From positions 1,411,966 to 1,475,965 of the forward strand of contig CP060531.1 of the NCBI GenBank assembly GCA_016806715.1: 64,000 nucleotides of DNA, read 5' to 3'. Shown here one piece after another: positions 1 through 64,000 of the stretch. The notes below the pieces were generated by a model. That model was not told the origin of the DNA, made no database searches, and saw only the letters and a program-made list of their open reading frames with translations. This DNA is from Thermoplasmatales archaeon. GTDB taxonomy: Archaea > Thermoplasmatota > Thermoplasmata > Thermoplasmatales > Thermoplasmataceae. Every line of letters begins with the position of its first letter. Position 1 is the stretch's first letter. A program made the position numbers and the translations under genes.

Positions 1-335
1 GGTGGCGGGATGTCGAAGATTGTCCTCTTCTCCGTCCTGATGGGAGAACCGAGAGGACTGCTGCATCTGGGGCACTTATCCTCAGATACATGGATGATCT
101 CATCCGGTTCCCCGAATTCACGTGTTGCACCCTTATGACCCGGAGGAGCACCCCTCTTCCCCGGTGGTTTTATGTCCTTCGGTTTGAACATCTGCCTTGA
201 TGATGGTGTGTGTGGATTCTCGTAAATAAGAATGCGTCTCTTCAGTTCCTCGTTCTCATTCTTCAGGGCTGAATTCTCAGCTGTGAGTCTCTCGACAGTG
301 TTTTCCAGATCCATGATATATACCGTCAGGCTCAT
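1..335 (-). CDS. IS66-family transposase (TnpC-like), truncated by the window edge
   Basis: Translating the - strand from an ATG at 335 gives 111 codons that run off the window start. The N-terminus is a short coiled coil (LENTVERLTAENSALKNENE), followed by a PSSRQMFKP segment, a basic GKRGAPPGHKGATRE block and a zinc-binding CPRC pair. This is the order seen at the N-terminus of IS66 TnpC transposases: leucine-zipper-like helix, then zinc-finger domain. The DDE catalytic domain would lie outside the window. In-frame GTG codons just upstream of 335 are possible alternative starts. I could not see the outer inverted repeat of the element, and no IS66 accessory genes (tnpA/tnpB) lie between this gene and the tRNA at 537. 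Family assignment is by motif recognition. Confidence 0.75.
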   Translation of the reverse strand, partial: MSLTVYIMDLENTVERLTAENSALKNENEELKRRILIYENPHTPSSRQMFKPKDIKPPGKRGAPPGHKGATREFGEPDEIIHVSEDKCPRCSSPLGSPIRTEKRTIFDIPP

Positions 336-536
336 GTCAGCAGGAGACACCACTAAGGACTATTATTTACTCATGAAAATACTTTTCGGTTCAGTATTAC
401 AGCGGTCCGTTAAAAAATGCCATTGAAAATATGGGAATCGAAGCTATACAAGTACAAAATTAATATATGGATACTTTTCGCCCAACCCACAAAATTCCAG
501 TGATGAAATTCCTCACAGAACTAACCAGAGATTCAA

Positions 537-610
537 CGGGTCCGGGGGGGTTTGGACCCCCGACCTATGGATTAAGAGTCCATCGCTCTACCTAGCTAAG
601 CTACGGACCC
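537..610 (-). tRNA. tRNA-Lys (anticodon CUU)
   Basis: The - strand folds into a full cloverleaf. The acceptor stem GGGTCCG (610-604) pairs with CGGACCC (544-538) and the discriminator is G. The D arm is GCTTAGCTAGGTAGAGC. The anticodon stem ATGGA/TCCAT encloses loop CTCTTAA, so the anticodon is CTT. The T arm GGGGG-TCCAAAC-CCCCC is perfect. CCA is not encoded and no intron is visible. It is the partner of the tRNA-Lys(UUU) at 53644. An AT-rich box lies about 28 nt upstream of the 5' end. Confidence 0.95.
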
Positions 611-630
611 AGTTGTTGGAAATAATGCCG

Positions 631-645
631 TATAATTTATATTTT
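631..645 (-). promoter_or_regulatory. TATA-like box for tRNA-Lys(CUU)
   Basis: On the - strand this reads AAAATATAAATTATA, centred about 28 nt upstream of the mature tRNA 5' end. That is the usual distance for an archaeal TBP site. It is called from position and composition only. Confidence 0.5.
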
Positions 646-816
646 CTTATTCAGGCATCTGAAAAACAAAAAATTCGGCATTCTCTATTTCTCATTTCCG
701 TAACTTTTGCACCACATTTCCAAATGATATACATTAAGCAGGGGCTCATGGAAAACTCTTTAGTTGTTTTAAGTGAAAAGCAATCTCTCTAAATTCTGAG
801 TTCTTTGCCGATAAAA

Positions 817-825
817 TTTTAAATA
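817..825 (+). promoter_or_regulatory. TATA-like promoter element of the ribosomal superoperon
   Basis: TTTTAAATA lies in an AT-rich context upstream of rpl3. It predicts a transcript start near 850 and a leader of about 100 nt, unlike the leaderless starts seen elsewhere in the window. No other good promoter is apparent before the long chain of overlapping genes. Confidence 0.5.
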
Positions 826-950
826 CCGTGATAAGCTAACGGACTAAGAGAAACCATACACTAAGAGGGCAATGCATCAGTGCAACCCTTATGGTCGGGT
901 CTATATTCTTAGCCTGATCGATAAGTGTAACGGTTCTTTAGGTGAAATAA

Positions 951-1940
951 ATGGCGACGCCACATCACCCCAGAAGGGGGTCAAAGGGGTATTACCCTAG
1001 GGTACGCGCTCAGCATATGCAGAGCGACATTCGAAGCTGGCCAGAGATAGAGGGAAAGCCAAAAATTCAGGCTTTTGCCGGATACAAGGTCGGCATGACA
1101 CACATAGAGATGGTGGATTACCGAAAGAGCAGTGTTACCGCGGGGCAGACAATAATGTCAGCAGTAACGATAATTGAAGTTCCGCCTTTGTCTGTTGTTG
1201 GAATCAGGTACTATGATAACGATGAAACAGGTCTTTTTGTCGTAGCCGAGGAATGGGCACAGGATCTGGACAAGGATCTTTTTAAGAGAGTCCCGGAGAG
1301 AAAGAAGAAGTCCGAGACCCCTACGATAAACGAGGTCATTGATGTTAGGCTTATTGTAAGTACAAATCCATCGGAAGTAACTGGAATACCGTCAAAGACT
1401 CCAGAAATTTTCGAGATAAGGATAAGCGGTTCTGATCTAAAAGAAAAGATTGATTATGCAAAGGGGAAACTGGGTAAGAAAATTTCATTTGATGAATTCA
1501 GCACACCCGGTAAATTTGTAGACGCAATCTCGATAACAAAGGGAAAGGGATTCACGGGCCATGTGCAGAGATTCGGCGTAAAACTCCTGCCTTACAAAAA
1601 CAGGAAGCACAGGAGAATGATCGGAACACTTGGACCCTGGCATCCTGACTGGGTCAGAAACACCGTCCCCCAGGCGGGTCAGAAAGGAACTCACCAGAGG
1701 ACAGCATCAAACATCAGGGTTCTTAAATATTCAAAGAAAGAGGCAAATGAGGATATAAACGTAAAGGGTGGTTTTCCGGGATACGGGGTCGTGAGAAGCG
1801 ATTTTGTCCTGGTTCACGGGTCTATACCTGGCCCTTCGAAAAGGCTGGTAAAGTTTCGGGACCCTGCAAGGCAGAAATCACCAAACATAGAGAATCTGAC
1901 GATTTCTTACATATCCAAGGAATCCAAGCAAGGTGACTAA
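951..1940 (+). CDS. rpl3: Large-subunit ribosomal protein uL3 (L3)
   Basis: The 329-residue product starts with the typical MATPHHPRRGSKGYYPRVRA segment of archaeal/eukaryotic uL3. It carries the conserved GKGFTGHVQRFGVK region and the GTLGPWHP loop that reaches toward the peptidyl transferase centre. uL3 is an early-assembly 23S rRNA-binding protein. The ATG at 951 follows an AGGTGA Shine-Dalgarno at 940-945. It is the first gene of the superoperon, and its stop overlaps the start region of rpl4. Confidence 0.97.
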   Translation: MATPHHPRRGSKGYYPRVRAQHMQSDIRSWPEIEGKPKIQAFAGYKVGMTHIEMVDYRKSSVTAGQTIMSAVTIIEVPPLSVVGIRYYDNDETGLFVVAEEWAQDLDKDLFKRVPERKKKSETPTINEVIDVRLIVSTNPSEVTGIPSKTPEIFEIRISGSDLKEKIDYAKGKLGKKISFDEFSTPGKFVDAISITKGKGFTGHVQRFGVKLLPYKNRKHRRMIGTLGPWHPDWVRNTVPQAGQKGTHQRTASNIRVLKYSKKEANEDINVKGGFPGYGVVRSDFVLVHGSIPGPSKRLVKFRDPARQKSPNIENLTISYISKESKQGD

Positions 1941-1941
1941 A

Positions 1942-2700
1942 TTGGAAACAGACATTTATGATAATCAGGGAAATGTAAAAGGCAAAATTCAACTCCCCGG
2001 GGTTTTTAGCACAACCCTGAGAGAAGACATTCTCGGGAAAGCGTTCAGGGCAGTAACCCTGACGCTGAGGCATCCCTACGGTTCTTCACCGGAGGCTGGA
2101 ATGCGGAGGGTTGGTCATAACAGTGGCGCAAACCACGGAATATCCAGATTGCCAAGAGTAGCGGGTTCATCACGTGGTGTTACACTCGCCAGCATGGTAG
2201 GGGGAAGGAGCGCTCATTCGCCGAGGTCAAGCAAAATACTTTTTAAGAAAATTAATGACAAGGAACGAAAAATTGCACGATTCACAGCAATTGCCATGAC
2301 TGCTGACAAGGATGCGGTTAAGAGAAGGGGGCACAAATTCGACGCCGAAATAAATCTGCCAATAGTTATAGATGACAGCCTGACAGAAGTTAAGAAAGTA
2401 AAAGATGCAATAACCCTCTTTGAGAACATTGGAATCTACGACGACATAATAAGGGCAAAAGAGGGAAAGAAGATCAGAGCGGGACGTGGAAAGATGCGGG
2501 GAAGAAGATACAAGCAACCCAGAAGCATTCTTGTTGTTGGAACATCCAGCAGTGATCTCAAGGTTTTCAAATCTTTGCCCGGCGTTGAAATTGCAACTCC
2601 GGATAGCCTGAGCATAAGGAAACTTGCTCCGGGAGGAGTGGGCGGCAGACTTGTAATTTATACAACTGCGGCTATTAAGAAGCTAGGGGAAGTGGCATAG
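1942..2700 (+). CDS. rpl4: Large-subunit ribosomal protein uL4 (L4)
   Basis: This is archaeal uL4, which lines the exit tunnel. It contains the conserved basic internal loop (GANHGISRLPRVAGSSRGVT), the HSPRSSK motif and a GRGKMRGRRYKQPRS segment. Start choice: a GTG at 1933 is in frame and overlaps rpl3, but an AGGTGA Shine-Dalgarno at 1931-1936 sits five bases before TTG 1942 and would be consumed by the GTG start. I therefore prefer TTG 1942 (252 residues); the GTG would add three residues. The gene abuts rpl23. Confidence 0.93.
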   Translation: METDIYDNQGNVKGKIQLPGVFSTTLREDILGKAFRAVTLTLRHPYGSSPEAGMRRVGHNSGANHGISRLPRVAGSSRGVTLASMVGGRSAHSPRSSKILFKKINDKERKIARFTAIAMTADKDAVKRRGHKFDAEINLPIVIDDSLTEVKKVKDAITLFENIGIYDDIIRAKEGKKIRAGRGKMRGRRYKQPRSILVVGTSSSDLKVFKSLPGVEIATPDSLSIRKLAPGGVGGRLVIYTTAAIKKLGEVA

Positions 2701-2952
2701 ATGACAAACGTTATAATCAGTCCTATTGCAACAGAAAAGTCAATGTTAGGGATGGAAAAGGAAAACAAATTGACATTCATGGTAGATAAGAAAGCAAATA
2801 AAGCCAGGATAAAGGAAGAAGTAGAGAGGAGATTCGAGCTCAAGGTATTAAGCGTTAACACACTGATAACCAAGAGGGGAAAGAAGGCCATAGTTGAGCT
2901 GGATGAGAGTTATTCTGCAGACGAAATTGCAGGCAGAATCGGAGTATTTTGA
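2701..2952 (+). CDS. rpl23: Large-subunit ribosomal protein uL23 (L23)
   Basis: The 83-residue protein has the uL23 fold signature: PIATEKS near the N-terminus, NKLTFMVDKKANKARIKEEVERRF, and VNTLITKRGKKA. uL23 binds domain III of 23S rRNA at the tunnel exit, where SRP and the Sec translocon dock. Its ATG directly follows the rpl4 stop codon, and rpl2 begins ten bases after it. Confidence 0.95.
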   Translation: MTNVIISPIATEKSMLGMEKENKLTFMVDKKANKARIKEEVERRFELKVLSVNTLITKRGKKAIVELDESYSADEIAGRIGVF

Positions 2953-2961
2953 GGTAATATT

Positions 2962-3654
2962 ATGGGTAAACATATAGTAGCACAGAGACGCGGACACGGC
3001 AGTCTTGTATATAGAAGCCCCAGCCACAGGCATGTTAAGATACTGAAGCACCCGATGGACGGAGAATACAAGGTTACCGACCTTATACAGGCGCCCGGAA
3101 GAAATGCGCCCTTGATTGTTTCAGAATCTGAAACCGGAAAGAAAAATATGCAGCTTGCATTCAACGGCGCTTACGTTGGCCAGGTATATTCCGTTGGAAA
3201 AACTTCAACTCCAGTAAGCGGGGACACATCTACCCTTGGAAATGTACCAGATGGATCACTTGTATTCAACATAGAGAGCATGCCTGGAGATGGTGGAAAA
3301 TTCTGTCGTACTGCAGGAGCATCTGCGCTTGTAGTTAGTCACGGAACTTCTGTGGCATTGAAGCTGCCATCCGGAAAGACCAAGCTCTTTAACCCGGCTT
3401 GCAAGGCTACTGTTGGTCTCGTTGCAGGATCTGGGGCTAGAGACATACCCATACTGAAGGCAGGAAGACACATTCATTATCTTCAAAGCAAGGCAAAGAG
3501 ACCATACACTGTTCGTGGTGTTGCTATGAATGCTGTAAATCACCCGCATGGTGGAGGTAATCACCAGCATGTTGGCAGGCCAAGTACAGTGGGAAGAGGA
3601 ACACCACCTGGAAGAAAGGTTGGAAGACTGTCACCGCAAAGGAGGAAAAATTAA
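2962..3654 (+). CDS. rpl2: Large-subunit ribosomal protein uL2 (L2)
   Basis: The 230-residue uL2 is recognised by its [14 protein letters not shown] start and the C-terminal [18 protein letters not shown] motif, whose histidine-containing loop approaches the peptidyl transferase centre. Length and ends match the archaeal family. The TAA stop shares its last base with the ATG of rps19 (TAATG), which suggests translational coupling. Confidence 0.97.
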
Positions 3655-4109
3655 TGGTAGTTAAGAGACAGGCATCAGTAAAATCAATAAAAAGACGATC
3701 ACGAAAATCACAGAAAATAACAATGGGGCGTTCAAAGGAATTCCTTTACCGTGGTCTTTCTCTTGAAGAACTGAAGAAGATGAGTGATCAGGAACTTTAC
3801 AAGATACTGCCTTCCAGGGCACGGAGATCCTTGACGAGAGAAATGAACGCAGAACAGAAGATACTTTACCTGAAGATGAACAGTGAGGAGAAGGAAATAA
3901 AGACCCACGTTCGTGATTTCATAATCCTTCCAAAATACATTGGCAAAGTTATGGAAGTATACAATGGCAATTCATACGTTAAATTTGAGATTAAACCGGA
4001 AATGATGGGACATTATCTTGGTGAATTTGCACAGACGCGAAAGGAAGTCAAGCATTCTGGGCCTGGAGTAGGTGCTACCAGATCATCGAAATTCATGCCG
4101 CTGAAGTGA
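3654..4109 (+). CDS. rps19: Small-subunit ribosomal protein uS19 (S19)
   Basis: The 151-residue archaeal uS19 carries the conserved THVRDFIILPKYIGKVMEVYNG core and the C-terminal GHYLGEFAQTRKEVKHSGPG motif that contacts 16S rRNA in the head of the small subunit. Its start overlaps the rpl2 stop and is preceded by a strong AGGAGG-type Shine-Dalgarno inside the rpl2 3' end. Confidence 0.96.
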   Translation: MVVKRQASVKSIKRRSRKSQKITMGRSKEFLYRGLSLEELKKMSDQELYKILPSRARRSLTREMNAEQKILYLKMNSEEKEIKTHVRDFIILPKYIGKVMEVYNGNSYVKFEIKPEMMGHYLGEFAQTRKEVKHSGPGVGATRSSKFMPLK

Positions 4110-4113
4110 TATT

Positions 4114-4563
4114 ATGAAAGGTTACTCTACAACAGAATTTAGTGAAAAAAGCGCAATTGCGAGGGCCATAGAGGTAGACATATCGATGAAGGACGCAGTC
4201 AACATTGCACATTATTTACGTGGAATGAGTCTTGTCCATGCAAAGGAAGTTGTTGACAAGGCGATCAAGAAGGAGCTGCCCATACCATATTTCAGGTACC
4301 TTGATTCAGTGTCTCACAGAAAAGGCGTTGGACCAGGAAGATATCCGGTTAAAGCCTTAAAAGAATTCCGGGCTGTGCTGAACAACGCTGAGGCGAACGC
4401 TGACTTCAAGAGCTTAAACATTGAAAACCTTGTCGTCAAGCATATTGCGGCAAGCAAGGGACGAATGATCAAGAAGTTCACTCCAAAGGCATATGGAAGA
4501 GCTGGAGCAAATTTCAAGGATCTTATCAATATAGACGTAGTGCTGGAGGAGGTGGAGGAGTGA
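4114..4563 (+). CDS. rpl22: Large-subunit ribosomal protein uL22 (L22)
   Basis: The 149-residue uL22 (L17e in eukaryotes) starts [18 protein letters not shown], then [15 protein letters not shown] and the tunnel-lining hairpin ending in [13 protein letters not shown]. It binds across all 23S domains at the exit tunnel. Its stop codon overlaps the GTG start of rps3. Confidence 0.96.
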
Positions 4564-5225
4564 AAGAGAGGAAATTCATAAACGAAGCGGTAAAGAAACT
4601 ACTTGTTTCGGAGTTCATAAGAAAAGAAACCGATCATGCGGGGTTTGGCGGAATGGAAATGAAGAGAACCCCATTTGGAACAAATATCACACTGTTTGTG
4701 AACAAGCCGGGACTTGTTATAGGGAGGCGCGGTTCCAAGGTGCAGGAGATTACGGAAAACCTTGAGCATAAATATCATGTCGAATCACCTCAAATAGAGG
4801 TTAAGGAAATCGAGAACCCGGATCTCAATCCTCAGGTTGTCTCAAAGAAGATTGCTCTTTCCCTGGAAAAGGGATGGGCGTACAGGAAGGCGGGCAACAC
4901 AACTCTCAGGAGGGTTATTGACAACCATTCTAAAGGAGTCATAATACGCATTGGTGGCAAAATATCCGGAGAAAGGGCAAGAACGCAAAAGTTCATGTTT
5001 GGATCAGTCAAGTATTCGGGGGACCCGTCAAGATCAGGAATGAAGAATGGTTTCTCAATTGCAAAACTCAAGCAGGGTGTAATAGGAGTAACGGTAAGGA
5101 TGCTCGATAACAATTATAAACTTCCTGATGAGATTAAAGTCGGGCCTATCATTTCAAGTCCAAAGCCTGTCGCGGAAGTAAGTGGAGAGGTGAAGATAGA
5201 TGGAACTAAGAGCCAAGCAAATTAG
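4560..5225 (+). CDS. rps3: Small-subunit ribosomal protein uS3 (S3)
   Basis: The 221-residue uS3 has a KH type-II domain with the [14 protein letters not shown] loop near residues 50-65, and the later [16 protein letters not shown] segment. It forms part of the mRNA entry channel. The start is GTG 4560, overlapping the rpl22 TGA; the upstream GGAGGAGGTGGAGG run inside rpl22 supplies the Shine-Dalgarno. The 3' end overlaps rpl29 by 26 nt. Confidence 0.96.
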
Positions 5226-5400
5226 GGAAATGCAGAAGACGGAGATAGAGGAGAGACTAAAGTCCTTTGAGGAATCCCTTCTTAAAGAAAGAGCGTCAGT
5301 TGCGATGGGTGGAGCGCCAAGAAACCCCGGGAAGATCAGATCATTGAGAAGGCAGATAGCCAGAATAAATACCGTTCTCAGTGGAGGACCAAAGGAATGA
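5200..5400 (+). CDS. rpl29: Large-subunit ribosomal protein uL29 (L29)
   Basis: This short 66-residue helical protein starts [11 protein letters not shown] and has the family's two-helix pattern, ending in [17 protein letters not shown]. uL29 sits at the tunnel exit beside uL23. It starts inside the rps3 3' end and is preceded by a GGAGAGGTGA Shine-Dalgarno. Its last bases overlap the aIF1 gene (ATGA). Confidence 0.93.
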
Positions 5401-5696
5401 AGGATAAGAATTTCACTGGAATACCAAAGGAATTGCAACCTTGGGAAGGCTTTACAAGAGATTCACAATCAATAAAGATCAGTGTTGATAAAAGAAGATA
5501 TGGAAAGAACATGACAATCATTGAGGGTATAGACCCGAAGTCAGAAGATATTTACGAAATCGCAAAGGAGCTGAAGAAAAAGGTGGCTTCCGGCGGAACT
5601 GTAAAAGATGGGAAGACTGTCGAACTTCAGGGCGATCACAGGGATGCTGCCAAGAAATATCTTGACGAGATGGGTTTCAAAACTGAGGTAGTTTAA
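5397..5696 (+). CDS. Translation initiation factor aIF1 (SUI1 family)
   Basis: The 99-residue protein has the SUI1 signature: ISVDKRRYGKNMTIIEGID, then a lysine-rich helix ELKKKVASGGTVKDGKTVELQGDH. aIF1 binds the small subunit near the P site and monitors start-codon selection. Its position between rpl29 and the RNase P protein gene is standard for archaeal superoperons. The ATGA start-stop overlap with rpl29 indicates coupled translation. Confidence 0.95.
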   Translation: MKDKNFTGIPKELQPWEGFTRDSQSIKISVDKRRYGKNMTIIEGIDPKSEDIYEIAKELKKKVASGGTVKDGKTVELQGDHRDAAKKYLDEMGFKTEVV

Positions 5697-5697
5697 G

Positions 5698-5997
5698 ATG
5701 AGGGAAGAGAACCTAGTCTATTTCAGCGAACTAATCGGTCATGGCATATCCATACGAAAGTCTACAAATCCAACAATGAACGGAAAATATGGAACAGTTG
5801 TTGACGAGACCAAGAAAACCATCATAATAAATGACGGTAAAAAAAACCTGGTCATTCCCAAAGAGAATTGCAACTTTGAGATTAATTACGGTGAAAAGCG
5901 TCTGGAAATTTCCGGAAGGGTAATAGCATTCAGGCCAGAGGACAGATTAAAAGAACACAGGAAAATCGAAAGAATGATCAGAAAGGGTGGTAACTAA
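5698..5997 (+). CDS. rnp1: RNase P protein component 1 (Rpp29/Pop4 family)
   Basis: The 99-residue protein has the Rpp29 Sm-like beta-barrel pattern: LIGHGISIRKSTNPTMNGKYG, VVDETKKTI, KNLVIPKENCNFEI, then the basic C-terminal helix RPEDRLKEHRKIERMIRK. In archaea it assists the catalytic RNA in tRNA 5' processing. It is one base downstream of aIF1 and overlaps rps17 by one base. The other RNase P subunits are not in this window. Confidence 0.94.
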   Translation: MREENLVYFSELIGHGISIRKSTNPTMNGKYGTVVDETKKTIIINDGKKNLVIPKENCNFEINYGEKRLEISGRVIAFRPEDRLKEHRKIERMIRKGGN

Positions 5998-6323
5998 TGA
6001 GCAAGAACATAGGATTGGAAGTTAAGGCGCCGGAGGTTGAATGCCATGATAAGAAATGTCCATTCCACGGCGAACTCAAAATCAGGGGTCAGATTATACT
6101 CGGTGAAGTGGAATCTGCATCCATGATCCGAAGTGCAGTAATAAGGAGAGATTACAAGAGACCAATAAGGAAGTACGAGCGTAAGATATCCAGAACCTCA
6201 AAATATCATGCTCACGTTCCAGAATGCATCAGCGTGAAGCCTGGCGACACTGTCAGGATTGCTGAATGCAAGAAGCTTGCAAAAACAATTTCATTTGTTG
6301 TTGTTGAGAAGGTGGGGCAATGA
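5997..6323 (+). CDS. rps17: Small-subunit ribosomal protein uS17 (S17)
   Basis: The 108-residue archaeal uS17 has the CHDKKCPFHGELKIRGQI start, the RDYKRPIRKYERKISRTSKYHAHVPE core and the PGDTVRIAECKKLAKTISFVV OB-fold end. It binds 16S rRNA helices in the body of the small subunit. Its start overlaps the rnp1 stop (TAATG) and its stop overlaps the rpl14 ATG (ATGA). Confidence 0.96.
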   Translation: MSKNIGLEVKAPEVECHDKKCPFHGELKIRGQIILGEVESASMIRSAVIRRDYKRPIRKYERKISRTSKYHAHVPECISVKPGDTVRIAECKKLAKTISFVVVEKVGQ

Positions 6324-6718
6324 AAGGTATAGCCGGAAGGCAACAGAGGGGCCTGCCGCTTGGAGCTACAATGCCCTGTGCGGACAACAGCGGGGCAAAG
6401 ATCATCAGCCTGATAGACGTTAAAGCCTATCACGGAGTTGCAAGGAGGATTCCTGCGGCTGGTGTCGGCGACATGTTCGTTGCAAGTGTTAAGAAGGGAA
6501 CACCGGAAATGAGAAGCAAGATAGTCTACGCGGTCGTGATCAGGCAGAAGAGGCCATACAGGAGGCCTGATGGAACCATGATGAGGTTCGAGGACAACGC
6601 AGCAGTGCTCGTGACCCCGGAAGGAGAGGTCAGGGGATCTGAGATAAAGGGTACGGTGTCGAGAGAAGCAGCAGAAAGATGGCCAAGGATCGCTTCAGTG
6701 GCATCATCAATAATATGA
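6320..6718 (+). CDS. rpl14: Large-subunit ribosomal protein uL14 (L14)
   Basis: The 132-residue uL14 carries CADNSGAKIISLIDVKAYHG, the basic VVIRQKRPYRRPDGTMMRFEDNAAVLV core and a C-terminal GTVSREAAERWPRIASVASSII. It contributes to intersubunit bridges and is an aIF6 contact. ATGA coupling with rps17 precedes it and rpl24 begins ten bases downstream. Confidence 0.97.
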   Translation: MKGIAGRQQRGLPLGATMPCADNSGAKIISLIDVKAYHGVARRIPAAGVGDMFVASVKKGTPEMRSKIVYAVVIRQKRPYRRPDGTMMRFEDNAAVLVTPEGEVRGSEIKGTVSREAAERWPRIASVASSII

Positions 6719-6727
6719 GGGGTTCAA

Positions 6728-7183
6728 ATGGCAGTTAAAAACACATTCAAGGTATTCCTCAGCAAGGACTTGAGGAAAAAATATGGAATACGATCATTTT
6801 CCCTTGCAAAGGGAGATATAGTTACTATAGAGGCTGGTTCGAAAAAAGGTGAAGGAGGAAAGGTGCTCGACATAAATCACGTTGACGCAAAGGTCTCTAT
6901 TGAAGGGATAACGGCAAATAAGGCGGATGGAAAGCAAAAGGCATTCATGATTGATCCTAGCAACCTGAAGATAACACGTCTTGACCTTTCCAGGCAGGAA
7001 AGACTTCAGAAGATAAAGGATCTTGCGGCAAGGAAGAACATAATTGTTGAAGATGAACCAGCACCAGCAGTAGAGGCTCCGGAAGCCGAGATCCCGGAAG
7101 TACCAGAGTCCCAGAGTGAGCCAGAAGAAGAGACGGAAGAGGAAAAAGCGGAAGGTGAGAACGAAGATGATCAACAAAACTAA
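6728..7183 (+). CDS. rpl24: Large-subunit ribosomal protein uL24 (L24) with an acidic C-terminal tail
   Basis: The first about 105 residues are a typical archaeal uL24 (L26e): GDIVTIEAGSKKGEGGKVLDI is the KOW motif that binds 23S rRNA. Archaeal family members are normally about 115-125 residues. Here residues 107 to 151 form a low-complexity tail dominated by Glu, Pro and Ala with almost no basic residues. The tail is coding in frame with no competing stop, and its 3' 17 nt overlap rps4e. Confidence 0.94.
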   Translation: MAVKNTFKVFLSKDLRKKYGIRSFSLAKGDIVTIEAGSKKGEGGKVLDINHVDAKVSIEGITANKADGKQKAFMIDPSNLKITRLDLSRQERLQKIKDLAARKNIIVEDEPAPAVEAPEAEIPEVPESQSEPEEETEEEKAEGENEDDQQN

Positions 7184-7883
7184 GAGACAGATGGTACCTC
7201 CGACTGTTATGATACCAAGGAAGACCTATTTCTGGTCTGCCACTCCCATTACAGGCAGGCATAACAGGCGGTCGTCCGTTGCATTACTGACGGTACTCAG
7301 GGATTATGCAAAACTTGGCGACAAGGAACGCGAAATTACCAGGATACTGGCCGCGGGCGAGATCAAGGTTGATGGAAGAGTTACAAAGGAAAGGAGGACA
7401 CCAGTAGGATTCATGGATGTAATCACCATACCATCTATCAAGAAAAGCTACAGAGTAATCTACGATTCAAAGGGAAGACTGACCATCAGGCTGGAAAGTG
7501 AAAAGAACAATGAAATCAAGCCAATGAAGGTAATGAAGAAGGTAATAACGACAGGAGGAAAAATACAGCTTTCATTTCACGATGGGCAGAACATACTTAC
7601 AGAAGACAAGAGCATTCACCCCGGCGATGTGCTTATAATGAAGATGCCGGAAAAAGAGATTAAAGAGATCATAAAGATGCAGCCAGGAAACAAGGTATTC
7701 CTGATCGGCGGAAGTCACGTAGGGAAAATAGCGACTGTAAAGAAGATAGAGATAAAGGAGTCATCGCACGCAAATCTTGTTCATTTCCAGGAAGATTTCT
7801 CCACAGTAACTGATTATGCATTTCCAATCAGCGGACCGCGTTATGCTTTTGAAATTCCAACAGCAGGAGTTGAGGGTCAATGA
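7167..7883 (+). CDS. rps4e: Small-subunit ribosomal protein eS4 (S4e)
   Basis: eS4 is specific to archaea and eukaryotes. The product has the RKTYFWSATPITGRHNRR region, an S4-type RNA-binding domain (LAAGEIKVDGRVTKERRTPVGFMDV), and a C-terminal KOW-like domain (GNKVFLIGGSHVGKIATVKKIE). The start is ATG 7167 (MINKTKRQMV, as in family members) with GGTGAG at 7154-7159; an earlier in-frame ATG at 7116 would add a lysine-rich read-through of the rpl24 tail region and is rejected. This gives 238 residues. Confidence 0.95.
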   Translation: MINKTKRQMVPPTVMIPRKTYFWSATPITGRHNRRSSVALLTVLRDYAKLGDKEREITRILAAGEIKVDGRVTKERRTPVGFMDVITIPSIKKSYRVIYDSKGRLTIRLESEKNNEIKPMKVMKKVITTGGKIQLSFHDGQNILTEDKSIHPGDVLIMKMPEKEIKEIIKMQPGNKVFLIGGSHVGKIATVKKIEIKESSHANLVHFQEDFSTVTDYAFPISGPRYAFEIPTAGVEGQ

Positions 7884-8560
7884 ACATGGAAAACCCTAAA
7901 GCCGCAGCAAGACAAAAAAAGAAGGCTGAGAAAAACCCTAACCCGGTTGCTCCAGTGAAGAAAACATCTGCGAAGGTAAGATCCACCACGTCAAAGAAGA
8001 AAGTGGAAGTCCCGAAAACAAAGAAAAGAACCCCCCGGCAGACCAAGGTTGAGGGCATGAATGAAGTGGTAATCGAAAAAGTGGTTGTCAACATAGGTGT
8101 TGGACAGGCCGGAGAGAGGCTCAACAAGGCAGCCAGGGTCCTGGAAATGCTTACTGAGCACAAGGCGGTATTAACCACTGCGAGAGGGCCTGTCAGGGAT
8201 TTCAATATAAGAACCGGACTCCAGATAGGAACAAAGGTAACTATAAGGGGGCCTGACTCCGTTGAATTCCTTCAGAGGGCGTTTTATGCAAAGGATAACA
8301 AGATTCCGGCATACTCATTCGACAGGGACGGTAATGCTTACTTTGGGATACCCGATTATACTGAGTTCAAGGGAATGAAATACGACCCGGAAATTGGTAT
8401 ATTCGGTATGGATGTTGCCATAGTTCTGAAGAGAAGGGGCGGATTCAGGTTATCACGCAGAATGATCAGGAATTCAAAGATTCCAAGGAAAATCAGGGTT
8501 ACAAAGGAAGAAGCCATGAAGTTTATTTCCGGAACGTTCAATGTTACGGTTGTAAGGTGA
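7880..8560 (+). CDS. rpl5: Large-subunit ribosomal protein uL5 (L5) with a lysine-rich N-terminal extension
   Basis: From about residue 60 the protein is a normal archaeal uL5 ([40 protein letters not shown]). uL5 binds 5S rRNA in the central protuberance. Residues 1-59 are an extra low-complexity segment rich in Lys, Pro, Thr and Ala. The start at 7880 gives an ATGA overlap with rps4e, supporting the long form. An internal ATG at 8057 would produce the canonical protein and is the alternative. Confidence 0.92.
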
Positions 8561-8564
8561 ACAG

Positions 8565-8726
8565 ATGTCACAAATAAAGCTTGAACCTAAGAAGAAATTT
8601 GGTCATAAAGATGGATGCGTAAGATGCGGGCGCAAGCGTGGGATAGTGAGACGTTACGGGCTCATGATGTGCAGGCAGTGCTTCAGGGAAACGGCTCCGG
8701 AAATCGGATTCAGAAAATACAGCTAA
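8565..8726 (+). CDS. rps14: Small-subunit ribosomal protein uS14 (S14, zinc-binding type)
   Basis: This 53-residue reading frame starts [17 protein letters not shown] and has two CxxC zinc pairs (CVRC at 18-21, CRQC at 36-39) and the family end [13 protein letters not shown]. uS14 sits in the head of the small subunit. It lies between uL5 and uS8, its standard archaeal position, and its size is normal for the zinc form. Confidence 0.95.
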
Positions 8727-8740
8727 GAGGTGTAAAAGAG

Positions 8741-9130
8741 ATGAGACACGATCCGTTAAATGATATAATAAACACAATAAAGAACGCTTCGAGAATTGGG
8801 AAGAGAGAGGTAATGGCAGAACCTGCAGCCCGGCTGGTAGGCAGGATACTCAAGGTCATGCAGGATTATAACTACCTGAAGAGTTTCGAAATAGTGGAAG
8901 AGTCCAAGGGTGGAAGATTCAAGATAGTGTTAAGCGACACCATAAACAACTGTGGAATAATAAAGCCAAGGTTGCCTGTGAAGCTGGTCAATCTTGAAAA
9001 ATATGAGTCAAGATACCTACCTGCTCAGGATTTCGGTATACTCATAATATCAACGACAAAGGGAGTAATGAGTCATGTCGAGGCCAGGAAACTGGGACTT
9101 GGTGGAAGGCTTCTGGCTTACGTCTATTAG
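8741..9130 (+). CDS. rps8: Small-subunit ribosomal protein uS8 (S8)
   Basis: The 129-residue uS8 begins [24 protein letters not shown] and ends with the conserved [26 protein letters not shown], which contacts 16S helix 21. The same frame is open upstream to 8615, but that part lies inside rps14. The ATG at 8741 follows an AGAGGTG Shine-Dalgarno at 8726-8732 and matches the family N-terminus. Confidence 0.96.
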
Positions 9131-9139
9131 GTGAATGAA

Positions 9140-9676
9140 ATGATTAAATGGAAAGAAGTCGAAAATGTTGACATACTGCCTGGAGTTTCGCTCACGATGG
9201 AAGGTACCGTCGTAATGGTAAAGGGCAAGCTGGGAGAATCCCAGATGGATTTCAGGAACAATTATGTCAGGCTGACGAAAATGGAAAACAAGTTAGTTGT
9301 CAGTGCCAGCAAGAGCAACAAGAAGACAAATGCCATAGTCGGAACATGGTCATCCGAGGTCAGGAACATGATGAAAGGTGTTAGCGAGGGATTTGAGTAT
9401 CAAATGAAGATAGATTACACGCATTTCCCAACCAGGGTATCGGTAAAGGGGGATAGCGTTTTGATAGAGAACTTCCTTGGCGAAAGATCTGCGAGGCTTG
9501 CCAGCATCATCGGTAACACTAAGGTAAGCATCAAGGGAGACAGAGTGATAATTACAGGTATACACAAGAGGCATGTTGGCGAAACGGCAGCTAACATAGA
9601 GCGGGCTACAAAGATAAAGGGCTTTGACCTGAGAATATTCCAGGACGGAGTGTACCTTCTGAAGGGAGAGAACTGA
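9140..9676 (+). CDS. rpl6: Large-subunit ribosomal protein uL6 (L6)
   Basis: uL6 has two tandem homologous domains. Both are visible: [20 protein letters not shown], then [20 protein letters not shown], followed by the C-terminal [22 protein letters not shown]. It binds the sarcin-ricin loop region near the GTPase centre. GTG 9131 is in frame, but AGGTGA at 9129-9134 is well spaced for ATG 9140, giving 178 residues; the longer start would add three residues. Confidence 0.95.
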
Positions 9677-9677
9677 A

Positions 9678-10088
9678 ATGGCAGATCCAAAACCGCAGCT
9701 GGATAAGAAGCAAAAGAAGTTACTGAAGTACAAGATAGAGAGATCAAGGAGAAGGACCCCTTTCAGGAGACAGGAATGGTTCAGGTATGCAAAATTCAGC
9801 GATACGTGGAGAAGACCAAGGGGAAAGCATTCGAAATTGCGCGAACATCAGGACAGAAGGCCGCCGATGGTTGATGCCGGGTTCAGATCACCGAGAATGG
9901 TGAGAGGGCTTCACCCATCAGGATTTTTCGAAGTACTGGTTCATAACGAGAATGATCTCAATACCATAGATCCAAAATTCCAGGCTGCTAGAATCTCGGC
10001 AACAGTAGGCTCAAGAAGGAAGATTGTCATCCAGGAAAAGGCAGATGAGATGAATATCAAGGTGCTGAACAGGAAGGTAGTGGAGTAA
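9678..10088 (+). CDS. rpl32e: Large-subunit ribosomal protein eL32 (L32e)
   Basis: The 136-residue protein contains the eL32 signature: [48 protein letters not shown] and [15 protein letters not shown]. It is an archaeal/eukaryotic-specific large-subunit protein. The next gene, rpl19e, begins immediately after its stop. Confidence 0.96.
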
Positions 10089-10547
10089 ATGAGAGTAAAT
10101 ACAGCAAAGAGAATAGCGGCTGACCAATTTAAATCCGGAATATCACGTGTCTGGATAGACACAAACAGCCTTGATCAGGTTTCAGAATCTGCAACCAGAT
10201 CAGATATAAAGGAACTTATCAACCGGCATGTGATTCAGGTAATTCCTAAGAAGGGCAATTCAACTTTCAGGCACAAGAAGAGGATAGTCCAGCTTTCAAA
10301 GGAGAGAAGGAGAGGACAGGGCTCGGTGCGAGGAACCAAGAACGCAAGATTTCCACGTAAGGTAAGATGGGTGAAAACCGTGAGGGCACTCCGTGATGAG
10401 CTGGTAAAGCTGAAAGATCAAAAGTCGATAGATCCTAAAACCTACAGGAAATTCTACAGGCTAATCAAGGGAGGATCGATAAGGTCCAGGGCTCAGCTGA
10501 ATTCACAGATCAAGTCAACTGGTCTGATGACGGAGGCGGGTAAATGA
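10089..10547 (+). CDS. rpl19e: Large-subunit ribosomal protein eL19 (L19e)
   Basis: The 152-residue eL19 shows AKRIAADQFKSGISRVWID, the glycine/arginine stretch RRRGQGSVRGTKNARFPRK, and the long basic helix WVKTVRALRDELVKLKD...YRKFYRLIKGGSIRS. eL19 forms an intersubunit bridge. It ends with an ATGA overlap with rpl18. Confidence 0.96.
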   Translation: MRVNTAKRIAADQFKSGISRVWIDTNSLDQVSESATRSDIKELINRHVIQVIPKKGNSTFRHKKRIVQLSKERRRGQGSVRGTKNARFPRKVRWVKTVRALRDELVKLKDQKSIDPKTYRKFYRLIKGGSIRSRAQLNSQIKSTGLMTEAGK

Positions 10548-11038
10548 AGACTCCTACTATATTCAAGAGGAAAAGGCTTGGTCTCACAGATTACAGAAAA
10601 AGATTGAGAATATTGAGATCAGGTAAACCCAGGTTCGTAGTCAGGAGATCCGGTAAGGGCGTAATGGTACAGCTCATTAAGTACAAGCCGGAAGGGGACA
10701 ACGTCCTGGTAACTGTCACCGACAAGTCACTTAAGAAGATGGGCTTGGATGTCTTTGGAAACAGCACTCCGGTATCATATCTCGTCGGATATGCTGCTGG
10801 CGTCAAGGCAAAGAAACTCGGAGAGAAGGAGGCAATACTCGATACCGGTAGGTACAAATTCACAAAGGGAGGCAGATTGGCTGCTGCACTGAAGGGATTT
10901 GTAGATTCGGGCATGGAAATTCCTCACGATCCAGCAATTTTCCCCTCAGATGAAAGGATAAGGGGAAAACATCTCTCTTCCACAAAACTGAAAGTAGGTA
11001 ATTTCGATGAACTGTTATCAAAAATTGAGGTGAAATAA
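10544..11038 (+). CDS. rpl18: Large-subunit ribosomal protein uL18 (L18)
   Basis: The 164-residue archaeal uL18 (L5e-type) has DYRKRLRILRSGKPRFVVRRSGKG near the N-terminus, which binds 5S rRNA, then SYLVGYAAGVKAKKLG and the GFVDSGMEIPHDPAIFPSDERIRGKH end. With uL5 it forms the 5S RNP. The 5S gene itself is isolated at 42369. Its TAA overlaps the ATG of rps5. Confidence 0.96.
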   Translation: MKTPTIFKRKRLGLTDYRKRLRILRSGKPRFVVRRSGKGVMVQLIKYKPEGDNVLVTVTDKSLKKMGLDVFGNSTPVSYLVGYAAGVKAKKLGEKEAILDTGRYKFTKGGRLAAALKGFVDSGMEIPHDPAIFPSDERIRGKHLSSTKLKVGNFDELLSKIEVK

Positions 11039-11706
11039 TGCCAGAAGAAACATGGATTCCAAGAACGCAACTGGGAAAGATGGTTGCGTCCGGGCAGATC
11101 AAGACAATTTCGGAGGCACTTAGAACAAAGCTACCTCTGAAGGAGTACCAGATCGTTGACTACCTGCTCCCTGACCTGAAAGATGAAGTCCTGAATATAG
11201 AAAGAGCACAGAGGATGACTGACTCGGGAAGAAGAATGAATTATTCCATAACCGCAGTGGTGGGGAACGAGGACGGCTTTGTCGGAGTCGGAATGGGCAA
11301 GGCAAAGGAGGCAGCACCAGCAATAAGGAAAGCAGTCAACAATGCAAAGCTCAATCTGGTTGAGATCAGGAGAGGTTGTGGGTCGTGGGAATGTGGATGT
11401 GGCAGAGCGCACTCTCTGCCTTTCGAGGTCACGGGGAAATCCGGTTCAGTGATAGTAACGCTGAAGCCAGCCCCACAGGGTGTCGGAAAAGCCGTCGGCG
11501 ATGTGGCCAAGATCATACTCAGGCACGCCGGTATTGATGATGCATGGGGTTTCGTAAAGGGACACACCAAGACAACAGTGAATTATTCTCTGGCTGTTTT
11601 CAATGCACTAGTAGAGACGTCCAGGACAAAGATAAATCAGTCGATAAAGTTGAGTACACCAATTTACTTAGGTAGTGTGGCAAATGTTAGCAGTAATAAG
11701 AATTAG
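11038..11706 (+). CDS. rps5: Small-subunit ribosomal protein uS5 (S5)
   Basis: The 222-residue uS5 has the archaeal form of the double-stranded-RNA-binding-like domain (MNYSITAVVGNEDGFVGVGMGKAKE) followed by RRGCGSWECGCGRAHSLPFEVTGKSG and a C-terminal alpha/beta domain. It acts in decoding fidelity. The gene overlaps rpl18 by one base and rpl30 begins before its end. Confidence 0.96.
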   Translation: MPEETWIPRTQLGKMVASGQIKTISEALRTKLPLKEYQIVDYLLPDLKDEVLNIERAQRMTDSGRRMNYSITAVVGNEDGFVGVGMGKAKEAAPAIRKAVNNAKLNLVEIRRGCGSWECGCGRAHSLPFEVTGKSGSVIVTLKPAPQGVGKAVGDVAKIILRHAGIDDAWGFVKGHTKTTVNYSLAVFNALVETSRTKINQSIKLSTPIYLGSVANVSSNKN

Positions 11707-12181
11707 AGGAGAAACGGGATTAAGCCCAGATTCGCAGAAGACCACAGAACTTCTGAGACTGCACAAGATTAATCATCTGGTTGTTATTGAGGACAATCCC
11801 ATCAGCAGGGGAATGATGAACAGGGTCGAGAACTACGTTACCTGGGGCGAGATTGACAAGGATACGCTTACTGTACTCCTCAAGGAGAAAGCCCTGTTCA
11901 AGGGTAGAAGAAGAATAGCGGAGGACAACCTGAAGGAATCCACGGGATACGATACCTACGGCTCAATGGCTGAGGCACTCCTGAAGGGTGAGGTAAAATA
12001 CAAGGACATCAAGGATATTGTTCCTGTGATAAGACTCAACCCTCCATACAAAGGATACGAGGCTATACGCAAGCACTTCAAGAAAGGTGGTTCTGCTGGA
12101 TACCGCGGTGCAGAAATTAACAAGCTGATCAAGAGAATGATAAAACCAGGAGTGGATCTTAATGGTAAGAACGAGAACTAA
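11684..12181 (+). CDS. rpl30: Large-subunit ribosomal protein uL30 (L30)
   Basis: This is archaeal uL30, the longer L7e-type form. It starts MLAVIRIRGETGLSPDSQKTTELLRLHKIN, has the NRVENYVTWGEIDKDTL segment, and ends with NPPYKGYEAIRKHFKKGGSAGYRG. The start is ATG 11684, inside the rps5 3' end (23-nt overlap); a GTG at 11675 would add three atypical residues. The result is 165 residues. rpl15 starts 20 nt before its end. Confidence 0.94.
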   Translation: MLAVIRIRGETGLSPDSQKTTELLRLHKINHLVVIEDNPISRGMMNRVENYVTWGEIDKDTLTVLLKEKALFKGRRRIAEDNLKESTGYDTYGSMAEALLKGEVKYKDIKDIVPVIRLNPPYKGYEAIRKHFKKGGSAGYRGAEINKLIKRMIKPGVDLNGKNEN

Positions 12182-12605
12182 GAAACTTAGGGGCGGACAT
12201 TACGGAAGAGGCATGAAAGCCGGAAGAGGAAAGGGAAAGAGAGGCGGGTCCGGCATGGCCGGCCTTCACAAGCACAGGTGGGTATGGACGATCATCAACG
12301 ATCCTCTGCATTTTGGCGGGAAAGGATTTACAAGTCATCATCCTTCTAACCCGGATATTCCCCTTACCCTGAACGAATTAGACAATGAGTTTCCAAGACT
12401 TGTTGCAAGAGGATTTGCCAAGGAAAACAAGGACGGTTATGAAGTTGACCTGACCTCGGCAGGCTATACCAAGCTACTTGGATCAGGGCTTTTCAATAAG
12501 AAATGTGTTATAAAGGTCGAGAAAGCAACGGAAAAGGCTATAAGTAAGCTTTCCACTTTCGGAACTACGGTAGAGGTAAATGGCGGCGGAGATACAGCGG
12601 AATAA
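12162..12605 (+). CDS. rpl15: Large-subunit ribosomal protein uL15 (L15)
   Basis: The 147-residue uL15 has the glycine-rich basic N-terminus (RGGHYGRGMKAGRGKGKRGG), then AGLHKHRWVW, the archaeal form of the motif. It is a late-assembly protein near the peptidyl transferase centre. The overlaps with rpl30 upstream and secY downstream (26 nt) imply coupled translation. Confidence 0.95.
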   Translation: MVRTRTKKLRGGHYGRGMKAGRGKGKRGGSGMAGLHKHRWVWTIINDPLHFGGKGFTSHHPSNPDIPLTLNELDNEFPRLVARGFAKENKDGYEVDLTSAGYTKLLGSGLFNKKCVIKVEKATEKAISKLSTFGTTVEVNGGGDTAE

Positions 12606-14358
12606 TCGTACAGCAATTCCCATTATCATTATATTTGCAATTGTTATTGCAGGTTTCTACTATTTTAGCGGTTATACTGGATTCAAGCTTTTCATAGCTG
12701 CACTTCTCGTATCCCCGCTATTTTACATAACATACCTTATCGTAAGTTACAAAGGGCCAAAGAAAAGCAAGCTGTATGGAATTGAGACACTCACAGCGAA
12801 ACTACCAGCCGTGAAGAAGGCCAAAGGGCACGTTGAATTCAAATATAAGCTGATGTGGACCGCCCTGGTCGTGATCCTTTATTTCGCACTGACCAATATT
12901 TACGTTTACGGACTGAACGCTTCCCAGACAATAGATGTCTTTGCTTCGTTCAGGGCTATCTTTGCCGGTGCCTCCGGATCACTCATGGATCTTGGAATCG
13001 GGCCTATAGTTACGGCAAGTATAGTGATGCAGCTGTTTGCCGGTGCGAAGATATTCAATATCGATCTTCAGAATTCTGAAGACAAAGCTGTTTATCAGGG
13101 AACCCAGAAGCTTCTCGTCATAGTCATGATATTCGTTGAGGCCATACCTCAGGCTTTCGGGTATCTTGTTCCGGATGTCGGGCTGGTTTCATCTATAAAT
13201 GCGGCTATTCCGGGATATGGCGAATTCCTCTCTCAGACCATAATAATCCTGCAGCTCTTCCTTGGGTCATACCTGGTATTTCTCATGGATGAGGTTGTGT
13301 CGAAGTACGGCATCGGTTCGGGTATTTCTCTGTTCATTGCTGCTGGGGTTTCACAGCAGCTCTTCACGGGTACTTTCAACTGGTTGCCGCAGACAGCCGG
13401 ACTCCCCCTTAATATAACAACAAATACGCCTGCGGGTGCGCTTCCAAAGATGATATACATTATAACACATTCCTCTGCCAGCTACATGTATAGCAATGGT
13501 GGCGTTCAGGTACTCTTCCAGCAGCCTAATCCCATGATTGCGCTGGTTGGCACCCTGCTTATATTCTTCATAGTTGCGTACTTCCAGAGCAGCAAGATAG
13601 AGCTGCCTATTGCTCACGAAAGGGTAAGGGGTGCAAGAGGACGTTATCCGATCCAGTTGTTCTATGCGTCAAATATACCTGTGATCCTTGCGACGGCACT
13701 GCTTGCCAACGTATCTATGTGGACACTACTTTTCTGGAATAGCCCTGTACTGAGCAGGATCCCGCTACTGGGGCATAACGCATTATTAGGATCTTATCCA
13801 TCTGCCGCCATGATTGCAAGTTACGGGTCAAATGTACTGCAAAGTACAACGCCAACCGGGGGGCTGGCATTCTACCTCTTCACTCCAAACGGTCTCTCTG
13901 ACTGGCTGTTTCCAATCCTTCAGCCTGCATCGAGCCAGAGCATACTTCTAGGGCATGCTCCATGGGAAGAGGGGGTGCATATACTGGTGTTTGTCCTGTT
14001 CATGGTCATAGCTTCCATAATCTTCGCCAAGTTCTGGATTGAGACAACTAACATGGGAGCTAGCTCCGTTGCTAAACAAATACAGTCTAGCGGTATGCAG
14101 ATACCAGGTTTCAGGCGTGACCCGAAGGTGATGGAAAGAGTCCTGTCTAAGTATATTCCGACGATAACGGTGTTCAGCGGTGCTGCTGTAGGATTGCTTG
14201 CAGCCAGTGCAAACCTTATCGGTACCGTGGGGGACACGAGTGGAACAGGCTTGCTGCTTGCCGTAGGCATAGTGATTCAGACATATGAGGCAATGGGCAG
14301 GGAGCAGCTGATGGAAATGCATCCGGTTATAAGGCAGTTCTTCGCGGGCGGATCATAG
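12580..14358 (+). CDS. secY: Protein translocase subunit SecY with an extra N-terminal two-helix segment
   Basis: SecY is the pore subunit of the Sec translocon. The canonical part begins near residue 65 (LYGIETLTAKLPAVKKAKGHVEFK, then KLMWTALVVILYFALTN). It shows the plug region around GIGPIVTASIVMQL, and the cytoplasmic loop with ARGRYPIQLFYASNIPVI. Upstream, residues 13-31 and 35-57 are two strongly hydrophobic segments absent from ordinary archaeal SecY of about 460-500 residues; the total here is 592. No ATG, GTG or TTG lies in frame just before the canonical start, so the extension appears genuine. The ATG at 12580 overlaps rpl15. adkA follows directly. Confidence 0.93.
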   Translation: MAAEIQRNNRTAIPIIIIFAIVIAGFYYFSGYTGFKLFIAALLVSPLFYITYLIVSYKGPKKSKLYGIETLTAKLPAVKKAKGHVEFKYKLMWTALVVILYFALTNIYVYGLNASQTIDVFASFRAIFAGASGSLMDLGIGPIVTASIVMQLFAGAKIFNIDLQNSEDKAVYQGTQKLLVIVMIFVEAIPQAFGYLVPDVGLVSSINAAIPGYGEFLSQTIIILQLFLGSYLVFLMDEVVSKYGIGSGISLFIAAGVSQQLFTGTFNWLPQTAGLPLNITTNTPAGALPKMIYIITHSSASYMYSNGGVQVLFQQPNPMIALVGTLLIFFIVAYFQSSKIELPIAHERVRGARGRYPIQLFYASNIPVILATALLANVSMWTLLFWNSPVLSRIPLLGHNALLGSYPSAAMIASYGSNVLQSTTPTGGLAFYLFTPNGLSDWLFPILQPASSQSILLGHAPWEEGVHILVFVLFMVIASIIFAKFWIETTNMGASSVAKQIQSSGMQIPGFRRDPKVMERVLSKYIPTITVFSGAAVGLLAASANLIGTVGDTSGTGLLLAVGIVIQTYEAMGREQLMEMHPVIRQFFAGGS

Positions 14359-14913
14359 ATGAGAGTTGTGATTTCCGGCGTTGCCGGTGTAGGGAAATCT
14401 ACCGTTCTTGAGCTTGTATCAAAGAAGACGCAGTATGATATCATAAATTTTGGCACCCTTATGTTCGAGATGGCGAAGGAGATCAATCTGGTGAAGGACA
14501 GGGACGGACTGAGGAAGCTCGGGATAGATACCCAGATTAACCTTCAGAAAAAAGCATCAAACGCAATAGGACGCATGGACAACGTTATTATAGATACCCA
14601 TATGGCTATCAAGAGCCCTAAAGGATACCTCCCGGGTCTTCCTGAATGGGTACTGCGGGAACTGAAAGTATCCTCATACTTTCTCATTGAAGCAGATTCC
14701 AGTCTTATTGAACACAGAAGAATGAACGACAGTTCAAGAAGCCGGGATGAGGATTCAGCTGACGCTATTGCAGAGCACCAGGAAATCAACAGGTACTTTG
14801 CGGCCGCCTATGCCGTATTTTCAGGTGCCACTGTAAATTACATAGAGAATCCCGAAGGCAAACCAGAAATAGCTGCAGATAATATAGTAAAGAGGTTGAT
14901 GGTAGTTGACTGA
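14359..14913 (+). CDS. adkA: Adenylate kinase, archaeal type (AdkA)
   Basis: The 184-residue enzyme converts ATP + AMP to 2 ADP. It has a P-loop GVAGVGKST at residues 7-15 and the archaeal AdkA pattern IIDTHMAIKSPKGYLPGLP, followed by RRMNDSSRSRDED. The secY-adkA pair is conserved in archaea. The ATG immediately follows the secY stop, and the 3' end overlaps the next gene by 8 nt. Confidence 0.95.
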   Translation: MRVVISGVAGVGKSTVLELVSKKTQYDIINFGTLMFEMAKEINLVKDRDGLRKLGIDTQINLQKKASNAIGRMDNVIIDTHMAIKSPKGYLPGLPEWVLRELKVSSYFLIEADSSLIEHRRMNDSSRSRDEDSADAIAEHQEINRYFAAAYAVFSGATVNYIENPEGKPEIAADNIVKRLMVVD

Positions 14914-15601
14914 GCAAGGGACACAAAGGCCAAGTTCCCAGGACGCCATGAAGAAGGCGATGAGCTTTCAGATGGTATACCTGTTCATTATGATACTGAT
15001 GGTTGTCCTGGTTTCGGACGTTTCAATAAGGAATGCCATCGGGTCAATGATGAACAAGGTTCTAATGCCCGTTATAGGTTTCAATTATACTACTCCTCTC
15101 ATGACCCTTTTCCTGGTTGGTATTCTGATAGGTCTAATAACGTCAGTACCCAGGTACTTCTTTACAGACTGGATAAGCATGGGGAGGGCCCAGAACAGGA
15201 TGAAGGCATTCAACAAGGTTTACAGGGAAGCTTTCAGGTCAAACCAGAAGGACAGACTGGCAAAACTCAACAAGATGAGGATGGACGTAACAATGGAACA
15301 GCAACAGCTGTCAATGAACACCATGAAGCCTCTGATGATTCTCACGGTTTTTATCTTCCTGATTTACATGTGGCTCTTTGTGTACATTTCTGCATTACCA
15401 TACCAGATGATAGCGACACCGTGGGATACAAACATTAATCTGGCAACCGCCAAGATTTTAATAGCCCCATACTGGATAGGGATATATTTCATAGCAAGCC
15501 TTGTGATCGGATACTTCGCCACTATGGTCATAAAGTACATTGATTTCACATTTAAGCTAAGGAAGTACGAGAAGAGAGAGATCGATGCTATTAACGATTA
15601 G
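14906..15601 (+). CDS. DUF106/EMC3-TMCO1 (YidC/Oxa1 superfamily) membrane protein
   Basis: The 231-residue membrane protein belongs to the DUF106 family, the archaeal relatives of Oxa1/YidC/EMC3 insertases. A hydrophobic helix at about 22-40 is followed by a helix near 62-82. A charged cytoplasmic coiled coil (RMKAFNKVYREAFRSNQKDRLAKLNKMRMDVT) comes next, then helices around 140-165 and 185-212. Its place after secY-adkA is the standard archaeal one and suggests a role in membrane protein insertion with the Sec machinery. The TTG at 14906 overlaps the adkA stop; an ATG at 14948 is an alternative. Confidence 0.9.
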   Translation: MTEQGTQRPSSQDAMKKAMSFQMVYLFIMILMVVLVSDVSIRNAIGSMMNKVLMPVIGFNYTTPLMTLFLVGILIGLITSVPRYFFTDWISMGRAQNRMKAFNKVYREAFRSNQKDRLAKLNKMRMDVTMEQQQLSMNTMKPLMILTVFIFLIYMWLFVYISALPYQMIATPWDTNINLATAKILIAPYWIGIYFIASLVIGYFATMVIKYIDFTFKLRKYEKREIDAIND

Positions 15602-16124
15602 TGGAGAAATCGGGAGTGGCAAATCAACTGTAGCCAGGCTCGTTTCTGCAAAGCTTGCATATTCTTATATTTCTGGCGGAGACATATTCAGGAGCCTTGC
15701 GAGGGACAGGGGAATGACCGTTGATGAATTCGATACCCTGGCCGAGAAGGATGAGAAAATAGACCGGGATCTTGACAAGCTGCTTCTTGACACGCTGAAG
15801 AAGAATAAAAATATGGTAGTGGATTCCAGACTCTCCGGCTGGCTATGCTTCATCAATTCGATCAATGCATTCAAGGTATTCATTACAGCACCCATGGACA
15901 TAAGGGTCAAACGAGTTATGTACAGGGAGAATCTTTCAGAAACGACTGTAAGGTCTGACATCAGTGCGAGGGAACAGTCTGAAAGGAAAAGATACAAGCA
16001 GTATTACGACATTGACTATTCCAGAACGGATATCTACGACCTGATTATTGATTCGGGAAGCAGTAGCGCTCAGGAAATAGCAGATGAGTTATATGACAGA
16101 ATATCATCAGGCGGAAGAAAATGA
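15585..16124 (+). CDS. cmk: Cytidylate kinase (archaeal CMP kinase)
   Basis: The 179-residue kinase phosphorylates CMP/dCMP using ATP. The P-loop GEIGSGKST spans residues 7-15, followed by the ISGGDIFRSLA nucleotide-monophosphate motif and a lid-like REQSERKRYKQYYDID segment, as in archaeal Cmk. It starts inside the DUF106 3' end, and its own 3' end overlaps cbf5 by 41 nt. In many archaea eL34 precedes and eL14 follows this gene; neither is present here. Confidence 0.94.
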   Translation: MLLTISGEIGSGKSTVARLVSAKLAYSYISGGDIFRSLARDRGMTVDEFDTLAEKDEKIDRDLDKLLLDTLKKNKNMVVDSRLSGWLCFINSINAFKVFITAPMDIRVKRVMYRENLSETTVRSDISAREQSERKRYKQYYDIDYSRTDIYDLIIDSGSSSAQEIADELYDRISSGGRK

Positions 16125-17217
16125 TCCGGAAGGATTCATTGTAATAGACAAACCGAAAGGGCCGACCAGCCATCAGGTGGATTTCTGGGTGAGGAGAATC
16201 ATCGGTCACGACAAGGTAGGACATATTGGAACACTTGACCCAAACGTTTCCGGAGTTCTTGTAATGGCAATCGGGCGGGCCACCAAACTAATAGAAATAG
16301 CTCATGAGGAGCCTAAGGAATATATCTGTGTAATCAGAACATATTCTGAGGTTTCCGAGGCAAGGTTCAGGGAGGTACTGACGGAATTCACTACAGACAT
16401 CTATCAGCTTCCTCCTGTCAGATCTGCAGTATCCAGGACGGTAAGGATAAGGAGGATTTTCTCGATAGATTTGATGGAATTCACCGGCAGGTTGTCTCTT
16501 ATCAGGATAAAATGCGAATCAGGCACCTACATCCGGACTCTATGTACGGATATCGGCTACGCATTAGGGTGCGGAGCCCAGATGGCTGAACTGAGAAGAA
16601 CAGCAACCGGCCCTTTCAGGGAAGATCGAATGATAACGCTTCAAGAGCTGAAGGACGCAGTATATATGAACAGCCAGTCATCCGGAGAAAAGTTTTCCAA
16701 TGTCATGCTTCCCATAGAATTTCTTTTCCGCAGCTACCCGAAGATAGTCGTGAAGAATTCGTCCCTTGAAAATATCGCTCATGGGTCTGATCTCTTTCCC
16801 GGCGGAATAAAGGCCATAGTGGGGGAACCCGGGAAAGGAGACCGCGTATGCGTTGTTTCCGAGGATAATTACGTTGTCGGCACAGGAAAGATGATGGTTC
16901 CATTCAATGATATAAACGATCTCAAGGTGGTGGATTTTGACAGAATCCTTATTTCACCAAAAGCTAAGGTGGTAGTTAAAAATGAAGCAAAATCAGAGAG
17001 AAATAATGTGGTACGGAAAGAGGGCAGGCAGGGATATACTTCCATTCAAAGACCTGGAAACAGGGTTCACACAGATATTAGACGGCCTCAGGAACGGAGT
17101 CGTACCGGAGACATCCCCGGCAGGTTCGACAAAAATACCGGATTTAAGGGAAATCCTTATCAGCTACGGAAAAAAAAGGATAAAGGACGAATTCGCGGGC
17201 GATCAGGTGGTAATTAA
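16084..17217 (+). CDS. cbf5: tRNA/rRNA pseudouridine synthase Cbf5 (H/ACA RNP catalytic subunit), with a basic tail overlapping nop5
   Basis: Cbf5 isomerises uridine in rRNA (with H/ACA guides) and U55 of tRNA. It has the TruB motif GFIVIDKPKGPTSHQ and the catalytic Asp52 in HIGTLDPNVSG. The thumb/active-site region SGTYIRTLCTDIGYALG follows, then a PUA domain at about 205-290 (VVKNSSLENIAHGSDLFPGGI). Canonical archaeal Cbf5 ends shortly after the PUA domain. Here residues 300-377 add an Arg/Lys/Gly-rich tail encoded by DNA that is simultaneously the first 78 codons of nop5 in another frame. The ATG at 16084 overlaps cmk; a second ATG at 16093 is possible. Confidence 0.92.
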   Translation: MSYMTEYHQAEENDPEGFIVIDKPKGPTSHQVDFWVRRIIGHDKVGHIGTLDPNVSGVLVMAIGRATKLIEIAHEEPKEYICVIRTYSEVSEARFREVLTEFTTDIYQLPPVRSAVSRTVRIRRIFSIDLMEFTGRLSLIRIKCESGTYIRTLCTDIGYALGCGAQMAELRRTATGPFREDRMITLQELKDAVYMNSQSSGEKFSNVMLPIEFLFRSYPKIVVKNSSLENIAHGSDLFPGGIKAIVGEPGKGDRVCVVSEDNYVVGTGKMMVPFNDINDLKVVDFDRILISPKAKVVVKNEAKSERNNVVRKEGRQGYTSIQRPGNRVHTDIRRPQERSRTGDIPGRFDKNTGFKGNPYQLRKKKDKGRIRGRSGGN

Positions 17218-17824
17218 GCTTCAGGGAGTCAAGTCTGAACTTGATCGGATAATAAACACATATCTAGAAAGCGTACTGCCATTCGCTTCCCTGTCCGGCA
17301 TCACATATCACGATGACGATCCGTGTTCATTTTTTTCCAGGAATCTGGACAGGATGCAGGGGGAGAACGATGAATCCGGTATACTTCATGAGCTTTGGAC
17401 CACCGGCATAGGTCTCTGCAATTATCGGACCAGGCTTTCCGAGTACCTGAAGGTTGAGATCAGGAAGGTTATGCAGAATACTTCATCGCTTGTTGGTGAG
17501 GATCTTACCCTTGACATCCTGTCAAGGAGCGGTGGCCTCAAAAACCTTGTTAAGTATCCATCAAGCACAATCCAGGTACTTGGTGCAGAAAAAGCCTTCT
17601 TCAAGCACATGACTATGGGTACGCCGCCTCCAAAGCATGGAGTCATTTTCAGGCATCCGGATGTTTCTCCGCTGAAACCCTCAAAGAGGGGCAAAGCTTC
17701 AAGGGCAATAGCAAACAAAATCGCCATAACATCAAAAGCCGATTTCCTCGGTACAAAAATGGATGTGGACACGATCAGAAAGCAGCTTGACAAGAGGCTG
17801 AAAGAAATTAAATCGGGTCAGTAA
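16982..17824 (+). CDS. nop5: Nop5/Nop56-family C/D box RNP core protein, short N-terminal domain
   Basis: Nop5 scaffolds C/D box sRNPs for 2'-O-methylation of rRNA, bridging L7Ae-bound RNA and fibrillarin. Residues about 55-105 match the coiled-coil entry (LREILISYGKKRIKDE then a heptad-like helix). Residues about 150-262 are the NOP RNA-binding domain with GAEKAFFKHMTMGTPPPKHG and HPDVSP...KASRAIANKIAI. The fibrillarin-binding N-terminal domain is only about half the usual size (280 residues total versus roughly 370-410). No fibrillarin gene is adjacent. The ATG at 16982 lies in the cbf5 frame-shifted tail; ATG 17006 is an alternative. The stop overlaps the convergent purF end by 7 nt. Confidence 0.9.
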   Translation: MKQNQREIMWYGKRAGRDILPFKDLETGFTQILDGLRNGVVPETSPAGSTKIPDLREILISYGKKRIKDEFAGDQVVIKLQGVKSELDRIINTYLESVLPFASLSGITYHDDDPCSFFSRNLDRMQGENDESGILHELWTTGIGLCNYRTRLSEYLKVEIRKVMQNTSSLVGEDLTLDILSRSGGLKNLVKYPSSTIQVLGAEKAFFKHMTMGTPPPKHGVIFRHPDVSPLKPSKRGKASRAIANKIAITSKADFLGTKMDVDTIRKQLDKRLKEIKSGQ

Positions 17825-19296
17825 TTTGTGAGATCCTTCTGGTAGAGGTATTTTTCACCCGGTATGCTTACAGGGTATTCTCCTGTAAGGCATCCAAGGC
17901 ACAGGTTCTGTCTTGTCATTCCTATGGATTTTACAAGCCCGTCAATAGAAATGTATGCTAGAGAGTCTGCGCCGATTTCTTCGGTGATTTCCTCACGTGT
18001 CCTTCCTCTGGCTATGAACTGATCCTTAGTCTTCATGTCGACTCCAAAGTAGCATGGCGCTATTATCTCCGGTGACCCAATCCTGACATGCACTTCGGTT
18101 GCTCCTGCCTTCTTCAACAGCATAACGATGTGCTTCATTGTATTCCCGCGAACTATGCTGTCATCGACAAGTATCACGCGTTTTCCTTCAACAACGGATC
18201 TGATCGCGTTAAGTTTCATCTTTATAGAGGCTGTTCTCTGTACATGGGAAGGCATTATGAAGGTTCTGCCTGAATACCTGTTCTTTATCAGCCCCTCACT
18301 GTAAAAGATGCCGGACCTCTGGGAATAACCAAGAGCCTGTGCCCTTCCGGAGTCAGGAACCGGTATCACGACATCGGCCTCTACCATGCTTTCATCTGCC
18401 AGAGCCCTGCCTAATTTAATTCTAGTTTCAAAAACTTCTATGTTGTCTATTATGCTGTCGGGTCTTGCAAAATAAACATATTCAAACATGCAGTGTGCCT
18501 CGAATCTCGAGGGGGCAATGAAAATTCTTTTCGGTCCAAGGGGAGTGATTTCCACGACCTCGCCCGGCAGGACATCCCTTATGGTCTCTCCGCCAAGCAC
18601 GTCCATAACACAGCTTTCGGAAGCAATAACGTATGTGTTACCAGCCCTTCCTATTATTAAAGGCCTGATTCCAAGAGGATCTCTGATGGCAAAAAGTCTG
18701 TCATCGATCATGAATGCTGCAGAATAAGCACCCCTGAGCTTCGCCATGGCAATCTTCATTCCATTTGGTATGCCGTTTTCGGCTATCTCTTTCGACAGCT
18801 CCATCAACATTACCTCAGTGTCGGAGGAGGTTGAGAATGTTGCGCCCCTTTTCTTCAAATCCTCAGTCAGTTGTTCGGCGTTTGTGATTTCACCATTATG
18901 GGAGATCGCAAGGTATCCTGAGGCGCTTGATACAACAAATGGTCCTGCATTTTCAAGTGTTTTTGTTCCCATTGTAGAATAGCGCGTATGTCCAATGCCT
19001 ACATTCCCGGATATTGGGCTCTCCCGTTCATTAAAAACATCACTGACAAGACCCATGCCTTTCTTGAGCTTCATCATAGTGCCGTCGAAAGCGGCGATTC
19101 CAGCACTTTCCTGTCCACGATGCTGAAGCGACTTCAAGGAACTGACAAGGTAGCCATACGCCTGCTCGTTGGATATTACGCCAACCACAGCGCAGTGATC
19201 ACTTGGTTTTTGCCCAGTTATAGGATCTTGTTCTTGCTGCGGGGAATCCACAGTGAGAGCACCTCTTTTGCCTGATGTGGTATGTATGATGACCAC
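17818..19296 (-). CDS. purF: Amidophosphoribosyltransferase (first committed step of purine synthesis)
   Basis: The enzyme makes 5-phosphoribosylamine from PRPP and glutamine. The Ntn nucleophile Cys is at residue 35 (HCAVVGVISNEQAYGYL, SLQHRGQESAG), implying cleavage of a propeptide. The PRPP-binding motif RVILVDDSIVRGNT is intact. Cysteines in AHCMFEYVYF, APCYFG and NLCLGCLTGEYP match the four Fe-S ligands of the Bacillus-type enzyme. The GTG at 19296 follows GCAGGAGAT; an in-frame GTG at 19254 preceded by GAGGTG would shorten the propeptide to 20 residues. It is downstream of LSm on the same strand. Confidence 0.95.
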   Translation of the reverse strand: MVIIHTTSGKRGALTVDSPQQEQDPITGQKPSDHCAVVGVISNEQAYGYLVSSLKSLQHRGQESAGIAAFDGTMMKLKKGMGLVSDVFNERESPISGNVGIGHTRYSTMGTKTLENAGPFVVSSASGYLAISHNGEITNAEQLTEDLKKRGATFSTSSDTEVMLMELSKEIAENGIPNGMKIAMAKLRGAYSAAFMIDDRLFAIRDPLGIRPLIIGRAGNTYVIASESCVMDVLGGETIRDVLPGEVVEITPLGPKRIFIAPSRFEAHCMFEYVYFARPDSIIDNIEVFETRIKLGRALADESMVEADVVIPVPDSGRAQALGYSQRSGIFYSEGLIKNRYSGRTFIMPSHVQRTASIKMKLNAIRSVVEGKRVILVDDSIVRGNTMKHIVMLLKKAGATEVHVRIGSPEIIAPCYFGVDMKTKDQFIARGRTREEITEEIGADSLAYISIDGLVKSIGMTRQNLCLGCLTGEYPVSIPGEKYLYQKDLTNY

Positions 19297-19365
19297 ATCT
19301 CCTGCATATAATATGAACTTTCTTATTGTTCATCTTTCCCATTGAATAGGTTCCAGTACTCATAT

Positions 19366-19614
19366 TCAGTCACTCTTTGATGGAGACACAAATATCACAT
19401 TGTCTCCTCTTACAAGAATTCTCTCATGAACTCCCTTTGTTTCGCCGCCGATGACCTCACCGGCATCTCTTATAACAAGATTCATGTATACATCATATCC
19501 TTCCAATATACCAGAATATCCTCTGTTTCCCCTTACGTCGACCAGAACATTCCTTTCTATTGAATTTTTCAGTACATCTAGTGGTTTAATTACGTTAATT
19601 GTGGGTTTAGGCAT
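19366..19614 (-). CDS. Sm-like archaeal protein (LSm/SmAP)
   Basis: The 82-residue protein has both Sm motifs. Sm1 is VLVDVRGNRGYSGILEGYDVYMNLVIRDA and Sm2 is ERILVRGDNVIFVSP. Archaeal LSm proteins form heptameric rings binding U-rich RNA and are often encoded with RNA or purine genes. A TATA-like TTTAAATAGC-type element lies about 25-30 nt upstream (near 19645), suggesting a short or absent leader. The eL37 gene that commonly follows LSm is not seen before purF. Confidence 0.93.
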   Translation of the reverse strand: MPKPTINVIKPLDVLKNSIERNVLVDVRGNRGYSGILEGYDVYMNLVIRDAGEVIGGETKGVHERILVRGDNVIFVSPSKSD

Positions 19615-19817
19615 ATTCGTTTCGCTGACAAATTGTAAAAAGCTATTTAACCATACCGCATTAAAACAGGTGCCATGCAGAACTTCAAAGCCTGACTCAA
19701 CATGAATGGCTGGTATATTTCGGGTATTTCCTCAGAATACACGGTATTGTATCATACATGAACACAATTCATTCCGATCAGACAAGCATATTATACCTTT
19801 AATAATCTGGGAGTAAG

Positions 19818-22800
19818 ATGCCAAACGCTGATTCAGACCTTCATGGTCGGGAAGAGCTGAGAATATTAATCCGGGAAATTTATTCCTCGAGGAGCCGCCA
19901 GGAGAAGGAGAGCCGGATTATTGACCTGGTGAGGAAACTCGAGAGCTCGCCACCATCACAGGAAGAATTGAAGTACCCGGAGTTTTCCCAGGATATCAAG
20001 AAGCTCATAATGAGCATACAGAAAATTAACTCCCCGGGTACGGCGGGCCTTGCGCTTGAGCTTATGCAAATTGCTCCGGATGACAGAGATGTGAAGCTTT
20101 TCTATTCGGCTTCAATTTTCAATCAGTCTGAACCTGACGCCTTTGTAGATCTGGTCTACAAGGACAGCGATTTCTGCCAGGATGCCGACACTGAGGTGAG
20201 GCTGTTCAATTCGTATAATAATATTACAGACCCTGCGAAACCGGCCGTGTATTTTTCCATGTGTGGAAAATACGACCAGAAGATGTTCGCAAGATACCTC
20301 GACGGTGATCTGGATGATGATGTTAATTCACAGATAATAAAAAATTTTCAAGCAAAAAACAGGTATGACGACCTGTCTAGATTTCTTGAGGAACTTTGCA
20401 GGAGGGACAAATCAATAACGTACCTTATCGAGCTCATAAACGCATACCAGAGAACCGGCGAACTCGGAAAGATGTCGAAGGTTCTTGGTGAATTGAACTA
20501 TGATGAGATTGAGGACGTTGACAGTTTCCTTATACTCATAAAGAAAAGTATGGCATCCGGAAATTATTCTCTGGCGTCAGAGATTGCCAGGCATGCTCTC
20601 TCGGAATACCCGGAAGATCACCAGCTTATGACAGCTCTCGGGGAATCCCTGTATCTTTCTGATAACTACAAGGGATCTCTTGAGGTTTTCACTGCTATTC
20701 ACTCTAAATTCAAGGATGATTACGATGCCGTCAGGAGACTGATAGACATAAGCGAAAAACTCCACGACCTGAATGGAATGATATCATGGATCAATGTGCT
20801 ATGCAGTCAGCTGATATGCTCCAAGGAGGAGATTATCAAAAAAATCAGCGCTGAGATCGAACTATCCATGTTCGACGATGCATACAGGGACATAAGGGAA
20901 CAGAACTCACCAGTAAAGGATGTTGTTTTCTCCAAGCTGTTGATGAATCTGAACCTGAAACTTGGAAAAGTTACGGAGGCGCTTAATACAGCCGAGAGTA
21001 TCCTGGAAACCAATCCTGATGATGTGGATGCAATTTCATTCATCCTGCGCGACCTTTTTGACAAGCATGATTACGAAAAGTTCCTTGCCAGGGTATCAAA
21101 TGTTACCAGTAATGAGATCAGGTCAAGGTTTTCAGGGATGGTTGCAGCCAGCATGCTTAGTACCGGCAGGCTTGATGACGCCATGAATACTGTGTTATCA
21201 AATCCTGAAGTACTTGATTCTGAATATTTCATAGATTCTGTGTATTCGAGCCTGAACAAGGACAAGGAAATTCAGGATCTTACGGACGCAATGGCAAAGC
21301 TAAAGGCCAAAAACCCTCTGATAGACATGGTAATTGGAAACTTGCGTGGAAAGAGGATCGTTGTCGTTGACACACCGCCCCAGATCATAGGGGAGTCGCC
21401 ACCATTGTCCATAGCCGCAATACTGACATTCGATAACGTCGGGAACTTCCCTGACGTTGTTCCTGACGTTATCAGGAAATTCATTTCCAATCCAAAGTAC
21501 AAGAGGATCCAGGTTATAGTGGATACAATTACCGAGATATATTCTGGTAAAGTGCCCAAGGACATTTTGATATTCTCGCAGTTTCATTTTCCGGTCGTCA
21601 GGGCGCTCATAAACAGTGGTAACCTGGAAAGGGCCAGGACTCAGCTTCTGACAATGTCGGATCTCCGGAACAGGGACCCGTTTTATAATTATGCTGAGGC
21701 ATTTCTTCTCTTCAAGGAAGGAGACCTCGCCCAGTCATCCAAATCTATATCGAGAGCGATTTCAATGCTCTCAAATGCAATTTTCTTTGACCTGGAAATC
21801 GCCCTGAATCTCGCTGAGAATGACGAAAAAGATGCTCTGGCATCCTTTGAACTTGCTCTTGCGATAGGAGGAGAGGATTCAATCAATTTTGAAAATATTG
21901 ATCTGTATATCAAGAAAAACGGAGCGGCAGCTTTCAGGGACAAACTTGTAGAGATCGTTGGCAAGAGGGAGATTTCGAGCGTATGGCTTTTCAGGATTAA
22001 TAGGGATAAGTTCGTAGAAAACAAGAACTTCGATGAGGCCCTGAATTATTCCGAGAGAATCGTAGGCGGGACAGGAGTCAGTATTGAAGATGTCCGCGTC
22101 CATGTCACTATCCTGGATGCCCTTAAAATGGGAGATTCTGTCATTGATTTCCTCATCCGCGAAGAGGGAAAGATCCAAGGCGGAGCTATTGAGGTAATGA
22201 TCGGCGACTGGTATTATGCAAAGACTGATTACAAGGAGGCTCTTTCATATTATTCCGAAGCCATATCAAAGGGCTACGGTAAGGAAAAAATAGGGAACTA
22301 CGTGGAAACGCTTTTGGAAACAAAGAATTTCGATGAAGCCAGGAAGCTGATTGGAATAGCTGATCCTAACGGCATGTCACAGCTCAAGCTTTACTACAAG
22401 ACCGGGGAAATCCAGAAAATAATAGACCTCCTCCGGAAGATAAGGGTAGAAACGAAGGATGATGAGGAACGCATTGCGTATGTATCGAGGGTACTCTGGA
22501 TAAACCGCGAGGTAAGAGACTTGCTTATTGGAATATACCAGCAGGAAGGATTCCTGTTTTTAGGGAAAATAATTTCTGACAGGCTGATTGAATCTAACGA
22601 CTTTGAGAAAGCAATAGAAGTAATGAAAAACATTCAAAAAAATTATCCTGATAACGTGGAGAATCTGGTAAAGCTCTCAGGCGCTTACGAGAAAATGGGC
22701 AAGTTCCATGAATCCATAGACGTTCTTCACTCAGCACTGAGACACACAAGGACAGGGAACTCAACCTTAATCATAGTGGACAACCTGCTCCGGATATATT

Positions 22801-23537
22801 ATCAGCAGAATATGTTCCTGGAAATCAGGAAGTTCTATGAACAGAACAGGGAATTTGTGGATTCAACCAACATTCACTTTATCGTGCGTAGTTATCTCAA
22901 CCTTGGTGAATATGATACCGCTGAGGCAATTGTTGGCCATTTTCATGGCTCACTTGTGAGCAATGAAGCGTTCAACGAATTCATGGAAGAGATAGATCAC
23001 GTAAAGAAAACCCAGGCTGTGATGGGGTACATGGATCGCATGCTGAAGCTTGAATATAAGCTGGGAAAGAAGTTTTCCACAGGAGAAGCTGTATCGGTGG
23101 CAGACATTCCAATTGATGCAGTAGAGGATGTGTTCTCCCTTCTGGCAAGCGATAGCGGATATTCCGACATTAATGAGGATAAATACGAAATACTGAGCAG
23201 GGACATAATACAGAAGGCCTGCAGGAAGACAAAGGTCAACAGTATCTCAGACCTGAGCATCAGCGTGATTTACAACAACATGGCAAGGAAAGACGTAATT
23301 GTTGCCAAGAACATTTATGCCTATATCAAAAAAGAGGTTGGTACGGTCAGGAAACCGCGGATTGAGGACCAGGAACTCCAGAAACTGCTTAAAATTGCAC
23401 TCAAGCAGGATGTGGACCATGATCCTTTCAGGGTAGCATGCAAACTGAATACAGGAATCTCTGAGGCAATGGAGGTTATTGCCCTGATGAATTATGTATC
23501 GGCCGTAAATGCAGGTGGTAGATCAGGAAATGTTTAG
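19818..23537 (+). CDS. Very large TPR-repeat protein (1239 residues), function unknown
   Basis: The protein has no signal peptide or membrane helix. Many degenerate 34-residue helix-turn-helix units are visible, for example YSLASEIARHALSEYPEDHQ, KVTEALNTAESILETNPDDV, FEKAIEVMKNIQKNYPDNVE and KFHESIDVLHSALRHTRTG. This is the pattern of tetratricopeptide scaffolds, which mediate protein-protein contacts. A central part (about 500-600) looks less repetitive (VVVDTPPQIIGESPPLSIAA). ATG 19818 has GGGAG just upstream and a TATA-like TTAATAATC before it. The 3' end overlaps the next gene, an S2P-type membrane protease, suggesting functional pairing. I do not recognise a specific family. Confidence 0.85.
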   Translation: MPNADSDLHGREELRILIREIYSSRSRQEKESRIIDLVRKLESSPPSQEELKYPEFSQDIKKLIMSIQKINSPGTAGLALELMQIAPDDRDVKLFYSASIFNQSEPDAFVDLVYKDSDFCQDADTEVRLFNSYNNITDPAKPAVYFSMCGKYDQKMFARYLDGDLDDDVNSQIIKNFQAKNRYDDLSRFLEELCRRDKSITYLIELINAYQRTGELGKMSKVLGELNYDEIEDVDSFLILIKKSMASGNYSLASEIARHALSEYPEDHQLMTALGESLYLSDNYKGSLEVFTAIHSKFKDDYDAVRRLIDISEKLHDLNGMISWINVLCSQLICSKEEIIKKISAEIELSMFDDAYRDIREQNSPVKDVVFSKLLMNLNLKLGKVTEALNTAESILETNPDDVDAISFILRDLFDKHDYEKFLARVSNVTSNEIRSRFSGMVAASMLSTGRLDDAMNTVLSNPEVLDSEYFIDSVYSSLNKDKEIQDLTDAMAKLKAKNPLIDMVIGNLRGKRIVVVDTPPQIIGESPPLSIAAILTFDNVGNFPDVVPDVIRKFISNPKYKRIQVIVDTITEIYSGKVPKDILIFSQFHFPVVRALINSGNLERARTQLLTMSDLRNRDPFYNYAEAFLLFKEGDLAQSSKSISRAISMLSNAIFFDLEIALNLAENDEKDALASFELALAIGGEDSINFENIDLYIKKNGAAAFRDKLVEIVGKREISSVWLFRINRDKFVENKNFDEALNYSERIVGGTGVSIEDVRVHVTILDALKMGDSVIDFLIREEGKIQGGAIEVMIGDWYYAKTDYKEALSYYSEAISKGYGKEKIGNYVETLLETKNFDEARKLIGIADPNGMSQLKLYYKTGEIQKIIDLLRKIRVETKDDEERIAYVSRVLWINREVRDLLIGIYQQEGFLFLGKIISDRLIESNDFEKAIEVMKNIQKNYPDNVENLVKLSGAYEKMGKFHESIDVLHSALRHTRTGNSTLIIVDNLLRIYYQQNMFLEIRKFYEQNREFVDSTNIHFIVRSYLNLGEYDTAEAIVGHFHGSLVSNEAFNEFMEEIDHVKKTQAVMGYMDRMLKLEYKLGKKFSTGEAVSVADIPIDAVEDVFSLLASDSGYSDINEDKYEILSRDIIQKACRKTKVNSISDLSISVIYNNMARKDVIVAKNIYAYIKKEVGTVRKPRIEDQELQKLLKIALKQDVDHDPFRVACKLNTGISEAMEVIALMNYVSAVNAGGRSGNV

Positions 23538-24141
23538 GGGTTATTTCACTTCAACAAGCAGGGAAGAAACAAGGGACATACTGATCTCAATCGGTGCGCT
23601 GACTCTTGCGTTCTTTGTCTACAATTTTGTTCAGGACCGTGCACCAATGAATGGGTACAATGCGCTTGTTTACTTGCTGGAAGCCTTCGTTGGCATGGTC
23701 ACGGCATTCCTTTTGCATGAACTCTCACACCGATATGTGGCCAGGAATTATGGCGGGATCGCGTATTTCAGGATGTGGCCGTTCGGAATCGTGCTGGCCC
23801 TTGTGACATCGCTGATCGGGTTCATATTCGCGGCTCCCGGCGCAGTTAATATCTCCGGGGTATATGGGCGTGAACAGATTGGGAAAACAGCCCTTGCAGG
23901 ACCCATGACAAATCTGGTACTGGGCACTGCAGCTCTTGGAGTATTTTTCCTATCCGCTCCAGGATCACTTATCGGAGCTGTATCTTACTTTGTGGCAACC
24001 ATTAACCTTTGGTTTTCGCTCTTTAACATGATTCCCTTCCCGCCACTCGACGGTTCGAAGGTCATAAGCTGGAACATCGGTTATTATGCAATATTTGTGG
24101 CTGCGTCCCTCGTGATGAATGTGTATATCTTCATTGGATAG
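23509..24141 (+). CDS. Site-2-type membrane metalloprotease (peptidase M50 family)
   Basis: The 210-residue polytopic protein has helices near residues 25-41, 52-70, 97-115, 130-147 and 155-175. The zinc motif HELSH (His70, Glu71, His74) lies in a helix, and the second S2P motif NMIPFPPLDG supplies the third ligand near residue 185. These are hallmarks of M50 intramembrane proteases, although inactive or non-proteolytic relatives exist. It starts within the TPR gene (29-nt overlap), so the two are probably co-translated. ATG 23530 is an alternative start. The gene is convergent with the small gene at 24145. Confidence 0.88.
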   Translation: MQVVDQEMFRGYFTSTSREETRDILISIGALTLAFFVYNFVQDRAPMNGYNALVYLLEAFVGMVTAFLLHELSHRYVARNYGGIAYFRMWPFGIVLALVTSLIGFIFAAPGAVNISGVYGREQIGKTALAGPMTNLVLGTAALGVFFLSAPGSLIGAVSYFVATINLWFSLFNMIPFPPLDGSKVISWNIGYYAIFVAASLVMNVYIFIG

Positions 24142-24144
24142 TGA

Positions 24145-24414
24145 TTACAGGAGCTTTCTGAAACCGTCATCCTCGCTAGTAAGGAAAAAAATTGAATTCT
24201 CCCCAACATCTATGCGGTATCTTATTGTGGCAGTCACGCTGCTGTCCCGCAGTCGTAATATCAGCTCATCATGACCTTTCAGGTATTCCCAGATTCCAAT
24301 ACCCGGCTTCACGATCAGGCCTATGTATGGCGGATCCATGGATGCTACGAACGCATTGTTAAGTTTTTCCTCGTTGGTTTTTCCGTTATAATAGAAAGAG
24401 GCAGATACTTCCAT
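24145..24414 (-). CDS. Small conserved-looking hypothetical protein
   Basis: The 89-residue product (MEVSASFYYNGKTNEEKLNNAF...) has no membrane segment and alternates strands and helices. I do not recognise the family; the size is similar to the KEOPS subunit Pcc1, but the expected residues are not evident. A TATA-like AAATTATTTAGC on the - strand about 25-30 nt upstream of the ATG supports it as a real, possibly leaderless gene. It is convergent with the M50 gene, three bases away. Confidence 0.6.
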   Translation of the reverse strand: MEVSASFYYNGKTNEEKLNNAFVASMDPPYIGLIVKPGIGIWEYLKGHDELILRLRDSSVTATIRYRIDVGENSIFFLTSEDDGFRKLL

Positions 24415-24586
24415 TCTTCCGTATCCTGTTCAGCTAAATAATTTCTATCTGCACTGACATTGTGCCACATGGCAGGATCGCATTTATTCAATGGAAATTA
24501 GCTATTCATGTATCCCGGTTAAGACGGCGAAAGCATCAGAAAAAGAGGGAGAAGCCAGATGTCTTTACGACGGATAAGCAAGAAAG

Positions 24587-24606
24587 CTCCGACCTTTAGG
24601 GAGGAG
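24587..24606 (+). repeat. Left-end hairpin of the IS200/IS605 element
   Basis: CTCC/GGAG and CCT/AGG arms are separated by GA mismatches with a TT loop. Such an imperfect subterminal palindrome is recognised by the HUH transposase as single-stranded DNA. It lies about 19 nt inside the presumed left boundary. Confidence 0.65.
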
Positions 24607-24656
24607 ATGAATTGCGAAAATATATATACATAACTTTAGCATATCTATTTTAGTAT

Positions 24657-25070
24657 ATGGAGATAAGTAATAAAGAGAAAGAGTATCATCATGAACCGCA
24701 TATGGTGTACAGTTGTCAATACCATGTAATATTTTGTTCCAAATACAGAAGAAGCGTCCTGAAGGATGGCATCGATCTGAGACTAAAAGAGCTAATTATG
24801 GAGAAGCAGGATGAATACCAGTACAAGATACTTGAAATGGAAGTTATGCCCGATCATGTGCATCTCCTGATAGACATCAATCCAAAGCGTGGTGTATATC
24901 ACGTTATCAATCAGATTAAGGGGTACAGTTCGTTCGTCCTGCGAAACGAGTTTCCTGTGTTAAAGCGTAAGATTCCAACACTGTGGACACATTCCAAGTT
25001 CGTATCTACCGTTGGATCTGTAACACTCGAGGTTGTGAAAAAATACATAGAGGAGCAAAAACGCGTATGA
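24657..25070 (+). CDS. tnpA: IS200/IS605 transposase TnpA (Y1 HUH family)
   Basis: The 137-residue enzyme is full length. The HUH metal motif is HVH at residues 67-69 (MPDHVHLLIDI) and the catalytic tyrosine is Tyr130 (VVKKYIEEQ) on the last helix. These enzymes excise and insert single-stranded DNA at replication forks using the subterminal hairpins. An AT-rich stretch (TATATATA) lies upstream. The start overlaps no other gene and the stop overlaps tnpB (ATGA). It appears intact and potentially active. Confidence 0.93.
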   Translation: MEISNKEKEYHHEPHMVYSCQYHVIFCSKYRRSVLKDGIDLRLKELIMEKQDEYQYKILEMEVMPDHVHLLIDINPKRGVYHVINQIKGYSSFVLRNEFPVLKRKIPTLWTHSKFVSTVGSVTLEVVKKYIEEQKRV

Positions 25071-26083
25071 TTCTCACATATAAGATCAATCACGGCAGTG
25101 ATTTCTCGAAAGAATTAGAAAGGGCTAAGCAGATTGCAGAGTTTGCCATAAAAACCAGATCCATTTCATCTAAGGATGTCAGGCAATTTGGCCTTAAATC
25201 AGTAATATCAAACCAGATACTCAGGAAATATTCCAGAAGCCAGAGAGCAAAGGATGTCCGTAGTGTAAAATTAACATTGCCCAATCAGGGAATACATTTT
25301 AACCATGAAGACAGGACCATAACCATACCTTCCTTGAAACTCACCTTAAGCTACCATTTCAGGAATGATTTCGTAAAGATTAACCAGATTGAACTCGATG
25401 GTGAATTTGCATACATATCTGTGACTGTACCTGAAAACGCATTGATCGAACCGAAGGGACATCTCGGAGTAGATAGGAATACAACGGCACACATTGCCGT
25501 TGTCGCAAATCCCCTAAACGGAAAGGTCATGAAGATCGGTAAGAAGGCGGAACACACCCACAGGAAATACAAGAATATCAGGAAAAAACTCCAGAAGAAG
25601 GGAAAATACGGGAAGGTGAAAGAAACAAAGGATAAAGAAAACAGGATTGTAAAGGACATAAACCACAAAGTATCGAAGAAGATAGTGCAGGAAGCGAAGA
25701 ATAATGGGATGGGAATCAAGCTCGAATATCTAAAAGGAATAAGGAATGCAAAGTCGAGCAGAAATTTCAGGTACTCCTTGAATAGCTGGTCGTTCTATCA
25801 GCTTGAACAGATAATAGAATACAAGGCCAGACTACTTGGAGTTCCCGTGGAACATGTTGATCCGTACAACACTTCAAAGGAGTGTTCAAGATGCGGACTC
25901 ATAGGCCACCGTTCAGGAAAGAGCTTTAAGTGCCCTGATTGCGGGCACGTTGATCATGCCGATGCCAATGCTTCGTTCAACATAGCATTGCGTCCGGTAT
26001 TTGAGGAAGGCATGGATCTATTGCATGCAGACAGGGATGCATGCAAGGGGAGCACTGATACCCACAGAGAGGCAACGTTATGA
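25067..26083 (+). CDS. tnpB: IS605-type RNA-guided nuclease TnpB
   Basis: TnpB is the transposon-encoded ancestor of Cas12, cutting DNA with an omega-RNA guide. From ATG 25067 the product is 338 residues. RuvC-like residues are all present: Asp136 (GVDRNTT), Glu220 (KLEYLKG) and Asp299 (ADANASFNIA). The zinc ribbon CSRC...CPDC is at 273-292. The N-terminal region is somewhat short compared with well-studied TnpBs, so the WED domain may be reduced. The same frame is open upstream of 25067 inside tnpA, but the ATGA overlap marks the likely start. A guide RNA would arise from its 3' end. Confidence 0.92.
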   Translation: MILTYKINHGSDFSKELERAKQIAEFAIKTRSISSKDVRQFGLKSVISNQILRKYSRSQRAKDVRSVKLTLPNQGIHFNHEDRTITIPSLKLTLSYHFRNDFVKINQIELDGEFAYISVTVPENALIEPKGHLGVDRNTTAHIAVVANPLNGKVMKIGKKAEHTHRKYKNIRKKLQKKGKYGKVKETKDKENRIVKDINHKVSKKIVQEAKNNGMGIKLEYLKGIRNAKSSRNFRYSLNSWSFYQLEQIIEYKARLLGVPVEHVDPYNTSKECSRCGLIGHRSGKSFKCPDCGHVDHADANASFNIALRPVFEEGMDLLHADRDACKGSTDTHREATL

Positions 26084-26130
26084 GCGATAGCGACCTTAGA
26101 ACCTCCGAAGCTTCGGCGAGGAGAGTATGT
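25980..26130 (+). ncRNA. Putative omega-RNA (TnpB guide) at the tnpB 3' end and right end
   Basis: In characterised IS605 elements the guide RNA overlaps the tnpB 3' end and continues through the right-end hairpin into flanking DNA, which acts as the guide. Here the corresponding region includes the hairpin at 26102-26121. No sequence-level proof is available; boundaries are inferred from the element's architecture. Confidence 0.35.
26102..26121 (+). repeat. Right-end hairpin of the IS200/IS605 element
   Basis: The core CCGAAGCTTCGG (26105-26116) is a perfect 12-nt palindrome, with additional CCTC/GAGG pairing possible. It lies 18 nt after the tnpB stop and about 10 nt before the stop codon of the convergent radical SAM gene. 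Confidence 0.7.
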
Positions 26131-27143
26131 CAGGTAAGGTTCCCTGTTATGAAGGATACCATGCTGTCGACAATCCTCTCCTTCACCATTGATGGGTTTT
26201 TCCAGGAGAAGAGCGATGGCTCAAGGTAGCACGCAAGTGCACATTTATTGCAGCTTTCGTAAGGTTTCCAGTCGAACGAGTTCCACATTTTCGCGAGATC
26301 AACATCCCAGACTTTTGCAGACCCCTTATACTCGTTAAGTACATAGCAGGGCTGCACAATGCTGCCGGTCGGATCTATGTTTACGGTCAACCATGGCTTG
26401 CACACCCATTTCTCGGTGCCATACCATGAGTTCAACAGTGCCTCAAAGTACTCTTTAGAGTTCAGTACAGGATATCCACGGATTTTGTACTCGTGCAGCA
26501 GCGATATTGTATCCCTGAGCCTGTTCCGTTCCGGTGACATCGGGTCTGCTGTTGAATAGTCATACGCTATCTGAAAGTTTATGCTCACACCGAGCTTTAC
26601 TGCCAGGTTCACGAGGTCAGTAGCCTGATCCATATTTTCCCTTGTGATGGTTGAGCTTATTGCCATGTGGACATGGTCACGCGCAGCCTCTATTCCCTCA
26701 ACAGCTTTCCTGAACGACCCATTTATGCCCCTCAGCCTGTCGTGCACCTCTCCTATTCCGTCAAGGGACACGAAAAGATAATTCAGGTCATCCTTTATGT
26801 TTCCGATCTTCTGTTTCAGCAGCCACCCATTTGTAACCATTGAAGTATGGAACCTTCTGTATGATTCATGTAATATCTGGTCTATGTCATTTCTAAGCAG
26901 CGGTTCTCCACCCTCAAATCCAAGGAAAGAGATTCCCGCGCGCTTCAGGGAATCCATCATCCTCACCTCTTCATCAATATCAAGAAGTTGCTCGTCCTTT
27001 CTTCTCCAGAATGGGCACATTTTGCATCTCAGATTGCATTCATAAAGAAGTTTATGTCCTGCGATAAATGGCATCCGGGAACCGGAAGAAACTTTCATGG
27101 ACCTCAGTATACCCCGGGCAACAACGGGTCGAATTAATGCCAT
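26130..27143 (-). CDS. Radical SAM protein, likely SPASM-type
   Basis: The 337-residue enzyme has the radical SAM cluster motif CNLRCKMC (Cys36, Cys40, Cys43), the GGEPLL motif around residue 80 and the MVTNGWLL strand. A C-terminal cysteine-rich segment (CKPW, QPCYV, CNKCALACYLEPS) suggests an auxiliary Fe-S cluster as in SPASM/twitch proteins. The substrate cannot be inferred; peptide modification or lipid enzymes are possible. A TATA-like TTGTATAAGC lies about 25 nt upstream of the start on the - strand. The last codons abut the right end of the IS605 element, so the native C-terminus may have been altered. Confidence 0.85.
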   Translation of the reverse strand: MALIRPVVARGILRSMKVSSGSRMPFIAGHKLLYECNLRCKMCPFWRRKDEQLLDIDEEVRMMDSLKRAGISFLGFEGGEPLLRNDIDQILHESYRRFHTSMVTNGWLLKQKIGNIKDDLNYLFVSLDGIGEVHDRLRGINGSFRKAVEGIEAARDHVHMAISSTITRENMDQATDLVNLAVKLGVSINFQIAYDYSTADPMSPERNRLRDTISLLHEYKIRGYPVLNSKEYFEALLNSWYGTEKWVCKPWLTVNIDPTGSIVQPCYVLNEYKGSAKVWDVDLAKMWNSFDWKPYESCNKCALACYLEPSLFSWKNPSMVKERIVDSMVSFITGNLT

Positions 27144-27377
27144 TTATTAATAGCTCAAGCGCTTATACAAACTTTGCGTATTTTTTACTATTTATATTCT
27201 GCTGTTTTCCCCGTGCTCATTTAACCGCTCTTATTTTGCTTATCTTGTTCAGGCAAACTTGTAATTAGCAACTGTTAAATATCTTTCTTATATCCGATTA
27301 TTCGGAGCGATCGTTCTGCGACAAGCAGTAATTCGTATATTGCTGTCAGGGAAAACTGCTTCGGGAAATGATCAAAA

Positions 27378-27545
27378 ATGAAGTATAAAGATACGTGCAC
27401 ATCCTGCGGAATCGGACTCGTTGAAGTGGGATACTCAATATTCGACTGCCCAAATTGCGGTGAGGAAGTCATAGGGCGATGCAAGGACTGCAGGGAACAC
27501 TCCACTCATTACGTTTGCGGTTCATGCGGCTTTCAGGGACCATAG
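27378..27545 (+). CDS. Small zinc-ribbon protein (DUF1610-like)
   Basis: This 55-residue frame holds four CxxC pairs: Cys7/10, 24/27, 35/38 and 47/50. It ends GSCGFQGP, the pattern of archaeal zinc-ribbon RNA-binding proteins of the DUF1610 type. Such genes are commonly found immediately upstream of aEF-1beta, as here (8-nt gap). A TATA-like TTAAATATC near 27274 suggests a leader of some 75 nt. Confidence 0.85.
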
Positions 27546-27553
27546 CGATTCTT

Positions 27554-27820
27554 ATGGGAGACGTTTGTGTAGTTTTCAAGGTCCTGCCAGAAGATTCCGA
27601 GCTAAAAATAGAGACGCTTGAAAAAGAAATTGTTGAAAAAATAAATGGAATATGTGAAGTCAACAAAATTAGTGTTGATGACATTGGATTCGGGATAAAG
27701 GCCCTTAAGATACAGGTTGTTGTCCCCGACGAGGAAGGAAAGATCGACCGTGTTGAACAGGCAATTTCCTCAATCTCCGGAGTCGGGCAGGTAGACAGCG
27801 AAGACGTTACGCTGGTATGA
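27554..27820 (+). CDS. ef1b: Elongation factor aEF-1beta (nucleotide exchange factor)
   Basis: The 88-residue protein promotes GDP/GTP exchange on aEF-1A. It starts MGDVCVVFKVLPEDSE and has the family pattern DDIGFGIKALKIQVVVPDEEG, then VEQAISSISGVGQVD and a C-terminal strand. Length matches archaeal family members. The frame is open further upstream to 27479, but the zinc-ribbon gene and family length fix ATG 27554. Confidence 0.94.
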   Translation: MGDVCVVFKVLPEDSELKIETLEKEIVEKINGICEVNKISVDDIGFGIKALKIQVVVPDEEGKIDRVEQAISSISGVGQVDSEDVTLV

Positions 27821-27843
27821 ATACAAACCCGGACTCAATTTCT

Positions 27844-27873
27844 AACCTAACTTTGCCCCATTGTAGTACTACA
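27844..27873 (+). repeat. Left terminal inverted repeat of the IS4/IS1634-like element
   Basis: It begins AACCTAACTTTGCCCCATTG and ends TACTACA. It matches the reverse complement of 29452-29481 with four mismatches. It lies 23 nt after the aEF-1beta stop, so insertion did not break that gene. Confidence 0.88.
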
Positions 27874-27950
27874 GCTTTCTGATTATCAGTTATTTGACCG
27901 GTTCTGGTAATAAAAAGATCTTTATACTATGTAGTGATATTATCATTACA

Positions 27951-29456
27951 TTGACCTATACCAGAAAAATCATCAGGGGCGAGAATACCTACCTGTACCG
28001 GGTAACGAGCTTCAGGGACAGGGATACCGGTAAGGTGAGGCAGCGATCTGAGTACCAGGGGAAGGAGATCATCAAGGATAACGTAAAGACAATACAGAAG
28101 CCGAGGAACCGCATACAGGTGAGAAGGGTGCTGGAGTCAGCACCATATATCTTATACAGGAATGCCGAGAATTTCGGCATTAACGATGATTTTATCACTG
28201 CGATGCAGGGCCTGACAAACATGAGGGAAGCTGCCAGACGAATCATCATGCTTGCCGCTTCTCACATGACGGGAACATTCGGATCCCTGGAACTTCACAC
28301 CGGAATCAGGGATTCAACTGTCAAGGAGGAGCGTGATCTTGTCGATTTCATTGGATCTAAGGATCCCGATGTCATATCGATCCTGGAGAGGGCAATGTCC
28401 CAAAGGATTGTCAAGGCATACGGCTCACACGGAATCGTGTATGATCTCAGTGCAGTCAGGTATCTGGGCTCTGAGAACGATCTTGCCATGTACGGTCACT
28501 ATTACCGTACGAATGGCGGTAACAGGGAGATCAACTTCGTTCTCGCCGTTACGAGAGAGGGGGGCATACCGGTGCATCACCGCATCATGCCCGGTAACAT
28601 TGTATCGGTGAGCACCGTCGGGGCATTCGCCATGGAACTGCGGGACCTCGGGATCAGTACAATCATGGTAGTCATGGACAGGGGATTCTATTCCACACAG
28701 AATATCAAGGACCTCAAGGATTATTCGCTGATAGGTGCAATACCTGCATCCCTGAAGATGTATCATGACCTGCTTGCTAAATCCGGGAAGATTGAGAATT
28801 CAAGGAACTACATCCAGTACCATAAAGAGACGGTGTTCTTCAGGGAACACCGCATTGACTCCATACGGTACATTGTGTACTTCTCCGCACAGAGCAGGGC
28901 AGACAGGATGCAGGCATTCTATTCGCATCTGTCGGATATCGAAGGAGATCTGAAAGCCCTCCAGGGCAAGAGATTCGACTCAGAACAGGACATGATGCAC
29001 ACTGCGATTTCTGCAACCGGAGACATGGCAAGGTACTTTGACCTGGGAGCATCGGAAGGGTCGCTCACATACAGGCTGAAGCACAATGCCATACAGGCTA
29101 GAACCAACAGGATGGGTTTCTTCATCCTCTTCACGAATACGATGATCGGTGCAGATGAGATACTCAGGATATACAGGGAGAAGGACGTGGTGGAGAAAGC
29201 TTTCATGCATTCAAGGCCATCCATGCAACCGGTGTATGCAAGAACAGAGGAAGGCACCAGGGCAAGGATATTCCTCTCCATCCTGGGATATTCCATGATG
29301 AGGATGATCGCGCACAGGTGCGATCTTTCATACGAAGAGACTGAAAGAATCCTTTCAGGAATAAAGGAAGTTGTATATAGCAATGGGTCGCATGCGCCAG
29401 TGGAACTCACAAAGGAGCAGAAATCCGTGCTCCAAAAGAGTTCAATTGAATTGTAG
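27951..29456 (+). CDS. IS4-superfamily (IS1634-like) DDE transposase
   Basis: About 501 residues. The catalytic triad is recognisable: Asp in GIVYDLSAVRYLGSEND, Asp in MVVMDRGFYSTQ, and Glu in the YREKDVVEKAF motif characteristic of IS4/IS1634 transposases. A long insertion lies between the second Asp and Glu. The start is probably TTG 27951, placed about 25 nt after a TATA-like TTTATACTA (27921-27929), hence leaderless; the frame is open to 27894. No frameshift or internal stop is present, so the element may be active. Confidence 0.9.
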   Translation: MTYTRKIIRGENTYLYRVTSFRDRDTGKVRQRSEYQGKEIIKDNVKTIQKPRNRIQVRRVLESAPYILYRNAENFGINDDFITAMQGLTNMREAARRIIMLAASHMTGTFGSLELHTGIRDSTVKEERDLVDFIGSKDPDVISILERAMSQRIVKAYGSHGIVYDLSAVRYLGSENDLAMYGHYYRTNGGNREINFVLAVTREGGIPVHHRIMPGNIVSVSTVGAFAMELRDLGISTIMVVMDRGFYSTQNIKDLKDYSLIGAIPASLKMYHDLLAKSGKIENSRNYIQYHKETVFFREHRIDSIRYIVYFSAQSRADRMQAFYSHLSDIEGDLKALQGKRFDSEQDMMHTAISATGDMARYFDLGASEGSLTYRLKHNAIQARTNRMGFFILFTNTMIGADEILRIYREKDVVEKAFMHSRPSMQPVYARTEEGTRARIFLSILGYSMMRMIAHRCDLSYEETERILSGIKEVVYSNGSHAPVELTKEQKSVLQKSSIEL

Positions 29457-29481
29457 TGATACAAAGGGGCAAAGATAGGTT
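29452..29481 (-). repeat. Right terminal inverted repeat of the IS4/IS1634-like element
   Basis: Read on the - strand it begins AACCTATCTTTGCCCCTTTG and ends CACTACA, pairing with 27844-27873. It overlaps the last codons of the transposase gene. Confidence 0.88.
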
Positions 29482-29726
29482 CTAAAATAAGGTAGCTTAG
29501 CATTAACGTTTACATTTTTATAAATTAGTTTTTTTATCCGCAGTCCTTTGGGCATATAGCGTGAGATACTATAGAAACACAATCTCTATTGCGATCTAGT
29601 AAGGGGCCATGCACCGAGTTCTTGAGAGTTAACACATCTTTCTCGTATCACCGGTAATTATAGACCTTATCACAAAAGAGACGCTAAAATTTAATAACTT
29701 CTTGGAGCTGTTGAACCGATGCTCGT

Positions 29727-30641
29727 GTGATCATAGAAATAGCCAGAAAAGCGGATTTGAAGAACATACCACAATTTTCCATAAGGTTGGACTTGGCATG
29801 GGAACTCTTCCTTCCGGAATCTTTAAGCTCGCTTCCCCAGAAAGGCAACGACACAAACTTAATTCTTCTCTCTAATTGGCTATGGAACACCTTGGGAAAT
29901 AATGCGGGCAGGCTGAGGAAAGACCTTCCTGAAAAACAGTGGATAATTGTTCCTGCCCTAGACCAGTCCGCATTAAGATTCGTGGAGCGAATAGCCTCAT
30001 TCTGGTCAGACGAAGTTCTTGAATATGTTTTGAGGGGCGACGAAACTCCATTCGAGAGAGATGCCTGGATCCCACCAACAGTAAATGTATTTTCTGACAA
30101 GGACAAAGAGCCGGAGGAGGAGGCCCTAACACTGAAGGAACCCGAAGGAACCACAAGTTTTCTCATGCCGCTATTAGGTATGGGCCGCGCATTCATGCGG
30201 ACTTACAGGATAGCTAAGGGTGGCACATACTCCCGGCTCCACAGCCATTCTATAGTGGATGAGTATTATTTGGTACTCAGCGGAACCGGATCTCTCAGGG
30301 TAGGAGAAAAAACGATGATTATTGCACCAGGGACATTGATATCGAAGCCAACTGGGCCGGACTTGACCAGCCAGTTTATTGCTGACAGAGGAGAGGAGCT
30401 TAAGGTACTGGACATAGAAGTCTGGCCGGATTCCACAAGAACATCTAAGGACTTTGTTTATTACTCGGATCACAAAGAAGTCCTGCTGAGGGGATTGGGT
30501 TGGTCTGATTCATTTCCTTACGAATCAATTACCAGTGCGAAAGACCTGGATGAAAACTACGATTACGGATACAGCAGAAACAAGGACGGTTCATGGAATC
30601 CCAAAGATGTGCCCGGATTCAAACCAAGAAAAAAGAAATGA
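29727..30641 (+). CDS. Cupin-domain protein with unknown N-terminal half
   Basis: The 304-residue protein has a cupin beta-barrel at about residues 155-235. Motif 1 is GGTYSRLHSHSIVDEYYLVLSG (metal-binding HxH...E) and motif 2 follows at APGTLISKPTGPDL. The N-terminal about 120 residues are alpha-helical-looking and unrecognised, and the C-terminal tail is lysine-rich. Cupins include isomerases, dioxygenases and storage or sensor proteins, so no reaction can be assigned. GTG 29727 is about 30 nt after a TATA-like AAAATTTAATAAC, consistent with a leaderless transcript. It follows the IS element, and an intergenic stretch of about 245 nt shows no further gene. Confidence 0.8.
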   Translation: MIIEIARKADLKNIPQFSIRLDLAWELFLPESLSSLPQKGNDTNLILLSNWLWNTLGNNAGRLRKDLPEKQWIIVPALDQSALRFVERIASFWSDEVLEYVLRGDETPFERDAWIPPTVNVFSDKDKEPEEEALTLKEPEGTTSFLMPLLGMGRAFMRTYRIAKGGTYSRLHSHSIVDEYYLVLSGTGSLRVGEKTMIIAPGTLISKPTGPDLTSQFIADRGEELKVLDIEVWPDSTRTSKDFVYYSDHKEVLLRGLGWSDSFPYESITSAKDLDENYDYGYSRNKDGSWNPKDVPGFKPRKKK

Positions 30642-31048
30642 TCCTTATTCAGGATCAGTAAAATGCTTTCTCGTACTCTATAACCATTAGCGAAGGGTTT
30701 CCCATAAAGAGGGGTGTCAGGTTCCATTGGATACACGGTTCCCGCTTTAATGGCTCCTTTAGCACCAATCTAGTTTGCACATTAAAATACATAGTTCTAG
30801 AATTGGGCGCTAACAACAGGAAAGGGTGCGGATAGCGATTAAGCGGTGAGAAATAAAATTGCTGATTTCTTGCAGGAAGTTATAATTCCTCAATTCAATT
30901 ATCCACCCAGTTCAGGATAGAGATGGGAACATTGAGGTCATGATCCTGGTGTCACAGATGTTCTTCAACCGGTAATGAAATTCGATTACGGGCAAATTTT
31001 TTTTATCTCATTAGGGATATCCTACCGAGGAAGAACTGAGGGAACTTT
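30642..31048. other. Gene-free 407-nt stretch
   Basis: I see no convincing coding frame, RNA gene or repeat. Near its 3' end is an AT-rich AAATTTTTTTTATCTC tract (about 30996-31011) that can serve as the promoter of the small gene at 31049. Given the flanking insertion sequence it could contain decayed sequence. Confidence 0.4.
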
Positions 31049-31306
31049 ATGTATGACTGTTCAAAAATTCACAAGATAACGATACAATATACTTCAGAAG
31101 GGCCAGGCAAATATGCGGCAGACTCGTGGAAGATAATAACTGAGGATGAATCAAGGGCACTGTGCCAGATAGCCAACGATTCCGACAGGTCGCTCGAGGC
31201 GGTCATAAAGACACATTCGGAGAAACCTGTCAGATCCATTGTGATAAACATGGATGTTCACATGATGAGTCCATCTAAGGTCATCGTCGCTGCAGAGAAA
31301 TCCTAA
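31049..31306 (+). CDS. Small hypothetical protein
   Basis: The 85-residue product (MYDCSKIHKITIQYTSEGPGK...) is soluble and of mixed alpha/beta pattern, with a strand-rich end (RSIVINMDVHMM). The family is not recognised. An AT-rich promoter tract and a GAGG Shine-Dalgarno about 8 nt before the ATG support it. It is convergent with the SDR gene and overlaps it by four bases. Confidence 0.6.
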   Translation: MYDCSKIHKITIQYTSEGPGKYAADSWKIITEDESRALCQIANDSDRSLEAVIKTHSEKPVRSIVINMDVHMMSPSKVIVAAEKS

Positions 31307-32004
31307 CGACTGAACCTGTGTCCCCCATCAACTGCAAGTATGGAGCCGTTCACTAGGATTGAATCGTCGCTTGTAATCCAGTCAACAACCTTTGCAATCA
31401 ACTCGGGTGGGTTGTCACTGCTACCGATAAAGTAATTCTTGGCATTACCGTTAATGTATGAGGGGGCCAGCGCGTTGACCCTTATGCCCGACGCAAGGAG
31501 TTGCGATGCAAGTGATCCAACGAGCCGGTTCAATGCGGTCTTCGCTATGGAATATGACATCTTTTTAGGCTCTGGATATCCCAGCGTTTCTGCGCTGCTG
31601 AGGAGGATAATGGATGACCCTTTCGTCATAACAGATAGTGCAGATGATATGACTGCAACAGGAATCTTCAGGTGGGATTCTAGCATTGAGTCCAGCATCC
31701 TGTAATCTGCAATGCTGTCCTCACCATAACCTCCGATCTGTACAACGAGAACGTCCACGTCTTTCAGAACATGTTTTGTGCTGGATATTAGAGCATCCAG
31801 TCCCTCCCTCGTCGATACATCTGTTGATACATAGGAGAGTTGAGTGGGAGCATTCATCTCCTCAGCAATTTTTTTCAATTTACTCTCGTTCCTTGCAGAA
31901 ATCAACAGCCTGCATCCAGATTTCAGGTACCTGGAGACCATCGCAGACCCCAGTCCTTCGCTCACTCCGACAATCAAGACATTACGCTTTTGTGAGTTAA
32001 TCAT
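31303..32004 (-). CDS. Short-chain dehydrogenase/reductase (SDR family)
   Basis: The 233-residue classical SDR has the Rossmann nucleotide motif GVSEGLGSAM at residues 13-22, the VQIGG strand, the catalytic serine in LLSSAETLG and the YxxxK motif YSIAK. It ends with VNGSILAVDGGHRFSR, typical of the family. The substrate is not predictable; roles in sugar, lipid or alcohol metabolism are possible. It stands alone on the - strand. Confidence 0.88.
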   Translation of the reverse strand: MINSQKRNVLIVGVSEGLGSAMVSRYLKSGCRLLISARNESKLKKIAEEMNAPTQLSYVSTDVSTREGLDALISSTKHVLKDVDVLVVQIGGYGEDSIADYRMLDSMLESHLKIPVAVISSALSVMTKGSSIILLSSAETLGYPEPKKMSYSIAKTALNRLVGSLASQLLASGIRVNALAPSYINGNAKNYFIGSSDNPPELIAKVVDWITSDDSILVNGSILAVDGGHRFSR

Positions 32005-32205
32005 GGTTTCTCAGTTAATTGTAGCGTAAAAGCTTACCTGTTCAAAGTCGCTAAAGATAAAAAACTTATATCCATGCTTGAAATCAGGAGCGATAGTGTA
32101 GGTTTCATAAATTTCCATCCTCCGATGATAAAACTATTAAGGACGATGAAAATGTGGAATACAGCACATGAGAAGCCAGAGTTAGGCTGTATGATGGTGA
32201 TTTAG

Positions 32206-32487
32206 TTGAAGATGCCAAAAACAATGATGATGTATTGCAGGTTCTGCAATAAGCACACTCCGCATGAGGTTGAACGGGTTAGAAAAAAGAAGGCCAGTGA
32301 ATTCAAGGCAGGACAGAGGAGGTTCAGGAGAGCAACTTCAGGGTTTGGAGGATTCCCGAGACCGAAATTCGAGGGAAGAGAGAAACCTACTAAAAGGGTA
32401 AGTGTTAGATTCAGATGCGAAACGTGCAAGAGGGCTTCTACGCACCCAACTGACAGAGCCAAGAAGTTTGAGCTTGTGGAGGCATAA
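32206..32487 (+). CDS. rpl44e: Large-subunit ribosomal protein eL42 (L44e)
   Basis: The protein carries a zinc ribbon with CRFC...CETC pairs and the basic GQRRFRRATSGFGGFPRPKFEGREKPTKRV core of archaeal eL42, which sits at the E site. The start is TTG 32206 (MKMPKTM, matching the family MKMPK start), five bases after GGTGA at 32196-32200; ATG 32212 would remove two residues. It is first in the conserved eL42-eS27-aIF2alpha-Nop10-PAC2 operon. A TATA-like AAAAACTTATATCC lies near 32058-32072. Confidence 0.94.
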   Translation: MKMPKTMMMYCRFCNKHTPHEVERVRKKKASEFKAGQRRFRRATSGFGGFPRPKFEGREKPTKRVSVRFRCETCKRASTHPTDRAKKFELVEA

Positions 32488-32489
32488 AT

Positions 32490-32687
32490 ATGGCAGAACA
32501 GAAATTTGTAAAACTTAAAAGCATTGGGAATAAATTCATAAAAATAAAATGCAAGGACTGTGGGAATGAACAGATAACTTATTCCCGTGTCTCGTCCACA
32601 GTTGTCTGCAATATATGTGGTGCTACCATAGCGAAACCCACCGGCGGAACCCTGGCAGTTTCTGGTGACTATACTGGAGAAGCCTAA
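32490..32687 (+). CDS. rps27e: Small-subunit ribosomal protein eS27 (S27e)
   Basis: The 65-residue zinc ribbon has CKDC (residues 21-24) and CNIC (about 40-43) pairs and the conserved VVCNICGATIAKPTGGTL end. It is an archaeal/eukaryotic small-subunit protein. The stop overlaps the ATG of the aIF2-alpha gene (TAATG). Confidence 0.95.
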   Translation: MAEQKFVKLKSIGNKFIKIKCKDCGNEQITYSRVSSTVVCNICGATIAKPTGGTLAVSGDYTGEA

Positions 32688-33445
32688 TGCGGAAAGATCT
32701 TCCAGAAGTTGGTGACCTGGTTGTTGTCACCATCAGAGAAGTAAAGAATTTTGGCGCTAATGTAAAGCTTGATGAATACCCCGGAAAGGAGGGTTTCATA
32801 CACATAGCAGAAGTTGCAACCGGTTGGGTAAAGCACATACGGGACTATCTGCGTGAGGGACAGAGGACTGTCTGTAAAGTACTTGGAGTAAACCAGAGCC
32901 GCGGATACGTCGATCTTTCACTCAAACGGGTTAATGATCACCAGAAGCGGGAAAAGATATCTGAATGGAAAAACGATCAGAAGTCAGAAAAGCTTCTGGA
33001 GATAGTTGCTAAAGCCTTAAAGAAGACACCTGAAGAATGCGATAAGGAATTTGCTGATGACCTGAGGCAGAGGTACGGGACATTGTATAACGCATTTGAG
33101 GATGCTTCGTTGAATGAGATCTGGATGCCAGAAGTCAAGGCAAAATGGAAAAACGCAATGATCAAGGTTGCCAAGGAGAACATCAACACACCGTACGTCA
33201 AGATCAATGGGATGATTGAGGCTTATTCTGTAGCTGGAAACGGCGCAGAATCCGTCAGGGATACTATCGTTCAGGGTATGCTCCCGGGCGTTAATATACA
33301 GTATGCCGGTGCACCTAAGTATCGTATGGTTGTAACTGAAAAAGATTATAAGACTGCCGAGGATTTGCTGAAGAAATCTGTACAGTCCATCGCGGACGCT
33401 GCCAAGAAGAATTCAGTGAACTTCGAATTCACGAGAAAACAGTAA
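32687..33445 (+). CDS. aif2a: Translation initiation factor aIF2 alpha subunit
   Basis: The 252-residue aIF2-alpha has an N-terminal S1/OB domain (GDLVVVTIREVKNFGANVKLDEYPGKEGFIHIAE), a helical middle domain, and a C-terminal alpha/beta domain (YRMVVTEKDYKTAEDLL). With the beta and gamma subunits, which are not in this window, it carries initiator Met-tRNA to the ribosome. A serine-type regulatory loop as in eukaryotes is not obvious. Confidence 0.95.
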   Translation: MRKDLPEVGDLVVVTIREVKNFGANVKLDEYPGKEGFIHIAEVATGWVKHIRDYLREGQRTVCKVLGVNQSRGYVDLSLKRVNDHQKREKISEWKNDQKSEKLLEIVAKALKKTPEECDKEFADDLRQRYGTLYNAFEDASLNEIWMPEVKAKWKNAMIKVAKENINTPYVKINGMIEAYSVAGNGAESVRDTIVQGMLPGVNIQYAGAPKYRMVVTEKDYKTAEDLLKKSVQSIADAAKKNSVNFEFTRKQ

Positions 33446-33449
33446 GATT

Positions 33450-33638
33450 ATGCACTCACTGATAAGAAAATGCATTCAGAATGGGCATTACACTATGAAG
33501 GAGATTTGCCCAGTATGTGGCTCGGGTACAGAATTCGCCCTACCGCCGAAATATTCTCCATCAGACAGGTTCCAGAAATACAGGCTCAAGTTAATGGATG
33601 GCGAGAAAAATGGAAAAGATAATAATAAATCAATATAA
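33450..33638 (+). CDS. nop10: H/ACA RNP protein Nop10, with an incomplete zinc-ligand set
   Basis: Nop10 stabilises Cbf5 in H/ACA RNPs. The 62-residue product matches the family (GHYTMKEICPVCGSGTEFALPPKYSPSDRFQKYRLKL). Archaeal Nop10 usually binds zinc through two CxxC pairs. Here the first pair reads KCIQNG, so the second cysteine is asparagine, while CPVC is intact. The C-terminal about 12 residues overlap the next gene by 41 nt. Confidence 0.92.
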   Translation: MHSLIRKCIQNGHYTMKEICPVCGSGTEFALPPKYSPSDRFQKYRLKLMDGEKNGKDNNKSI

Positions 33639-34368
33639 AAAACCAAAACTGAATAATCCTATACTTATAGGTGGGCTCCCCGGTATAGGCAACATTGGAA
33701 AGATTGCCGCGGAGTACCTTATAGAGAAACTCAAGATGCAAAAGATGATTGACATTTTCTCGCAATATCTTCCACCGCAGGTGTTTATCGGAGAAGATAG
33801 CACCACAATTCTTGTGCGGAACTCCATATATTACAAGAAATTTCCGGGAAAGAAAGACCTGATGATACTCGTAGGCGATTTTCAGGGCACTACGCAGGAA
33901 GGACAGTATGAGATGTCATATAATGTGCTTGAAATCGCGAGGAAATACAATGTCAGCATGGTCTATACCCTTGGAGGATACAGCATAGGCAAGATAATTG
34001 AATCGCCAAGAATACTCGGGGCTGTGACAACTCCTGAATTAAGGGAACAGCTGCAGGGAAACGGGGTTGTCTTCCCAAAGGGAGAACCTGGCGGCGGTAT
34101 AGTTGGGTCTGCGGGCGTTATGCTCGGGCTTGCCAGGGAACTTTTTTCCATTAAAGGGGCGTGCCTCATGGGAGAAACCTCAGGCTATTTTGCTGACCCG
34201 AAAGGTGCCAGGGAAATGCTCAAGGTTCTAGGTTCGATTCTAGGAATAGAAATTGACCTTACAGACATTGAGGAAAGAAGCAAGCAGATTGAACAGATTA
34301 CCGAAAAAATGCAGGAAGAGGTTCAGGGCAAGAACCAGCCCAAGGAAGACCTGGGTTACTTCCGCTGA
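33598..34368 (+). CDS. PAC2-family protein (proteasome assembly chaperone-like)
   Basis: The 256-residue protein has GGLPGIGNIGKIAAEYLIEKL near the N-terminus, the VFIGEDSTT segment and FPKGEPGGGIVGSAGVMLGLA. It is an archaeal PAC2/DUF75 family member, homologous to a eukaryotic proteasome assembly chaperone; the archaeal role is not firmly established. It ends in a charged helical tail (IEERSKQIEQITEKMQEEVQ). It is the last gene of the eL42 operon and overlaps nop10. ATG 33610 is an alternative start. Confidence 0.9.
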   Translation: MARKMEKIIINQYKKPKLNNPILIGGLPGIGNIGKIAAEYLIEKLKMQKMIDIFSQYLPPQVFIGEDSTTILVRNSIYYKKFPGKKDLMILVGDFQGTTQEGQYEMSYNVLEIARKYNVSMVYTLGGYSIGKIIESPRILGAVTTPELREQLQGNGVVFPKGEPGGGIVGSAGVMLGLARELFSIKGACLMGETSGYFADPKGAREMLKVLGSILGIEIDLTDIEERSKQIEQITEKMQEEVQGKNQPKEDLGYFR

Positions 34369-34429
34369 AAACAATATTTCTTAAAAAATAAAGAAGGGAT
34401 GTATATTATTTTTCTATCGTCCTGTTTGC

Positions 34430-34948
34430 CTAACTTATCTGCACAGATCCAACATTTGGCGTGAATGTTACGTTAGACAAGCCATTGAAGTGTAGAGATG
34501 AGCTCAGGTTGAAATCAATCACTATGTCAGTCGTTCCGTGTGCTGATACATTGAAGGGGTGCGTAATTACAGCGAAATTGTTTCCTGACATTGTGGCCGT
34601 GATGCTCACCCCGAATAGGATAATAGTGACCTTTGTAATCTCAAGCCTGATCTGGGTATACTTCTGTGCCTTTAGCGACATGCTTGACAGAAGCACTGCA
34701 TTGGCTGCCGTTACATTCAGTATATCTATTGTCTTTGATCCAGTGCTGATGTTGGTCCATCCAGTCGTGTTGCCGTGAATCGCTATTTCGGAAAACGTTA
34801 TGTTTACCGCTGATACACCTGCGATTGACGTATCGGCAACAGACACGTTTGCCGTCCCGTTGCTTTCGTAACCAAGGTAATAGTAGCTGCCAACAAGGGC
34901 CGCGACTATTATGATCACTGCAGCAACAACTGCGTATCTGCTTTTCAT
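34430..34948 (-). CDS. DUF4382 membrane-anchored extracytoplasmic protein
   Basis: The 172-residue protein has an N-terminal hydrophobic anchor or signal (residues 6-26, YAVVAAVIIIVAALVGSYYYL) followed by a threonine/serine/asparagine-rich beta domain. NITFSEIAIHGNTTGWTNI, IDILNVTAANAVLLSS and KYTQIRLEIT match the DUF4382 pattern. Function is unknown; such domains occur in surface proteins. It is divergent from topoisomerase VI, and a perfect 25-bp palindrome lies between them. It is convergent with the PAC2 gene. Confidence 0.85.
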   Translation of the reverse strand: MKSRYAVVAAVIIIVAALVGSYYYLGYESNGTANVSVADTSIAGVSAVNITFSEIAIHGNTTGWTNISTGSKTIDILNVTAANAVLLSSMSLKAQKYTQIRLEITKVTIILFGVSITATMSGNNFAVITHPFNVSAHGTTDIVIDFNLSSSLHFNGLSNVTFTPNVGSVQIS

Positions 34949-34990
34949 ATACTATCGTCCATTGACCCTATGACGCAATAAATTAATTCT

Positions 34991-35015
34991 GGTACAATTT
35001 TTTAAAAATTGTACC
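34991..35015. promoter_or_regulatory. Perfect 25-bp palindrome in the topo VI/DUF4382 promoter region
   Basis: Arms GGTACAATTTTT (34991-35002) and AAAAATTGTACC (35004-35015) are perfectly complementary around a single central T. The AT core TTTTTTAAAAA can act as a TATA element in either direction: about 43 nt to the topo VI B ATG and about 55 nt to the DUF4382 ATG from the centre. This suggests a shared promoter with an overlapping dimeric operator. The binding protein is unknown. Confidence 0.7.
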
Positions 35016-35045
35016 TGAGCAGGAGGAATTTCTGGAAAACAATAT

Positions 35046-36935
35046 ATGCAAGTGAATTATTGGAACGTCATGGTCGCGGGGAAAACAACCACCTCTCATT
35101 ATAAGGAAATATCCATTGCTGAATTCTTCGAAAAGAACAGGCATATCCTTGGATTTGATTCCCCGCAGCGCTCCCTCTTCATGATCGTGAAGGAGGCTCT
35201 CGACAACTCCCTCGATGCCTGCGAGGAGGGTAAGATACTTCCTGAAATTTATGTGGAGGTTTCAAGGAAAACAGGTGACACCTTTTGCATAACAGTTAGA
35301 GATAACGGCCCGGGCATTGAGAGGCTTGAAATACCAAGAGTATTTGGGCAGCTCCTGTACGGATCGAGGTTCCACGCTGTCAGGCAGTCGCGTGGACAGC
35401 AGGGTATCGGCATCACGGCGGCAATACTCTATGGACAGATCACAACCGGAGAATCGGCCAAGATACGCACAAAAATAGCAGAATCGGATACCGGCTTCGA
35501 GATATTCCTGCAAATAAATGTTAAGGAGAACAGGGGTACGGTGGTTTCTGAAAAGCCAGTCATAATGGGGCAAGACCATGGGACGGAAATTTCAATAACC
35601 GCAAAGGGAAAGTACCAGACAGGAAAACAGTCCATAATAGAATACCTTAGAGAAACTGCGGTTGTTAACCCTAACATGAACCTGACATTTATGGATCCGG
35701 ACGGCCAGAAAACCGTATTCCGTAGAAGCACAGAAATGCTTCCTGTGCCAGCAAGGTCAATCAAGCCGCATCCTCTAGGGCTGGAACCGGGGGAGATTAT
35801 CGGCCTGGCTTCTGTATCGGGTGAAAAGAGTCTAAGGGCATTCCTGACGGGGGAGTTCAACAGGGTAAGCGATCATATCGCTGATGAAATTCTCAGGGTA
35901 TCTGGCATTGATGGTGATTTGTCCCCGAGGGAAATGAAGGCAGAGACAGCAATAAAACTCCGGCAGGTCTTCGGGACGGTAAAGCTGATGCCGCCACCTG
36001 TTGACTGCCTTTCCCCTCTGGGAGAGGAGTTTATAAGGCGCGGGCTTAAGACCATATACGAGGAACTGCATCCCGCATTCTATTCAAAGCCAGTGAAGAG
36101 ACCGGTGTCTGTATACAACGGCAACCCGTTCTCGGTTGAAGTCGGGATCGTATATGGCGGAGAAATCCGTGGTGATGACCAGATAAGGATAATCAGGTAT
36201 GCCAATAAGGTCCCTCTTCTCTATCAGGGTGGTGCCTGTGCTATTACCAGGGCGGTGTCGGAAATAGACTGGAGACCATACGGAATGGATCAGAAGCAGG
36301 GGATTGGAGTACCATTCGGTCCAATGATAATACTTGTCCATGTCTTTGGAACAAGGGTGCCGTATACGTCAGAATCGAAGGAGGCAGTTGCGGCAATTCC
36401 TGAAATTATTGAAGAAATTAAGCTAGCTCTCCGGTCCGTGGGACGCGGGTTACGCTCATTCATGAACAGAAATGACAGGAAAGAAAAGGCAAATGAAAAA
36501 TTTAACCTTGTAATGAATATCATTCCAGAGATAGGTAAAAAATGCGCCGCTATACTCGGCCGGAATGAGCCCAATATTGATCGTGTGATTTCGCTAGTCG
36601 CAAACGTTGTTTTCATCAACGAAGCAAGCTCCCGGACCGATGATGGGTTTGATGTTACGGTAAAAATATCCAACTTCACAACAGAAGATCGCACGTTTGA
36701 ACTTTATGCTGAGCCGGTTTTCGGGAAAATAGAAGGAAATGCGAAGTGGGTAATTCCTCCTATACTTTCAGCAAAAAGCTTTGAGTTAAAGTTTAAGTTG
36801 CTAGTAGGCCCGGAAAGATACCCTGGCGTGGACTATTATACCACAGGCATCAATCCTGTTCTTGTCCACGGAGCCGAACCACTGCCAGGTGACTGGTCGC
36901 TGCGTGAAGAGGAGGCGGAAGAAGATGTGCAGTGA
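35046..36935 (+). CDS. top6B: DNA topoisomerase VI subunit B
   Basis: The 629-residue GHKL ATPase subunit has the Bergerat fold motifs [16 protein letters not shown] (N box), [25 protein letters not shown] (G1) and [17 protein letters not shown] (G2). An H2TH and a transducer domain follow, and the C-terminal Ig-like extension is present (about residues 520-620). With subunit A it relaxes and decatenates DNA. ATG 35046 is the first start. A strong AGGAGGA lies at 35021-35027, unusually far (about 18 nt) upstream. The gene overlaps top6A by 11 nt. Confidence 0.95.
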
Positions 36936-38010
36936 AGTGAAGAAGACCCTGGAGTCCATGGTTGAAGCGATATACAACGCACTGGATGGGGGAGAGGTCC
37001 CGGAAATAAGGATGTCATCAAGGAACAGGGATAACATTGTTCTAGATCAGATATCTTCAGTATGGAAGTATGGTGAGTCTAAGGTATCGCGGAGCCTCAG
37101 GACCATTGATGGTGCCAACTACGTTCTAAAGAACATTTACATGATTGATTTCATTCTCGAGATGCTGAGGGATGGTAAATCTTCCACTCTCAGGGAAATG
37201 TACTATATATCCGAAGGCTGGGGGAAGGGAAAATTCGGTACCCAGGACGAATCAGACCTTATGGCTGAGGATCTAGAGGTAATCACATCACTGATAAGGG
37301 AGGACTTCAGGTTACGCCCAGAAGAAAACGGGGCCAGCATCATTGGTGACATTACCATAGAGGAAAAGAGCAGGAAAGGAGACTTCAAGAAAATAAATTG
37401 CAAGGATGACGTAGGTGAAGCCGGATATACAATACCAAATAACGTGGAGAGCGAAAAACTCAGGCTAAAAGCAACCAATGCAAAATTTGTTCTGGCACTG
37501 GAAACTGGTGGAATGTTTGACAGGCTCGTGGAAAATGGTTTTGATGAAAAATTCGGGTGCGTACTTGTGCATCTCAAGGGCCAACCTGCAAGGAGTACCA
37601 GAAGGGTCTTGAAAAGGATGAATACAGAAATGAACCTGCCCATTTATGTCTTTACCGATGGTGACCCCTGGTCCTTCAGGATTTTCGGGTCTATAGCCTA
37701 CGGGGCAATAAAAACTGCACACATTTCAGAGTATCTCGCAGTGCCCACCGCCGAATTTATTGGAGTTTCTGCTTCAGACATACTCAATTACGACCTTCCC
37801 ACCGACAAACTGACAGACAAGGACATAGCAGCACTCAACGCAGAACTCAAGGACCCAAGATTCCAGACCGATTTCTGGAAGGCCGAGATAGAGACCATGC
37901 TTCAAATAGGCAAGAAGGCTGAACAACAAGCTCTTGCAAAATACGGGTTGAATTATGTCACCGACAAATATTTGCCAGAAAAGCTTGGTGAAGTTGGAGG
38001 GATAAGATGA
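36925..38010 (+). CDS. top6A: DNA topoisomerase VI subunit A (Spo11 homologue)
   Basis: The 361-residue DNA-cleaving subunit has the catalytic tyrosine in [13 protein letters not shown] (Tyr93/94) and Toprim-fold metal-binding acidic residues in [23 protein letters not shown] 36925 sits in the 3' end of top6B after GAGGAGGCGG; an in-frame ATG upstream at 36862 is inside top6B and is rejected. Both subunits are full length, so a functional A2B2 enzyme is expected. Confidence 0.95.
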
Positions 38011-38825
38011 GCAGTAAAATGGTAAAGATAGCGATAGCACAGATGTCATCCGGAGAATCCAAGGAAAAAAACGTGAAAAGGAGTTTATCAATGCTTGACA
38101 CAGCTGTGGAAAGGAAATCAGACCTTGTTGTTTTTCCGGAATACCAGATGATCTCCAGGGATTATCTGGAAAGAGAGGCAATACTTGAAAATTCGGAGCA
38201 GGATGAAGGCAGGTACGTGAAGACATTCATGGAATATGCAAAGAAAAATTCCATAAACATACTGTGCAACATGGCAGAGAGTCTTCCCGGTTTAGCCAAG
38301 CCTTACAATGCTTCCATACTGATCAATCGGAGCGGTTATATTGTTGGGAAATACAGGAAGATCCACCTGTTCGATGCACTCGGGAAAGGGGAAAGTTATG
38401 CCTATTCTGCTGGCCTTCAAGCTCCAGCTCCGTACATCCTTCCTGAATTCAGGATAGGTGTACAGATCTGCTTTGATCTGAGATTTCCAGAGACTGCAAG
38501 AATTCTTGCTGTGCAGGGTATTGACATACTGGTATACCAGGCTGGCTGGTTCAGCGGGGAGCACAAGCTTGAACAGTGGAGAACACTCCTCAGGGCAAGG
38601 GCGATCGAAAACGGTGCCTTCGTTATAGGGGCGGCTCAGTGCGGACAGAATTACACGGGACATTCGATGATAGTGTCACCATACGGGGATATCATGGAAG
38701 AGGCAGAAAACCAGGAGACTTTACTCATATCAGATATTGACCTGTCCGAGGTTGACATATACCGGGAAGAAATGCCGGTCATTCGCTCCAGGAGGCTTGA
38801 TTTATACGACATCAAGGGTTTATAG
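38007..38825 (+). CDS. Carbon-nitrogen hydrolase (nitrilase superfamily)
   Basis: The 272-residue enzyme has the nitrilase catalytic triad Glu45 (VVFPEYQM), Lys118 (KYRKIHLFDA) and Cys155 (QICFDLRFPE). The overall pattern resembles omega-amidase or deaminated-glutathione-amidase members. The substrate cannot be fixed from sequence. It is coupled to top6A by an ATGA overlap, which looks like incidental operon membership, and is convergent with otsB. Confidence 0.9.
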   Translation: MSSKMVKIAIAQMSSGESKEKNVKRSLSMLDTAVERKSDLVVFPEYQMISRDYLEREAILENSEQDEGRYVKTFMEYAKKNSINILCNMAESLPGLAKPYNASILINRSGYIVGKYRKIHLFDALGKGESYAYSAGLQAPAPYILPEFRIGVQICFDLRFPETARILAVQGIDILVYQAGWFSGEHKLEQWRTLLRARAIENGAFVIGAAQCGQNYTGHSMIVSPYGDIMEEAENQETLLISDIDLSEVDIYREEMPVIRSRRLDLYDIKGL

Positions 38826-38826
38826 T

Positions 38827-39561
38827 TCATGAGTAAGCAATCAGCTTGAGTACTGCCCTCATTTCAGCAGGATTCCTGAGAACAAGGTCTGCAAGGGTAG
38901 TGCCTTCTCCAACTTTGACCTTCAATGCATCCATGTTCATCTCAAATGCCTCCTCATCGGTTCCCTCATCACCTGCAATCATCGCACCTCTTCCGTCCTG
39001 CCTTATCTTCACGATAGCATTTCCCTTGCTGACTCCGGGGATTCTCAACTCAAAAATATTGAATCCGCTGTAAAGGTACATTCCGGCATTACGGGCTATT
39101 TCATCAACAGCTGATCGAAGCTCACCCCTAAGATCCATGTTCATGAGGCCATAATGAAAAAGCAGCCCGCCATGCTTGTTGAACATCCTCAGGCCAGGGA
39201 ATTTTGACCTTATCGGATCGAGATCATTGAACAGGTCGTCGCAAATCGCACGATACCTATCATATCCTGGTACGAAGGAAGGTTGCCGGCCCTTGAACTT
39301 TGTAACGGACCCGTGCAAGGCAACGAGATTCATATCAAGTGGAAGGAGTTCCATGATGTCCTTAAGTGATCTCCCGGTAACTATGAACGTTTCAAACCTT
39401 GCCGAGAGATCCGTAAGTGTTTTTATTAAGTCCCCGTCCGCAACGGCTTCCCACGGATTCATTACTATATTGACAAGCGTGCCGTCGTAGTCAAGAAATA
39501 TTATGGGGTCGCCTGATACGATCTTTTTGAAAGCGATAAACACATCTTCCGGTGACGCCAA
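38827..39561 (-). CDS. otsB: Trehalose-6-phosphate phosphatase
   Basis: The 244-residue HAD-superfamily enzyme dephosphorylates trehalose 6-phosphate. Motif I is FLDYDGTLVNI with the nucleophile Asp. The TGRSLKDI segment supplies motif II, and AGDEGTDEEAFEMN supplies the acidic motif IV. It lies one base after otsA on the same strand, so the two are translated together to make trehalose, a stress protectant. Confidence 0.93.
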   Translation of the reverse strand: MASPEDVFIAFKKIVSGDPIIFLDYDGTLVNIVMNPWEAVADGDLIKTLTDLSARFETFIVTGRSLKDIMELLPLDMNLVALHGSVTKFKGRQPSFVPGYDRYRAICDDLFNDLDPIRSKFPGLRMFNKHGGLLFHYGLMNMDLRGELRSAVDEIARNAGMYLYSGFNIFELRIPGVSKGNAIVKIRQDGRGAMIAGDEGTDEEAFEMNMDALKVKVGEGTTLADLVLRNPAEMRAVLKLIAYS

Positions 39562-39562
39562 T

Positions 39563-40891
39563 TTACCTCGGGACCCCTTCAGAGATTTTCTTTATTTTCT
39601 TCACCCACCAGTTGATATCATATTCCTGTACATTCTGTTTCAACTTATTTAACCGCGCCATCTTCTCGTCATGCCCCATCCTGAATGCCCTGACTATTGC
39701 CTCAGAAGTGCCTTCAAGATCATTAGGGTTCACAATCAGCGCTTCCTTCAGGTCTGCAGCAGCTCCAGCAAACCTGGAAATGATGAGTACTCCCTTTTTT
39801 GTGGCATTGATAAATTCCTTGCTCACAAGATTCAGTCCATCGAAAAGTGGGGTTATCAGTGCCACATCGGCAGATACATAATACGAGAGCAGAGTTTTCT
39901 GGCTTATTTTTCTATAGATATATATAATAGGATACCAGTTCAGCGATCCATACTCTCCGTTGATCCTTCCTATGGTCATTTCCAGCTCCCTTTTCATCAT
40001 CATGTATTCCTGTACACCTGTTCTGCTGGGAGTAACTATCATCAGGAATACGAATTTCTCGCTGTATTCTGGATGCATCCTCAGGAGCCTTTCTATGGTA
40101 AGCACCTTCTTTGTAAGACCTTTGGTGTAATCAAGCCTGTCAATGGAGAATATGACTTTCCTGCCGGTGAAGGAATGCCCGCCCAGGGGTTTTACATTAT
40201 TAGTTGAATAATAGGAAGTGTCAATCCCGAGAGAAATGGAATGGACCTTGTTTCTTATGTCTTCAGAATTTCCAATGATTGATCTGTAACTGGATATGAA
40301 ATTTTCAGCATAAGTCTCATTGTGGAATGTTATTACGTTTGATCTTGCTATGCTGGCAAGGAGCTCCTCCGATCTGGGCAGTGTGGAGAAGAATTCACTT
40401 GCAACCCAAGGTATATGCCACGTGAAAATTATGCGGTTCTTCACTCCTGCTTCGCGCAGTATTCCAGGAACCAGGCTCAGCTGGTAATCATGGATCCATA
40501 TAGTCATTCCCTCTCTCAGATTCTGCATGATTGCATTGGCAAATTTCCTGTTGACGTCATAATATATGTTGAAACCTGACAGGGTGAATTTTATCCTTTC
40601 CCTGAAATAGTGGAATAATGGCCACAGTGTCCCGTTGGAAAAATCGTCATAAAATCCAATTTTCTCATATTTGGACAACAACACTCGCTCTATGCTGTAA
40701 GCACCAAGATCCTCATGCTGGTATTCCCCATCCAGCCTGCCATCTCCCCAGCATACCCATGTTCCCCCCTCGCTCTGCATTATCCTTCGCATTGCAGTTA
40801 CAACGCCGCCGATGTTCTCCCTGGCAATATGTTTGCCGTTCACCTTTTCATGACTGACGGGGGAGCGGCTTGTAACGACAAGATAGGCCAT
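39563..40891 (-). CDS. otsA: Trehalose-6-phosphate synthase (GT20 family)
   Basis: OtsA joins a nucleotide-activated glucose and glucose 6-phosphate. The product has IWIHDYQLSLVPGILREAGVKNRIIFTWHIPW, the donor site DRLDYTKGLTKKVLTIERLL, and the C-terminal DGLNLVSKEFINATKKGVLIIS. The frame is open further upstream, but TATATTATATAA at about 40905-40918 is a likely TATA box on the - strand, placing transcription near 40886-40891. I therefore choose ATG 40891 (443 residues, MAYLVVTSRSPV); ATG 40897 is almost equivalent. Confidence 0.93.
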   Translation of the reverse strand: MAYLVVTSRSPVSHEKVNGKHIARENIGGVVTAMRRIMQSEGGTWVCWGDGRLDGEYQHEDLGAYSIERVLLSKYEKIGFYDDFSNGTLWPLFHYFRERIKFTLSGFNIYYDVNRKFANAIMQNLREGMTIWIHDYQLSLVPGILREAGVKNRIIFTWHIPWVASEFFSTLPRSEELLASIARSNVITFHNETYAENFISSYRSIIGNSEDIRNKVHSISLGIDTSYYSTNNVKPLGGHSFTGRKVIFSIDRLDYTKGLTKKVLTIERLLRMHPEYSEKFVFLMIVTPSRTGVQEYMMMKRELEMTIGRINGEYGSLNWYPIIYIYRKISQKTLLSYYVSADVALITPLFDGLNLVSKEFINATKKGVLIISRFAGAAADLKEALIVNPNDLEGTSEAIVRAFRMGHDEKMARLNKLKQNVQEYDINWWVKKIKKISEGVPR

Positions 40892-41042
40892 ATTCATATA
40901 TCTGTTTATATTATATAAGAAGTATAGTATACCCATTACCGGGAAACTTAACCCCATGTTCACAAACATTCCCTGAATAAATGCATCTTAATTGGTGGAA
41001 TACTAACAGGATCAGGGACGGATTTACTTTTCAGTGTGAACT

Positions 41043-42173
41043 TCACTGGATCGAAGCGTCCATGTTCCCGTCCGCGCTTCTATACTCGTTTACTGCTCTT
41101 AGGGATAATATAAACGAGGCGGAGATCAGTATCACGGGAAGAGCTGTATTTGGATCAGTGCCAAAACCACCAAGAATACCGAAATCCTGGAAGATAAACC
41201 AGATGAAGAATGAAACCGCCATTGTAAGCCAGGCAGCTATCTTCGTAGAGAATATCCACATTGCAGAGATGACAAGGAATATGGAAACTATTAAGGCGTT
41301 CCAGATCTGTGGGTAGGTAAGCAGGACACCGGAAACTGCTGAGATAGCGCGTTGAAAGATAAGAGGCTGGATATTTGACGCAGATTCTGCAGCCAAGGAT
41401 GAAAGGGCGTTGCCCGACCAGTATGCGTTAGGTGGGAAGGCCTGCTCCAAAGCCGAAAACAGGAATACAGCAGAAAGGAATGCAGACAATATCTTTTTTG
41501 CGTTTTTCTCTGTTATATTCAATAAAAGTGATGCTGCAATGGCAACATATACCAGGGCCGAACCGGGGAACCCTGAAAGGTATGATGCGCCAGCCGAAAC
41601 GATGCCGCCAAGCCCTTCCCCAAGTGCCCACACAGCTGTACCCCATGCAATTGAAACAATTAGGTAAATATTGAGACTGGTTTTCTTCCTGCTTAATAGT
41701 ATCCCTGCTCCGATGGATATCTGGATAACTGCAGATCCAGCGTCGAAAAAGATTGGGTGTGCTCCCCATTGTGAAACAACTCCCAGAAAAAATGGCTGAA
41801 CATATGCAGGGAGGCCGGATACGGCCGGAATGATAACGGATGACAGAAATCCGTATGACATCTCCGGCTGCAACTGCAGCACGCCGTCCAGTATCCAGAG
41901 GGCGCCGATTCCGATCTTGAGCATGTGCCTGAATCCAGGCTCAACTTTGTAAATACCTCTTTCACGATGGGCAATCAGGAGGATAGGGATCAATACTATG
42001 GCCAACCATGCAATAGTGTACGCAAAGAGTCTGAATTCATCGGGGATTGGTGTAGTGTAACTGGAAGTATCAGATATCATAATCGAGACAATTGCTAAAA
42101 TCAAAGCAATGATTACTGCAAGCATAAAGAGGCTTATTTCACTCCTTTGCCTGGATGAGTTGAATAAATTCAC
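41043..42173 (-). CDS. Polytopic membrane protein of unknown function
   Basis: The 376-residue protein has about nine to ten hydrophobic helices, the first at residues 16-36, and a conserved-looking GILGGFGTDPNTALPVILISA near the C-terminus. Other distinctive segments are LWILDGVLQLQPEMSYGFL and VVSQWGAHPIFF. I do not recognise a named family with confidence; it resembles archaeal/actinobacterial uncharacterised integral membrane proteins. A perfect inverted repeat (42206-42225) and a possible TATA (GGTTTATCTC) lie just upstream, so it is probably a regulated single gene. Confidence 0.75.
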   Translation of the reverse strand: MNLFNSSRQRSEISLFMLAVIIALILAIVSIMISDTSSYTTPIPDEFRLFAYTIAWLAIVLIPILLIAHRERGIYKVEPGFRHMLKIGIGALWILDGVLQLQPEMSYGFLSSVIIPAVSGLPAYVQPFFLGVVSQWGAHPIFFDAGSAVIQISIGAGILLSRKKTSLNIYLIVSIAWGTAVWALGEGLGGIVSAGASYLSGFPGSALVYVAIAASLLLNITEKNAKKILSAFLSAVFLFSALEQAFPPNAYWSGNALSSLAAESASNIQPLIFQRAISAVSGVLLTYPQIWNALIVSIFLVISAMWIFSTKIAAWLTMAVSFFIWFIFQDFGILGGFGTDPNTALPVILISASFILSLRAVNEYRSADGNMDASIQ

Positions 42174-42205
42174 TCAAAATAATGTCGCAAATTGAGATAA
42201 ACCAG

Positions 42206-42225
42206 TGACCTGACATTTCAGGTCA
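42206..42225. promoter_or_regulatory. Perfect 8-bp inverted repeat upstream of the membrane protein gene
   Basis: TGACCTGA (42206-42213) and TCAGGTCA (42218-42225) are separated by CATT. It lies 33-52 nt before the membrane protein ATG on the - strand, adjacent to a TATA-like sequence. It looks like a dimeric transcription factor operator. It could also act on the 5S side, but that promoter is over 100 nt away. Confidence 0.6.
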
Positions 42226-42337
42226 AAATATTACAGAAATCATGTAGGAATGAATACGGTTTACTGGATACTGAATCCCTGAAATGGTTTACTGACTGCA
42301 CCGGTAGTCTTTTGGCATATAGAATTCCATTTGAAAA

Positions 42338-42348
42338 TTATTAAATAG
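42338..42348 (+). promoter_or_regulatory. TATA-like promoter of the 5S rRNA gene
   Basis: TTATTAAATAG is centred about 27 nt before the 5S 5' end, so the 5S gene has its own promoter rather than being part of a 16S-23S-5S operon. Confidence 0.65.
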
Positions 42349-42368
42349 TGTGTTGGAATAACTGTTTC

Positions 42369-42487
42369 GTGACGGCCATAACAGTGGGGTCACACCAGGT
42401 CTCATCCCGAACCCGACGGTAAAGCCCACTGCGTATCGCACATGTACTATGTTCCGCGAGGGCATGGGAAATGCGATTCGCTGTCAC
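42369..42487 (+). rRNA. rrf: 5S ribosomal RNA, isolated gene
   Basis: About 119 nt. The terminal stem GTGACGG pairs with CTGTCAC. Conserved 5S elements are present: GGTCTCATCCCGAACCCGACGGTAAAGCC (loops B and C) and GTACTATG...GCGAGGGCATGGGAAATG (loops E and D). A T-rich run (TTTTTGTTT) follows and may terminate transcription. No 16S, 23S or tRNA gene flanks it, in keeping with the dispersed rRNA genes of Thermoplasma-like archaea. Confidence 0.95.
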
Positions 42488-42560
42488 ATTTTTGTTTAAC
42501 GTTCTTGTAACTTATTGCTTCTATGGAAAATGGGAAAGAAAATAATGAATACTCAAGAGA

Positions 42561-43157
42561 TTAGGCGGTCTGATTAAGCTGAATCTGTTCGATCCCCAGG
42601 TCAAGAGCTTCCCTGTTTATGTCGTATATTTTTCCTGAGAACTTGTTATTCAGTGCGGCAAGAACTTCTGCTTTATCAAATGGAAGCACCTTAAGTGCCA
42701 GTGCTGCGCCTATTATCACGGTGTTGACTGCCCTGTAGTTCCCGGCCTTCTTCGCCAGGGATACTGCATTGATCTCCCTGATAGTTACGCTTTTATCCGC
42801 TAAGCCAATCAGTTCAGCATTGCTCGGGTATTCCTTGTCATTCATGCTCAGGGATATCGGCGTAATTTTCTCGGAATTCATGATTACAAAGGTATTCCTT
42901 CCAGCCCTGCTTATGGCGCGCATTGTCTCAATGGGCTCAAAGCCTATTATCAGGTCAGCTTCCCCTTTTCCTATGATGGAGCCATAAACGTCACCCATCC
43001 TGACGTCAACAGACACCGAACCTCCTCTCTGCGCCAGGCCATGTATCTCCGACATCACAACGTGTATGCCCTTTATTGTTGCAGCTTCGGACAAAAGCAA
43101 CCCTGCAGTTACAACACCCTGTCCACCGACTCCGGAAATTATAATGTTAGTCATCAT
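42561..43157 (-). CDS. iorB: Indolepyruvate ferredoxin oxidoreductase beta subunit
   Basis: The 198-residue subunit has the gamma-domain pattern of 2-oxoacid:ferredoxin oxidoreductases (NIIISGVGGQGVVTAGLLLSEAA, EIHGLAQRGGSVSVDVRMGDVYG). With IorA it oxidatively decarboxylates aryl pyruvates to aryl-acetyl-CoA, reducing ferredoxin. Its start overlaps iorA (4 nt). Confidence 0.94.
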   Translation of the reverse strand: MMTNIIISGVGGQGVVTAGLLLSEAATIKGIHVVMSEIHGLAQRGGSVSVDVRMGDVYGSIIGKGEADLIIGFEPIETMRAISRAGRNTFVIMNSEKITPISLSMNDKEYPSNAELIGLADKSVTIREINAVSLAKKAGNYRAVNTVIIGAALALKVLPFDKAEVLAALNNKFSGKIYDINREALDLGIEQIQLNQTA

Positions 43158-45040
43158 GCTGTTTGCACCTCCTCAATTGCTTTTGGCGGACAGACATATG
43201 GTTCTGCGCAAACTCCGCATCCGTCGCAGATATTTTGGTCTATCCTTATTTTACCCCCTTCTATGAAGATTGCAGGGCATGAGAATTTCTCCACGCAATT
43301 CATGCACAGTTTACACTTCTCAGGGTCTACCTGGTAAGTCTTCCACTCTTTCTTGGATCGCATCCGTTCATCGCGGATCATTGCGCACTCTCTTCTGGCA
43401 ACTATCACCGATACACCCTCGTTCCTCAATGCACCTGAAACCGCCAAGAGGGTGCTTTTCAGATCATACGGGTCAACTACTTTCACATACTGGATTCCTA
43501 TGGCTTTCACTATCGCTTCAATTGATACTTCTGGTGCAGCATCCCCCATTCCATTTATGTTCATTCCAGGATTTGGCTGTTGCCCGGTCATTGCAGTGGT
43601 CCTGTTATCCAGCACTATGAGAACAACATTCGCTTCATTGTGGACTGCATTTATGAGTCCGGGTATGCCTGAATGGAAAAACGTTGAGTCTCCTATAAAT
43701 GAGATCACTTTCTGGCCAGTTGCGTTCGAGAATCCGCCTCCAACTCCAATGGATGACCCCATATCTATCATTACATCGGCCTCATCGTAGGGGTCATAAA
43801 CTCCCAGCGAGTAACATCCGATATCCGATGAGTATATCGGATCCTTTATGTTTGACATCTTTACGGCACGTTTCACAGCATAGTATGTCGCCCTGTGAGG
43901 GCAGCCGGGGCAGAGCACTGGTGGCCTGGGAGGGAGCATGGAGGAATCTATCTCCACAGGAACCTGCTCAACATTGAATCCCATTATTCTTGAGAGTGAT
44001 CCTGCAACTGTATCCGGATTGTATTCATGGCTGAAGGTAAAGTATCCATCAATCTTGCCAAAAATTTTGGTTCCCGTTGAGTGCATCTGCGCTATCATCC
44101 TTACTCTTGTTTCCAGGAATGGATCAAGCTCCTCAACAACTATCACGTTTTCATGTTCCTTCAGGAAAGTGGTAACCATATTCTCCGGCAAAGGGTTGGT
44201 GAATCCCAGTTTTAATATCGAAACGTCAAGACCATACTTTGATACCGTGTCCATGAGTACATTATACGCTTCTCCAGAGGTAATAATCCCATACTTGCCT
44301 GAACCGTAGGACTCAATCCTGTTTATCCTGGAATTGTCTGAAACGGTTTTCAGCCTTTCCATCTTCTTGATCAGTCCCTCCTTCAGTCCCATGGAATTTA
44401 CCGGGAGCGCGACGAAGTTCTTCGGGTCACTCTTGAAAAATCCCGCCTCTTCTTTTTTCGCAATTTCTCCGAGTTCAACCATGCCTCTCTGGTGGCTTAC
44501 CCTTGTGGTTGTCCTGAAAAGAACCGGGATATGCTCCATCTCGGATATTTCAAATGCATACTTCAGGAAGTCCTTTGCCTCCTGGGAATTGGATGGTTCT
44601 ATAAGCGGGATATGTGCCAGCTCAGCATAGTTCCTGTTATCCTGTTCATTCTGTGAAGAGAACATCGAAGGATCATCTGCTGACATAACCACGAGTCCTG
44701 CCCTTACTCCTGTATAGGAAATGCTCATTAGTGGATCAGCTGCAACATTGAGCCCCACATGCTTCATGAAAACGAATGATCGCAGGCCTGAAATTGCAGA
44801 AGAATATGCCACCTCTATGGCAACTTTCTCGTTGACAGAAAACTGGAAATAGATACCAGCCTGCTTTGCAAGTTCTGATAGAACATTGCCAACTTCGCTG
44901 GAAGGAGTTCCCGGGTAGGTTGTTGCAACTCTTACCCCTGCTTCTATGGCTCCTCTGGCAATGGCTTCGTTACCAAGCAGGAAAAGTTTCTTGCCAGGTT
45001 CATTGATCAGCAGCTGCTTGAGTTCGCTCATTTCAATCAT
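43154..45040 (-). CDS. iorA: Indolepyruvate ferredoxin oxidoreductase alpha subunit
   Basis: The 628-residue catalytic subunit has GNEAIARGAIEAGVRVATTYPGTPSSEV at the N-terminus and a thiamine diphosphate domain (CPGCPHRATY; SFIGDSTFFHSGIPGLINAVHNEANVVLIVLDN). Two C-terminal ferredoxin-like clusters are encoded by CKLCMNC...CPAIF and CDGCGVC...CPPKAI. A TATA-like TTTAAAATAG centred about 22 nt upstream suggests a leaderless start at 45040; ATG 45031 is an alternative. It lies 132 nt downstream of the Acd genes on the same strand. Confidence 0.95.
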   Translation of the reverse strand: MIEMSELKQLLINEPGKKLFLLGNEAIARGAIEAGVRVATTYPGTPSSEVGNVLSELAKQAGIYFQFSVNEKVAIEVAYSSAISGLRSFVFMKHVGLNVAADPLMSISYTGVRAGLVVMSADDPSMFSSQNEQDNRNYAELAHIPLIEPSNSQEAKDFLKYAFEISEMEHIPVLFRTTTRVSHQRGMVELGEIAKKEEAGFFKSDPKNFVALPVNSMGLKEGLIKKMERLKTVSDNSRINRIESYGSGKYGIITSGEAYNVLMDTVSKYGLDVSILKLGFTNPLPENMVTTFLKEHENVIVVEELDPFLETRVRMIAQMHSTGTKIFGKIDGYFTFSHEYNPDTVAGSLSRIMGFNVEQVPVEIDSSMLPPRPPVLCPGCPHRATYYAVKRAVKMSNIKDPIYSSDIGCYSLGVYDPYDEADVMIDMGSSIGVGGGFSNATGQKVISFIGDSTFFHSGIPGLINAVHNEANVVLIVLDNRTTAMTGQQPNPGMNINGMGDAAPEVSIEAIVKAIGIQYVKVVDPYDLKSTLLAVSGALRNEGVSVIVARRECAMIRDERMRSKKEWKTYQVDPEKCKLCMNCVEKFSCPAIFIEGGKIRIDQNICDGCGVCAEPYVCPPKAIEEVQTA

Positions 45041-45172
45041 ATTATTATAACTTTAAACTATTTTAAATAAGAGCCTTAATTTTAGGTCATGCTAATCATG
45101 TGCACACAGAATTTCAGCACCCCTGCGGATGATACGATACTCTGGGTTCCCTTCACCCATCCTGAGTCGGAA

Positions 45173-45826
45173 TCATCTTCTGATTACAAGTTTTGCATCG
45201 ACCGCAAATATACGATCGCCATTCACAATGACGGGGTTAAGGTCAAGCATCTCCAGGTTATCTCCCAGGTCTTCTGAAATCTGCGAAACTCTCAGCAATA
45301 ATTTTATTATTGCCTCTCGGCTAACCGCTATACACCTGAATCCCTTCTCAAAATCCCTGATTTTTACCGAATCGATCATATCAGCGGCATCTCTTTCGAT
45401 TATGGGTGTAAGGCGAAAAACCACATCGCGGTACAATTCGGTATAAACTCCACCCATGCCGAGCATTATGGTGTTCCCGAAGTTAGCGTCATTTACCAGT
45501 CCGACGATGATCTCCAGCCCTTTGTGCTCCATCTCCTCTACCATTATATTGGACTCAGGAAACCTTGACCTCATACTGGAAATCTCGCGATGAAGCTGGT
45601 CTGAGTCATTGATGCCCAGCACAACTCCTCCAACATCTGACTTATGCATAATTTTTGGATCTGAAACCTTTATTACCAGGGGGAAGTCGAGATCAAATTC
45701 CTCATCACCGGTCCTAATCAGCACTGATCTTGGGACATCAATACCGTACGATGCTATTATTTTCTTTACGGTATATTCATCCGGATTCCCAAATTGGGGC
45801 AGCATGCCAAGAATCTTTGCGTTCAC
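45173..45826 (-). CDS. acdB: ADP-forming acyl/acetate-CoA synthetase beta subunit
   Basis: The 217-residue subunit carries an ATP-grasp domain: FPLVIKVSDPKIMHKSDVGGVVLGI, then MVEEMEHKGLEIIVGLVNDANFGNTIMLGMGGVYTEL. With the alpha subunit it converts acyl-CoA, ADP and phosphate to acid, CoA and ATP. Its start overlaps the alpha subunit gene by four bases. Confidence 0.94.
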   Translation of the reverse strand: MNAKILGMLPQFGNPDEYTVKKIIASYGIDVPRSVLIRTGDEEFDLDFPLVIKVSDPKIMHKSDVGGVVLGINDSDQLHREISSMRSRFPESNIMVEEMEHKGLEIIVGLVNDANFGNTIMLGMGGVYTELYRDVVFRLTPIIERDAADMIDSVKIRDFEKGFRCIAVSREAIIKLLLRVSQISEDLGDNLEMLDLNPVIVNGDRIFAVDAKLVIRR

Positions 45827-47208
45827 TGTATTTCACCTCTTGAAACGCTGTATGTGTACAATGCCCTGAGAGATTTGACGCTCCTGGATACTGACGGGAA
45901 CGCCGGTATTTTTCTCTTCTCGAATTCAACGAGAAGTTGCTTTGCAATTTTATAGCCCAGCACTCCCACTACCATTGGCTTTCCAGACTCCATGTGCTTT
46001 TCTACCACATCTACTATGCCCATTCCCATCTTTGGAGTCTGCGGAAGCGCATAAACAAGTACCCCATCCACTCCCGAGTCCCCTTCCAGTATTTCCAGCA
46101 CCCTGTCATAGTCGTCAACGCTTCCATCCGCGGTCAGGTCAATTGGATTCTGTGCCGACCCATAGGGTACGATGACTTTCATGATTTCCTGCTTTGTCTC
46201 ATCGCTTAGACTCGCCATCTGAAGCGGTTTTATGTATTGGGTGTCAGAGACATAGTCAGTTGAGATCACGCCAACTCCACCTGCAGTTGTCAGTATTGCT
46301 ATCCTGTTACCGTGCATCTGTTTTGAGTATGCAAGCACCTTCGCATAATCCATCAGTTCTGTCTCATCATATGCCCTGACGGAGCCTGCTTGGGACAACA
46401 TGCCATCAAATATCGAATCGTTGGTTGCCATAGCGCCCGTGTGAAGCGAAGCTGCTCTGGCGGATTGCTCGGTCCTGCCTGCCTTAAGGATTACAAGTGG
46501 TTTTTTCCGGTTGAACTTCCTTATTCTCTCATAGAACGCCCTTCCTCCCCTGACACTCTCCATATACATGGCAACACTGCGCGTATTTATATCAGACTCA
46601 AAAAAGTCGAGAAAATCCGCCTCATCCAGATCAAGCCTGTTTCCAAGATTCACAAAGGCGGAAATTCCGATCCCGTATTCCGATATTGCATCCATCGTCA
46701 ACAGTCCAAGAGCTCCGCTCTGTGAGATAAACCCTATGTTCCCGGGCGGCGGGAACGATACCCTCTCGTAAGATGTGAGGGTTGTATTAACTTTCGAATA
46801 CGGGAGGTATAACCCTACTGTATTCGGCCCTATGAGCCGGGTACCGGATTTTGATATTAAGGAATAAATTTCATCAGACAGTGCATTTCCAGCCGGTCCA
46901 GTCTCGGAAAAGCCACCGCTGATTATTATGATAAACCTGACACCGGATTTTATGCAGTTATCCACGGATTCCGGGACCATACGGGCTGGCAGCACAATGA
47001 TTGCCAGGGTAAGCGGTGCCTTGATCTCCACTATTGAATGATAGCATTTTATTCCCAGTATTTCAGGCGTGGATGGGTTGACGGGATAAACTTTTCCAGG
47101 ATATCCTGACGCAATAAGATTCTTCAGGATAACGTTTCCTATCTTCTCTTCATCCCTGGAAGCCCCAATTATAGCTATGGACTGGGGACTAAATAAGTCA
47201 TCAATCAC
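45823..47208 (-). CDS. acdA: ADP-forming acyl/acetate-CoA synthetase alpha subunit
   Basis: The 461-residue alpha subunit has a CoA-binding Rossmann domain (SIAIIGASRDEEKIGNVILKN), two succinyl-CoA-synthetase-like domains (NIGFISQSGALGLLTMDA) and the phosphorylated histidine His256 in AASLHTGAMATND. Alpha and beta genes are separate and translationally coupled. A TATA-like CATTATATC lies upstream on the - strand. Next to iorAB it most likely handles aryl-acetyl-CoA or other acyl-CoA produced from amino acids. Confidence 0.95.
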   Translation of the reverse strand: MIDDLFSPQSIAIIGASRDEEKIGNVILKNLIASGYPGKVYPVNPSTPEILGIKCYHSIVEIKAPLTLAIIVLPARMVPESVDNCIKSGVRFIIIISGGFSETGPAGNALSDEIYSLISKSGTRLIGPNTVGLYLPYSKVNTTLTSYERVSFPPPGNIGFISQSGALGLLTMDAISEYGIGISAFVNLGNRLDLDEADFLDFFESDINTRSVAMYMESVRGGRAFYERIRKFNRKKPLVILKAGRTEQSARAASLHTGAMATNDSIFDGMLSQAGSVRAYDETELMDYAKVLAYSKQMHGNRIAILTTAGGVGVISTDYVSDTQYIKPLQMASLSDETKQEIMKVIVPYGSAQNPIDLTADGSVDDYDRVLEILEGDSGVDGVLVYALPQTPKMGMGIVDVVEKHMESGKPMVVGVLGYKIAKQLLVEFEKRKIPAFPSVSRSVKSLRALYTYSVSRGEIQ

Positions 47209-47306
47209 AGGGCATTATGGGAAATTTTGATATAATGATTTCACCTGAAAAACTGCAATTTATATAGAGAATCAGCTTGAAATGAGATAATTTAAGAAAT
47301 TAATCC

Positions 47307-48323
47307 TCACCTCATGAAAAGATCGCTGGCCATCATACCTTTTACTCTTGAGAGTTCATTCGGCCTGAAAATTCCATATTCCGTTATATATGCTGTGACA
47401 TAATCATTCGGTGTTACATCAAAGGCGGGGTTTCTTGCTTTGCTTTCAGTCGGTCCGATCCTTGTTTCACCTATAATCAGGACCTCCTCCTGTGATCTTT
47501 CCTCGATGGGAATCTGTTCTCCGGAAGAAATGGAGAAATCGAATGTGCTTCCAGGTGCCGCGACATAGAACGGGATGCTGTTAGCCTTTGCTACAACCGC
47601 CTTCTCGTAAGTACCTATCTTGTTGGCAAAATCACCATTGGCCGCGATTCTGTCAGCACCAACAATTATGAGGTCAACCTCGCCCTTCTTCATGAAGTAT
47701 CCTGCTGCATTATCGGCAATTATTGCGTGATCTATCCCTTCCTGCTTGAGCTCCCAAGCGGTCAGCTTTGCACCCTGTAGTCTTGGCCTGGTTTCATCAA
47801 CAAAAACAAACGGTTTCTTCCCTTCCCCTGCGGCTATCCTTATTGGTGCAAGTGCAGTCCCCCAGTCGACAACAGCCAGGGCTCCAGCGTTGCAGTGGGT
47901 CAATATCCTGCTTCCCTGCTTGATCAGGCTGTTTCCAAATTCCCCGATCCTTTTGCTTCTGCCGGAAATCTCGTTGGAATACCTTCTTGCAGAATTCAAA
48001 TCGAAGTTGTTCTCCTTCATGAATTTTATTGCCTTGAAGAGATCAAAAGCAGTTGGGCGTGTTTTTGAAATTTTCTCCACTGCAGCTTCCATATCTTCCT
48101 TGTTCTGTTTCGCCATCGCCAGTCCATAAGCTGCGGTAACACCAATAGCAGGTGCACCTCTCACGAGCATGTCCTTAATCGCGTGGACTATATCATCCGT
48201 GGTCTTAGCCTCAAATATCTCTATTTTTTCCGGGAGCTTTCTCTGATCAACCAGTTTGACCTCATGGTCTTCGTACCAGACTGCGAGCAGATTCTTCTCC
48301 TGCCCATCTACTATAACCTTCAT
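47307..48323 (-). CDS. mtnA: S-methyl-5-thioribose-1-phosphate isomerase (aIF2B-related)
   Basis: The 338-residue enzyme acts in methionine salvage or 5'-methylthioadenosine/ribose-phosphate metabolism. Motifs include RGAPAIG (55-61), the catalytic Cys144 in LTHCNAGALAVVDWGTAL and the catalytic Asp224 in IIVGADRIAANGD. These residues distinguish it from the non-enzymatic eIF2B subunits. It stands alone upstream of acd on the same strand. Confidence 0.93.
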   Translation of the reverse strand: MKVIVDGQEKNLLAVWYEDHEVKLVDQRKLPEKIEIFEAKTTDDIVHAIKDMLVRGAPAIGVTAAYGLAMAKQNKEDMEAAVEKISKTRPTAFDLFKAIKFMKENNFDLNSARRYSNEISGRSKRIGEFGNSLIKQGSRILTHCNAGALAVVDWGTALAPIRIAAGEGKKPFVFVDETRPRLQGAKLTAWELKQEGIDHAIIADNAAGYFMKKGEVDLIIVGADRIAANGDFANKIGTYEKAVVAKANSIPFYVAAPGSTFDFSISSGEQIPIEERSQEEVLIIGETRIGPTESKARNPAFDVTPNDYVTAYITEYGIFRPNELSRVKGMMASDLFMR

Positions 48324-48801
48324 TCAGATACCTCGTGCCCTAATCCATGATTTCAGATTAATTTTATGTTACAACTGCTTAGTGTGTTAGAACCCCTCTC
48401 CTGTTTTAATGTCGTCAAATAGACTCGCGGATGTTATTGCGTTTAGGATTATCAGCCCATATACCTGCCTCTCTGGCCGAGGCAAATCCAGGCCAAATTT
48501 TCTAATTTTTTTTTTACCTCTTCTGGCTTTTAGTATCACTCTTCTTTGCAAAATTGAGAGGCATTCCAATCTTTTCCTCATTCCTGGCAGATAACCTGAG
48601 GATATACATTGCCTCAATACTGATCAAAACAAATCCATTCGTCACCAATCTTGTTCGGTCAAATAACTGCTCTGGAGGTGATTTTTGATCTGCTGACTAT
48701 GTAGGTGGGATAATGGCTGCGGTGGCATTAGTAAGTGCATACAGTTATGGGAGCCAGAAGAAGAAAAGCTGATTGAACCTGAAAAAAATTCTACCATATT
48801 G
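48324..48801. other. Gene-poor 478-nt stretch with a possible decayed MFS gene start
   Basis: A short - strand open frame at 48387-48617 contains a GKKKIRKFGLDL segment resembling the N-terminus of the MFS protein at 50131-51384 (GGKKLRKIGLDFG), both at protein and DNA level, but it then diverges and ends. It may be a truncated duplicate or chance. I see no other gene or RNA. A T9 run lies at about 48507-48515. Confidence 0.35.
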
Positions 48802-50028
48802 TTACTTGTTTTTATCTCGTTTTTTCCCTTTAAAACTCTTCCTGAACAGAAAATAATACAGGAAAGGGTCAAATATTGTTATTATTCCCCCAATTAGAGG
48901 TGGATATGCAACGTTGATGGCCAGAAGAGATCCTGCAACAGGAGGTGAAGCCGCCGAGAAACCACTCCTTGTCATCGATCCTGCTCCGGAAGTGGTTGCC
49001 CTCTCTGATGGATCCACAAGTCCCATCGCAAATGACTGCCTCACCGGGACTGCCCCCATCTGCATCCCCTGCCTCAGCACGTAGAGAACTGCTGCAACAA
49101 GCAGTACTGGTATCACTGCAAGTGCAACCAGTGCAACTGATGCAACTATTCTTGTCCATATTATGGAAACGAGTTCTTTTTCAGGATGAATGAATCTTGG
49201 CAGAACTACCATGACCAGCAGGACAAAGAGATTGGAGAGACCGAAGATTATCCCTATCTCGCCTGATGATATGCCAAACCTGAGATGAAACCATAGTGAA
49301 AATATTGGTGAAATGAAACCCACACCTATTCCACTGGGAATAGTTGGTAGAGACAGCTTGATTATATTCCTCCATGATAGGTCCGGAAGGATGTGTCTGC
49401 TCCTCACCCCGTTATCCCTGAGGAAAACCGTAATAACAGCCCCTGCTGTTCCCAAAATGCCGGCGAGATAGAAGAGGTAATAGACATCTATTCTCTCGGC
49501 TTCCACAAGATCTATGAGGAATGATCCTGCACTGACCGCTATTATGCCCATGACAGAGGCGAGAGACAGCATTTTTGAAAATTCCCTCCTCTCAGTGGAC
49601 TCGGTTATAAGGGCTGTTTGCACTGCACCGAAGGGACCACCGGATCCTATGGGGCCTCCGCCAGAGCCGGTAAACCCACCGATTCCGCTTAGAACTATGA
49701 GCACGAGTATATCCTTTGAGCTCAAAAAGAGCAGTGAAGCTATGGAGAACATCATGAAAAGGCCAATGAGTACAAGCTTCCGGCCATAATGGTCTGCCAA
49801 CATTGCAAGCAGGAAAGTCAGCGCCGCACTGATGATTATTGCCCCGCCCAGTATCACGCCGATTTCAAGGAGAGAATAACCAAGATGAAGTAGGTAAAGG
49901 CTGAGCAGTACATTGAGAAAACCGTAACTGAAGCTCAACAGGACCCTTGCTGATACTATGTCTGTAAGATTCCTTCTCTGTCTTTTGGCCTCGAGTATCT
50001 TTTCAGTCTCTCCATCGGGTTCTCCCAT
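48802..50028 (-). CDS. MFS transporter (first of a pair)
   Basis: The 408-residue protein has about 12 hydrophobic helices with the MFS loop motif between helices 2 and 3 (LADHYGRKLVLIGL). A glycine-rich GGFTGSGGGPIGSGGPFG lies in helix 4. It is the second gene of a likely operon transcribed from the TetR-controlled promoter at 51385-51476. The substrate is not identifiable; drug/toxin efflux is a reasonable guess from the TetR linkage. About 100 nt separate it from the upstream MFS gene. Confidence 0.88.
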   Translation of the reverse strand: MGEPDGETEKILEAKRQRRNLTDIVSARVLLSFSYGFLNVLLSLYLLHLGYSLLEIGVILGGAIIISAALTFLLAMLADHYGRKLVLIGLFMMFSIASLLFLSSKDILVLIVLSGIGGFTGSGGGPIGSGGPFGAVQTALITESTERREFSKMLSLASVMGIIAVSAGSFLIDLVEAERIDVYYLFYLAGILGTAGAVITVFLRDNGVRSRHILPDLSWRNIIKLSLPTIPSGIGVGFISPIFSLWFHLRFGISSGEIGIIFGLSNLFVLLVMVVLPRFIHPEKELVSIIWTRIVASVALVALAVIPVLLVAAVLYVLRQGMQMGAVPVRQSFAMGLVDPSERATTSGAGSMTRSGFSAASPPVAGSLLAINVAYPPLIGGIITIFDPFLYYFLFRKSFKGKKRDKNK

Positions 50029-50130
50029 ATTCTGTTTCCTTTTTTCATCTGATATTTTGCGAGAATGAGGGGCATTCTTATCCTGTCCCCATCCCCACTC
50101 ATCACTATAAGCAACATCTTTGCTATTGGA

Positions 50131-51384
50131 TCATACCTGCCCTTCAATTTTTCCAGCCTGTCCAGCCTGGATCTTAACTGGCCTGAGTAGAAGTTCCCAT
50201 ACAAAGAATATTGCAGTCACTACGGCGAATATCCACAACGTATCCGTGAATCCCAAGTATTTAACTGATGCCATGTATCCCACCAGCGGCATGAGGGCTG
50301 ACATGATCATCATGGACGAGCTGAAAAATGATGTTGATGTGCCGATATCCTCGGGTTTGAATGTCGTGTTTGCAATCTGAATTCCCAAAGTCCATGCTAT
50401 TCCGTCAGGTATCGCGGCAATCAGGAAAGCGAGCACAAAGAATACAATTGACACCTCACTGAGTGCTAGAAATACGGCTGCAACCAGCGCGATGGAGACT
50501 GCAAAAACCATGTAGGGTCTCCGGTTCTGTATTGGTGATTTCAGCCTTATTATCAACCTGGTTACCACGTCTCCGACAAACATCACAGCAAAGAGGTAGA
50601 AGACCGTTGTCGCTGAAAGGCCAAGAACGCCACCGTAGATGACTCCATATGAGAATATTATGTAGAATGGTATGGTGTATGCAAAGGCTGCAAGCACTGC
50701 CCAGTTGTACTGTCTATTCTTGAAAAGGGATGAAATGCTTGCGGATCCCTTGTGACCTTTTGTCTCCATGTATTTCAGGGAATACTTCCCAGTGAGGAGG
50801 AGAACAAACGGGATTGCAACAAAGGCCATCACGGCAAATATCAGAAAAATCTCCTTGATTCCGAGGTTTAGCAGGTAACCCGTTGTGAACGGTGCTATTA
50901 TGAGCGCAAGTGCTACCCAGAATGAAAACGATGCCTGTTCAACCTGTCTCTTCGACGGGTCCATTGATGCCATTCCTGCCATCGTCATGAACGAATCCAT
51001 CACGAAGCCTGTGATGAATCCGTCTACGATCATTAGAGTGTAAACCTCAGTGTAACCTTTTATTATGGTGTAAAGGGGCATCGTAATGCCCAACAACAAC
51101 AGAGATACGACCTCGACTTTCCTGAGCTGGCTGGGCCTGAGCTTCCGCATAACAAATGCTGCGGCCGCAAAAGCAAGAGTGAACAGTGCGAACCCAACTC
51201 CAATCTCAAATGAACTCATTCCGAATGCCAGCCCCAATGATCCTATTGATGTCTGGTAGAACTGAAGCAGATATCTGCCTAGAAATGCAGCGATTATGAT
51301 TAGCCATTCAGCTCCGCTGATCAGGCCAAAATCGAGGCCAATTTTTCTAAGTTTTTTACCACCTTGGGTAATTGTATCAGTCAT
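50131..51384 (-). CDS. MFS transporter (second of a pair, divergent from tetR)
   Basis: The 417-residue protein has about 12 membrane helices. The cytoplasmic FVMRKLRPSQLRKVEVV loop after helix 2 and the central basic loop (MRKL, ETKGHKG) fit the MFS fold, although the canonical DRxGRR motif is weak. Its ATG lies immediately beyond the two TetR-type palindromes, so it is probably repressed by the divergent regulator. Confidence 0.87.
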   Translation of the reverse strand: MTDTITQGGKKLRKIGLDFGLISGAEWLIIIAAFLGRYLLQFYQTSIGSLGLAFGMSSFEIGVGFALFTLAFAAAAFVMRKLRPSQLRKVEVVSLLLLGITMPLYTIIKGYTEVYTLMIVDGFITGFVMDSFMTMAGMASMDPSKRQVEQASFSFWVALALIIAPFTTGYLLNLGIKEIFLIFAVMAFVAIPFVLLLTGKYSLKYMETKGHKGSASISSLFKNRQYNWAVLAAFAYTIPFYIIFSYGVIYGGVLGLSATTVFYLFAVMFVGDVVTRLIIRLKSPIQNRRPYMVFAVSIALVAAVFLALSEVSIVFFVLAFLIAAIPDGIAWTLGIQIANTTFKPEDIGTSTSFFSSSMMIMSALMPLVGYMASVKYLGFTDTLWIFAVVTAIFFVWELLLRPVKIQAGQAGKIEGQV

Positions 51385-51395
51385 ATTATCACTAT

Positions 51396-51411
51396 CTGAC
51401 TGTATAGTCAG
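51396..51411. promoter_or_regulatory. TetR-type operator site 1
   Basis: Perfect inverted repeat CTGACT-GTAT-AGTCAG, 12 nt upstream of the MFS ATG and 66 nt before the TetR start. It shares the CTGAC half-site with site 2 at 51432. Confidence 0.75.
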
Positions 51412-51431
51412 TTAATATATAACATTTTCTA

Positions 51432-51443
51432 CTGACTGGTCAG
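51432..51443. promoter_or_regulatory. TetR-type operator site 2
   Basis: Perfect palindrome CTGAC-TG-GTCAG, about 34 nt before the TetR start and between the two divergent genes. AT-rich TTAATATATAAC between the sites supplies the promoter. Confidence 0.72.
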
Positions 51444-51476
51444 CAATGATTAAATCCAAGAATAGCATAATCTATT

Positions 51477-52025
51477 ATGATGGACAAGGGCAAAGATACT
51501 AGGGAAAGGATAATTGAAGCTGCAATAGAGGTATTTGGAAAAGGTGATTTTGACACTGCAACTACGGACCAGGTGGCTAATGCAAGTAAGGTCAGTAAAG
51601 GCACAGTATTCCTGCACTTTAACAAGAAAAGTGATCTCATTGAGCAAGTTGCACTGATTTCCGTACCCTACGATATCATAAGCAACATTGATCTGAATGC
51701 GTTCAGTTCGCCTGCTGGGCTCTTAGACGCGTTGGCTACAGGTTTTATGGAAAAGTACAAAGACCCTAATATAAGATCGCTCCTGTTAAAAACATTATCC
51801 GTAAAGGAGAGATATCCAAGAGTGAAGGATAAACTTAGGGAGGCATGCATGAGCAAAATGGATGATTTCTTCTCCAGGGTCGAAGAACTTCTTGGAAGGG
51901 ATATTCCGGTTCCAATGAGACGGGCATTCTTCGGGGCATTGCTATGTTATGTGATATGGTGGGACGATAATATCACGAACCCAGGCGATTACGTAAGATC
52001 GCTGATTGATAATTTCTTAAAATGA
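51477..52025 (+). CDS. TetR-family transcriptional regulator
   Basis: The 182-residue protein has an N-terminal helix-turn-helix domain typical of TetR (TRERIIEAAIEVFGKGDFD, then QVANASKVSKGTVFLHFNKKSDLIEQV) and a helical ligand-binding C-terminus. It is divergent from two MFS transporter genes with palindromic sites between, the classic arrangement for a repressor of efflux genes that also controls itself. ATG 51477 or 51480 are equivalent starts. Confidence 0.92.
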   Translation: MMDKGKDTRERIIEAAIEVFGKGDFDTATTDQVANASKVSKGTVFLHFNKKSDLIEQVALISVPYDIISNIDLNAFSSPAGLLDALATGFMEKYKDPNIRSLLLKTLSVKERYPRVKDKLREACMSKMDDFFSRVEELLGRDIPVPMRRAFFGALLCYVIWWDDNITNPGDYVRSLIDNFLK

Positions 52026-52335
52026 GAGCATCACACTATATCAGAAACAGTGGAAATAACGTAGCAAAATATCATATTTGAGAAATCAGCTTTTCCGTGG
52101 AAATGGGATGTTCCAATATCTTTTATAGGTGTCAAATTTTCGTCGATAAATTCGAAAATGTTACAATATTTGCCATGTTATGAGAATTGATCTTATGTTA
52201 AGAGTTTTTGGTTCAAGAATCATTGAGTAATCAGTAACAGTCATAGAAATCAACGGAGATATAGCAGTATCGTTACAACCTATGGGTTGTATAAAAAGGA
52301 ATTTAATATCTCAGGATGCATGGGGAACGGATCAG
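52026..52335. other. Gene-free promoter region upstream of trpS
   Basis: This 310-nt AT-rich stretch contains an inverted repeat ATTTTCG (52136-52142)/CGAAAAT (52153-52159) of unknown role. It also holds the trpS control region: the inverted repeat at 52275-52290 followed by a TATA-like ATAAAAAGG. No further gene is visible. Confidence 0.5.
52275..52299 (+). promoter_or_regulatory. Putative operator and TATA box of trpS
   Basis: Perfect inverted repeat ACAACC-TATG-GGTTGT (52275-52290) directly abuts the TATA-like ATAAAAAGG (52291-52299), covering the TFB-recognition position. A repressor bound here would block promoter opening. The ATG at 52282 inside it is therefore unlikely to be a start codon. 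Confidence 0.65.
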
Positions 52336-53499
52336 ATGGTTTCGTATCCGGAAGACAAAAGTGCGATAGATAGCATTACCGACGAGGAGGACAAAAGGAA
52401 AAAACTGAAGGAACTGGATTCAGACAACCAGAAACTGGTCACTCAATTCGGGGCAAGCCGGATTGAAGAAATGCAGAATCTTCCCGACTTCTATACGTTC
52501 AGGAATGGGCTCATTTATTCCCACAGAGATTTTGAAAAGTTCATGGACGGGCTGAATCATGGGAAAAAGAGCGCAATTGTTTCGGGATTCAATGCCAGTT
52601 CAACTCCTCACATAGGCCATATTTCAGTTTTTGACACGAACCTGTACTTTCAGAAGGAACACAACCTGCATGTTTTCATACCCATATCGGAGGACGAGAG
52701 CTATGTTTCAGGAAAAGTAAAGGACCAGGCAGACGGGCTGAAAAACTCGATCCTCATCACCAGGGCAATAATAGCCTACGGGTTTGACCTGAGCAGGACT
52801 CACGTGATTATAGACCAGCTGTATACAAAAATATACAATCTTGCGATCAAGCTTTCAAGGGGCATAAACATGTCTGAAATAAAGGCTGTTTATGGTTATT
52901 CCAATGAACAGAATGCAGGATTGCATTTCTACCCTGCAATACAGTCAGCACACATAGTCTTTCCAAACACGCTTGGATACAGGAATGTTCTGGTGCCAAT
53001 AGGGCCGGACGAGGATGCGCACTTGCGCGTCTGCAGGGATGTTGCAGAGAAATTCGGGTTCGAGAAACCCGCAGTTCTTCATTCAAGGTTCCTGATGGGA
53101 ACTGATGGAACAAAGATGTCAAAATCCAAGGACAATGGAATCTTCCTCCTTGACAGCATGAAGACAATGAGAAAAAAGGTGATGAACTCGTTCAGCGGCG
53201 GCAGGATATCCGTGGAAGAGCACAGGAAGCTTGGTGGTATACCTGAGATAGATGTATCATATCAGTACCTGAAGAGCTATTTTCTCTCTCCGGAAGAATC
53301 CGAACTGCTCTATGGCCAGTATAAAGAGGGAAAAGTGCTCAGCGGGGAGCTGAAGACAATGCTGTTTGAAAGACTGAGCCAAAGGATTGAGCAATTCCAG
53401 AAAAATTATGAAAAAGTCGGGAAAAGAGAAATAATGAAAGTAGTTATGCTAAACGAGTCATTCGACCTGGAAGCACTGCTGGATAGCATGGAATTGTGA
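52336..53499 (+). CDS. trpS: Tryptophanyl-tRNA synthetase
   Basis: The class I enzyme charges tRNA-Trp. It has YSHRDFEKFMDGL before the catalytic domain (a TrpRS-type feature), the HIGH motif as SSTPHIGHIS, the amino-acid pocket region VPIGPDEDAHLRVCRDVA and the KMSKS motif in GTDGTKMSKSKDNGIFLLDS. The frame is open to an ATG at 52282, but the promoter lies at 52275-52299, so I choose ATG 52336 (387 residues). It is slightly divergent but complete. Confidence 0.88.
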   Translation: MVSYPEDKSAIDSITDEEDKRKKLKELDSDNQKLVTQFGASRIEEMQNLPDFYTFRNGLIYSHRDFEKFMDGLNHGKKSAIVSGFNASSTPHIGHISVFDTNLYFQKEHNLHVFIPISEDESYVSGKVKDQADGLKNSILITRAIIAYGFDLSRTHVIIDQLYTKIYNLAIKLSRGINMSEIKAVYGYSNEQNAGLHFYPAIQSAHIVFPNTLGYRNVLVPIGPDEDAHLRVCRDVAEKFGFEKPAVLHSRFLMGTDGTKMSKSKDNGIFLLDSMKTMRKKVMNSFSGGRISVEEHRKLGGIPEIDVSYQYLKSYFLSPEESELLYGQYKEGKVLSGELKTMLFERLSQRIEQFQKNYEKVGKREIMKVVMLNESFDLEALLDSMEL

Positions 53500-53601
53500 G
53501 GAAAACATCCATTGCTCAGCTTCGTTATACTATTTCCCGCAGATGTAATTTTTCATGTCCAGATATCTGCGCCGTAGTGTTTTTCTCGCAAAGTAAGAAT
53601 G

Positions 53602-53609
53602 TTTATATG
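53602..53609 (+). promoter_or_regulatory. TATA-like promoter for tRNA-Lys(UUU) and the RNA polymerase operon
   Basis: TTTATATG lies about 38 nt before the tRNA 5' end, predicting a transcript start near 53630. No other promoter-like sequence occurs between the tRNA and rpoH, where the DNA is G+C-rich tRNA sequence. Confidence 0.55.
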
Positions 53610-53643
53610 CTGAGAATCCATAAAGTTTGCTATTAAACAGGCG

Positions 53644-53717
53644 GGGCCCGTAGCTCAGCTAGGTAGAGCATCTGGCTTTTAACCAGGTGGTCGGGGGTTC
53701 GAACCCCCCCGGGCCCG
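53644..53717 (+). tRNA. tRNA-Lys (anticodon UUU)
   Basis: Full cloverleaf: acceptor stem GGGCCCG (53644-53650) with CGGGCCC (53710-53716), discriminator G. The D arm is GCTCAGCTAGGTAGAGC, the anticodon stem CTGG/CCAG has loop CTTTTAA (anticodon TTT), and the T arm is GGGGG-TTCGAAC-CCCCC. No encoded CCA, no intron. rpoH begins only 18 nt after its 3' end. Confidence 0.96.
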
Positions 53718-53735
53718 CAGTTGGCGGCGGTTAAA

Positions 53736-53999
53736 ATGGGGAAGTTCAACGTATTACAGCATGATTTGGTGCCAGAACATCACCTTGTTGATGTGAAAGA
53801 GGAGCAAAAAATTTTGAAGGAATTAAATGCAGCAAAAGACCTGCTTCCAAAGATTAGCAGGAATGACCCGGCCGTAAAGGCACTAGAGGAGATTCACGGT
53901 CCTCTTGAAAACGGACGCATGATTAAGATTATCAGAAAGAGCCCTACAGTGGGCCTTTCAACATATTATAGAATAGTAACCGGTGAGGTTTTTAAATGA
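53736..53999 (+). CDS. rpoH: RNA polymerase subunit H (RpoH/Rpb5-like)
   Basis: The 87-residue archaeal subunit H corresponds to the C-terminal domain of eukaryotic Rpb5: KFNVLQHDLVPEHHLVDVKEE, then GRMIKIIRKSPTVGLSTYYRIV. The start is ATG 53736; the frame is open to a TTG at 53721 just after the tRNA, which I reject on family length. It heads the RNAP operon and overlaps rpoB by four bases (ATGA). Confidence 0.95.
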   Translation: MGKFNVLQHDLVPEHHLVDVKEEQKILKELNAAKDLLPKISRNDPAVKALEEIHGPLENGRMIKIIRKSPTVGLSTYYRIVTGEVFK

Positions 54000-56900
54000 G
54001 AGAACTTGTTGATATATTTTTTAAGAAGGAAAGTGTCGTAAACCACCAGATTGAATCCATGAATTATTTTGTTGCGTCAAAGGACAACCCTGACAATATT
54101 ATGCAGCAGATAGTGGACGAAACGAAGATTTCAGATGAAAGCGAACCTGGAATTATGACGCTGGATCCCGCAAAGACACAGAACAGAAGAATAGAGATAA
54201 GGTACGGAAGAGTGCGGGAGAAAAACAGGCCAATAGGGCCTGCGACCATCTGGGTTGACAGGCCGGAGATAAAGGAAGCATCTGGGGCTTCAAACCAGAT
54301 TACTCCAAATGAGGCAAGGCTCAGAGACCTGAATTATATGGCTCCAATTAACCTTGAACTGAGGGTCATAGAAGACGGTGTTGAAAAAGATCCTGAAACT
54401 ATAAAGATAGGAGACATCCCCGTTATGATCAGGTCAAAGGTATGCACCCTGGCTGAAGGCAATCTCGACACATATATCGAGAAGAATAACGGTCCAATTA
54501 ATGCAACGAGGAAAGAGAAGCTCCAGTATGTTGGGGAGGACCCTGAGGATGCTGGCGGATACTTTATAATAGGCGGTTCCGAAAGAGTCATCGTTTCGCT
54601 TGAGGATCTCGCCCCAAACAAGATTCTTGTTGAATTTGAGGAGAAGTACGAGTCGAAAATAGAGGTTGCAAAGGTATTTTCCCAGAAGGGAGGATTCAGG
54701 GCACTTACCTCTATTGAGAAAGGAAATGACGGGATTATCAACGTTTCAATTCCCAGCGTGGCAGGCACCATTCCGCTCGTTATCCTGATGAAGGCACTCG
54801 GGCTGGAGAAGGATGTGGATGTGCACAATTCAATATCCACTGTCCAGAAAATGGATCCAATCATCTATGCAAACATAGAAGAAGCAAAAAACCCCAAGAT
54901 TTTCCCTCCAAACGGCATAACAAACAATGAGGATGCCATATCATACATAGAAAAGAGGTTTGCAGCGGGCCAGGCCAAGGAATTCAGGGAGAAGAAAGTT
55001 TCCCAGATGCTTGACAAGTCGCTGCTTCCGCACCTCGGTGATGCAGAGACAGACAGGCTCAAGAAAGCTATTTACCTCGGGAGGATGGCCAGATCACTGC
55101 TGGAACTCAACCTTGGCCTGAGGAAAGAGGACGACAAAGATCATCTTGCTAACAAGAGAATAAAGCTTGCTGGAGATTTGCTGGATGAACTTTTCAGGAA
55201 CGCCTTCCAGTCTGTGCTGAAGGATCTGAAATACCAGCTTGAAAGGACATATAACCGGAAAAAAGGAATCAGGCTGAGGCCGGCAGTAAGGCAGGATCTT
55301 CTAACCCAGAAAATACTCCACGCAATGGCCACCGGCAACTGGATTGGCGGAAGAACCGGGGTTTCTCAGCTTCTGGACAGGGTTTCAAATGTAAGTACGC
55401 TGAGTCATCTCAGGAGAATCATTTCTCCGTTGACGCGCTCACAACCTCACTTTGAGGCGAGAGATCTTCACCCGACTCAGTGGGGCAGAATTTGTCCTAA
55501 TGAAACTCCTGAGGGGCAGAACTGTGGTCTGGTGAAGAACGCAGCTCTTATAATCAATGTTACAGAGGGAATAAACCCGGATATTGTCCTTGAGTTTCTC
55601 AAGGGAATGGATGTAAAGGAGGTTCTTGAGGAGAACCCGAATACCGGAAGGGTTTACCTGAATGGTGATTTCATAGGATATCATGACGATCCAGGAAAAC
55701 TTACAAACCAGATACGCGGAGAGCGCCGGAGGGGAAAACTGCCGGATGATGTAAACGTCAGGTTCGATGCGGAGACCAGGGAAGTTATAATCAATTGTGA
55801 CAGGGGACGAATCAGGCGCCCACTGCTTGCCCTAAACAACGGGACCACGGTTCTGACAAGGGAGATGCTGAAAAAACTGGAGAACGGCGAGTATCAGCTG
55901 AAGGATCTATTAAAAAAAGGAGCAATGGAGTGGATCGACGCTGAGGAGGAGGAAAATCTCTACATCGCTGTTTACGGTTATGATTTCCCGGAAAGATGTC
56001 CAAACTGTGGAATATATCTTTACAGGAGCAAACTGGACTGGATTAACCATGGCGAGAGTGGAAGCGAAAAGGTTATGCTTCAGTGCCAGGAGTGCAAGGC
56101 AACGTTTGAGGGAAAAAGCCTGTTGACAGAGGAATACACTCATCTGGAAATCGACCCGTCCCTGATCCTAGGAGTGGTTGCATCCATAACTCCGTATCCG
56201 GAGCACAATTCTTCTCCAAGAATCACGATGGCGGCAGCTATGACCAAGCAGTCCATTGGTCTTTCCAGCACTAATTTCAGGATAAGGACTGATACCAGAG
56301 GGCACGTACTTCATTATCCACAGATTCCGCTGGTAAAGACAAAAATAATGGATTTCATAAAGTATGAAAAGAAGCCTGCCGGACAGAATTTTGTGGTCGC
56401 CATCCTGTCGTACCAGGGCTACAATATCCAGGACGCCCTCATCATGAACAAGGCTGCTGTAGAAAGGGGACTTGGAAGAAGTACATTCTTCAGAACCTAT
56501 ACTGCAGAAGAGAGAAGGTACCCGGGAGGTCAGGAAGACCGGTTTGAGATACCAACTCACGATGTTCTTGGAGCAAGAGCGGAAGAGAGTTACAAGAATC
56601 TGGATGAGAACGGCATAATATTCCCGGAATCATACGTTGAAGGGGCAGATGTCCTTGTCGGTAAAACCTCGCCACCAAGATTCCTGGAAGAGGGAGGGGA
56701 CAAACTTGGCCCGCAGAGGAGAAGGGAATCGTCAATAACCATGAGGCCCAATGAGAATGGTTTCGTGGATAACGTAATTCTTACCGTGTCTGAAAGCAAC
56801 AGCAGGGTAGTGAAAATAAAGGTAAGGAGCGAAAGAATTCCTGAGCTTGGCGATAAGTTCGCCTCACGCCATGGGCAGAAGGGAGTCATAGGATCAGTCG

Positions 56901-57588
56901 TGCCGCAGGAAGACATGCCATTCACTGAAGAAGGAGTTATCCCGGACCTGGTGATAAACCCGCACGCCATTCCTTCAAGGATGACTGTAGGTCACATACT
57001 TGAGATGATTGGCGGGCAGGTTGCAGCTATGAAGGGAGAGATCATTGATGGTACAATTTTCAGCGGAGAGCCGGAGAAGAGCCTTAGAGACGGACTGAAG
57101 AAATTTGGCTTCAGGCAGTCATCTGAGGAATCCATGTATGACGGAATCACAGGAAGGAAGTTTGAGGCTGACATTTTCACGGGAATCATTTACTACCAGA
57201 AGCTTCATCATATGGTTGCCGGCAAGTTCCATGCAAGGTCTCGTGGTCCCGTCCAGATTTTAACAAGGCAGCCTACAGAGGGAAGATCGAGACAGGGTGG
57301 ACTGAGGTTCGGTGAAATGGAACGAGATACTCTCATTGCTCACGGTGCTGCAATGGTCATAAAAGACAGGTTGCTTGACCAGAGTGATGGCACAATTCTC
57401 TATGTATGCGGGAACCCAAAATGCGGGCACATAGCGATCCTCGACAGAAGGAAAGGAACGCTCAGATGTCCAGTATGCGGGAACACGGGAAATATTCATC
57501 CAATTGAGACAAGCTATGCGTTTAAGCTGATGCGGGATGAGCTGAATTCTCTGGGTGTAATTATGAGACTCAATCTAGGTGATATGAA

Positions 57589-57592
<4 letters not shown>
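53996..57592 (+). CDS. rpoB: RNA polymerase subunit B (fused B''+B')
   Basis: The 1198-residue second-largest subunit is a single polypeptide, not split into B'' and B' as in some euryarchaea. Recognisable regions include GGYFIIGGSERVIVSLEDLAPN, the fork loop region ISPLTRSQPHFEARDLHPTQWGRICPNETPEGQNCGL and the hybrid-binding EPGDKFASRHGQKGVIG-like segment (LGDKFASRHGQKGVIG). There are two zinc sites: CPNC...CQEC, and the C-terminal CGNPKCGH...CPVC. No intein is present. It overlaps rpoA1 by four bases. Confidence 0.97.
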
Positions 57593-61775
<4,183 letters not shown>

Positions 61776-61810
61776 TTTTACCTGTATTTTTTATCGGGGG
61801 CCTGTAAGTA

Positions 61811-62239
61811 ATGAAAGAGATCACTATAGATAACAAGATGATGGGCTATATAGCAATTTTCGAACGACTGAGCCATGTGGAACTCAAGGAGTGTCTGGAA
61901 AATGATGACATGGTGCTTTTCATAGTCGGTGAAAAACGCCTCGCAGACATTTTCAACCATAACAAGAATATAGTTTCCGAGCTGAAGGAGAAAGTAAACA
62001 AACACATCCTGCTTGCAGAAACCTCAAGGGATCTGCTCATGTTTGTGAAGAACCTCTTTTACAGGTATGGGGTCAAGGAAATAGACATAACATGGAAGGA
62101 AAACATGACAGACATCCTCGTAGCTGTAGAGACGACTGAGATAGGAAAAGCAATAGGCAAAGAAGGCAGAAACATTAAGTTGCTGAAGGAAGCGGTCGGA
62201 AGGTTCTTTCCAATACATTCCCTGAATATAAAGCAATAA
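61811..62239 (+). CDS. nusA: NusA-like transcription factor (archaeal, two KH domains)
   Basis: The 142-residue archaeal NusA is made of two KH domains only. The second contains GKAIGKEGRNIKLLKEAVGRF, with the GxxG loop. It lies 35 nt after rpoA2; the eL30 gene that often separates the two in archaea, and the uS12 and uS7 genes that usually follow, are absent here. It probably binds rRNA/mRNA during transcription or maturation. Confidence 0.93.
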   Translation: MKEITIDNKMMGYIAIFERLSHVELKECLENDDMVLFIVGEKRLADIFNHNKNIVSELKEKVNKHILLAETSRDLLMFVKNLFYRYGVKEIDITWKENMTDILVAVETTEIGKAIGKEGRNIKLLKEAVGRFFPIHSLNIKQ

Positions 62240-62275
62240 GCCAGGACTCCGTAACTCTCTATACGGGGCTCACAT

Positions 62276-62488
62276 CTATTTTTCAATCTCAATTATTTTT
62301 CTTCTTTTGCTTGCTCCGCTTATTATCCTTACGTTTGCGCTGTTTACTCCGTACTTCCTTGCAAGCTGCCTGATTATGTCAACATTAGCGCGGTTGTTTT
62401 CCATGGGTTCGGAAGTAAAAACCTCTATACCTTCTGCGACCTCTTTTATTTCCCCTTTTCCGTGCCGAACTCTGACATTAATCCGCAT
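62276..62488 (-). CDS. DUF167/YggU-family small protein
   Basis: The 70-residue protein has the DUF167 (UPF0235) pattern: MRINVRVRHGKGEIKEV, then NRANVDIIRQLARKYGVNSANVRIISGASKRRKII. The NRAN...LA and SG..SRRK features are typical. Function is unknown. It is convergent with nusA and divergent from the DtxR gene. Confidence 0.85.
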   Translation of the reverse strand: MRINVRVRHGKGEIKEVAEGIEVFTSEPMENNRANVDIIRQLARKYGVNSANVRIISGASKRRKIIEIEK

Positions 62489-62611
62489 GTTTCAACTTAA
62501 TGCTGTATACAGAACAGCAATTTATGGCTTATGGGAATGAGGGAAGCGCTCTATTCTCACGGATTTCCGGTAATTTGGTAAACAATTATAATGCTCCAGC
62601 GTTACACTTCC

Positions 62612-63259
62612 ATGGAACGCGGCTCCGTAACTGCTGAGGATTATCTCAAGATAATAGATGAACTCACGAATTACAGGGGATACGCAACTCTTAACGATAT
62701 TTCAAAATTTTTCTCCGTTACCAGGCAGAGCGTGTATGACGAAATGAATATCCTCATTGAGAGAGGCCTGGTAGAGAAGACGAACAAGGGTGAATATGTC
62801 CTGTCCGATAAGGGAAAACATGAAGCCAATATATTCCTGAGGAAACACAGAATAGCTGAGATTCTTCTGGAAAAAGCACTGAGGATGAGATGGGATCTCC
62901 TGGATAACGAAGCCATGGGAATCGAGCACGGTATTACGGAAACCATATCCGACCTTGTCTGCGATATTTATGGTTGCGAAAAATGTCCTCATGGTAACCC
63001 GGTTCCTGACAGGTATGGGAACGTGAAGGAACCGGAAGACTATTTCCTGCGTGAAATAGCTGGAAATACACAGGTGCGCGTGTCCAGAGTCATCTTCGAA
63101 AGTGATGAGGTGCTCCGTTACCTGCAGTCAAGCTCAATATCGCCAGGAACAACGCTGACTGTCGCTGAGGACGGAACAGTCTATTTTTTCCAGGGTGACA
63201 GAAGAGAAGCTATACCTGGAGACATAGCGTCGGCAATGAAATATTTCAGGGTGAAATGA
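62612..63259 (+). CDS. DtxR/MntR-family metal-dependent transcriptional regulator
   Basis: About 215 residues. It has an N-terminal winged helix (AEDYLKIIDELTNYRGYATLNDIS, RQSVYDEMNILIERGLVEK), a dimerisation/metal domain (HRIAEILLEKALRMRW, IEHGIT, CEKCPHGNPVPDRYG), and a C-terminal SH3-like FeoA domain (RVSRVIFESDEVLRYLQ). The family represses metal-uptake genes when Fe or Mn is abundant. It lies directly upstream of an NRAMP-like gene with a palindromic operator. ATG 62591 would add seven residues; an AATTATAATG TATA-like box at about 62583-62592 favours 62612. Confidence 0.9.
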   Translation: MERGSVTAEDYLKIIDELTNYRGYATLNDISKFFSVTRQSVYDEMNILIERGLVEKTNKGEYVLSDKGKHEANIFLRKHRIAEILLEKALRMRWDLLDNEAMGIEHGITETISDLVCDIYGCEKCPHGNPVPDRYGNVKEPEDYFLREIAGNTQVRVSRVIFESDEVLRYLQSSSISPGTTLTVAEDGTVYFFQGDRREAIPGDIASAMKYFRVK

Positions 63260-63323
63260 GTTATCAATACCATCCGGCGATTTGCACAGCATCAGGCTAT
63301 GATTTTAAATAGAGATTAGCAAT

Positions 63324-63339
63324 GTAAGGACATCCTTAC
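63324..63339. promoter_or_regulatory. Putative DtxR-type operator at the NRAMP promoter
   Basis: Perfect inverted repeat GTAAGG-ACAT-CCTTAC. It lies about 20 nt after a TATA-like TTTTAAATA (63303-63311), thus at the expected transcript start of the NRAMP gene. The DtxR-family gene immediately upstream is the obvious candidate regulator. Confidence 0.7.
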
Positions 63340-63480
63340 GTGATATGATGATCCACTTGCTATGCATGACAGAGCTTTTTGCTTTAAAACCACGCAAGAA
63401 CGTTTTGCCGGGGTGTTTGCCTGTTTTCTCTGCGTAGCATCAAACATTACCTGAAGTTCTTTGGCCCTGCCTGGCTGGTC

Positions 63481-64000
63481 ATGATAGCAGACATGGATGC
63501 GAGCAGCACAATAGGTGCAGCAGAAACCGGTGCACTGTTCAGGTATGGCCTCATCTGGTTCATGATCCTTCTGATCATACCTCTCTTCCTGATACAGGAA
63601 GTCTCAGGCAGGATCGGAACTGTGACTGAGAAGGGCCTTGGGGAGGTTATCCGTGAAAATTACAGCAGGAGGACCACCCTGATCATGACAGTTCCCATGG
63701 TTGTCACAGACATGGTGACCTATGCAGTTGAGTATATCGGTATTGCAATCGGGCTGGAGCTTCTTGGTATCCCACCTCTGCTTGCCCTTCCAGTTGTGTA
63801 CATTATCCACATATTAGTTGTGACAAAGAGAAAGTACGGGACAACAGAGATAATTCTTATTGCAATTTCACTGGTTCTGATCGTATCATTTGTTGCTACG
63901 CTGTTCATCAGGGGAATAGTTGCATATAACCCCTTCTACATAGCTGCAACGCCAGATTATCTCTTTATCCTGGCTGTTAACGTAGGGGCGGTCGTAATGC
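63481..64000 (+). CDS. NRAMP-like divalent metal transporter, 3' truncated by the window and with a problematic 5' end
   Basis: The frame runs off the window end. Family features are visible: residues around MIADMDASSTIGAAETGA correspond to helix 1 with the metal-binding region, followed by long hydrophobic helices (LIWFMILLIIPLFLIQEVSGRIG, TLIMTVPMVVTDMVTYAVEYIGIAIGLELLG). The first in-frame ATG is 63481, but the same frame is open back to 63388 and encodes the conserved KHYLKFFGPAWLV segment just before that ATG, without ATG, GTG or TTG. A short ATG-led frame at 63345-63437 is in another phase. A frameshift or non-standard start is likely. Confidence 0.75.
   Translation, partial: MIADMDASSTIGAAETGALFRYGLIWFMILLIIPLFLIQEVSGRIGTVTEKGLGEVIRENYSRRTTLIMTVPMVVTDMVTYAVEYIGIAIGLELLGIPPLLALPVVYIIHILVVTKRKYGTTEIILIAISLVLIVSFVATLFIRGIVAYNPFYIAATPDYLFILAVNVGAVVM

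Follow-up and report, generated by a model that had tools for sequence, protein, structure and literature searches.

A palindrome between DUF4382 and topoisomerase VI genes in a Thermoplasmatales archaeon as a probable doubled promoter box of the surface-protein gene

We analysed a stretch of 64,000 nucleotides from the genome of a Thermoplasmatales archaeon (hereafter the window), in which the divergent genes for a DUF4382 surface protein and for DNA topoisomerase VI subunit B (top6B) are separated by a spacer that carries a long palindrome. The features of the locus, in window positions, are listed here.

34430..34948, minus strand: DUF4382 protein of 172 aa with an N-terminal hydrophobic segment (PF14321, E 3.3e-21)
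34977..34983, minus strand: ATTTATT, TATA-like box of the DUF4382 gene, starting 7 bp after TTGTACC, a spacing also seen in orthologous promoters
34987..34997, minus strand: TTGTACCAGAA element of the DUF4382 promoter, fitting the NTGTACCANAA consensus, 49 nt before the DUF4382 ATG
34991..35015, no strand: perfect 25-bp palindrome, of which the part conserved in congeners is GGTACAAT-N9-ATTGTACC
35009..35015, plus strand: second, inverted TTGTACC half-site, facing top6B, with no TATA box at the usual distance
35041..35047, plus strand: AATATAT (AATATAA in congeners), conserved TATA-like box of top6B, 23-29 nt before ATG 35070
35070..36935, plus strand: top6B, with a conserved start at 35070
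36862..38010, plus strand: DNA topoisomerase VI subunit A, an open reading frame (ORF) overlapping top6B

The palindrome reads GGTACAATTTTT-T-AAAAATTGTACC, and inspection of the sequence bears out the first-pass annotation of the locus, which described two exactly complementary 12-base arms around one central base. It is the sole perfect palindrome in the 64 kb window with arms of at least 10 nt and a loop of 0-1 nt. Order-3 Markov simulations of the window (n = 30) give an expectation of about 0.03 per 64 kb for arms longer than 10 nt, in line with the earlier claim that such a repeat is beyond chance. With one mismatch allowed, the arms extend to 15 nt. A genome search, suggested at the same time, returned a single copy of the full palindrome in 1.96 Mb, and in relaxed searches no other site came closer to its arms than 2-3 mismatches. 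The true length of the spacer is 121 nt, not 97 nt as first given, since the conserved top6B start is ATG 35070. This codon is common to the congeners G001 and G002, which lack ATG 35046, the start of the longest top6B ORF. ATG 35046 itself falls inside the top6B TATA-like box. The true start of the subunit A gene probably lies downstream of the ORF start at 36862.

A search for related loci with the single DUF4382 protein as query found two congeners, G001 and G002, whose genomes are metagenome-assembled Thermoplasmata, besides a small number of more distant relatives. The DUF4382 proteins of the two congeners are 81-82% identical to that of the window, and the gene order is kept. Comparison of the spacers, another check proposed by the annotation, shows GGTACAAT-N9-ATTGTACC over the same 25-bp span in these two of three congeners, with 9-bp cores (CAGTTCATA and CCATTCATC) that are neither conserved nor palindromic. 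In the third congener, G003, DUF4382 is located elsewhere and its gene is preceded by TTGTACCACAA; the element was not found in the region upstream of G003 top6B. Conservation of the arms and their spacing while the core varies supports a putative regulatory-protein site with two-fold symmetry, as had been suggested. Because the congeners keep the arms around variable, non-palindromic cores, the perfection of the palindrome in the window species is largely incidental.

The AT-rich core had also been taken for the only TATA-like sequence of both genes. This assignment fails, as the core differs in the congeners and each gene has its own TATA-like box outside the palindrome; the positions of ATTTATT (34977-34983) and AATATAT (35041-35047) thus place both core promoters beyond its ends. 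On the minus strand the DUF4382 promoter reads TTGTACC-AGAATTA-ATTTATT. On the other side, the block GGAAAACAATATAWGCAAG lies upstream of ATG 35070 in the window genome, G001 and G002 alike, and AT-rich boxes at about 23-29 nt before top6B are a tendency in other family members too. Archaeal genes with no leader, or almost none, are expected to have their TATA box at such a distance from the start codon; a scan for sigma-70 promoters has no meaning in archaea. The transcription starts used in this promoter reading are deduced from the TATA positions.

The half-site that faces the DUF4382 gene is part of a wider pattern. The consensus NTGTACCANAA occurs upstream of three unrelated surface or secreted families, in 54 of 69 upstream regions. 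NTGTACC at -35 to -52 precedes 23 of 30 DUF4382 genes, nearly all of the 30 lying away from top6B, together with 14 of 17 genes for small TGLAxAK-type proteins and 17 of 22 secreted-family genes; the last two families were gathered by protein search, independently of the motif. Its position is mostly -41 to -45 from the start codon, just before the TATA box, with an A/T-rich stretch at offsets 15-19, and A occupies position 7 in 53 of the 54 elements and position 10 in all 54. For the 69 upstream regions of the three families together, mononucleotide shuffles predict about 0.22 copies of TTGTACC, against 46 observed. Seven DUF4382 upstream regions are without NTGTACC, and two of these have TTGTATC and one TTGAACC.

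Across 61 genomes, the pattern TTGTACCANAAN{1,6}TTAA, which joins TTGTACCANAA to a TATA-like TTAA, has 41 matches, whereas its reversed control has 11. Of the 41, about 36 stand in front of a start codon, mostly that of a signal-peptide protein and often one with a C-terminal membrane anchor, as judged by eye. The window genome has two exact sites in promoter position, before the DUF4382 gene and before the gene for a secreted protein at 1644867-1645832. Beyond the order, the remaining genomes sampled from the class show no enrichment (11 matches, 11 in the control), and six of those 11 matches fall in family f9. No Pfam family was assigned to the small or the secreted proteins of the putative regulon, and inspection by eye of the neighborhoods of some members gave no candidate regulator gene. 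TTGTACC-type boxes also precede genes at five loci (L213, L219, L220, L221 and L222) whose products, judged by eye, resemble a solute-binding protein, a repeat-rich secreted protein and an aminopeptidase, hinting at peptide scavenging. In f5 genomes, the regions upstream of secreted-protein genes (L090, L091, L094 and L095) hold TTCGAA-type repeats flanked by divergent TTGTACC/GTRCAAT half-sites, and these repeats are possibly the site of a second factor.

Most copies of TTGTACC are single half-sites, and an inverted partner is rare outside the genus of the window. Where a partner exists its offset differs, being 18 in the window, G001 and G002, 8-9 at L071, L074, L082 and L149, and about 25-26 in some f3 and f5 genomes; this variable spacing does not fit one rigid dimer. 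A sister box, GGAACA-N4-TGTTCCATAA (GGAACA-N4-TGTTCC), occupies the same place in front of four secreted-family paralogues that have no TTGTACC, and among 61 genomes just 4 have it, exactly at those paralogue loci. It resembles an operator of the same layout but of a second specificity. Palindromes of this sister type were seen just upstream of paralogous secreted-protein genes at L175, L188, L189, L191 and L204-L209; both orientations match in G033 and G013, and in G033 there is an ORF on the other side too.

The annotation had proposed that the palindrome controls topoisomerase VI, perhaps by sensing supercoiling. We found the element at 3 of 28 top6B upstream regions, all of them in the three genomes of this genus in which top6B has a common spacer with DUF4382. 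It is absent from top6B promoters outside the genus, and the half-site goes instead with DUF4382 orthologues in many genomes and with unrelated secreted-protein genes. An operator for a topoisomerase regulator or supercoiling sensor is accordingly not supported, as the element is not conserved with top6B across relatives; top6B may still be affected to some degree, but nothing observed points to it. As a separate observation, a top6B match is absent in the nearly complete same-family genomes G008, G012, G020, G021, G026, G028 and G036, so that part of the family has lost topoisomerase VI or replaced it.

We consider it probable that the palindrome belongs to the promoter of the DUF4382 surface-protein gene, as an upstream box that is doubled into an inverted pair and forms a putative activator site. 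The minus-strand arm TTGTACCAGAA would be the window genome's copy of the order-wide NTGTACCANAA, an element that would end where the BRE/TATA begins and, in these leaderless or nearly leaderless genes, lie at roughly -42 to -31. By analogy with the Ara-box and the A(N)TTTC box of Sulfolobales, a putative sequence-specific protein would bind TTGTACC and help to load TFB/TBP, so that the most likely outcome is activation. In the genus of the window, a second half-site, inverted and with its centre 19 bp from that of the first, would accommodate two protomers and give a near-palindrome, which the AT-rich core would complete in the window species only. Binding by a protein, activation over repression, occupancy by a dimer and the lack of a direct role for topoisomerase VI are all deductions.

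Several other readings were weighed against this one. A single dimeric regulator acting on the palindrome as a divergent operator, perhaps in opposite directions on DUF4382 and topoisomerase VI, would account for the conservation of both arms in two congeners, and in G001 and G002 the top6B-facing TTGTACC is followed by AGAA so that this arm matches the full TTGTACCAGAA consensus. In the window genome, however, its flank is TGAG rather than ANAA, the start codon is about 60 nt from the arm, no TATA box stands at the usual offset, and the element does not accompany top6B in G003 or in the rest of the family. We regard such joint control as unlikely. Similarly unlikely, in our judgement, is that TTGTACC-ANAA belongs to an extended core promoter read by a specialised TFB paralogue and not by a separate regulator. 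The element does abut the BRE, its distance from the TATA stretch is near-fixed, most copies are not palindromic and a BRE-like position always holds A, but the inverted repeats in several promoters (the window, GGTACAAATATGTACC at L074, L082 and GGAACA-N4-TGTTCC) suit a dimeric HTH protein better.

That the repeat acts as RNA, in a leader regulator or terminator hairpin, is very improbable even though the strand alone folds stably (-12.6 kcal/mol, z -4.7). Both genes have their deduced starts downstream of the palindrome, a single arm, which is all that most relatives have, cannot form a hairpin, and the stem is without a following T-tract and is not listed as a terminator in the window scan; an intrinsic terminator was rejected on these grounds. 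Most improbable of all is an AT-rich palindrome without function. Its core perfection is species-specific, and an AT-rich core has a chance of about 1% of pairing with itself, yet the arms are conserved in congeners and the half-site recurs at a near-fixed position in dozens of promoters, orthologous as well as unrelated.

Pieces of the TTGTACC system resemble known archaeal regulation. The Ara-box of Sulfolobales, with its activator XylR, lies upstream of the core promoter and is needed for promoter activity (PMC7264815), as is A(N)TTTC, which occupies -44 to -39 in Sulfolobus acidocaldarius promoters (PMC5817253); a role in recruiting TFB has been proposed for these upstream boxes (PMC5817253, PMC7264815). 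The Ara-box, short like the TTGTACC element, is found at the promoters of a regulon with a secreted binding protein among its members and is required for activation (PMC7264815); a regulon and an activating role of this kind would be predicted for TTGTACC. The Ara-box itself can be dismissed, as the sequence found is TTGTACCANAA and not AACATGTT, and it belongs to another phylum (PMC7264815); no sugar genes were seen with the TTGTACC element, and the Ara-box is a self-contained palindrome whereas TTGTACC mostly stands as single half-sites (PMC7264815). The A(N)TTTC UV-box is comparable in being non-palindromic, placed just upstream of BRE/TATA and present in promoters of genes for Ups pili, a surface structure, and of other genes, but it has another sequence, is linked to the UV response and possibly to TFB3, and forms no inverted pair (PMC5817253). 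Divergent operators of bacterial-type dimeric HTH regulators likewise have inverted half-sites between divergent genes; in the window, however, the box stands where a promoter box is usual for only one gene of the pair, and neither flanking gene encodes the regulator. The element itself stands, as promoter-proximal activator boxes do, immediately upstream of BRE/TATA at a near-fixed distance.

We found no literature that links TTGTACC with Thermoplasma and no description of the putative regulon or regulator in the library searched; for DUF4382 with archaea there was one passing mention, as a glycosylated protein. The sequence, position and conservation of the element and its common gene set in three unrelated surface and secreted families point to a shared putative regulator of cell-surface genes, rather than to topoisomerase control. 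A bolder proposal, plausible but somewhat short of probable, is an order-wide surface- and secreted-protein regulon in these Thermoplasmata that would act through TTGTACCANAA and one undescribed regulator or dedicated TFB, with GGAACA-N4-TGTTCC marking a duplicated regulator of switched specificity. Little on transcription control in this archaeal group was found in the library searched. The box would place DUF4382, the small TGLAxAK protein and the secreted family, all uncharacterised, in one programme, and as a conserved mark on a defined set of surface genes it offers a direct way to the regulator and to the condition to which that regulator responds.
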